Position numbers and translations under genes: made by a program. Shown piece after piece: positions 1 through 32,814 of a stretch of DNA of 32,814 nt (positions within the stretch are counted from its first letter, which is position 1; each line of letters opens with the position of its first letter). Origin of the DNA: Nitrospirota bacterium. GTDB lineage: Bacteria > Nitrospirota > Thermodesulfovibrionia > Thermodesulfovibrionales > UBA6898. The notes below the pieces were generated by a model. It worked only from the letters and a program-made list of their open reading frames with translations, made no database searches and had not been told where the DNA came from. The stretch lies in NCBI GenBank assembly GCA_021783515.1, contig JAJXTV010000036.1, forward strand, positions 1-32,814, given 5' to 3'.

Positions 1-157
1 CAGCCATATATTTCCATTGCGGCGGCCTGGACCTCTTTCCCAAAGCTCCCGCTAAACCAACACTATGCTTCAGAACACCCGTGACCACAATATGATGGGG
101 CTATCCATGAGAATGCCGGATGCGCCAACAATATTGCTCGCAAAGCGCACTGATGAT

Positions 158-214
158 TTACAACCAGGCGCTCGACTGCGACGCGCCATGCGGCGCGTCA
201 GCGCCGCGTTATAT
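158..214 (+). other. attC recombination site 1
   Basis: R'' box TTACAAC at 158-164 and R' box GTTATAT at 208-214 enclose an imperfect palindrome. The arm AACCAGGCGCT pairs with AGCGCCGCGTT, and GACGCGCC pairs with GGCGCGTC around a four-base loop. At 57 bp it lies near the short end of known attC lengths. It closes the cassette that is cut by the window edge and sits directly before the ribosome binding site of the 233-604 gene. Confidence 0.85.
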
Positions 215-232
215 TTTCAAAGGAGAACGATT

Positions 233-604
233 ATGAACGGAAAAGATATATATGAATTATTAGCCAAGCAAAGCATCCGCTTGTTCAATTTGTCGCTAGA
301 TAATGACACCATGACATTTATTCACACCAATAAAACTGTCGAAGAGTGGAGATCTGATGTGAAGCGTTTTACATTGGAACCTCAAATTACTGACGACAAA
401 GATGGTGGCGCCGATGACGACGTCTTCAATTTGCTAATGGAAAAACTCAGTGACTCCGGATATGTTGAAGTAAGTGACATAGTAGCAGATGTCTACGAAG
501 GTCGCACGGCCGTCTATTCTGCTCGCGTCGTTGATAGCCCAGCACACGAGGAACAAACCGATGGTTTTGGTCATTATGGTTGGGGTTCTAAAGACAAGAT
601 ATAA
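233..604 (+). CDS. Cassette-encoded hypothetical protein, 123 aa
   Basis: I do not recognise this acidic, soluble-looking protein of 123 residues; it shows no signal peptide or membrane segment. The ATG at 233 is chosen because AAGGAGA lies about seven bases upstream and because longer in-frame starts (from 65) would run through attC site 1. The C-terminal quarter is rich in Gly, His and Asp. Its TAA stop at 602-604 lies inside the R'' box of the next attC (599-605), the tight packing typical of integron cassettes. There is no promoter of its own; expression would depend on read-through from upstream. Function is unknown. Confidence 0.75.
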   Translation: MNGKDIYELLAKQSIRLFNLSLDNDTMTFIHTNKTVEEWRSDVKRFTLEPQITDDKDGGADDDVFNLLMEKLSDSGYVEVSDIVADVYEGRTAVYSARVVDSPAHEEQTDGFGHYGWGSKDKI

Positions 605-658
605 CATGGGGGTCCACAGCGACGCGCCAAAAAGCGGCGCGTGACCCCCGTGTTAGAA
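599..658 (+). other. attC recombination site 2
   Basis: R'' box ATATAAC (599-605) and R' box GTTAGAA (652-658). Arms TAACATGGGGGTC and GACCCCCGTGTTA pair with one mismatch, and inner arms ACGCGCC and GGCGCGT pair around an A-rich loop; length 60 bp. ATATAAC is the exact reverse complement of GTTATAT at 208-214, the sequence that opens this cassette, as expected for a cassette excised as a circle. The inner arm resembles that of attC site 1. Confidence 0.9.
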
Positions 659-674
659 GTGAGAATTATTATAA

Positions 675-1181
675 ATGACAAAAAATAATTCAGGTCTATT
701 CGCCTTTTGGATTTTTGCTGTTTATGCCGTCATTCGCGGCTTAATAATAACGGCAAAGACTATCCACAAATGGCCTAGCATGTTTCCCGATCAAGAAAGA
801 CTTCTCTGGCAGACAATTACGTTTTTACAAATATTCGGCCCTCTTATATTCTTACTCCTATTCTCTGTGATTCTATGGCGCATTACCCCTCGACTAACAA
901 ATAAAATCTTCGCGTTCGACGCCCGCTTCACTGATCCTACGAACAAAACAATTGCAATCATATCACTTATCCTCTCATGCATAGGACTTTATCTTCTTGT
1001 AGATGCGCTAGCCGAACTGAGTAAGGACAATTGTAACAATCTATGGCTTTTTGAAATACCCTTCTGTGCGACAGGATGTAAGTATTTATATACTGACGAC
1101 AATACTAAAATTCGTCGTCGGCTTTGGTCTGCTTCTTCGCGGCAAGGAACTGGTTACTGTTTTGCACAAACAGCGAAATGA
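675..1181 (+). CDS. Cassette-encoded membrane protein, 168 aa
   Basis: This unrecognised protein has about three hydrophobic segments, at roughly residues 8-27, 45-67 and 90-110. A polar C-terminal region follows, with several Cys (in and around FCATGC) and a basic tail. It lies between attC sites 2 and 3 and ends 10 bases before the latter. The start ATG at 675 is preceded by a weak AAGTGAGA purine stretch. Integron cassettes often encode small membrane proteins of unknown role; nothing in the sequence fixes the function here. Base composition is clearly AT-richer than in the chromosomal genes to the right. Confidence 0.7.
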   Translation: MTKNNSGLFAFWIFAVYAVIRGLIITAKTIHKWPSMFPDQERLLWQTITFLQIFGPLIFLLLFSVILWRITPRLTNKIFAFDARFTDPTNKTIAIISLILSCIGLYLLVDALAELSKDNCNNLWLFEIPFCATGCKYLYTDDNTKIRRRLWSASSRQGTGYCFAQTAK

Positions 1182-1191
1182 ATGAAAGAAC

Positions 1192-1282
1192 TTCTAACAA
1201 TCGCCTCCACGCCGACGCGGAATAACGCTGGTTCGATTTTGGCAAAGGTCTTTTCCCGCGCGGGTGAGGCTTGGCGTTCGGC
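1192..1282 (+). other. attC recombination site 3
   Basis: R'' box TTCTAAC (1192-1198) and R' box GTTCGGC (1276-1282), 91 bp, with arms containing GCCTC and GAGGC plus CG-rich stretches. CTTCTAAC (1191-1198) is the exact reverse complement of GTTAGAAG at 652-659, the opening of its own cassette. The central loop carries AATAACGCTGGTT, which recurs in attC site 4. R' is a variant, with C at the fourth position, but it is matched by the R'' of the next site. Confidence 0.85.
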
Positions 1283-1292
1283 ACAATAACAA

Positions 1293-2120
1293 ATGAAGAT
1301 TAAATTAATAAGAATTCTCCTCATCGCCATGGCTGTGCTTTCAATTACATGCTCGCTTGCAATGGCCGCTAAGAGGCATATTATTATCTTGGATAAGCCA
1401 GTAAGAGTCATGGCAAATGACATTAACGGGCGTGACATAGATGAATTTGATCATTATCCTCTACAGGTGACCATCGCGTATGGGGCAGACCGCTACAAAT
1501 TTAAAACTGATCTATTTCTTCAAAACTCAAACATCAAGGAAGCACTACAAAAGCAGAAAACACTTACAAGCTGGAAGGGGCCTTATCTTTTAGTCGGCTG
1601 GGAAAGAGGCGGCGGAAATCGCTCGCGTGGTTATCTAGATACGGTTTTTATGCTAAAAAAAGGTCGTCTGGTATACCTTGGTGAGGTTGACTCCGACTCA
1701 GTCGGGAATGGCGTATTCCAGGATTGGTACGACAAGTATGAGGGAAACGACTTAACGTCGCATGCGGGCTCGCCAGTTATCAGACTTGTTTTAGAGGAAA
1801 AGGGCGGAAGGCTTGTGGTCAATCTTGAAAAAACATGGAAAGAAAACCAGCAGAGATTAAATCAAAATATCGGGCTAATCGACATCGTATTAAAAGATAA
1901 GAAAATGGACTCAGAATCAAAGGCTAATGAGCTTTCAGATCCATTATTATTCCATTCAGTTCTTGCTAAATATTGTAAGCACAAAGCCGAGCTAGACGAT
2001 TTTCTCGATCTTGCCCGCAAGAAACTAGATGAAAACAAAATGACCATATTCTTGCAAATCCTGAGTGGTGTGATTCCCGGCGAATTACCACGCCCAGCAA
2101 TCAAGGTAATGAAATATTGA
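1293..2120 (+). CDS. Cassette-encoded secreted hypothetical protein, 275 aa
   Basis: The first 25 or so residues form a signal peptide: a basic start (MKIKLIR), a hydrophobic core and a likely cleavage after SLAMA. The mature part is hydrophilic. The N-terminal half (residues 30-175) appears beta-rich, and the C-terminal third (about 185-260) looks helical and charged. I recognise no family. The gene starts 10 bases after the attC site 3 R' box and stops 6 bases before attC site 4. At 275 residues it is long for a cassette protein. It probably acts in the periplasm or at the cell surface. Confidence 0.75.
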   Translation: MKIKLIRILLIAMAVLSITCSLAMAAKRHIIILDKPVRVMANDINGRDIDEFDHYPLQVTIAYGADRYKFKTDLFLQNSNIKEALQKQKTLTSWKGPYLLVGWERGGGNRSRGYLDTVFMLKKGRLVYLGEVDSDSVGNGVFQDWYDKYEGNDLTSHAGSPVIRLVLEEKGGRLVVNLEKTWKENQQRLNQNIGLIDIVLKDKKMDSESKANELSDPLLFHSVLAKYCKHKAELDDFLDLARKKLDENKMTIFLQILSGVIPGELPRPAIKVMKY

Positions 2121-2126
2121 AAGATT

Positions 2127-2216
2127 GCCGAACACAGAAATCAACCCGGCTGGCAATAACGCTGGTTTGTTTTCACTCATGGTGTTTGCGCCAGCGGGTT
2201 ATTTAATTCGTTAGCG
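2127..2216 (+). other. attC recombination site 4
   Basis: R'' box GCCGAAC (2127-2133) and R' box GTTAGCG (2210-2216), 90 bp. Arms AATCAACCCGGCTGGC and GCGCCAGCGGGTTATTT pair with two extrahelical bases, the asymmetry used for strand choice in attC folding. GCCGAAC is the exact reverse complement of GTTCGGC at 1276-1282. The central AATAACGCTGGTT motif is shared with attC site 3. Confidence 0.9.
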
Positions 2217-2226
2217 CACAAACCCT

Positions 2227-2799
2227 ATGGAATATTTATCGCTATTCAGAATGCCAACACCAATGAAGATCACTGGTCGATCTTCAAGCATCACAAATGC
2301 GTTTATTAATTCCATTATCCCTGTTGTTCCTCCGACAGCGGATGAGGTGAAGAATGCTCTGAAAATACTGGGCATGACACCGGAAACGTTTCAATGTGCC
2401 TATTGTGGTGGAGTCGCTTCTGAATGGGATCACCTCCGCCCCCTAGTCAAAGACAAGAAACCCACTGGATTCATTTCCGAAATTCATAATTTGGTGCCTT
2501 CCTGCGGAAAATGCAACCAATCGAAGGGAAACAAAGAATGGAAAACCTGGATACTTAGCAATGCAAAGCTATCCCCAACCGCGCGTGGCATTACAGATAT
2601 AGCTGAACGGGTCAAAAGGCTTGATGCTTACGAAAGATCCACGGCTCCAACCAAAATGGATTTTGCGGCTATCGTTGGGAAAGAAGTTTGGCAACAGCAT
2701 CAAAACAACTTGGAGCGAGTGCAGTCACTCATGCGCGAATCGCAAGAGCTTGCTGCTAAAATAAATACTGCGGTTGCAAACGCTTACAGAGCACTATAG
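2227..2799 (+). CDS. Cassette-encoded HNH endonuclease family protein
   Basis: This 190-residue protein carries an HNH nuclease core at about residues 57-103. It has CAYCGG (first zinc CxxC), then EWDHLRPL (catalytic His region), HNLVPSCGKCNQSKGNK (Asn, second CxxC and the terminal Lys/Asn stretch). The C-terminal half (about 115-190) is predicted helical, with no recognisable domain. Family knowledge supports metal-dependent DNA cleavage; restriction, defence or a mobile-element role are all possible and the sequence does not choose. The start at 2227 is the first ATG after attC site 4; no clear ribosome binding site is visible, and in-frame ATGs at 2251 and 2263 are alternatives. No attC follows, so this cassette is incomplete. 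Confidence 0.85.
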   Translation: MEYLSLFRMPTPMKITGRSSSITNAFINSIIPVVPPTADEVKNALKILGMTPETFQCAYCGGVASEWDHLRPLVKDKKPTGFISEIHNLVPSCGKCNQSKGNKEWKTWILSNAKLSPTARGITDIAERVKRLDAYERSTAPTKMDFAAIVGKEVWQQHQNNLERVQSLMRESQELAAKINTAVANAYRAL

Positions 2800-2897
2800 C
2801 AAATCACTCAAACCGGGGCTGGCGAACAATCGTACCAACAAAGTTAATTCAAATGTTAATGCAATGAGAAATAACAGTAAGGAAACAGGAAACAATA

Positions 2898-3038
2898 TCC
2901 GGGGGACCGGAAGATTACCTGAAGTCCAGAGGGGTGCAGTTGGTCGTGATCGACAGCCCCGAATGCAGGGACCTTATGAAGTCCTTCCTCGCAGAAAACC
3001 CGCGCTCTGAAGCGAGGATATCGGAGAATAAGCCTTAA
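2898..3038 (+). pseudogene. 3' remnant of a nucleoside/cytidine deaminase-family gene
   Basis: Reading from about 2898, the frame gives a GC-rich stretch of about 46 residues ending at TAA 3036-3038. It contains EDYLKSRGVQLVV, then DSPECRDLMKSFLAENP. The pattern 'ED-L-x-x-RGV-x-(V)-D-x-PEC-x-x-LM-x-x-F' matches the C-terminal helices of CDD/tadA-like nucleoside deaminases as I remember them. The zinc-binding core (HAE, PCxxC) is absent, and upstream the frame runs into AT-rich cassette DNA with a stop at 2865. The host gene therefore seems truncated by the integron array or by a deletion at its edge. The family call is from memory of the tail only. Confidence 0.5.
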
Positions 3039-3125
3039 CCGCGGCGATTCAGCCCCCGCATGAGGACTGCCTCTTTCCTGCCGTCCGCGGCCGCCCTCCG
3101 GCCTGCATAAAATAAAGAAAAAGTT

Positions 3126-3154
3126 TATAATACGCCAGATTCGTTGCGACAACG
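3126..3154 (+). promoter_or_regulatory. Possible -10 box and small palindrome upstream of the DUF898 gene
   Basis: A perfect TATAAT lies at 3126-3131 in an AT-rich stretch just before the 3235 start; the -35 position is poor. Immediately downstream, CGTTG-CGA-CAACG (3142-3154) is a short inverted repeat that could be an operator. The rest of 3039-3234 shows nothing recognisable. Confidence 0.35.
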
Positions 3155-3234
3155 TTGTGAAGACCGCAGGGGAGGGATCATGGCTCAACGCGCAGCATAC
3201 GCAGTGCCTCAGAAAACTATTGGGGGAACCGCCG

Positions 3235-5946
3235 ATGCCTGTCTATAAACTCATCTTCCGCGGCGTACTGAGCGCCGATCTTCCCGCACCCGAAATACGC
3301 GATCGGCTCCTCAGGCTTTATGGAAACAAGGCAGACGTCGCCGACCGCTTCTTCACGGGCCGGACTCTGGTCGTCAGAAAAGACCTCGATTACCCGGCCG
3401 CCGAGAAATACCGGGCGATGTTCGAGCGGGCCGGGGTGCCCTGCGACATCGTAGAAGACCGGCCTGCCCTGTCCTCTGCGGGCACAGGACAGGCCGCTCA
3501 GAAAAGCACCGCCAGGAAAGGTCCCGGCCTGCCGGCTTCGCGCTCCGCCGCAGGAACCAGCAGCTACTCCCGCACAGACACGCGACCGCAGCGGGGCGTC
3601 ACTCCACCTCTCCCCCGGACCGCAGTGAAACGCAATGACTCCCTCCTGAAGGGCGACACGCTTCAGAACACCCTCGCGGCGCTCATGATACTGATGATCG
3701 TCGCAGGCGCGGGGTTCCGCATCTGGGTGATCAACAAGGCCCGCGCCATTCACCCCCCCGATCAGGTGAGCGCCACCGCGACGGAGGTCTGCCTGCATGC
3801 AAACGGCGTCATCTACTTTCTTGCCCCGGACGGCCGCCTCACTCAGCGCGTCCCGCTCAGGGACATCGGGCTGAGCCGCGAGCCGGCCGATCTACAGCTC
3901 CTCCGAAACGGCGACTTCCTCATCGGCGATCTCGAAAAAGGAGAAATCAGGCGATGCGAAAGAAAGACGCTCGCCTGCCGCAGAATCGGGCCGGCCGGAG
4001 GCTACTCGATCCGGGAGAACTTCAAGTTTCTGCTGGATGAAGGCAGAAACCTCCTCTTCATCTCCGACACGAACAACCACGCGCTCCTCGTGCAGGGACT
4101 TGACGGATCGGGCATCAGGAAGATAGACAGCAAGGCCGCCATCCTCTATCCCAACGGTCTTGCGGAGGACGGCGAGGGAAGGCTCTGGTTGAGCAACACG
4201 GCGAAGGAAGAGGTCGTCCCCTTCGAGATCGCCGATAAAGCGGTCACGCAGGCCGACGCCTCCGTCTCTCTCGCGCCGCATTCGGATGAGCTCGACAAAA
4301 TAAAGGAGAGCATGAAGCAGAAGCCCGGCGAAGGGCGCCGCAGTCTGAAGGATATCTTCGCAAGGTTCCGTGAACTGCAGAAGGTCCAGGAGAAGCTCGG
4401 GGACGACCTCGTTCAGAAAAGGCCTCTCTCCATCGCATGGGACGCCGCCGGAAACCTCTGGGTCGCGGCGAGCGACGGCTTCGTGACCACGGCGGGCGTC
4501 AGGGTATTCGACCCCTCCGGGAAGCAGCTCGGCCGCATCCCCCTCGGAAAAGGGGCGGTCCCCGTAGACGTCGCGGCATCGGGAGACCGCATCCTGATCG
4601 CAGACAGCGGGCTCTTTCAGATCTTTTCGGTCCCGCCTGGCTCATATGCGCCGGCCGCCTTCGGCGATACGGCCTTCCGGCAGGAACTCTCGAAGGCACG
4701 GGACCTTCTCGGCCGCTACCGCTCCCTTACGACGTGGTCCGGAAGGGGAATCTGGCTTCTTGCCTTCGCAACCGTCCTTCTCGTCGTCTTCATCGCCGCA
4801 AGAAATTACGGCAGGCGCCAGCAGGCTGCGGCAGCGGCCCGCGAGGCGGCCCGGAGGTCCGCACCCCCGGCAGGAGTCCGGCCCGATGAAACGCCGCCCG
4901 GCGTCACGCGACGCTACGGACTTGAATTCACCGGCACCGGCGCGGAGTATTTCAGGATATGGATCGTGAATGTCTTTCTCACGATCGTGACTCTCGGGAT
5001 ATACGGCGCCTGGGCCAAGGTGAGGACCCGCCGGTATTTCTACCGCAACACCCTCCTCGGCGGACACGCCTTCGACTATACCGCCGATCCGCTCGCGCTA
5101 CTGAAGGGATACGGCATCGTGGCTGCGGGGCTGCTTGGCTACTACCTGGTAAAATACTTCAACCCGATGTACGGACTTCTCGTCCTCGCCCTCTTCTCGC
5201 TCGTGATACCGCTTCTCGTCTACAAGTCGCTCCGCTTCTTCACGCGCAACTCGACCTACCGGAACATACCCTTCCGCTTCCTCGGCACGCTCGGGGAAAG
5301 CTACCGGACCTATCTCTTTTATCCCCTCCTGATCGTCTTCACGCTCGGGCTGATCGTGCCGTACTGGACGTTCAGGAAGAAGAAGTACCTGTTCGACAAC
5401 GTCGGCTACGGCACGACGACCAATTCCTTCACCGGCACCCACGGGCCGTTTTACCGCGTTTATATCGTGATGGCGATGGCAATCATCCTGGCCTCCGTTT
5501 CCTTCGCCTTTGCCGCGGCGCTTCTGGGGCCCTTGCTTTCCGCGGCAGCCCCTTCGGGGGGTGTTCCGAAGGCCGCCGGCTTCCTGACGATTCTCTTGCT
5601 CGTATACGGCGCCATGCTGATAGTCGTCTCGTTCTTTCAGATGTACATCTATGCCTGGTCGACGAACTACTGCTTCGTGCATTCGGAGCTGGGCGAACTC
5701 AGGTTCGACTGCACCCTGAGCGGCTGGAGGCTCTTCTGGATACGGATATCCAATATCGCGGCGATCATCTTTTCGATAGGCCTCCTCACGCCCTGGGCAA
5801 AGGTGCGCCGGATGCGCTACCTCGCAGACAACCTGTCGGTAATAGCCGCCTGCGATCTCGGGAATTTCACCGCCGCGGCAGCGCCCGCGGACGCCGCATA
5901 CGGAGATGCCGCAACCGACTTTTTCGACCTGGAGATCGGTCTGTGA
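3235..5946 (+). CDS. Multidomain membrane protein: N-terminal module, beta-propeller-like region, DUF898 (YjgN-like)
   Basis: Residues 1-78 form a small basic module with TGRTLVVRK, LDYPAAEKY and AGVPCDIVE, a type I recognise at the N-terminus of other membrane proteins. A Pro/Ser-rich linker and a membrane segment (about 145-165) follow. Residues 180-480 contain repeated blade-like strands (DGRLTQRV, NGDFLIGDL, LFISDTNNHALL, EGRLWLSNT, AGNLWVAAS) suggestive of an NHL/SMP-30 propeller. A second membrane segment lies near 504-522. Residues 561-871 are a polytopic DUF898 region with three internal copies ending in WAKVRTRRYFYRN, WTFRKKKYLFDN and WAKVRRMRYLADN. The start at ATG 3235 (GGGGGA upstream) is preferred over GTG 3157. 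The stop overlaps the downstream M48 protease start. Function is unknown; an envelope sensing or folding role is inferred. Confidence 0.8.
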   Translation: MPVYKLIFRGVLSADLPAPEIRDRLLRLYGNKADVADRFFTGRTLVVRKDLDYPAAEKYRAMFERAGVPCDIVEDRPALSSAGTGQAAQKSTARKGPGLPASRSAAGTSSYSRTDTRPQRGVTPPLPRTAVKRNDSLLKGDTLQNTLAALMILMIVAGAGFRIWVINKARAIHPPDQVSATATEVCLHANGVIYFLAPDGRLTQRVPLRDIGLSREPADLQLLRNGDFLIGDLEKGEIRRCERKTLACRRIGPAGGYSIRENFKFLLDEGRNLLFISDTNNHALLVQGLDGSGIRKIDSKAAILYPNGLAEDGEGRLWLSNTAKEEVVPFEIADKAVTQADASVSLAPHSDELDKIKESMKQKPGEGRRSLKDIFARFRELQKVQEKLGDDLVQKRPLSIAWDAAGNLWVAASDGFVTTAGVRVFDPSGKQLGRIPLGKGAVPVDVAASGDRILIADSGLFQIFSVPPGSYAPAAFGDTAFRQELSKARDLLGRYRSLTTWSGRGIWLLAFATVLLVVFIAARNYGRRQQAAAAAREAARRSAPPAGVRPDETPPGVTRRYGLEFTGTGAEYFRIWIVNVFLTIVTLGIYGAWAKVRTRRYFYRNTLLGGHAFDYTADPLALLKGYGIVAAGLLGYYLVKYFNPMYGLLVLALFSLVIPLLVYKSLRFFTRNSTYRNIPFRFLGTLGESYRTYLFYPLLIVFTLGLIVPYWTFRKKKYLFDNVGYGTTTNSFTGTHGPFYRVYIVMAMAIILASVSFAFAAALLGPLLSAAAPSGGVPKAAGFLTILLLVYGAMLIVVSFFQMYIYAWSTNYCFVHSELGELRFDCTLSGWRLFWIRISNIAAIIFSIGLLTPWAKVRRMRYLADNLSVIAACDLGNFTAAAAPADAAYGDAATDFFDLEIGL

Positions 5947-6980
5947 TCGAGGCCCGGGGGACCTACTTCGACGGGAAGAGCTCGCAGGCCCGCCGTGCCA
6001 CGATGCGCTGCATCGGGGACCGCGTCATGATCGAGGAAGACGGCGGCGGCCTGCTGCAGGGCCTGCGGGCCTCCCGGTGCAGGATCGACCCCCCGCTCGG
6101 AAAGGCCGCCCGGTCGATCAGGTTTCCGGGCGACGCGGTCTTCGAAACGCCGGATGCCGGCGCGATTGCGGCCCTCGAAAGGACCTGGGGCAAGAACCGG
6201 ACGATGCGGCTCGTGCACCATATCGAGACCCGCTGGAAGGGGGTCTCCGTCTCGTTCGCGGGGATCGTCCTGTTCGTCTGGCTCTTCCATACGTATGCCA
6301 TCCCCCATCTGGCGGAAGAAATCGCCTTTTCGCTGCCGGCGGGGGTCGACACGGAGATAAGCCGCCATACGCTGGACGTCCTCGACTCCCATTTCACGCA
6401 TCCCAGCGGCCTCGACCCCAGGCGGACCGAAGGCATCAGAAAGAGGTTCCGGTCGCTGCTGGCCGGCCTCGGGCCTGACGGTTTTACCTACCGGCTCGAA
6501 TTCCGCAAGAGCCCGGCGATCGGGCCCAACGCCTTTGCCCTGCCTTCCGGCACGGTCGTTATGACCGACGAGCTCGTCGGCCTCTCCGTAGACGACCGCG
6601 AGCTCGACGGGGTGCTGCTCCACGAAATCGGCCACATCAGGGGGCGCCACGCCCTTCGCACCGTCATCCAGAATGCAGGCGTCTTTCTCATCATCGCCTC
6701 GCTGTCGGGCGATATGAGCCACATTTCCTCGACCGCCGCCTCTCTGCCTACCGTGCTGGCTCACTCAGAGTACTCACGGACATTCGAGCGTGAGGCCGAC
6801 CGCTTCGCGGCGGCTGAGCTCCTCCGCAGGGGAGAGCCGCTCAAGCCGCTCGAGGATATCCTGAGGCGGCTCGGAAGCAAGACACCGAACTTCCCGGGGG
6901 AATCGGTCCTCTCGACGCATCCGGTGATGGACGAGAGGATCGCCGACCTGGAGGCCTTCAGCCGGGCGCAGAAACGCTAA
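5943..6980 (+). CDS. M48-family membrane zinc metalloprotease
   Basis: This 345-residue protein overlaps the DUF898 gene by four bases (GTGA), indicating translational coupling. Residues 1-85 form a soluble N-terminal domain, a membrane segment lies near 100-117, and the catalytic M48 domain fills the rest. The zinc motif LLHEIGH starts near residue 224 and the third ligand Glu lies in FEREAD near 283. A conserved THPVMDERI stretch near the C-terminus is typical of M48 enzymes (HtpX, Oma1 or BepA-like). The family degrades or trims damaged membrane or outer-membrane proteins. DUF898 proteins next to M48 proteases are a recurring arrangement as far as I recall, so the pair probably works together. 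Confidence 0.88.
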   Translation: MIEARGTYFDGKSSQARRATMRCIGDRVMIEEDGGGLLQGLRASRCRIDPPLGKAARSIRFPGDAVFETPDAGAIAALERTWGKNRTMRLVHHIETRWKGVSVSFAGIVLFVWLFHTYAIPHLAEEIAFSLPAGVDTEISRHTLDVLDSHFTHPSGLDPRRTEGIRKRFRSLLAGLGPDGFTYRLEFRKSPAIGPNAFALPSGTVVMTDELVGLSVDDRELDGVLLHEIGHIRGRHALRTVIQNAGVFLIIASLSGDMSHISSTAASLPTVLAHSEYSRTFEREADRFAAAELLRRGEPLKPLEDILRRLGSKTPNFPGESVLSTHPVMDERIADLEAFSRAQKR

Positions 6981-7000
6981 GGAGGAAATAAAAAAAATTC

Positions 7001-7030
7001 TTGACAGCCGCTCCGCGCAAGGTATATATT
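7001..7030 (+). promoter_or_regulatory. Strong sigma70-type promoter for the 7037-7186 transcript
   Basis: A perfect TTGACA at 7001-7006 is followed, 18 bases later, by TATATT at 7025-7030 (TATATA at 7023-7028 gives a 16-base spacer). Expected transcription start is about 7037, next to the ATG at 7038. Confidence 0.75.
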
Positions 7031-7036
7031 TAGTTT

Positions 7037-7186
7037 CATGCTGATGAGAAATCCGTTTATCGCAGTGAAGTACCTTAGGACCGCCTGGCATTTCGGTGCC
7101 GAGGCCGATGGGGGATTCTGTTAGCGATTAGCGGATAGAAGGAATAACTCAAAGGCCACGGGGCAACCCCCCGTGGCCTTTTTTAT
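7037..7186 (+). ncRNA. Structured small RNA or leader RNA, family not recognised
   Basis: A strong promoter and an intrinsic terminator delimit a transcript of about 150 nt. Bases 7051-7063 (ATCCGTTTATCGC) pair with 7124-7136 (GCGATTAGCGGAT) at 12 of 13 positions. An apical hairpin pairs 7083-7090 with 7097-7105 around a TTTCGG loop, leaving an open internal region between the stems. The overall rod with a bubble recalls 6S RNA, but I see no diagnostic 6S sequence. Comparison with remembered SAM, TPP, glycine, ZTP and c-di-GMP riboswitch motifs found no match. The next gene starts 22 bases after the terminator, so regulation by attenuation is also possible. A 28-codon ORF (7038-7124) lies within it. 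Confidence 0.6.
7151..7186 (+). terminator. Intrinsic terminator
   Basis: GGCCACGGGG pairs with CCCCGTGGCC around a short loop, preceded by A residues and followed by TTTTTTATTTT. It is a textbook Rho-independent terminator and the strongest in the window. Confidence 0.92.
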
Positions 7187-7207
7187 TTTCCGGAAGGAAA
7201 AAAGGAT

Positions 7208-7936
7208 ATGAAGAAAGAGCGTCTGGACATAGACCGGGTCGCCTTCATAGGCAGGACCTACGAAGAATACGAGAAGATATTCGGACTCGACTACCGCCAC
7301 CTGCGAAAGGCGCGGATACTCGACTGCCCTGCCGGAGCTGCCTCGTTCGCCGCAGAGGCGGGCCGCCGCGGGTTTGACGTCGTTGCGTGCGATATCCTGT
7401 ACGGCCTCTCCCGCCGGGCGTTGCTCTCAAAAGGCGAAAAGGACATCGCCCTCATCAACGAAAAGCTCGGCGGGGTGGCCCATCTGTATCTGTGGGACTA
7501 TTACCGCGACAGGGACGGCCTGATCTCAAAAAGGAGGGAGGCCCTCGGCCGTTTCGCGGCCGACTTCCCCCGCGGCAGGGCGGCGGGACGTTATGTCGCA
7601 GCTTCGCTCCCGCGGCTGCCCTTTGCAGACGGAACGTTTTCGCTCGTTCTCTCCTGCCACTTTCTTTTTCTCTACGGGGACATGCTGGACATCGACTTCC
7701 ATAAGGAGTGTCTGCTGGAGCTGGCAAGGGTTTCCTCGGGAGATGTTCTTATATTCCCGCTTTCGGGACTCGACGGTGATCCCTATCCCCATCTCGGTGA
7801 GGTCCTTCGCTTTCTTGATGTGAATGGAGTAGAGGCGGGGATCAGAAGGGCGCCCTTCGAATTTCAGCGGGACGCAAACATGATGATGAGGCTCAGGCGC
7901 AAATGGTCATCCGAAATAAAAAGGAGGGGAAGATGA
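7208..7936 (+). CDS. Class I SAM-dependent methyltransferase-like protein
   Basis: This 242-residue protein has a Rossmann-type methyltransferase pattern. Motif I is the degenerate ILDCPAGAASF near residues 38-48, followed by an acidic residue at the end of strand 2 (VVACD). A Pro-Phe-Ala-Asp-Gly stretch (LPFADGTFSLVLSCH) near 132-146 matches the motif found before strand 4. The substrate is unknown. The glycine-rich loop is unusual (CPAGAAS instead of GxGxG), but this variant occurs in uncharacterised family members. The start has AAAGGAT upstream and lies just behind the terminator of the small RNA. Its last codons contain the ribosome binding site of the small ORF at 7933, so the two are probably coupled. 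Confidence 0.75.
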   Translation: MKKERLDIDRVAFIGRTYEEYEKIFGLDYRHLRKARILDCPAGAASFAAEAGRRGFDVVACDILYGLSRRALLSKGEKDIALINEKLGGVAHLYLWDYYRDRDGLISKRREALGRFAADFPRGRAAGRYVAASLPRLPFADGTFSLVLSCHFLFLYGDMLDIDFHKECLLELARVSSGDVLIFPLSGLDGDPYPHLGEVLRFLDVNGVEAGIRRAPFEFQRDANMMMRLRRKWSSEIKRRGR

Positions 7937-8052
7937 AGAAAACCCGGCTATCCGGGAGAGGCGATACCGGGAAATCATTCCGGACGGCACGACTGGATCG
8001 TGTTTTCAAAATTTATCTGACCGCCCTTTCGGGCAAAGGAGGCATGAAATGA
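7933..8052 (+). CDS. Small basic protein or leader peptide, 39 aa
   Basis: An open frame of 39 codons begins at ATG 7933, six bases after a near-perfect Shine-Dalgarno AAGGAGGGG (7921-7929). It overlaps the methyltransferase stop by ATGA, and its own TGA (8050-8052) overlaps the next gene's ATG (8049) in the same way. The peptide is strongly basic with no signal or membrane segment and begins MKKTRLSGRGD. Double ATGA coupling plus a strong ribosome site argue for translation. It may be a functional small protein or may only deliver ribosomes to the downstream gene. Its final codons contain the ribosome binding site AAAGGAGG of the metallo-hydrolase gene. Confidence 0.55.
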   Translation: MKKTRLSGRGDTGKSFRTARLDRVFKIYLTALSGKGGMK

Positions 8053-8993
8053 ACCTGATTCGGAAGATGAGTGTCCATACGGTGGCGGGGGTGGCGGCAG
8101 CCTCCCTTTTCCTCTTGGCGACGGCAGGCTATGCCCGGGCTGCCGAGAGGCTGACGAAGCTGGCGGACAATGTCTATGCGTATGTCGACACGCATGGGGC
8201 AACGCCCCACAACAGCTTCGGCGCCAACACGGGGGTCATCATCGGCAACGACGGCATCGCCGTCGTCGACACGCTGATCTCGGCAAAAGAGGCGGACCGT
8301 TTCATCAGGGACATCCGGAGCATCTCGGACAAGCCGATCCGGTACGTGATCAATACCCATTCGCATCTCGACCACACCTTCGGCAATTCCGAATTCGCAA
8401 GGCTCGGCGCGGTGATCGTATCCCACGAAAACTGCAGGAAGAACATGCTTGCAAACGGAGAGGCAAACCTGAAGAAGGCAGGCGCATACGGGCTGACGGA
8501 AAAGGAGATGGAGGGCACACGCCTTTCCTACCCATCCCTCACGTTCAGCGACCGGATGGAGATCGGCCTTGGCGGCCAGACAATACAATTGATCTATCCC
8601 GGGCCTTCCCACACGGACGGCAGCATTATGGTCTATCTGCCCGACAAGCGGATCCTATTTGCGGGAGATATCCTCTTTACGGACTATCACCCGAATATCG
8701 CAAGCGCAGACCTCGACAGCTGGCTGACGGTCCTCGATAGGGTCGCCGCCCTCGATGCCGAAAAGATCGTACCCGGCCACGGCCCGCTATCGGCCAACAA
8801 GGACCTGGCCGACATGAAGGGGTACATCACCCTGTTCGACAAGAAGGCAAAAGAGCTGGCGGCGGCATCGTCGGATCCGCAGTATATCGCGTCGGAACTG
8901 AAGAAAGCGCTGCCCGCGCGGAAGGAGCTGGAGTTTCTGATCACCGCCAATATCATGCAGAGATATCTGAAGAAACAGGGGAGTAAAAAATGA
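8049..8993 (+). CDS. Secreted metallo-beta-lactamase-fold hydrolase
   Basis: This 314-residue protein has a signal peptide (residues 1-32, cleavage likely after ARA). The MBL metal site is complete: HSHLDH at about 104-109, a His in GPSHTDGS near 190, Asp in FAGDIL near 204, and His in VPGHGPL near 245. The spacing suits broad MBL hydrolases, such as the periplasmic quinoprotein-associated or SoxH-like type, rather than a clinical beta-lactamase. Substrate unknown. The ribosome site AAAGGAGG lies just upstream. It overlaps the small ORF before it and the methyltransferase after it by four bases each, so all are one operon. Confidence 0.85.
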   Translation: MNLIRKMSVHTVAGVAAASLFLLATAGYARAAERLTKLADNVYAYVDTHGATPHNSFGANTGVIIGNDGIAVVDTLISAKEADRFIRDIRSISDKPIRYVINTHSHLDHTFGNSEFARLGAVIVSHENCRKNMLANGEANLKKAGAYGLTEKEMEGTRLSYPSLTFSDRMEIGLGGQTIQLIYPGPSHTDGSIMVYLPDKRILFAGDILFTDYHPNIASADLDSWLTVLDRVAALDAEKIVPGHGPLSANKDLADMKGYITLFDKKAKELAAASSDPQYIASELKKALPARKELEFLITANIMQRYLKKQGSKK

Positions 8994-9712
8994 CCGACTT
9001 CAAAAAATCAAACTGGGCAGAGCCCGATTTCAGCAGAAGGTTCGTCGAAAGCGCCGACATCGCGATCGTCGAGAGGAAGAGGTCCCATGCCATCATGAGA
9101 TCGTTCTTCCGACATCATTTTGCCGGGAAGGAGCCGGTGGAGATCCTCGACCTCGGCTGCGGAGACGGGATCCTGACGTACGAGCTGAAGCAGACCGGGA
9201 TCTCACTCTCGGCCACGCTCGTGGACGGCTCGGAGGAGATGTTGCGAAAAGCGGCAGAGCGTCTGAAGGACTATCCCGACACCCGGACAGTACGGGCGAG
9301 CTTTCAGGAAGTCATCGCCGGGAAGGCGGTGGCGGGAGATTTTGACTTCGTCGTCTCGTCGCTTGCCATCCACCATCTCGACATGGCCGAAAAGCGGGAG
9401 CTCTTCGGATGGGTTTACGGCAACCTCGGAAACAGCGGATATTTTATGAATATCGACGTCGTCCTGGCTCCGAACGAGGCGCTGGAAACGTGGTGCCTCG
9501 TCCTCTGGCAGGAATGGATCGCGGAGAAGAAAGCGCTTGAGGGAATCACCGGCGATATCTACGACGATACGATGAAGCGCTACAAGGACAACCGCGACAA
9601 CAAGCCCGACAGACTCGACGTGCAGCTGGAGGCGCTGAAGGATTGCGGCTTTCACGACGTGGACTGCTATTACAAATACGGAATATTTGCGATCTACGGC
9701 GGGAAAAAATAG
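8990..9712 (+). CDS. Class I SAM-dependent methyltransferase
   Basis: The 240-residue protein has a canonical motif I (ILDLGCGDG, residues about 47-55) and an acidic strand-2 end (LVDGSEEML). The motif IV region VVSSLAIHHL is near 118-127. The family methylates small molecules or macromolecules; the substrate cannot be told. The YxxIP-like end, GIFAIYGGKK, resembles small-molecule methyltransferases. It starts inside the stop of the MBL hydrolase (ATGA) and is followed 20 bases later by the cupin gene, whose ribosome site AAGGAGG is strong. Confidence 0.85.
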   Translation: MTDFKKSNWAEPDFSRRFVESADIAIVERKRSHAIMRSFFRHHFAGKEPVEILDLGCGDGILTYELKQTGISLSATLVDGSEEMLRKAAERLKDYPDTRTVRASFQEVIAGKAVAGDFDFVVSSLAIHHLDMAEKRELFGWVYGNLGNSGYFMNIDVVLAPNEALETWCLVLWQEWIAEKKALEGITGDIYDDTMKRYKDNRDNKPDRLDVQLEALKDCGFHDVDCYYKYGIFAIYGGKK

Positions 9713-9732
9713 ATGCATAAGGAGGAAACGGA

Positions 9733-10068
9733 ATGAACAAGGTCAGGATATACCGTGGCGCGGACCTGCCGATGAGGCGGAACGTCCCGGGAGCAATGAT
9801 GTGGGCGGTCGGGCTCGAAAAGAGCATGCTCACCTACTTCGAGATGGAGTCCGACGCCGCCTTCCCCGAGCATTCGCACGAGGCGGAGCAGATAACCCTC
9901 GTGCTCGAGGGAGAGCTCACCTTTTCTTACGAAAGCAAAACCGTCACGTTAAGGCCGGGTGAGGTGATCGCGATCCCCTCCAATGTCAGGCACTCCGTCT
10001 CGACCGCCGGGCGGGCCTGCCGGGCTGTCGATGCGTGGTCGCCCGTGAGGAAGGAGTATCTGTCCTAG
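9733..10068 (+). CDS. Small cupin-domain protein
   Basis: 111 residues forming a single cupin_2 barrel. Motif 1 is seen as EHSHEAEQITLVLEGE (His, His and Glu metal ligands), and motif 2 as LRPGEVIAIPSNVRHS with the final His. Such proteins bind a metal and a small ligand, either as enzymes (dioxygenase or isomerase type) or as sensors; the role here is unknown. The start follows AAGGAGGAAACGG. It lies between a methyltransferase and a nitroreductase in a same-strand run. Confidence 0.82.
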   Translation: MNKVRIYRGADLPMRRNVPGAMMWAVGLEKSMLTYFEMESDAAFPEHSHEAEQITLVLEGELTFSYESKTVTLRPGEVIAIPSNVRHSVSTAGRACRAVDAWSPVRKEYLS

Positions 10069-10152
10069 TGGGAGCCGGCGGAACACTTCCGATCTTCCGC
10101 CCTCATACGGTATTATCGATAGGAAGGAAGAGTATGGCAAAGGAGGAGTGAA

Positions 10153-10710
10153 ATGGATACATTTGAAGCGGTCAGAACGAGGCGGAGCATAAGGAGGTTT
10201 CAGGAGAGGCCGGTTGAGGAAGAAAAGCTGCATACGCTTCTCGATGCGGTCAGGATGTCCCCCTCCTGGTCGAACCGCCAGTGCTGGAGGTTCATCGTAG
10301 TGAAGGGAAAAAATCTCCGGGAGCGGATAAGCGAGCTGTCCTACGTCGAATCCTTCTTTTCGACGCGGGGGTACAAGGTCAACCCGGCAAAGAAAGGACT
10401 GTCCGAGGCGCCGGTCGTGATCGTCGCCTGCGCCGACCCCTCACAATCCGGTGATATTTGGGCCCAGCAGTATTACATGACGGACATCGGCATCGCCTCT
10501 CAGACGCTGATGCTTTCGGCGCGCGCGCTCGGCCTCGGCACGGTCTTCGTCGGCGTCTTCGACGAGGCAAAGCTTCGCGAGGAGCTCGGCATCCCCGGGG
10601 ATATCCGGGTCGTAGGACTGTTCCCGGTAGGCTACCCGCTCGAAGAAAAGAAGGACGGACCTCCGAGAAAGCCCCTGAGCGAGATAGTTTTTCATGAGAA
10701 GTGGGGGTAG
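10153..10710 (+). CDS. Nitroreductase-family flavoprotein
   Basis: This 185-residue protein starts with the family signature: [17 protein letters not shown], then [15 protein letters not shown] for FMN phosphate binding. The C-terminal half has [14 protein letters not shown] and GLFPVGYP, matching the second FMN-contacting region. Members reduce nitro groups, quinones or flavin-linked substrates with NAD(P)H; the substrate is unknown. The ribosome site AAAGGAGGAG overlaps a five-codon ATG-to-TGA frame (10134-10151) that itself has a purine-rich site upstream, so minor translational control is possible. A weak hairpin (GCGGCA...TGCCGC, 10711-10733) without a T-run follows the stop. Confidence 0.88.
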
Positions 10711-10803
10711 CGGCAAGGGTAAACCTGCCGCTGCATACTGGCGGGAGGATGAGTCCCTCTTTCCGCCCCTGTGGTAATAGTGAGAATTGACAGGGCTCAG
10801 CGC

Positions 10804-11514
10804 GTGAATCTCATACTTTTGTTTGAAACAGATTTTAGCGGGGAGGGCCACCGCGTCAGACTCGGAGGCCGCCGTCTCGGGCATCTGAGGGACGTCCATC
10901 GGGCGGCGGTCGGCGACGAGCTCTGCGTCGGCCTGGCGGGCGGGCTGATCGGGACCGGCAGGGTCGTCTCCCTGGACAGCGATGCAGCCGAGATGGAGGT
11001 GCGTTTCGACAGAAGCCCTCCCCCTCCGCTTCCGGTCACGCTTATCCTGGCGCTGCCCAGACCGAAATATTTCCGGAGGGTTCTCTTTACGGTATCCGCG
11101 CTCGGCGTAAAGCGCATCTTCGTGGTGAACTCTTACCGTGTCGAAAAGAGCTATTGGCAGAGCCCTTTTCTCGGGCGGCCGCAGGTCGAAAAGCAGCTCG
11201 TCCTCGGGCTCGAACAGGCGCGTGACACAGTCATGCCGGAGGTGCTGTTCAGGCCCCTTTTCAAGCCCTTCGTGGAGGACGAGCTTCCCTCTATCGTGAG
11301 GGGCACCCTGCCCCTCCTCGCCGACCCTCACGCCGGAGAGCCCTTCCCCCGGGCGGTCACCGGCCCGGTAACGCTCGCGATCGGTCCCGAGGGCGGCTTC
11401 ATCCCCTATGAAACGGCCAAGCTTCTCTCGGCAGGGTTCGCCGCGGCCAGGCTCGGAGAGCGCATCCTGAATGTCGAGGCGGCCGTACCCGCCCTTTTAT
11501 CGAGACTCTTCTGA
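10804..11514 (+). CDS. rsmE: 16S rRNA m3U1498 methyltransferase RsmE
   Basis: A SPOUT-class RNA methyltransferase. The N-terminal PUA-like part has GRRLGHLRDVHRAAVGDEL. The C-terminal trefoil-knot domain has LALPRPK, GVKRIFVVNS, EQARDTVMPEV, and the SAM-binding IGPEGGF followed by LGERILNVEAAVPALL. RsmE methylates U1498 in helix 44 of 16S rRNA in the assembled 30S subunit. GTG at 10804 (NLILLFE) is chosen because homologues of this subgroup begin there, to my recollection; an upstream in-frame GTG at 10771 would add 11 residues. Length with the chosen start is 236 residues, normal for the family. Confidence 0.9.
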   Translation: MNLILLFETDFSGEGHRVRLGGRRLGHLRDVHRAAVGDELCVGLAGGLIGTGRVVSLDSDAAEMEVRFDRSPPPPLPVTLILALPRPKYFRRVLFTVSALGVKRIFVVNSYRVEKSYWQSPFLGRPQVEKQLVLGLEQARDTVMPEVLFRPLFKPFVEDELPSIVRGTLPLLADPHAGEPFPRAVTGPVTLAIGPEGGFIPYETAKLLSAGFAAARLGERILNVEAAVPALLSRLF

Positions 11515-11614
11515 GGAAGCTGGCTTCCGGGGAATCGCGGCAGAAGCACTTTCGGCCCGTTCCGCCCGCATCCTCAGTTACGGTTAATACAAGCGCAATG
11601 TTATCATAGAAGTC

Positions 11615-12247
11615 GTGAATTTCAGGATCGATCTTCATGTCCATTCGAAGTACAGCGGCGACACCGATGCCGAGCCGGAGGAACTGATCTCTCATGCGAT
11701 CGCCGCCGGGATGAACGGCATCGCGTTCACCGAGCATTACTCCTTCAGGGCGTCCGCGCCGGTGGAGAGGCTGAGGGAGAAGTACGAAGACTCCATACTG
11801 ATAGTAAGAGGCGTCGAACTGTCGGCCGCAGAGGGCCACTGTCTCGTTTTCGGAGCCGACACCGACAGGCTGCCGCTTTCGCACGCGCCGCTGGAGGTAA
11901 TAGTGAGGGTCGTCAACGAGGCGGGCGGCGTCGTTATCCCGTCCCACCCCTTCCGGAGGGGAAGCGGCATCGGCGAGGCCCTTAACGGGATAGAGGGGAT
12001 CTGCGCACTCGAGGGTTACAACGGCGCAAATCTCCATGCCTTCAACGCCAGGGCGATCGAGGTCGCACAAGAACTGAAGCTGCCCTTCACCGGCGGATCG
12101 GATGCCCACGCGCCGCGGGAAGTCGGATCGTGTTACACCGAATTCTTCGAGGTGGTGTCTTCCGACAACCTGATCACCCTGCTCAGAAAGGGCGGCTACC
12201 GCGGGGCCGACGCAAGAAAGATCAGCAGGGGATGGTGGCCGTTCTGA
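11615..12247 (+). CDS. PHP-domain metal-dependent phosphoesterase
   Basis: The 210-residue protein has the PHP metal-binding motifs in order: DLHVHSKYSGD at 6-16, FTEHYS at 38-43, GVELS at 65-69, PSHPFR at 108-113 and GGSDAHAPREVG near 165-176. PHP enzymes hydrolyse phosphoesters, e.g. histidinol phosphate or 3',5'-nucleoside bisphosphates; this one's substrate is not clear. The GTG start at 11615 has no evident ribosome site. A possible promoter (TTACGG 11578-11583, TATCAT 11602-11607, 18-base spacer) would start transcription near 11614, implying a leaderless message. That reading is tentative. Confidence 0.83.
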   Translation: MNFRIDLHVHSKYSGDTDAEPEELISHAIAAGMNGIAFTEHYSFRASAPVERLREKYEDSILIVRGVELSAAEGHCLVFGADTDRLPLSHAPLEVIVRVVNEAGGVVIPSHPFRRGSGIGEALNGIEGICALEGYNGANLHAFNARAIEVAQELKLPFTGGSDAHAPREVGSCYTEFFEVVSSDNLITLLRKGGYRGADARKISRGWWPF

Positions 12248-12281
12248 TGCGGCGCGCGGTCCGCTTGCGGATGCCGTGAAA

Positions 12282-12436
12282 TGGTATAATGATACACGTG
12301 AACCGCTGAAATATCTGACGAGCCAGTCAAGTGAGACGTGTTGAGACTCTTCCATGAGTGTAACGGGAAAAGAGGACAGACAGCCGGCAGCCCGCAGAAA
12401 TGAGCTGTCGTCCTGTCGTGCCCTTTCGGAGACTCC
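12282..12436 (+). promoter_or_regulatory. Extended -10 promoter and structured leader before the hybrid kinase
   Basis: TGGTATAAT at 12282-12290 is an extended -10 element; no good -35 is seen. The roughly 140-base leader contains a stem of GACAGACAGC (12375-12384) with GCTGTCGTCCTGTC (12404-12417) just upstream of the kinase ribosome site GGAG (12428-12431). No known riboswitch is recognised. The remainder of 12248-12436 holds no ORF of note. Confidence 0.4.
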
Positions 12437-14836
12437 GTGAACGACGATTCCCTTGTAAAAGCCATCGGTGAAATTGCGGACGAGATCAGCCTCGCCAAGG
12501 AGGTCATCTCCGCAATGGGCAACGCCGTCTCGATCATAGATTTCGGCTTCAGGGTCCTTTACCAGAACCGTCTCCACCAGGAACTCACCGGCGATCAGAA
12601 AGGCAAATTCTGCTACTCGGGGTTCAGGGGGAAAGAACGGGTCTGCGAAGACTGTCCCGTGGCGATGGCCTATGCCGACGGCAACGTACATACGATAGAA
12701 AGGCCCTCGACGAACACTAATGGGCCCCTCTGGGTCGAGATTACCGCCTCTCCGCTGAGGGACGGGCAGGGCCGGATCGTGGCCGGCATCGAGATCGTGA
12801 GGGACATATCGGCCCGGAAACGCGCGGAAGAGGAACTGCAGGGATACCGCACCCGGCTCGAAGAACTCGTCGAGGCGCGCACTGCCCAGCTGACGGCCGC
12901 CAACGACCGCCTTACCCGGGAAATCACGGAGCGCAGAAAGGCGATGGAGGCGTCGGAAAAATACGAGAGGATAGTTTCGGCCAGTCCCGACCACATCTCG
13001 ATACTCGGCAGAGATTACATCTACAAGGAGATCAACCCCGCCTATATCAAGGCCCACGGGCAGCCCTATTCTGAGATCGTAGGCCGGTCTGTCCCGGATA
13101 TGCTCGGCCATGAGTTGTTCGAGAAGGTCGTCAGGGAGAATCTCGACAGATGTCTTGCCGGAGAGACGGTCAAATATGAGGCATGGTTCGATTTTGCCGC
13201 GATCGGCCGCCGCTTCATGAGCGTCACCTATTATCCCTATTACGACGGCGACGATGTCATCTCAGGGGTGGTCGTAAGCTCACGCGATATCACGGAGACG
13301 AAGAAAGCTGAGCGCGAGATGAAGTTCGCGCTTCTCAAAGCCGATCAGGAACGGGCAAAGTCTGAGGCGATCATCGCGGCGATCGGCGACGGCGTCAGCA
13401 TTCAGGACGCCGATTTCAGGGTCCTCTACCAGAACCAGATCCATAAGGACCTCATGGGAGATCATGGCGGCGAACACTGCTATAAGGCCTTTCAAGAACG
13501 GGACGGCGTCTGCGACGACTGCCCCGTCGAGCGTTCCCTCCGGGACGGGAAGGTCCATCGCGCGGAGAAGGAAGTCGCCTGGCCCGACGGCACCCGCTAT
13601 CTCGAGCATACCGCTTCCCCGCTGAAGGATGCCGACGGCAGGATTATCGCCGGCGTCAAGATAATCAGGGACATCACCGATCGGAAAAAAGCGGATGAAG
13701 AGCTTATCAGGGCGGAAAAACTCGAATCCCTCGGCCTCCTTTCCGGGGGCATCGCGCACGACTTCAACAACCTTCTTTCGGCCCTCATCGGAAATATTTC
13801 TCTGGCCCGGATCTATACTGACCCCAAAAGCCGGGTATACGATCTGCTGAGCGAGGCCGAACGGGCCTCTTCGCTGGCGAAAGACCTGACGCAGCAGCTG
13901 CTTACGTACTCAAGGGGAGGACAGCCGCTCAAGAAGATATTCTCTCTGCCCCCGCTCCTGAGAGGCTCCGCCGAGTTTGCACTCAGGGGGTCCAACGTAA
14001 GGTTCGAGCTGTCCGCCGGGGATGACATCTGGACCGTCGGGGCGGATGAGGGACAGCTGAGCCAGGTTGTCAACAATCTGATCATCAACGCGCAGCAGGC
14101 GATGCCGAAGGGCGGGACGATACGGATCCGGTGCGACAACATCGTGGCCCCCGGCAGCGGGCCGTCGATTCTGAAGGAGGGGCGGTACGTGCGGGTCCTC
14201 ATCGAAGACGAGGGGATCGGGATCCCCAGGAAATATCTCGACAAGATATTCGACCCCTACTTTACGACCAAGCAAAAAGGAAGCGGCCTTGGACTTGCCA
14301 CCGCATACTCGATTATCAGGAAGCACGAAGGATACCTGACGGTAGAATCGACTCCGGGAGTGGGAACGACATTTACTATCTTCATTCCCGCCTCGGGCCA
14401 AAAGGCTGCCGAGACGCAGGCGGAGGCAAGGCCCCTCATGAGGGGGAGGGGAAAGGTCCTCGTCATGGACGACGAAGAAGTGATCCGCCTGATAGTCGGC
14501 AGGATGCTCGAAAGCCTCGGATATACCGCCGAGTCCGCGGAACGGGGAGAGGAAGCAGTCGAAATATACCAGAAGGCCCTTCGATCGGGAGAGCCGATCG
14601 ACGCGGTCATTATCGACCTGACGATACGCGGCGGCATGGGGGGGCTCGACTGTATGAAGGCACTCCGGGAAATCGACCCGAACGTACGGGCGATCGTTTC
14701 GAGCGGCTATTCGGAGGACCCGGTCATGGCGCATCACGACACCTTCGGGTTCGGTGGGATAATCGTAAAACCGTACCGGATTGAAGACCTCGGAGAGATC
14801 CTCCACAGGGTCCTCGGGGACAGGCAGGAAGAATGA
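12437..14836 (+). CDS. Hybrid histidine kinase (PAS-PAS-PAS-HisKA-HATPase-REC)
   Basis: 799 residues, with no membrane segment, so a cytoplasmic sensor. PAS domains lie at about 30-130, 185-290 and 310-415, with a coiled coil after the first. The first and third PAS each carry a Cys pattern, CYSGFRGKERVCEDCP and CYKAFQERDGVCDDCP, that could bind metal or sense redox. The H-box GGIAHDFNN places the phosphorylated His at about 441. HATPase motifs NNLIINAQQAM, DEGIGIP and GSGLGLAT follow. A C-terminal receiver starts near 673 with DDEE, phosphoacceptor Asp near 727 (VIIDLT) and VKPY. The GTG start is supported by GGAG five bases upstream. No separate output protein is adjacent; the next gene is signal peptidase. 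Confidence 0.9.
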   Translation: MNDDSLVKAIGEIADEISLAKEVISAMGNAVSIIDFGFRVLYQNRLHQELTGDQKGKFCYSGFRGKERVCEDCPVAMAYADGNVHTIERPSTNTNGPLWVEITASPLRDGQGRIVAGIEIVRDISARKRAEEELQGYRTRLEELVEARTAQLTAANDRLTREITERRKAMEASEKYERIVSASPDHISILGRDYIYKEINPAYIKAHGQPYSEIVGRSVPDMLGHELFEKVVRENLDRCLAGETVKYEAWFDFAAIGRRFMSVTYYPYYDGDDVISGVVVSSRDITETKKAEREMKFALLKADQERAKSEAIIAAIGDGVSIQDADFRVLYQNQIHKDLMGDHGGEHCYKAFQERDGVCDDCPVERSLRDGKVHRAEKEVAWPDGTRYLEHTASPLKDADGRIIAGVKIIRDITDRKKADEELIRAEKLESLGLLSGGIAHDFNNLLSALIGNISLARIYTDPKSRVYDLLSEAERASSLAKDLTQQLLTYSRGGQPLKKIFSLPPLLRGSAEFALRGSNVRFELSAGDDIWTVGADEGQLSQVVNNLIINAQQAMPKGGTIRIRCDNIVAPGSGPSILKEGRYVRVLIEDEGIGIPRKYLDKIFDPYFTTKQKGSGLGLATAYSIIRKHEGYLTVESTPGVGTTFTIFIPASGQKAAETQAEARPLMRGRGKVLVMDDEEVIRLIVGRMLESLGYTAESAERGEEAVEIYQKALRSGEPIDAVIIDLTIRGGMGGLDCMKALREIDPNVRAIVSSGYSEDPVMAHHDTFGFGGIIVKPYRIEDLGEILHRVLGDRQEE

Positions 14837-14915
14837 TGCGGGGCCGCACGGTGTCCCGCGGTGCGCACGTCCGCGCGCATCCACTCCAATTTCGCCACGA
14901 GGAAAGGACCATAAC

Positions 14916-15557
14916 ATGACACAATACAGTTCGGCTGCCCCCCCGGCGACAGCGAAGAAGTCGGTACTCCGCGACTATCTGGAATCAATCGCCTTCGCGA
15001 TCGTTATCGCGCTCGTCCTGAGGACCTTCGTTGTGCAGGCCTTCAAGATACCCTCCGGGTCCATGGAAAATACCCTCGCCGTTGGAGATTATATCCTCGT
15101 CAATAAGTTCATCTACGGCATCGAGCTGCCCTTCACCGACAGGCATCTCTTCCCCCTCCGGAGCCCGAAGCGGGGAGACATTGCCGTCTTCGAATATCCT
15201 GAGGACCCCAGCAGGGACTTCGTCAAGCGCGTCATAGGAGTGCCGGGAGACCGGATACAGATCGTCGACAAGAAGGTATTCATCAACGGGACGCGCTACG
15301 TAAACCCCCACGAGATCCATAAGGACAGCGCGGTTATCGCTGCCGGCGTCAATCAGCGCGACAACACCGGGGTAATCACGGTGCCCCCCGCCTCCTATTT
15401 CATGATGGGTGACAACCGCGATCAATCCTATGACAGCCGTTTCTGGGGCTTCGTCAGGATAGGAAGGATCAAGGGGCTGGCCTTCGTCAAATACTGGTCG
15501 TGGGATACGGACGGATCCCGCGTACGCTGGGATCATATCGGGAGGCTTCTCGAGTAG
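14916..15557 (+). CDS. lepB: Signal peptidase I
   Basis: The 213-residue protein has one N-terminal membrane segment (about 22-41). Catalytic Ser49 is in IPSGSMENTL, and the general-base Lys104 is in RDFVKRVIGVPGD. The C-terminal box MGDNRDQSYDSRFWG is complete. It cleaves signal peptides of exported proteins at the periplasmic face of the inner membrane. ATG 14916 is preceded by GAGGAAAGGACC; the longer frame from 14781 has no support and overlaps the kinase end. The single membrane segment is a common short form outside enterobacteria. Confidence 0.95.
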   Translation: MTQYSSAAPPATAKKSVLRDYLESIAFAIVIALVLRTFVVQAFKIPSGSMENTLAVGDYILVNKFIYGIELPFTDRHLFPLRSPKRGDIAVFEYPEDPSRDFVKRVIGVPGDRIQIVDKKVFINGTRYVNPHEIHKDSAVIAAGVNQRDNTGVITVPPASYFMMGDNRDQSYDSRFWGFVRIGRIKGLAFVKYWSWDTDGSRVRWDHIGRLLE

Positions 15558-15600
15558 CAGAGGCCCCGCCTCCACTCCTCGCCCTCTCAATGACGCTCTC

Positions 15601-15646
15601 TTGACACTTTTCCCCAATTTCGCTATATTATTATCTACCATGGTAG
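15601..15646 (+). promoter_or_regulatory. Consensus promoter and palindromic operator candidate at the TrmB gene
   Basis: TTGACA (15601-15606), a 17-base spacer and TATATT (15624-15629) form a near-consensus sigma70 promoter; transcription should start at about 15636. CTACCATGGTAG (15635-15646) is a perfect 12-base palindrome containing the start codon ATG (15640). It is a likely autoregulatory site for the TrmB-family protein. Confidence 0.7.
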
Positions 15647-16458
15647 TGAATAGCCTCGCAGACAGGCTTGCAGATGTGGGGCTCTCGGCATACGAAGCGA
15701 GGGCATACGTTGCGCTGCTCAGAAAGAACCCCCTGACCGCGTATGAGCTGGCCAAGGCTTCGGGGATCCCGACCTCGAAGGTATACGAAGTCCTCTCCCG
15801 GCTCACCGAGAAGAAGGTCGTATCCGCCCTCGGCGACGAGGGAACGCCCAAGTATTATCCGATGGACCCGGAGGAGTTCATCGAGCGGTTCAGAAGCGGG
15901 GTGGAGGCCAATCTGAGCGCCCTCAGAGAAGACCTCGCGGGCCTTTCCGGTAAGGCGTCAGTCTCTTATATCTGGAACGTTCTCGACCACGATTATCTCG
16001 TCGAAAAGGCCCACCGCACGATCCTCGACGCGCGAGAGACGCTTCTGGTGTCGATATGGAAGGAGGAACTGGCCTCGCTCGACCTCTTCTTCCGCCGGGC
16101 GGAAGAAAAAGGCGTGCGCATCGCGATGGTCCATTTCGGAACGCCGGCCGTCAGGATCGGACAGGTATACCCCCATCCTATAGAAGAGACCCTCTATGAG
16201 GAAAAAGGGGGCAGAGGACTCGTGATCGTGGCGGACTCGAAGACGGCACTGATGGCGACCCTCCACGATGACCGGCAGGTCGAAGGCGCCTGGAGCATCA
16301 ACAAGGGGTTCGTCACCCTTGCGGAAGATTATATCAAACACGACATATACATCATGAAGGTAGTGAGAAGATTCAATAGACAACTTATCGAAAAATTCGG
16401 TCCCCGGTACGAGCAGATGAGAAATGTATACCAGGACCAGGACAAGGAGACGGCATGA
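15640..16458 (+). CDS. TrmB-family transcriptional regulator
   Basis: 272 residues from ATG 15640. Residues about 6-80 are a winged helix of TrmB type (LADVGLSAYEARAYVALL, then YELAKASGIPTSKVYEVLSRL, KYYPMDPEEF). The C-terminal part (about 105-265) fits the TrmB effector region, with a phospholipase-D-like SIWKEELASL segment. TrmB regulators usually sense sugars or metabolites; the ligand is unknown. TTG at 15601 is rejected as the start because it is the -35 box of the promoter. The message would then have only about four bases before ATG, i.e. nearly leaderless; GTG 15646 is an alternative. The stop overlaps the aminotransferase ATG, so the regulator probably controls its own operon with that enzyme. 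Confidence 0.85.
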   Translation: MVVNSLADRLADVGLSAYEARAYVALLRKNPLTAYELAKASGIPTSKVYEVLSRLTEKKVVSALGDEGTPKYYPMDPEEFIERFRSGVEANLSALREDLAGLSGKASVSYIWNVLDHDYLVEKAHRTILDARETLLVSIWKEELASLDLFFRRAEEKGVRIAMVHFGTPAVRIGQVYPHPIEETLYEEKGGRGLVIVADSKTALMATLHDDRQVEGAWSINKGFVTLAEDYIKHDIYIMKVVRRFNRQLIEKFGPRYEQMRNVYQDQDKETA

Positions 16459-17306
16459 AAATCTATATCGACGGCACATACCACAGCAAAGACGAGGCGA
16501 AGATATCGGTCTTCGATCACGGGCTGCTTTACGGAGACGGCGTCTTCGAAGGCATACGGGCATATGACGGAAGGGTCTTCAGGCTGGCAGAGCATATCGA
16601 CCGCCTTTACGCAAGCGCAACGGCGGTAGCGCTGGAAATCCCTATGGCCAAAAAAGAGATGGCGTCTGCAGTAGTCGGAGCGGTCCACGAAAACGGGACG
16701 CAGGACGGCTATATCAGGCTGGTTGTGACGAGAGGGGCAGGGTCCCTCGGCCTGGATCCCTCATCATGCGGAAAACCGACGGTGATCATCATCGTGGGCG
16801 ATATTCAGCTCTATCCGAAAGAGTATTATCAAAAAGGTATACGGATCGTGACCGCAGCCACCCGCAGGATTCCCCCGGAATGCCTCGACCCCAGGATCAA
16901 ATCGCTCAACTACCTCAATAACATCATGGCGAAGGCAGAAGCGCGGCGTGCGGGAGCGCTCGAGGCGGTGATGCTGAACACACGGGGATATGTGGCGGAG
17001 TGCACCGCCGACAATATCTTCATCGTAAAAGACGGCCGGCTTCTCACGCCCCTTCCCTCCGACGGCGCGCTAGACGGGATCACGCGCAGGGCGGTGCAGG
17101 AGCTCGCGGCCGCAGGAGATATCGGCTGCATCGAAACAGCTCTCACCCAGTACGATCTCTACACCGCGGATGAATGCTTCATCACCGGCACGGGGGCCGA
17201 GGTGATGCCGGTGATCGGGATAGATGACCGCGCCATAGGGGAAGGGAAGCCCGGGCCGCTTACGCTGCGCCTGATCGATGCCTACCGGAAGCTCGTGGCG
17301 GAATGA
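16455..17306 (+). CDS. ilvE: Class IV branched-chain amino acid aminotransferase
   Basis: The 283-residue PLP enzyme of fold type IV has FDHGLLYGDGVFEGIRAY at 20-37, the catalytic Lys in DPRIKSLNYLNNI (about 149), and the cofactor-binding VAECTADNIFIV and LDGITRRAVQEL stretches. The overall pattern suits IlvE (transamination of leucine, isoleucine and valine), though D-amino acid aminotransferase and 4-amino-4-deoxychorismate lyase are close relatives. The start overlaps the TrmB gene stop (ATGA), indicating co-expression. Length is typical of short bacterial IlvE (about 285-300). Confidence 0.85.
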   Translation: MKIYIDGTYHSKDEAKISVFDHGLLYGDGVFEGIRAYDGRVFRLAEHIDRLYASATAVALEIPMAKKEMASAVVGAVHENGTQDGYIRLVVTRGAGSLGLDPSSCGKPTVIIIVGDIQLYPKEYYQKGIRIVTAATRRIPPECLDPRIKSLNYLNNIMAKAEARRAGALEAVMLNTRGYVAECTADNIFIVKDGRLLTPLPSDGALDGITRRAVQELAAAGDIGCIETALTQYDLYTADECFITGTGAEVMPVIGIDDRAIGEGKPGPLTLRLIDAYRKLVAE

Positions 17307-17365
17307 CGGACTGTGAAGCTGCGCCGAAAACCGCAGGGGCTCTAAGGGTATGCTAAGTCCCGGGC

Positions 17366-17941
17366 CTACCAGTTCTCCGCCGAAAGCTCGAAGTGCGCCT
17401 GGGGATGATCGCAGGCCGGGCATTTGGCGGGCGCTTCCTCACCCTCATGGATGTAGCCGCAGTTGCGGCATTTCCACTCCGCGGGCTTCTCCCGCTTAAA
17501 GGCGCGTGCCTTTCTGATGTTTTCGAGCAGCCCCAGATAGCGCTTTTCGTGCTGCCGCTCCGCAACCGCGATAGCACGAAATACCGCGGCGATGACGGGG
17601 AATCCTTCCTCATCGGCTGTCTTTGCAAATTCCGGGTACATTGTTTCATGTTCGTGCCGTTCACCTGCGGCTGCCGCGCCGAGGTTCACCACCGTGTCGC
17701 CTATCACGCCTGCGGGGAACGCAGCGGTCACCTCGGCATCTCCCCCTTCAAGGAGCTTGAAGAGACGCTTCGCGTGTTCCTTTTCGTTGTCCGCCGTCTC
17801 AAGAAAGAACCCGCATATCTGTTCGTAGCCCTCCTTCTTCGCCTGGGAGGCAAAGTAGGTATAGCGGTTCCTCGCCTGCGACTCGCCGGCGAAGGCGGTA
17901 AGAAGGTTCGTCTCGGTCCTTGTCCCTTTGATGCTTTTCAT
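17366..17941 (-). CDS. rbr: Rubrerythrin
   Basis: 191 residues, the classical length. The N-terminal ferritin-like four-helix domain (1-145) has the diiron ligands in AGESQARNRY, DNEKEHAKR, HEHETMYPEFA and AVAERQHEKRY. The C-terminal rubredoxin-like domain has WKCRNCGYIHEG and KCPACDHPQAHF, four Cys for one iron. Rubrerythrin reduces hydrogen peroxide to water in anaerobes and microaerophiles, fed by rubredoxin-type donors. It is a stand-alone gene, convergent with ilvE and divergent from the lipocalin gene; it is the best hint in the window of an oxygen-sensitive lifestyle. Confidence 0.96.
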   Translation of the reverse strand: MKSIKGTRTETNLLTAFAGESQARNRYTYFASQAKKEGYEQICGFFLETADNEKEHAKRLFKLLEGGDAEVTAAFPAGVIGDTVVNLGAAAAGERHEHETMYPEFAKTADEEGFPVIAAVFRAIAVAERQHEKRYLGLLENIRKARAFKREKPAEWKCRNCGYIHEGEEAPAKCPACDHPQAHFELSAENW

Positions 17942-18043
17942 ATGCGCACCTCATTTCTTGAATTCACTGCCGGCGCTGCGGAGCCGGCCGCATTACCCAA
18001 ATTCTATCACGAAAGGACGTGCAAAGACAGGCGGGGCGGCGCA

Positions 18044-18071
18044 TTGATAATATCGGCCTCCACGCTATAAT
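18044..18071 (+). promoter_or_regulatory. Sigma70-type promoter of the lipocalin-ABC operon
   Basis: TTGATA (18044-18049), a 16-base spacer and TATAAT (18066-18071), about 57 bases before the ATG at 18128. The rest of the divergent region 17942-18127 shows no further clear site. Confidence 0.65.
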
Positions 18072-18127
18072 ACTGGTATGCCGAACTCCGTCGATGAGCG
18101 CGAAGCCGGGAAGGACAGTCCGGGACG

Positions 18128-19177
18128 ATGAAACAGCTGCTGATCGCAGTGCTTCTCGCCGCCTCCTTCCCCGGAGGCGCACACGCGGAGGGGTTCAGGG
18201 AGATCACGAAGGACTATGCGCTGCAGTTTCCCGGGGACTTCTATTACCGCGACGGCTACCGGCTCCAGTGGTGGTACTTCACCGGCCACCTCTTCACTGC
18301 CGAAGGGACGGAATTCGGCTACGAACTCACCTTCTTCGTCGCCGGGGTCCAGAGAAAGGAGTCCCCGTCTCGGTTCATGGTCCGCAACATCTATATCTCA
18401 CACTTCTCCGTTTCGGACGTGACAGGAGATTCGTATTCCTCCTTCGACCGCGCCGACAGCGGCGCGTACGGCTTCGCCGGGGCGGACGACAGCAGGCTGC
18501 ATGTATGGGTGGACGACAATCAGCTGGAAGGGACGACGACAAGGATGATTCTTCGGGCCTCCGGGGGAGACAAGGCGATCGACCTGACGCTGGTCCCGAT
18601 AAGGCCTGTTGTGCTCAACGGCGTCAAAGGGTATTCGAGAAAGTCGGAAGAATCGCCGGAAATCGCGTCCTGGTATTTTTCCTATCCGGACTTAAGGACG
18701 GAAGGCACCCTCACAATCGGAGGCGCCGCGCGTGCGGTGAAAGGGAAAAGCTGGTTCGACCGTGAGATCTCTTCCGAAACGATGGGGAAAAGCGGGAATG
18801 GATGGGACTGGTTCTCCCTGCAGCTCGACGACGGCCGGAACGCGATGCTCTATCTCATGAGGAAGAAGGACGGCACGTATGACAGGTACTCCTCCGGCAC
18901 ATTCGTTTATGCCGACGGCCGGTACCGCCGTCTCGCACTCGGGGATTTCAGCGTCGCGGCGCAGGGGCGCTACACCTCGAAAAAGACCGGGGCGGTATAT
19001 CCGTCAGGCTGGAGGGTCATGATCCCGTCTGAGCATCTCGATCTGCGGATAACTCCCCTCATCCGGGACCAGGAGTTCGTCGCCTCTTCATCGACCGGGA
19101 CCCGTTATTGGGAGGGAGACTGCGGCGTCTCCGGCTCGGCAGCCGGGAGGGCTTACGTGGAACTGACGGGCTACTGA
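18128..19177 (+). CDS. Secreted AttH/CrtC-like lipocalin-fold protein
   Basis: 349 residues with a signal peptide (cleavage after AHA at about residue 20). The conserved LQWWYFTGHL near 38-47 and SWFDREISSE followed by GWDWFSLQLDDGR near 205-235 are hallmarks of the CrtC/AttH family of paired lipocalin-like domains. Despite the carotenoid hydratase relatives, family members next to an ABC ATPase and FtsX-type permease (AttEFGH-type clusters) are thought to act as periplasmic partners of an exporter. Carotenoid hydratase activity is unlikely here because no carotenoid genes are present. The stop overlaps the ATPase start (TGATG). Confidence 0.82.
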   Translation: MKQLLIAVLLAASFPGGAHAEGFREITKDYALQFPGDFYYRDGYRLQWWYFTGHLFTAEGTEFGYELTFFVAGVQRKESPSRFMVRNIYISHFSVSDVTGDSYSSFDRADSGAYGFAGADDSRLHVWVDDNQLEGTTTRMILRASGGDKAIDLTLVPIRPVVLNGVKGYSRKSEESPEIASWYFSYPDLRTEGTLTIGGAARAVKGKSWFDREISSETMGKSGNGWDWFSLQLDDGRNAMLYLMRKKDGTYDRYSSGTFVYADGRYRRLALGDFSVAAQGRYTSKKTGAVYPSGWRVMIPSEHLDLRITPLIRDQEFVASSSTGTRYWEGDCGVSGSAAGRAYVELTGY

Positions 19178-19821
19178 TGATCGAACTGCATGACGTAGAG
19201 AAATATTACGGAAAGAACGCCGTCCTCAAAGGCGTCGACCTGGAGGTGGCGAAAGGGGAATTCGTCGCGGTCGCGGGCAGCTCCGGGTCGGGGAAATCGA
19301 CGCTCTTGAACCTCATCGGCGGAATGGACAGACCCGAGAAGGGAAGGATCGTCGTGCAGGGGGCCGAGATCTCCTCCTACCCCGACGAAAAGCTCACCCT
19401 TTACAGAAAACGCGGGATCGGGTTCGTCTTTCAGTTTTTCAACCTCCTCCCGAACATAACCGTTTTCGAAAATGTGAGGATCCCCCTTCTCCTCAACGGG
19501 GTCGGAGAGACAGAGAGGGTCTCCCTTTTTCTGGCGCGGATCGGCCTCGAGGGAAAGGAGTCACGATATCCGCACGAGCTTTCAGGCGGGGAGCAGCAGC
19601 GCGTCGCCATCGCCCGGGCGCTCGTCCATGATCCCGCGATCATCCTTGCCGACGAGCCGACCGGGAGCCTTGACAGCCGGACCGGAGAGGCGATCATGGG
19701 ACTGATGAAACAGCTCATTCGGGAAGAGGCGAAGACGATAGTCCTCGTCACCCATGAGGAATATGTCTCCCGGCATGCGGACAGGACGGTCAGGATCAAA
19801 GACGGGGTGATCGCCGCGTGA
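19177..19821 (+). CDS. ABC transporter ATP-binding protein (LolD/MacB type)
   Basis: 214 residues, with Walker A AGSSGSGKST (about 36-45), Q-loop FVFQFFNLLP, signature LSGGEQQRVAIARAL near 135-149 and Walker B IILADEPTGSLD. The switch His is in LVTHEE. This belongs to the group that energises LolCDE, MacB and AttEFG-type permeases, which do mechanical work on periplasmic or membrane substrates rather than importing solutes. ATG 19177 is used because the longer frame from 19108 runs inside the lipocalin gene. It overlaps both neighbours by one to four bases. Confidence 0.93.
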   Translation: MIELHDVEKYYGKNAVLKGVDLEVAKGEFVAVAGSSGSGKSTLLNLIGGMDRPEKGRIVVQGAEISSYPDEKLTLYRKRGIGFVFQFFNLLPNITVFENVRIPLLLNGVGETERVSLFLARIGLEGKESRYPHELSGGEQQRVAIARALVHDPAIILADEPTGSLDSRTGEAIMGLMKQLIREEAKTIVLVTHEEYVSRHADRTVRIKDGVIAA

Positions 19822-22343
19822 CGAGCCGGGAGCTCTTCAGGCTCTTCGTTCTCAGGAACATGAGGGCAGAGAAATTCCTCACCCTCCTGTCGATTCTCGG
19901 GGTCGCCCTTGGGATAGGGCTCTTCGTCAGCGTAAAAGTGGCCTCGGACCGGGCGGTGGCATCCTTCGAGGCAGGAGTCAGGGGAGTAGAGCCGCATACA
20001 AACTATGAAATCCTCGACACGGCAGGGACGGATTTTCCCGAGGGCATCTACGCGCGGGTAAGGCATGCCGCCCCGGAGAGCTTCCCGGTCCTGGCGGTCG
20101 ACGGATATCTGCCCTCCCTGCATGATACCGTCGCGATCAGCGGAATCGATATCGTCAGGTCCGCGCGGTTCCTGGACCTCGCCCCCTCCTCCGGAGCCGG
20201 GTACGGGGACCTCTTTACGGTACCCGGCGGGGTCGTCATCACGAAGCGGTTCGCCGTCTCCCATGCGCTCAGGAAAGGGCAGAGCGTAGAGGCTCTCGTC
20301 TACGACAGGACCCGCCGCCTGAGCGTCGTCGGGATCATCGACAGACCCGGTCTCCCGGCCGACACCTTCATCATGGACCTCGGCAACTTCCAGAATTATT
20401 TCGGCAAAGCGGGGTATCTCTCGCGCATCGACGTCGCCGCCTCATCAAAGGCCGTTTCGGAGATCGAGCTTCTTCTTCCTTCTTCCCTGTCGCTCCAGCC
20501 GAAGGCGCAGCTGATAGAGAACCGGAAGGCGCTTGTGAAGTCGTTCCGCTATAATCTTCAGTTCGTGAGTCTCATCGCCATACTGGTCGGCATATTTCTC
20601 CTCTACAACACCATCTTCATATCGGTCGTAAAACGGAGGACCGAGATCGGGATATTGCGCGGCCTCGGAATGACGAGGAGAACCGTTCTTCTTCTCTTTA
20701 CATCCCAGGGCCTCGCCCTCGGACTGACCGGCTCGATCATCGGGACGGTCTTCGGACAGGCGGCCGCGTATTTCTCGACGGCGGCGGTCCAGAAGACGAT
20801 CTCGACGATGTACGGGGCGATCTCGATATCCGACTACCTCGTATCTCCGGCCGACATCCTCCTTGCCCTTGGGCTCGGCCTGGCCGTCTCCCTGACGGCG
20901 TCCGCCATCCCTGCTTACGAGGCGTCGCGCGTCAGGCCGACCGAGAGCGCGAAGGAAGGCACCTTCGAGTCGAAATACCGGGGCCGCCGCAAAGCGTTTG
21001 CCACGGCGGGGGCCGTCCTCCTGCCGATGGGATGCCTCCTCTCCTGGATCGACTATCACTCAAAGCCGTTCGATTTCCCCTTTCTCTCGTATGGGGGCAT
21101 CCTCCTGCTCATCCTCGGGGCGACCTTCCTCTCCCCCTCCTATCTGTCGCTCCTCCTGCGGCTCCTGAAACGGCCGATAGAAAGGGTCTTCCGGACGACC
21201 GGAGGACTGACGGTGGCGGACATGCGGGGGAGCGTCTACCGTCTTTCCGTGGCGCTTATGAGCGTAGCGATCAGCTGCAGCCTGATCTTCTCACTCCTGA
21301 CTCTCATTTTTTCGTTCAGAAATTCCCTGAAGCAGTGGATCGGCAGGAACATCGCGGCTGACGTCTACGTCAAGCCGGCGTCCTGCAAATCGAACTTCTG
21401 CTACTTCCCTCTCTCCGGAGAACTCGTAAAGACCATCGAGGACCTGCCGGAAGTCGCGGGTGTCGACAGGTTCAGAACGCTCATGATCGACTTCAGGGGC
21501 AGGAAGATCGTGGCCGGCTTCGGAGACAGGGGGATCAGAAAGAGGCTCGGGAGGGAGGGCGGTGGCAAAGAAGACCGGATCCGCGAATATCCCGGAGACG
21601 GGAGAATCGTCGGCATATCGAAATACCTCGGGGTCAAATACGGGCTCAGGCCGGGCGACCGCATCACGCTCGATACACCGAAGGGAAAGAAGCGCTTTAC
21701 GGTAGTCGACGTCTTCAGCAGCTATTCGACCACCTCGGGATTCATCTATCTCGACAGAAAGTGGCTGAAAGAGGACTGGGGGCTCGACGATGCGACCCAG
21801 TTGGGCGTCTATCTCCGGAAAGGGACTGCCACGAAGCGCGTCATCACCAGGCTGAAGGCGACTCTGCTGCCTCGTTACTCTCTTGAGATCACCGATACGG
21901 CCGAATTGAGGCAAAGCGTCCTGTCGATCTTCGACCGGACGTTCGCGATCACCTATGCGATCGAGCTCATCTCGATCGCCGTCTCTCTGATCGGCGTCAT
22001 CAACACCCTTCTTGCCATGGTGCTCGAACGGAAGCGCGAGCTGAGCATCTTCCGGTACCTCGGGGGAAGCTGGAACCAGATACGCGCGATGCTCGTGCTG
22101 ACCGCAGGCATCGTCGGCGCCGCAGGGATCCTCATGGGAGGGGTGATCGGGCCTGTAATGAGCGTGATCTTCATCGAAGTGATAAACGCGATATCATTCG
22201 GGTGGGAGATAGCCTTTCAGGTTCCGGCCTTCCCCCTGGCGGCGGTGACAATCTCCCTCTTTTTGACGACGCTCGCCGCAGGACTGCTTCCGCTGAACGT
22301 AGCGCGCAGGATAGACCCGAAACGGTTCATCAGCTTTGAATAG
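19818..22343 (+). CDS. ABC transporter permease with two FtsX domains
   Basis: 841 residues. An N-terminal membrane segment (about 22-40) is followed by a periplasmic MacB-PCD-like domain. Then come an FtsX domain with three membrane segments (about 250-380), a second periplasmic domain (about 500-690) after extra membrane segments near 390-490, and a C-terminal FtsX domain (about 700-830). The glycine-rich GILRGLGMTRR and LSIFRYLGGSWNQIRAML cytoplasmic loops are the coupling helices typical of FtsX. Start GTG 19818 overlaps the ATPase stop. With the lipocalin and ATPase it forms a three-gene AttEFGH-like exporter or lipoprotein/lipid handling complex in the inner membrane; substrate unknown. 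Confidence 0.9.
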   Translation: MTSRELFRLFVLRNMRAEKFLTLLSILGVALGIGLFVSVKVASDRAVASFEAGVRGVEPHTNYEILDTAGTDFPEGIYARVRHAAPESFPVLAVDGYLPSLHDTVAISGIDIVRSARFLDLAPSSGAGYGDLFTVPGGVVITKRFAVSHALRKGQSVEALVYDRTRRLSVVGIIDRPGLPADTFIMDLGNFQNYFGKAGYLSRIDVAASSKAVSEIELLLPSSLSLQPKAQLIENRKALVKSFRYNLQFVSLIAILVGIFLLYNTIFISVVKRRTEIGILRGLGMTRRTVLLLFTSQGLALGLTGSIIGTVFGQAAAYFSTAAVQKTISTMYGAISISDYLVSPADILLALGLGLAVSLTASAIPAYEASRVRPTESAKEGTFESKYRGRRKAFATAGAVLLPMGCLLSWIDYHSKPFDFPFLSYGGILLLILGATFLSPSYLSLLLRLLKRPIERVFRTTGGLTVADMRGSVYRLSVALMSVAISCSLIFSLLTLIFSFRNSLKQWIGRNIAADVYVKPASCKSNFCYFPLSGELVKTIEDLPEVAGVDRFRTLMIDFRGRKIVAGFGDRGIRKRLGREGGGKEDRIREYPGDGRIVGISKYLGVKYGLRPGDRITLDTPKGKKRFTVVDVFSSYSTTSGFIYLDRKWLKEDWGLDDATQLGVYLRKGTATKRVITRLKATLLPRYSLEITDTAELRQSVLSIFDRTFAITYAIELISIAVSLIGVINTLLAMVLERKRELSIFRYLGGSWNQIRAMLVLTAGIVGAAGILMGGVIGPVMSVIFIEVINAISFGWEIAFQVPAFPLAAVTISLFLTTLAAGLLPLNVARRIDPKRFISFE

Positions 22344-22367
22344 GAGAATTTCCGGCCTGATCGGTTA

Positions 22368-24449
22368 TTAATGCAGACCCGTGCCCGCAAGGGCCTTTTT
22401 CACCGCCTCGGCCAGCGTCCGGACAACAAAAGGCTTATGGATGAGGTCGCAGATTCCGGCCTTCCCGAACTCCTCCCTCTCCGAGAGGATCGGATAGCCG
22501 CTCAGGGCGATGATCCTGACGGAAGGATACCCCGCTTTAATGGAGCGGCTGAGTTCCAGCCCTCCCATCTCCGGCATAACGAGATCGGTAATCACAAGCC
22601 TGATCGCTTCCGCATGGTCTTCAAGGAGCGAGAGGGCCTCCTTCCCGTTGCGCGCGACAAAGATCGTGTAGCCCAGCTTTTGCAGCTTCCGCTCGATGAG
22701 GCTGCGCACCGATTCGTTGTCCTCTACAACGAGAATCGTCTCCTCCGCACCCTTGGGGACCGAAGGCCCTCTCCCTGACCGCCGCGCCTCCTTCGGCAGA
22801 TCGTGCGCCGGAAGATACAGGAGGAAAGAACTTCCCCGGCCCGCCTTCGTGCGGACGTCGATGAACCCTTCGTGCTGTTTGACGATGCCGTAGACCTGCG
22901 AGAGCCCGAGGCCGGTCCCCTTCCCGACCTCCTTCGTCGTAAAGAACGGCTCGAATATATGGGCGAGCGCCTCGGACGTGATCCCGGTACCCGTGTCCGC
23001 CACCGCCAGCACGATCCAGTCGCCGTGCGGCATCTCGGGGACCGGCGCCGGCTGGTCGGGGCCCACGGTGAGTCTCGAAAGAGAAAGCGACAACGTTCCT
23101 CCGTGGGGCATCGCGTCCCTTCCGTTGAGAATGAGATTCGCAAGAATCTGCTGGATCTTTGCCGGATCGGCCCAGATCATGTATCCGCCGGGCTTGCAGT
23201 CGACGGAGATATGGATATTCTCGGGGATCGTCCTTCTGATGAATTTCGAGAATTCCCTGAGGAAAAGGAGCAGGTCGAGAGACTTCATCTCGCTCATCGA
23301 CTTTCGGCTGAAATCGAGTATCTGACGGATCAGTTGCGCCGCCCGCTGCCCGTTCTGCAGAATCGCCTGGAGCATGTCCCAGTCCTCTTTCGGCAGATCG
23401 CTGTCGGAGAGCATCAGTTCTGCAAACCCGATGATGCTGGTGAGAATATTGTTGAAGTCATGGGCGATACCCGCGGCCAGCTGCCCCACCGCCGCCAGCC
23501 GCTCCTGTGAGTGGATCCGCTCTTCGAAAAACCTCTCCTCGGTAACGTCCTTCAATACCAGAACGATCCCGCTTACAGTATGGCCCTGATGGACCGTCCT
23601 GCCGGCGATCTCGAATACGTATTTCGACGGCTCTCCGATCGCCACCTCGTGCCATATGATCTGGGGAGCAGAGGCGAGAAAGCCCTTCAGGCTTCTGCCG
23701 GCGATCTGTTCGACCACCTCGCCCGCGCCCTGGCCGGTGAGCGTCCGGAGGTGGTCCCTTCCCCGCTCATTGGCGAAAACGACCATCTGCCGGTCATCGA
23801 GCAGCACGACGCCCTCCGGCACATGGTCCACAAGGGTATTGAGTGTCGAGAGCAGCTTCTTCAGCTCGACCTCGGCCTCTTCCCGGACAGAGACCTCGTG
23901 CTGGAGACGCTCGTTCACCGCCACCAGATCCGCGGTCCTCTGCAGCACCCTCGTCTCAAGTTCGGCCCGGGCCGCCAAAAGCGCATCTTCCGCCTTCTTC
24001 CTCTCTTTGATCTCGTCCAGGGCCTGGTCGCGCATCGCCCGGTACCCCTGTATTCTGTGGGTGAGATCGGTAACGTCCTGCATCGCGAGGAGGGCATAGA
24101 CGTCGCTCCGGTCAGAGGAATGAACCGAGGTGACGGTAGTATGCTGGATCCTCATCTTGCCGTGGTTCAAAGGAGCGGGGATCAGATAATTATGCAGCTG
24201 CGAGGAGAATATCGAAGGAGGTCCTCCCTCGAAAATCGTCTGGAGCCTTCCCGAGTACTTCGGCCCGCTCAGGTGGGGGAAATGTTCCAGAAGATTGCCT
24301 CCCACGATGCCGTCGCGGGAGATGCCGGTCCAGTCCTCGAGACAGCGGTTCCAGTAAAGCACGCAGAAGTCCTTCCTGAGCACGCAAAGACCGATCGGCA
24401 CCTGATCGAGAACGCTAAACTGTGCCGCTGCCGCGTCGATCTCTGTCAT
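22368..24449 (-). CDS. PAS hybrid histidine kinase with C-terminal receiver
   Basis: 693 residues, cytoplasmic. PAS 1 lies at about 12-130 and a long coiled coil at about 135-205. PAS 2 (about 210-310) includes DHVPEGVVLLDDRQMVVFAN. The H-box LAAGIAHDFNN places His at 330. HATPase motifs NLILNGRDAMPHGG, ADTGTGI and GKGTGLGLSQVYG follow. The receiver starts near 575 with phosphoacceptor Asp622 (VITDLVMPEMGG) and IHKPF. Its start overlaps the end of the CheC gene by 35 bases, so the two are translationally linked. It is the likely phosphate source for the CheY-like protein upstream. Confidence 0.92.
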   Translation of the reverse strand: MTEIDAAAAQFSVLDQVPIGLCVLRKDFCVLYWNRCLEDWTGISRDGIVGGNLLEHFPHLSGPKYSGRLQTIFEGGPPSIFSSQLHNYLIPAPLNHGKMRIQHTTVTSVHSSDRSDVYALLAMQDVTDLTHRIQGYRAMRDQALDEIKERKKAEDALLAARAELETRVLQRTADLVAVNERLQHEVSVREEAEVELKKLLSTLNTLVDHVPEGVVLLDDRQMVVFANERGRDHLRTLTGQGAGEVVEQIAGRSLKGFLASAPQIIWHEVAIGEPSKYVFEIAGRTVHQGHTVSGIVLVLKDVTEERFFEERIHSQERLAAVGQLAAGIAHDFNNILTSIIGFAELMLSDSDLPKEDWDMLQAILQNGQRAAQLIRQILDFSRKSMSEMKSLDLLLFLREFSKFIRRTIPENIHISVDCKPGGYMIWADPAKIQQILANLILNGRDAMPHGGTLSLSLSRLTVGPDQPAPVPEMPHGDWIVLAVADTGTGITSEALAHIFEPFFTTKEVGKGTGLGLSQVYGIVKQHEGFIDVRTKAGRGSSFLLYLPAHDLPKEARRSGRGPSVPKGAEETILVVEDNESVRSLIERKLQKLGYTIFVARNGKEALSLLEDHAEAIRLVITDLVMPEMGGLELSRSIKAGYPSVRIIALSGYPILSEREEFGKAGICDLIHKPFVVRTLAEAVKKALAGTGLH

Positions 24450-25050
24450 TACCGCCAGGGTCGGTGTTGATTGCGTCCATAAGCGCGCTGAAGGACCCTA
24501 CTTCGAAGATGAGCACGATGTCGCCCTCGATCTGGAGATGTTCGACGGTAAAGCGGGTATGCGCCAGCACCACCGTCGCGTCGGGGAGGGCGTCGGCAGG
24601 CGTCATAAGGTTCTCGATGCTGTCCTCGCTGTACGTCGGGAGCGTGTAGTTCATCTGCAGCTTCAGCACGTTGGCGATCGAGCCCATCACGCCGTTGATC
24701 ACGATGTTGCCGACCTCGCTCAGCGTTCCGACCCTGACAGAATCGAGGTCCGGGGTCCCCATCTCCTCCCCCGTCAGGATCGCGACGAGCTTCGACGCGC
24801 TGTCCGGGGGAAACACAAGCGCGGCAGTCCCGGAAAAAGGTCCCCGGAAGCCGAGCCTCACCGCAGAGAGATGGCCTTCCCCGAGATGCCCCACCTCGTT
24901 GCGGAGGTTTGCCGCAGTAAGCAGCTTGATGAAAGGGACCTGCAGGACGATCCGGGCGTTCACCATCTCGCTCAGCACCCTGGCCGCCCTCCCCACCCCG
25001 ATATTGATCAACTCCCTGAGCGAGTCGAGCTGATATTCCGTAGGAGGCAT
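24415..25050 (-). CDS. cheC: CheC-family CheY-P phosphatase
   Basis: 211 residues with both CheC active sites. The first reads DSLRELIN, then 22 residues, then Pro. The second reads SEVGN, then 22 residues, then Pro, so the Glu and Asn pairs that position water for CheY-P hydrolysis are kept twice. Only the leading Asp/Ser of site 2 is replaced by Gly. The ATG at 25050 is preferred because it overlaps the receiver gene's stop (TGATG); the longer frame to 25152 runs inside that gene. No chemoreceptor, CheA or flagellar gene is nearby, so this may tune a non-motility pathway. Confidence 0.88.
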   Translation of the reverse strand: MPPTEYQLDSLRELINIGVGRAARVLSEMVNARIVLQVPFIKLLTAANLRNEVGHLGEGHLSAVRLGFRGPFSGTAALVFPPDSASKLVAILTGEEMGTPDLDSVRVGTLSEVGNIVINGVMGSIANVLKLQMNYTLPTYSEDSIENLMTPADALPDATVVLAHTRFTVEHLQIEGDIVLIFEVGSFSALMDAINTDPGGNDRDRRGSGTV

Positions 25051-25421
25051 CACAGATTCGTCTCTTTCCCCAGGACCCGCCGTACCGTTTCGAGAAGTTC
25101 CTCTTCGGAAGGGGGCTTGTTCACGACCGCGGCCGCGCCGAGTTCCCTGCATTGCCTGATAGTGCTCTCCTGGATATCGGCGGTGACGACAACCACCGGT
25201 GATTTCGCGCCGCGTTCACGAAGGGTCCTGAGAAGTTTCACCCCATCCATGCCCGGCATGATAAGATCGAGAAGGATGCAGTCGGGCGTCCGCTCCAGGG
25301 CAGTCTGAAGGCCTTTTATTCCGTCATCGGCCTCGACGATATCGTGGCCGTCCCGCTCCAAAATGGTGACGATCTTGTTCCTCATGAAAGCCGAATCTTC
25401 TATCACAAGAATCCTGGCCAT
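25050..25421 (-). CDS. Single-domain CheY-like response regulator
   Basis: 123 residues forming one receiver domain. The acidic pocket is VIEDSAFMR, phosphoacceptor Asp52 is in CILLDLIMPGMDG, the switch Thr is in VVVVTAD, and the conserved Lys is in VNKPPSEEE. There is no output domain. It is the first gene of a coupled receiver-CheC-kinase operon, so its phosphorylation is presumably set by the hybrid kinase and removed by CheC. Its output partner is not in the window. A plausible promoter lies at 25481-25509. Confidence 0.9.
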   Translation of the reverse strand: MARILVIEDSAFMRNKIVTILERDGHDIVEADDGIKGLQTALERTPDCILLDLIMPGMDGVKLLRTLRERGAKSPVVVVTADIQESTIRQCRELGAAAVVNKPPSEEELLETVRRVLGKETNL

Positions 25422-25480
25422 TGTCGATCTCCTTGGGCCGAATCGTCAGTCTTATCTCCGCGTCCCGTCAGCCGTACCAG

Positions 25481-25509
25481 ATTATAGCAAAACTCCCCCA
25501 TTTTTTAAT
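25481..25509 (-). promoter_or_regulatory. Promoter candidate for the receiver-CheC-kinase operon
   Basis: On the minus strand TATAAT (25481-25486) is preceded 16 or 17 bases upstream by TTAAAA or ATTAAA (25503-25509). It would start transcription about 65 bases before the receiver gene. The rest of 25422-25613 shows no gene. Confidence 0.5.
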
Positions 25510-25613
25510 ACTGCCTTCTTGAAGCCGGATATCACAGAGAAAACGGTCCCGCCGGCGGAAGACCCCAGCACAAACCGGGCTGAACAGACCGGCGTTGTCC
25601 CCTGGGTCCGCTG

Positions 25614-26189
25614 TCAGACCGGCAGGTTTTCGAATAGGCCCAGATAATTGTATGGGCCGACATCGGCCATCCCGGCGGCGCCAAAACCGTAAGAAGAAAG
25701 GATCTCTTCGAGCTCCGCCGGCGAAATCCTGATCGAACGCGGCGGTCCCGGAGGCCCTTGCACCTTTACGAACTCGACCACGGCCAGCCTGCCGCCGGGC
25801 TTCACAACCCGCCTGACCTCCCGCAGTGTCCCCTCCTGCTCATTTTCCTGGACAAGATCGTGCAGGACCGTCGCCATCAGACATATATCCACGGAATGGT
25901 CGGCAAGCGGGATTTTCCTGCTGACGTCCGCGACACCGGCATGGATCTGCGTAATCTTCGCTGCGGCAACCGCGGCCGCTAAATGCTCGATCCCTTCCTT
26001 CCAGAGATCGAAGGCGTATATCCTGCCTTCAGGACCGACGAACCGCGCAGCATACAGGGAATACCGCCCGCTCCCGCAGGCAAGATCGAGAAGGACGGTG
26101 TCTTTCCGGAGATGAAGTTCTGAGAAAAGAAGGACCGGATCAATCAGGTCGAAGCTGCTTTTCCCCGCTGCTATGGGATGTTCACTCAA
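25614..26189 (-). CDS. Class I SAM-dependent methyltransferase (UbiE-like)
   Basis: 191 residues. Motif I is LLDLACGSGRYSLYAA (about 33-48), with an acidic strand-2 end (IYAFDLW). Post-I motifs VDICLMATVLHDL and LREVRRVVKPGGRLAVVEF (about 125-143) are characteristic of the UbiE/Methyltransf_11 group. The substrate is unknown. The start is a TTG at 26189, the only early start with a good ribosome site (AAAGGGGG about seven bases upstream). It follows the tail-anchored repeat protein by 33 bases on the same strand. Confidence 0.85.
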   Translation of the reverse strand: MSEHPIAAGKSSFDLIDPVLLFSELHLRKDTVLLDLACGSGRYSLYAARFVGPEGRIYAFDLWKEGIEHLAAAVAAAKITQIHAGVADVSRKIPLADHSVDICLMATVLHDLVQENEQEGTLREVRRVVKPGGRLAVVEFVKVQGPPGPPRSIRISPAELEEILSSYGFGAAGMADVGPYNYLGLFENLPV

Positions 26190-26222
26190 ACGAGCCCCCT
26201 TTTTCCGTTCGGTCCGGACCCG

Positions 26223-26672
26223 TCATCTTCCGCGAAAGAGCACGTAGAGCAGGATGATCAGCGCGGCCAGCGCAATACTTACGACCAGCGCCCGCGGGGA
26301 GAAGGAAGATTCGTCCGTTGCCGGCCTGCGGCCGGTCGGAACGGTCGCCGATTCCGATGCGTATTGTTCACTCCTCATGCTCTTGTCGATCTCCGCAAGA
26401 TCGATATCGGACGGGGCCGCTCCACCCTCCGCCGCCTTCATCACCTGCTCGTACAGCCGCCGCGCGTCGGGAGGCATCGCGTCGATGCCCTCATATTCGC
26501 TGCCGTTAAAAACGATCCTCGTCTTCGTCGTTACGGTCTTCGTCCCGTCTGCCGCGCGTCCGGCCTTCGCCTTTTCGAAGGCTGTCCGGACGTCATCAGG
26601 CATTTCTTCAACCGAACCGTACTCCTTCCCGTTGATCTTGAACCTGCGTTTTACATTGATATTGATCTTCAT
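26223..26672 (-). CDS. Two-repeat protein with C-terminal membrane anchor, hypothetical
   Basis: 149 residues. Two related segments, about 9-35 and 51-78, share the pattern (basic)-x-(I/V)-x-(I/V/F)-NG-x-EY-x-(S/G)-(V/I)-(E/D)-x-MP-x-D-x-R-x-x-(Y/F)-E. Copies read INGKEYGSVEEMPDDVR and FNGSEYEGIDAMPPDAR. A flexible linker and a single membrane segment (about 128-145) ending in FRGR follow, so the repeats should face the cytoplasm as in tail-anchored proteins. ATG 26672 is chosen over the upstream start because the repeat domain begins there (MKINI). I do not know a named function; similar short repeats occur in unannotated bacterial proteins. Confidence 0.7.
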   Translation of the reverse strand: MKININVKRRFKINGKEYGSVEEMPDDVRTAFEKAKAGRAADGTKTVTTKTRIVFNGSEYEGIDAMPPDARRLYEQVMKAAEGGAAPSDIDLAEIDKSMRSEQYASESATVPTGRRPATDESSFSPRALVVSIALAALIILLYVLFRGR

Positions 26673-26711
26673 CGGGCCTTCCACCTTGGCTTAATTATTA
26701 TCATCATGATT

Positions 26712-27182
26712 CTAGTCTGCCCCGCCCTGTTTCTGCCCTGCTCCGACAGGTTTGGAGAGCATGCCCTCCTTCTTTACAGTAATCGGACTTCCCCGCACCC
26801 CGGCATAAAACACCACTATCTCGGCCGGCCCGTCACCTTCATTCTTGCCGTAGTGCCATTCATTCACGACCTCGACAATCGGGTCGCCCGCCCTCAGGTG
26901 CAGGGTCTTGTTGTCCTGGGCCACCACGGTGAGCTCTCCCTTGAGGAGTACGCCCGCATTGATCACCGGATGCTCGTGAAGCGGGAGCTCAGCTCCGGCC
27001 GGCACCGTGATCCTGAGGATCGTGATCTCGGGCGTGCCACTGGGATAATCCGGCAGCGGGCTCCCGTCCCAGCTGTGAGTCGCCTTTGCCAGCACCTCGG
27101 CCTTGATGCCGCCGGCGTCCAGGCCGAACGCGCTTCCCGACAGCAGAAAGAGAACACATATTCCGTGCACCAGTTTCCTCAT
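26712..27182 (-). CDS. Secreted cupin-domain protein
   Basis: 156 residues with a signal peptide ([20 protein letters not shown], cleavage near residue 20). The cupin barrel has [24 protein letters not shown], with His, His and a variant acidic position, and [17 protein letters not shown] with the closing His. The ribosome site AAGGAGACAAA supports ATG 27182. Periplasmic cupins of this type bind small ligands or metals; role unknown. It sits after the MurC-like gene on the same strand but about 100 bases away, so it may be separately transcribed. Confidence 0.82.
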
Positions 27183-27285
27183 TTTGTCTCCTTTTCTCTT
27201 ATGAAGCAAAGATCAGCGTGAGGCGCAGGAAATCCACCTCCGGACATCCCCCCCCCGCCCTTCCCGTCAAGGGGCGAGGCAACGT

Positions 27286-28623
27286 TTATCGAACCCTTTT
27301 CGCGATCTCCTCCGCAAGGTCCGAAAGCGTATCGTCCCTCGCCCCGAAGACCGCATATGCCTCATATGCGCCGAGGTCATCCAATAGATCCGTCCGGTCG
27401 AGCGTCCCGGCGTTCCTCCCCTCGAACCTGAGCGGCCCGGCGACATCGGCACTCGAAATGTCCCTGGCTGCCGTCCCGCCGGCATAGTAGATCGGCAGAA
27501 TCACCAGCCGGTCGGAACTTCTCAGGTTCTCCGCAAAGGTCTTTACATACCCCTCCTTCATCATCCTCGTCGGCCCGTAGCCATGCGGCTGAAAGACATA
27601 ACAGACCGACGCCGCCACGCCCTGCATCGTCCTCATCAGCGAACCGATTTTATGAGGGTTGTGGGCATAGTCATCGATCACGATATGCGTTCCGTTATTC
27701 AGGTGAATGTCGAAGCGCCGCTCTATTCCCGCAAATCCGGGAAGCGCGGCCGCGATGTCCGCAGCCGGAACGTCGAGTTCAGACAGACAGGCGATGCAGG
27801 CGAGAGCGTTATAGATGTTGTGTCTGCCGGGCATCGACAGTTCGTATCTCGTTCCGTTGACCGTAAAAGCCGAAGATAGCTGCTCATATTCGATCCCGCC
27901 CGCCCGGTACTTCGATCCCGTTTCGATCGAAAACCGCACCGCGTCGCCGAGATTGCAGCCGGCGAGGTTCACGTCGTCGCCTCCCGCCACCACGAGGCCC
28001 GAGGTGTTCCCGGCGAGCTGTTCGAACATCCGGGCGGTCTCGTCGACCGGGTGATGGTCGAGAGCAAGGTTGGCGATGATCGAAAGCTCCGGCCGATAGT
28101 CGACGAGGGAGCCGTCGGATTCGCACGCCTCTATGATGAGGGTCTTCGATCCGCCGGTCAGATAGTTGCCAGCGTTGACGGACGACGTGAACTGCTTCAC
28201 CCTTCCCCCGCCGATGAAGTTCGGCCCCATCCCCAGCCGCTCCATGAGGAAGGCGAGCATACCCGACATCGTCGACTTGCCGCTCGTTCCGGCAACGGCG
28301 ATCGTCCTGAAACGCGAGACCATCTCCGCCAGATATTCCGGCCGCGTCCTGAGCGGGACTCCGATTGCTTCTGCCTTCATACGGTCGGGATTGTCCTTCT
28401 CGACAGCAGTGCTGAATACGGCAAGATCGTACGACCCGTCGATGCCGCTGCCGTCCTGGGGAAATATCCTGACGCCGGCAGCCTTCAGCCGCTGACAAAG
28501 CGGATGACCGGGGTTTGCATCGAAGAAGCGATCGGACCCCGATACCGAATCCCCGCGCTCGGCGGCAAACCCCGCAAGCGCGGAAACCCCGCTGCCGCCT
28601 ACTCCGGAAAAGAAGATCTTCAT
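27286..28623 (-). CDS. MurC/Mpl-like Mur ligase
   Basis: 445 residues with three Mur ligase domains. The N-terminal Rossmann part has FSGVGGSGVSALAGFA. The ATPase domain has the P-loop AGTSGKST (111-118) in place of the usual AGTHGKT of MurC, with EACESDGSL and NLALDHH. The C-terminal domain begins near 305 with IERRFDIH and contains DDYAHNP. MurC joins L-alanine to UDP-MurNAc; Mpl recycles tripeptides onto UDP-MurNAc. The GTSGKS loop leaves the exact substrate open. It follows a SPOR-domain gene by 27 bases, consistent with a peptidoglycan-related operon. Whether it is the cell's only MurC cannot be judged here. Confidence 0.78.
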   Translation of the reverse strand: MKIFFSGVGGSGVSALAGFAAERGDSVSGSDRFFDANPGHPLCQRLKAAGVRIFPQDGSGIDGSYDLAVFSTAVEKDNPDRMKAEAIGVPLRTRPEYLAEMVSRFRTIAVAGTSGKSTMSGMLAFLMERLGMGPNFIGGGRVKQFTSSVNAGNYLTGGSKTLIIEACESDGSLVDYRPELSIIANLALDHHPVDETARMFEQLAGNTSGLVVAGGDDVNLAGCNLGDAVRFSIETGSKYRAGGIEYEQLSSAFTVNGTRYELSMPGRHNIYNALACIACLSELDVPAADIAAALPGFAGIERRFDIHLNNGTHIVIDDYAHNPHKIGSLMRTMQGVAASVCYVFQPHGYGPTRMMKEGYVKTFAENLRSSDRLVILPIYYAGGTAARDISSADVAGPLRFEGRNAGTLDRTDLLDDLGAYEAYAVFGARDDTLSDLAEEIAKRVR

Positions 28624-28650
28624 GGATACCCCGAAAGGAAGGTCCCCGCC

Positions 28651-29988
28651 TCAGTCCCCGCCACGCCTCAGGAGGGTCTTAAACCCGTCTTCCCGGAGCG
28701 CCTTTGCCTTGACCGACGCCTGTTTTGCGTTTGCGAACTTTCCGACCAGAACCCGCCAGGTCCGCCCCCCACCGCTGTCTTCGATAAAAGCATCGTATCC
28801 CCTCTTCTTCAGCTTTTCTGCGAGAGATGCCGCGTTCTTTTCACTGCCGAAGGCGCCGAGCTGCACCGAATAGCCGTAGTCCCTTCGTACCGCAGCAACA
28901 ACAGCCTGTTTCCCTGTGTCCTTCGGACGCTTCTGCGGAGCGGGGCTGACTGCCCCGCCCTTCTCCTCCGGAGAGACCTCCTTCCTCCGTTCCTCAACCC
29001 CCTCTCCGGCCCCCTTTGCCTTCTTTTCTGGTCCCTTGCCCGCAGGCTTGACTGCGCCATCTTCCGGAACGACTGCTCCGACCGCCGGTTCGGTAACAAC
29101 TTCCTTTGCCGGAAGCTCCTGCCGCGATTGTGCAGTCCTTCCCTCCTTCGAGAGAACCTTTTTCAGCCCGTAAGCTCCAATGCCGAGCACAAGCGCCGCG
29201 CAAACCGCGGCAATCACGGCAATCCTCCTGCCGGAGAAGAACTTTCGGGGTTCGTCGGCGGGGGTGATTTCATCGTCGAACGAAAAAGGCATAGCCGAGT
29301 CCGGCCCTGCCTCCTCTGAAGGCCGTTGAGTCGTCTCTTCATCAAGAGGCGTCTTTACTGCCGGGGCGGGCGCCTCTTCCCCGGATTCTTCATTCAAGAA
29401 CTCCGCGGTCTCGTCATGTCCGCTCCTGCCGCCTGCTTCAGTGTCGACCGGGTTTTCGTCCGGCCATACCTCCGGCTGCGGATCTCTCGCTTCTTGCCGG
29501 AGCGAGACCTGAGCGCGCGCATCGTCAGAGGCAGGCTCGTCCTGCGACGGCAGGGCGGCCGACACTTCCTCTGCAGGGGCTTCGGGGGGCATCTCTTCCG
29601 CGAGGACGTCCTTTCCGAGCACCTTGATTGCCTTCTCGACGACATCCTCTGACTTGAGGGGCTTGACGAGCACATCGACGATCCCTATCGTCGATGTGTA
29701 TTTGGCGTCGAGTTCCCCCTTGTATGAGATGAGCATCACCACCGGCACCTTCTCGAGCCCTTCGACGGCATGGATGCGCTTGCTGAGCTTCAGACCGTTG
29801 GAGTCCGGGAAAAAAAGGCTCACGAAGATGAGGTCCGGCTTGTCCGCCGCAGCCTTTTCGATCCCCCTGTCCGGACTCGCCACCACCGACACGTCGACCC
29901 CTCGGGCAAGCAGCGCCTTTACGATCACGTCGGTCGCAACTCGGTCATCGTCGATGGCAAGGACCCTGGCGCGTCTATTCTCAGTCAT
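28651..29988 (-). CDS. Receiver-transmembrane-SPOR fusion protein with degenerate receiver
   Basis: 445 residues. Residues 6-125 are a receiver domain: the acidic pocket IDDD (12-15) and Lys109 (VKPL) are kept. The phosphoacceptor Asp is replaced by Ser57 (FVSLFFP). An acidic Pro/Glu-rich linker (130-245) leads to a single membrane segment (256-275). A Lys/Glu/Pro-rich stretch and a SPOR domain (about 370-445, YSVQLGAFGSEKNA and RTWRVLVGKFA) follow. SPOR domains bind glycan strands lacking stem peptides at the septum. The topology would put the receiver in the cytoplasm and SPOR in the periplasm. It lies 7 bases after the zinc-ribbon membrane protein and before the MurC-like ligase. Confidence 0.88.
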   Translation of the reverse strand: MTENRRARVLAIDDDRVATDVIVKALLARGVDVSVVASPDRGIEKAAADKPDLIFVSLFFPDSNGLKLSKRIHAVEGLEKVPVVMLISYKGELDAKYTSTIGIVDVLVKPLKSEDVVEKAIKVLGKDVLAEEMPPEAPAEEVSAALPSQDEPASDDARAQVSLRQEARDPQPEVWPDENPVDTEAGGRSGHDETAEFLNEESGEEAPAPAVKTPLDEETTQRPSEEAGPDSAMPFSFDDEITPADEPRKFFSGRRIAVIAAVCAALVLGIGAYGLKKVLSKEGRTAQSRQELPAKEVVTEPAVGAVVPEDGAVKPAGKGPEKKAKGAGEGVEERRKEVSPEEKGGAVSPAPQKRPKDTGKQAVVAAVRRDYGYSVQLGAFGSEKNAASLAEKLKKRGYDAFIEDSGGGRTWRVLVGKFANAKQASVKAKALREDGFKTLLRRGGD

Positions 29989-29995
29989 GGCCGGC

Positions 29996-30460
29996 TTATT
30001 TCACCATCCTTCTGAATTCCGCCTTGTTCAGTTCCTCTTCCATCTCGCGTATCTTCTGTCTTTGTCCTATCATCAGAAAATAAAAAACGGCATATCCTAC
30101 GACGGACAACGCGCCCAGGTACCCTGCGCCGTCGGCGATAAAGCTATCCTGCAGAAAATCGAGCATCTCTACCGCGCCGACTCTTACCACCACGAAAAAA
30201 ATCGCAAAAACAATAAACAGGAACTGAAGGAGCCTCAGAAAACTTTTCAGGCTCTGCTCCTGCTCCCTCAGTCCGATGAGTTCTTTGTTCCGCATATCAA
30301 AGACGCAGCTGGCGCACTCTCTTCTCTTGGGGACCCTGTGGCCTCTGCAGAGCGGCCCTCGTCTGCACCTCGGGCAGGTAAACCCTTCCTCTTTCCTGAT
30401 GTAGATGTCGCAGACCGCGCACCTGAGAAGCTCCTGTCCGCCTTCAGCCGGTTTCTTCAT
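29996..30460 (-). CDS. Zinc-ribbon membrane protein, hypothetical
   Basis: 154 residues. The first 55 residues hold a Cys-rich zinc-binding region (CAVC, CPRC, a Cys and His in LCRGH, then CASC), suited to one or two zinc ions. Two membrane segments (about 75-95 and 110-130) and a short charged coiled coil (QRQKIREMEEELNKAEF) follow. The ATG at 30460 overlaps the U32 peptidase stop (ATGA) and is preferred over the GTG two codons upstream. I know no named family. Cytoplasmic zinc ribbons fused to two membrane segments usually mark adaptor or scaffold proteins; position in the operon suggests an envelope partner of the receiver-SPOR protein. Confidence 0.75.
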   Translation of the reverse strand: MKKPAEGGQELLRCAVCDIYIRKEEGFTCPRCRRGPLCRGHRVPKRRECASCVFDMRNKELIGLREQEQSLKSFLRLLQFLFIVFAIFFVVVRVGAVEMLDFLQDSFIADGAGYLGALSVVGYAVFYFLMIGQRQKIREMEEELNKAEFRRMVK

Positions 30461-31740
30461 CCGCACCCCTCCCTGACGGCGGCGCCCTCGGCCGCCGAAT
30501 CGTTTAGATCCCTGAAATCCCTGGGCCTCCTAAGGAGGTCGTTTTCCCTCACCCCGCGCGGCACCCCGACGAACACGCTGTCGCCGTTTCTCGCCGACTC
30601 CACCTCGGCCCCCCCGGCGTCTCGCATCGACCCGACGACAAAGAACTTCTCTTCGAGACCCGGCGAAAGGAATTCAACAGGATCGCCCCGGTCGAGGCGG
30701 GCTCTCAGCTCGATCCTCGCCGTATCGCCGTCGGTCCGCCCCACAACTCCCACGAGTTCGTGGCTCATCCGGTAGCTCTCCTCGTCGACGTTATATGCGT
30801 CGTCCGGCTGTTTTCCGAAGAACATGCCGGTCGTGTATCCCCTGCTGCTGAACATCGAGAGCTCTTTCCGCCATCGCTGCGTCCTCTCCGGAGCGGGGGG
30901 GGAACCGATGACGTCAACCGCCTCCCGGTATGTCTTGACTACCCCTGCGACATAATTGATCCCCTTCATCCGCCCCTCTATCTTGAAGCTGTCGACACCG
31001 GCGCGGGCAAGCGTCTCCAGATGCTCGACCATGCAGAGGTCCTTCGAACTCATGAGGTAGGTCCCCCTGTCGTTTTCGTAGACGGGCAGAAATTCGCCCT
31101 GCCTCTTTTCCTCCGTAAGCGCGTATTTCCACCGGCACGAATTCGTGCATTCCCCGGTATTGGCCCCGCGGGCCGCCAGGAAACTGCTGATGTAGCACCT
31201 GCCCGAATAGGAGATGCAGATCGACCCGTGCACGAACACCTCGAGTCCGACCGTCGTCTTCTCCCGTATCTCGCCGATCTCTTCGATCGAAAGCTCCCGT
31301 GCGAGCACGATCCTTTCTGCGCCCAGGTCCTGCCAGAACCGCGCAGCGTCCGCGTTCGTGACATTCGCCTGGGTGCTGACATGGATCGCGATCTCCGGCG
31401 CCCTCCTGCGGAAACGGCCGAAAAGACCGGGATCCGAAAGGATCACCGCATCGGGCCGGACCTCTTTCAGGAACTCCAGGTGCGCATCGATGCCGGACAA
31501 GTCGCGGTTATGGGGGAAGATATTCACCGTCACGTAGCTTTTCTTTCCCCTCTCCCTCGCATACCGCACCGCCCGCGCCAGCTCTTCCCCGCAGAAATTG
31601 CCTGCCTTCGCCCTGAGGCTGAAGCGGGAATCCCCGAGATAGACCGCATCGGCGCCGTAATGGATCGCGGTCTTCAGCTTCTCGAAATCGCCCGCGGGAG
31701 CGAGGAGTTCGGGCTTATGCGCAAGCGCCTGCTCCGTCAC
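30457..31740 (-). CDS. U32-family peptidase-like enzyme (TrhP/RlhA type)
   Basis: 427 residues from GTG 31740, which overlaps the RNase HI stop (GTGA). Residues 9-45 show [27 protein letters not shown], and the U32 signature [16 protein letters not shown] is at 167-182. Further Cys in GECTNSC (198-202) and DLCM (about 238) would complete the conserved iron-sulphur-type Cys set. Members include TrhP (tRNA U34 hydroxylation) and RlhA (23S rRNA C2501 hydroxylation); protease activity is doubtful for most. The sequence suits this RNA-hydroxylation group, but the exact target is not shown. The 30457-32073 frame upstream of GTG is an artefact of running inside rnhA. Confidence 0.88.
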
Positions 31741-32195
31741 GTCCCGCTCCTGCACTTCTCGATCCCTTCCCGGGCAAGCGAATCGCACCGCTCGTTTTCG
31801 GTGTGACCGTTGTGGCCCTTGACCCAGACCCACGACACCTCGTGGGGCCCGGACGCCTTCAGAAGCCTCTCCCAGAGGTCCCTGTTCATCACCTCTTTTT
31901 TCTGGGAGTTGCGCCAGTGGTTTTTCCGCCACGAGGCGAGCCACTCCGTCATGCCCTTCACCACATAGTTGGAATCCGTCGTGACCTTCACCTTGCAGGG
32001 CCTCTTCAATGCCTCGAGCGCCGTGATAACGGCCATCAGCTCCATCCGGTTGTTCGTCGTCAGCTGCTCGCATCCGGACAGCTCCCTCTCTTTTTCGCCC
32101 GCCCTCAGTATGGCGCCGAAGCCCCCCACGCCCGGGTTCCCGCTGCAGGCGCCGTCGGCATAGATCTCGACGAACGTCTTGTCGGCATTCTTCAT
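31737..32195 (-). CDS. rnhA: Ribonuclease HI
   Basis: 152 residues. The four catalytic acids lie in [33 protein letters not shown] and [10 protein letters not shown], with the conserved His in WVKGHNGH. RNase HI degrades the RNA of RNA-DNA hybrids, removing R-loops and primers. Length matches the E. coli enzyme (155). It heads the minus-strand operon of U32 enzyme, zinc-ribbon protein, receiver-SPOR protein and MurC-like ligase. The ATG is directly preceded by AGGGG, closer than usual for a ribosome site. Confidence 0.96.
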
Positions 32196-32294
32196 CCCCT
32201 GTATATTACATTTTTTCTACGTCAAATTTCCAAACGGCCGAGAGGAAACTCGCGTCTTATCCCACAGGGATTGGCGGGCCAGGGAGACCGCTTA

Positions 32295-32477
32295 TTAAAA
32301 GAGAGACGGCAGGGAAAAAGTCACGCAATGGTCCGGCCGGCAGGACGCCGTCACTATTTGCCATGCCCCCGACCTCTCCCTGTCTCCGTCTTCAAAATAT
32401 ATCTTCTCCCTCCGGTTGCCTCTCGGGGTGATATGATAAAACGCACCCTCAGATTCTACCCTCAGTTGTCTCGCCAT
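32295..32477 (-). pseudogene. 5' fragment of a REP-associated tyrosine transposase (IS200-like)
   Basis: The first 33 residues are MARQLRVESEGAFYHITPRG followed by NRREKIYFEDGDRER, the well-known N-terminus of RAYT/Y1 transposases. The catalytic HUH and Tyr regions are missing; after DRER the frame continues with unrelated residues to a stop. The element is thus a truncated remnant. On the plus strand, AAAAAGTAGCCTGTCCCTATT (32556-32576), about 80 bases beyond its start, is a sequence I associate with the ends of such elements. The stretch 32196-32294 holds nothing else recognised. Confidence 0.75.
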
Positions 32478-32615
32478 CTACACGCCTGCACCTCTATTCA
32501 TGTACCCATCAGCCCTATAAATAAAGAATGAAGGTTTGACACCATTGTCTTCCTCCAAAAAGTAGCCTGTCCCTATTCGCGGTAGGGACGACCGTTTCCG
32601 GTCGCCCCCCGCACA

Positions 32616-32648
32616 GATCCGTACGCGAGGAATTGCCTCATACGGCTC
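32616..32648 (-). other. Group II intron domain V
   Basis: The minus strand has GAGCCGTATGAGG then CAAT then TCCTCGCGTACGGATC. This is the domain V hairpin with the AGC triad at its base and a two-base bulge (GC). The usual GNRA loop is replaced by CAAT(T), and the triad G faces A rather than the usual U, so activity may be impaired. Confidence 0.78.
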
Positions 32649-32772
32649 CTACCTTGGGTTTCACGCAAAGCCTCTCCTTCGCTGCTTCACGTATCCCGTC
32701 GAGTCCGTGCAATGCTTCCCCCTGCCTCTGCGTGCAGGTCGCAGACGACTCTTCAGAATTCCCCTTGGTCAT
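32638..32772 (-). pseudogene. N-terminal stub of the intron-encoded reverse transcriptase/maturase
   Basis: A frame of 44 codons starts MTKGNSEESS and includes LHGLDGIREAAKER, which resembles the N-terminus of group II intron maturases (a 'GL-x-x-IREAA' helix before the RT domain). It then runs straight into domain V, and the stop codon lies inside it. The RT, maturase and HNH domains are absent, implying an internal deletion. Recognition is from memory of family N-termini. Confidence 0.5.
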
Positions 32773-32814
32773 TGGCCTTCCCTCCGGGGCCTCCGCCTCG
32801 CCGTCGGGACACGA

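Follow-up and report, generated by a model that had tools for sequence, protein, structure and literature searches.

Results

Gene cassettes and attC sites at the left end of the contig

The window analyzed here (32.8 kb) is the entire contig C7 of a 3.16-Mb draft genome assembled in 48 contigs, and its base 1 is a contig end. Four palindromic sites were read directly from the sequence at positions 158-214, 599-658, 1192-1282, and 2127-2216, and an ORF on the + strand starts with ATG 18-26 bases past the GTT of each site. The hairpins are flanked by the R'' (RYYYAAC) and R' (GTTRRRY) boxes, with AAC and GTT present in all four sites and 5-6 of the 8 degenerate consensus positions fitted. The extrahelical C (G on the bottom strand), which marks the polarity of attC, was also present in 4/4 sites.

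Two of the sites are short and two are long. Site 1 (158-214, + strand) has R'' TTACAAC at 158-164 and R' GTTATAT at 208-214; its arms are GACGCGCC and GGCGCGTC and the extrahelical C follows GGCGCT. Site 2 (599-658, + strand), with R'' ATATAAC and R' GTTAGAA, shares with it the short apical loop. Sites 3 (1192-1282, + strand; R'' TTCTAAC, R' GTTCGGC) and 4 (2127-2216, + strand; R'' GCCGAAC, R' GTTAGCG) have a long apex with AATAACGCTGGTT.

The G|TT borders delimit four cassettes, all with the ORF on the + strand. Cassette 1 (209-652) encodes a protein of 123 aa (233-604) that belongs to no family, and its ATG is preceded by the ribosome-binding-like motif AAAGGAG. The 168-aa product of cassette 2 (653-1276; ORF 675-1181) resembles a membrane protein and gave only a weak NnrS match, below the Pfam cut-off. 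Cassette 3 (1277-2210; ORF 1293-2120) encodes 275 aa, again without a family assignment, with a hydrophobic N-terminus that by eye looks like a signal peptide. Cassette 4 (2211-2850, right end approximate), the last of the array, codes for a 190-aa HNH endonuclease (2227-2799) matching Pfam PF01844 above the cut-off, with weak matches to PtuB-like profiles. Full-length relatives of this nuclease, 37-38% identical, are encoded on two Hymenobacter plasmids, and in the one plasmid inspected the gene is flanked by metal-efflux genes. A search of PLSDB revealed no plasmid carrying similar DNA. The GC content of the cassettes is 0.39-0.46 vs. 0.60 in the remainder of the contig.

Cassette 4 has no recognizable right-hand attC, either by the covariance model or by a search for the expected R'' GCGCTAAC. 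It is followed by a 3' remnant of a cytosine-deaminase-like gene (2910-3038, + strand; phmmer match to the C-terminus of yeast cytosine deaminase, E 1e-4). No second match to this remnant was found elsewhere in the genome, and no homologue in the examined stretches of relatives that carry the neighboring 904-aa gene (L135, L136). The right edge of the array (approximately 2850) thus looks like a decayed junction beside the deaminase remnant.

A covariance model built from other contigs recognizes the four sites

A home-made hairpin scanner turned out to be non-discriminating, with shuffled sequence scoring similarly (up to 17.3), and covariance models were used instead. The model was trained on 14 attC sites from other contigs and none from the window. 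Nine of them lie on contigs reached via intI (C42, C30, C13) and the other five on contigs found by similarity to the window sequence (C36, C21, C3), which makes the test independent in large part but not entirely.

The search of the 32.8-kb window returned exactly four matches, all on the + strand, i.e., the strand of the ORFs, and no further attC up to E = 10. In agreement with the original prediction of attC sites, they coincide with those read by eye: 158-215 (31.1 bits, E 8e-6), 599-659 (26.5 bits, E 1e-4), 1192-1283 (78.0 bits, E 3e-18), and 2127-2217 (65.4 bits, E 7e-15), with the two short sites scoring low. In the alignment of the 14 training sites, the stem of 23 pairs gave a covariation score of 0.443 vs. 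0.182 for shuffled and at most 0.128 for slid alignments. The central stem covaries strongly, while the four variable R-box pairs are mostly unpaired within the integrated site. All aligned sites have an invariant C without a partner in their left arm (alignment column 16), which corresponds on the top strand to the extrahelical G of the bottom strand.

With a limit of E = 1, the whole-genome search detected 25 sites, or about 30 when short sites from a smaller search are included. Nearly all are in C42 or close to contig ends, as expected from the tendency of attC repeats to break short-read assemblies (PMC9024848). The repeats of this genome are thus clustered in arrays, mostly at contig ends, and are not scattered as ordinary intergenic palindromes.

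Neither the window nor eight other loci gave a match in Rfam at the gathering thresholds. Permissive matches to snoRNA and lncRNA families in window positions 1-3200 and in loci L051 and L058 were dismissed as noise.

Integrases of the genome and the ownership of the array

No integrase was found on C7 by profile search. As the contig is broken off at base 1, inside the array, this absence is an effect of the break, and no integrase can be attributed to the array. An intact integron integrase gene lies at C42:10755-11810 (TIGR02249, 373.5-373.6 bits vs. a cut-off of 265). It adjoins an attI-like GTTATATG (C42:11852), followed by eight cassettes whose end matches span 8-12 bases.

Degenerate integron integrases were noted at L057 1248-1755, L055 approximately 8181-8757 (- strand), and L056 approximately 3103-3263. 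The degenerate intI genes on C30 and C26 keep the N- and C-terminal parts and miss the middle, and only the C-terminus is left on C13. The C30 sequence spanning attI and the start of intI recurs, at 99% identity, at the end of contig C21.

A cluster of at least two attC sites without an integrase nearby is termed a CALIN. C7 has four attC sites, neither intI nor attI, and an array cut by the contig end. The chances are about even that this array is not a stand-alone attC cluster but the split part of a complete integron, with its intI on another contig (C26, C19/C21, or C42). C7 starts within the array, several other contig ends hold intI pieces or attC sites, and the breakage of short-read assemblies at attC repeats (PMC9024848) would account for such a split. 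On the other hand, the first 160 bases of C7 overlap with no other contig end, and on its right the array adjoins a truncated gene, as a decayed or isolated array does.

Cassette ends are complementary in cognate pairs

The original prediction stated that three successive cassettes open with the complement of their own R'' box, and these matches proved exact. The start of cassette 1 (208-605), GTTATAT at 208, is the reverse complement of its own 3' R'' ATATAAC (599-605) over 7 bases. In cassette 2 (652-1198), GTTAGAAGT at 652 is the reverse complement of ACTTCTAAC, which ends at 1198 (9 bases), and in cassette 3 (1276-2133), GTTCGGCA at 1276 is that of TGCCGAAC, which ends at 2133 (8 bases).

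In a swap test, all cassette starts were compared with all R'' boxes in eight arrays (C7, C42, C12, C36, C21, C3, C30, C14) comprising 20 cassettes. At least 7 exact bases were shared by 14/20 cognate pairs, or 15 after correction of a one-base offset in the site table at C14, where the true match is 8 bases. Among the non-cognate start/R'' pairs this was the case for only 10/682 (1.5%), and among the R''/R' boxes of the same integrated site for 0/26. The five cassettes left below 7 bases after this correction, two of which barely match, suggest that some arrays are decayed or that some attC sites were missed.

Complementarity of the ends alone is weak and no proof. As many as 23 of the 266 GTT 7-mers of the window (9%) have an exact reverse complement 200-1200 bases downstream, and the matches are decisive only at borders that are set independently by the attC sites. 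The R'' and the adjacent R' of an array belong to different cassettes, hence the pattern of the swap test is what circular excision and insertion of cassettes predict.

That the repeats are intergenic palindromes or REP/MITE-like terminators that chance to fall between genes is extremely improbable and is refuted by the cognate-pair test: all four are indeed palindromic, lie between co-directional ORFs, and would not be told from shuffled sequence by a simple hairpin scanner alone, but REP/MITE elements predict neither the clustering seen across the genome, with no extra model match in 30 kb of the window, nor the asymmetric extrahelical C of all aligned sites, nor border complementarity tied to cognate cassettes.

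The covariance model, the extrahelical C, the swap test, and the intact intI elsewhere in the genome thus back the claim that an integron array can be established here with no integrase in view. Positions 1 to approximately 2850 of the window almost certainly represent the distal end of an array of integron gene cassettes, in which the unit is one ORF with an attC site.

Discussion

The array at the left end of the contig is a genuine integron array, though one of the textbook kind. It resembles the arrays of chromosomal (sedentary) integrons and CALINs in its co-directional, single-ORF cassettes separated by attC sites, in the low GC content and complementary ends of the cassettes, and in the mostly unassigned functions of their products. 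It differs from the arrays compared in being cut by a contig end, and its attC sites are of unequal size (57-91 bp), in contrast to the near-identical sites of Vibrio.

By analogy with established integron biology, the cassettes of C7 would come and go as circles. The integron integrase would cut attC at G|TTRRRY within R', acting on the folded bottom strand. In the circle, the hairpin would be completed by the first bases of the cassette, opposite the R'' box of the same cassette, and integration would then put the length of the cassette between the two. Pairing in the circle followed by separation on integration would leave the start of the cassette, and not the adjacent R', as the exact complement of R''. 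The enzyme performing these reactions was presumably an IntI of this genome, either that of C42 or a lost or unlinked one.

The complementarity of cassette ends is already established integron biology, which makes the finding sound but ordinary. Self-pairing of R'' and R' in cassettes was reported to reach 9-11 nt, and the extrahelical G to decide the choice of strand (PMC2727003), while the scoring of core and inverse-core boxes is a long-standing rule of annotation (PMC2674596). For the C7 array, a known system has been read correctly, and in itself this leaves the understanding of integron function unchanged. It does confirm that raw sequence suffices to locate cassette borders, and the match of cognate ends, set against the lack of one between neighboring boxes of a single site, gives a sharp internal control.

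The division of the attC sites into two sub-families, from which an origin of the cassettes in at least two pools had been deduced, holds as a description only. The short (56-66 bp) and long (86-99 bp) types have a common R/L core and the extrahelical C, and differ mainly in the apical loop. Both types co-occur in other arrays of the genome (C21, C13), and a single array of a Nitrospira MAG (L067) mixes sites of 57, 74, 79, 82, and 99 bp. Since the core is shared and the types are mixed within single arrays, different site sizes in one array give no evidence of two source pools.

The analysis also adds an integron-rich bacterial family to the map, with the C42 intI strongly matched in 18 of the 27 genomes searched. 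Many IntI proteins from MAGs of Elusimicrobia, Nitrospira, Verrucomicrobia, and Deltaproteobacteria share 42-50% identity with the C42 IntI along most of its length, and many of the intI genes of these relatives in other phyla have attC sites adjacent, as does that of C42. At many of these loci attC follows intI downstream and shares its strand, whereas in C42 it lies on the 5' side of intI and on the opposite strand.

The array of C42 and the repeat linked with intI, both described below, are less ordinary than the C7 array. L049 (C42) 11852-17352 is the sole array attached to an intact intI, and in its cassettes 1-7 the longest ORF is antisense to attC; cassette 8 has just an 83-aa sense ORF. 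The strand of the C42 attC sites was confirmed with a second model built without them. The antisense genes include DUF3440/PAPS-reductase, ParB-like, and SspD-like ones, and the DNA flanking the array carries helicase, primase, and integrase genes of phage-like families. In the other arrays of the genome nearly all cassettes are sense, and one cassette of C3 has a longer antisense ORF.

In this genus, a conserved non-coding repeat of approximately 180 bp was found in 16 copies in total (L057 1780-1975; L055 7960-8149, - strand; L056 3288-3476; L106 1489-1694, - strand; L146-L157). Nine of the 16 immediately follow the 3' end of an integron integrase gene or remnant, on the same strand, and three further ones lie within approximately 1.5 kb of an attC site. 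The copies are 94-96% identical within the genome and approximately 70-75% identical in four relatives. The repeat may be the outer end of the integron platform, an insertion site, or a small RNA.

A wider picture, rather unlikely as it stands, may be drawn for the genome and perhaps the genus: the integron system would be multi-copy, with most intI genes beside the approximately 180-nt non-coding element decayed, and the intact C42 IntI, on phage- or plasmid-like DNA and holding antisense-gene cassettes, could mobilize cassettes in trans in orphan arrays such as that of C7.

At two attC sites on different contigs, L051 6333-6355 (- strand) and L058 1085-1107, the last bases of R' are replaced by the same sequence, which gave no match in Rfam. 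It starts with GTGTG/GTGTAT, continues with GCCGGACATGGCACAGAACTTAC, and by eye looks like the 5' end of a group II intron.
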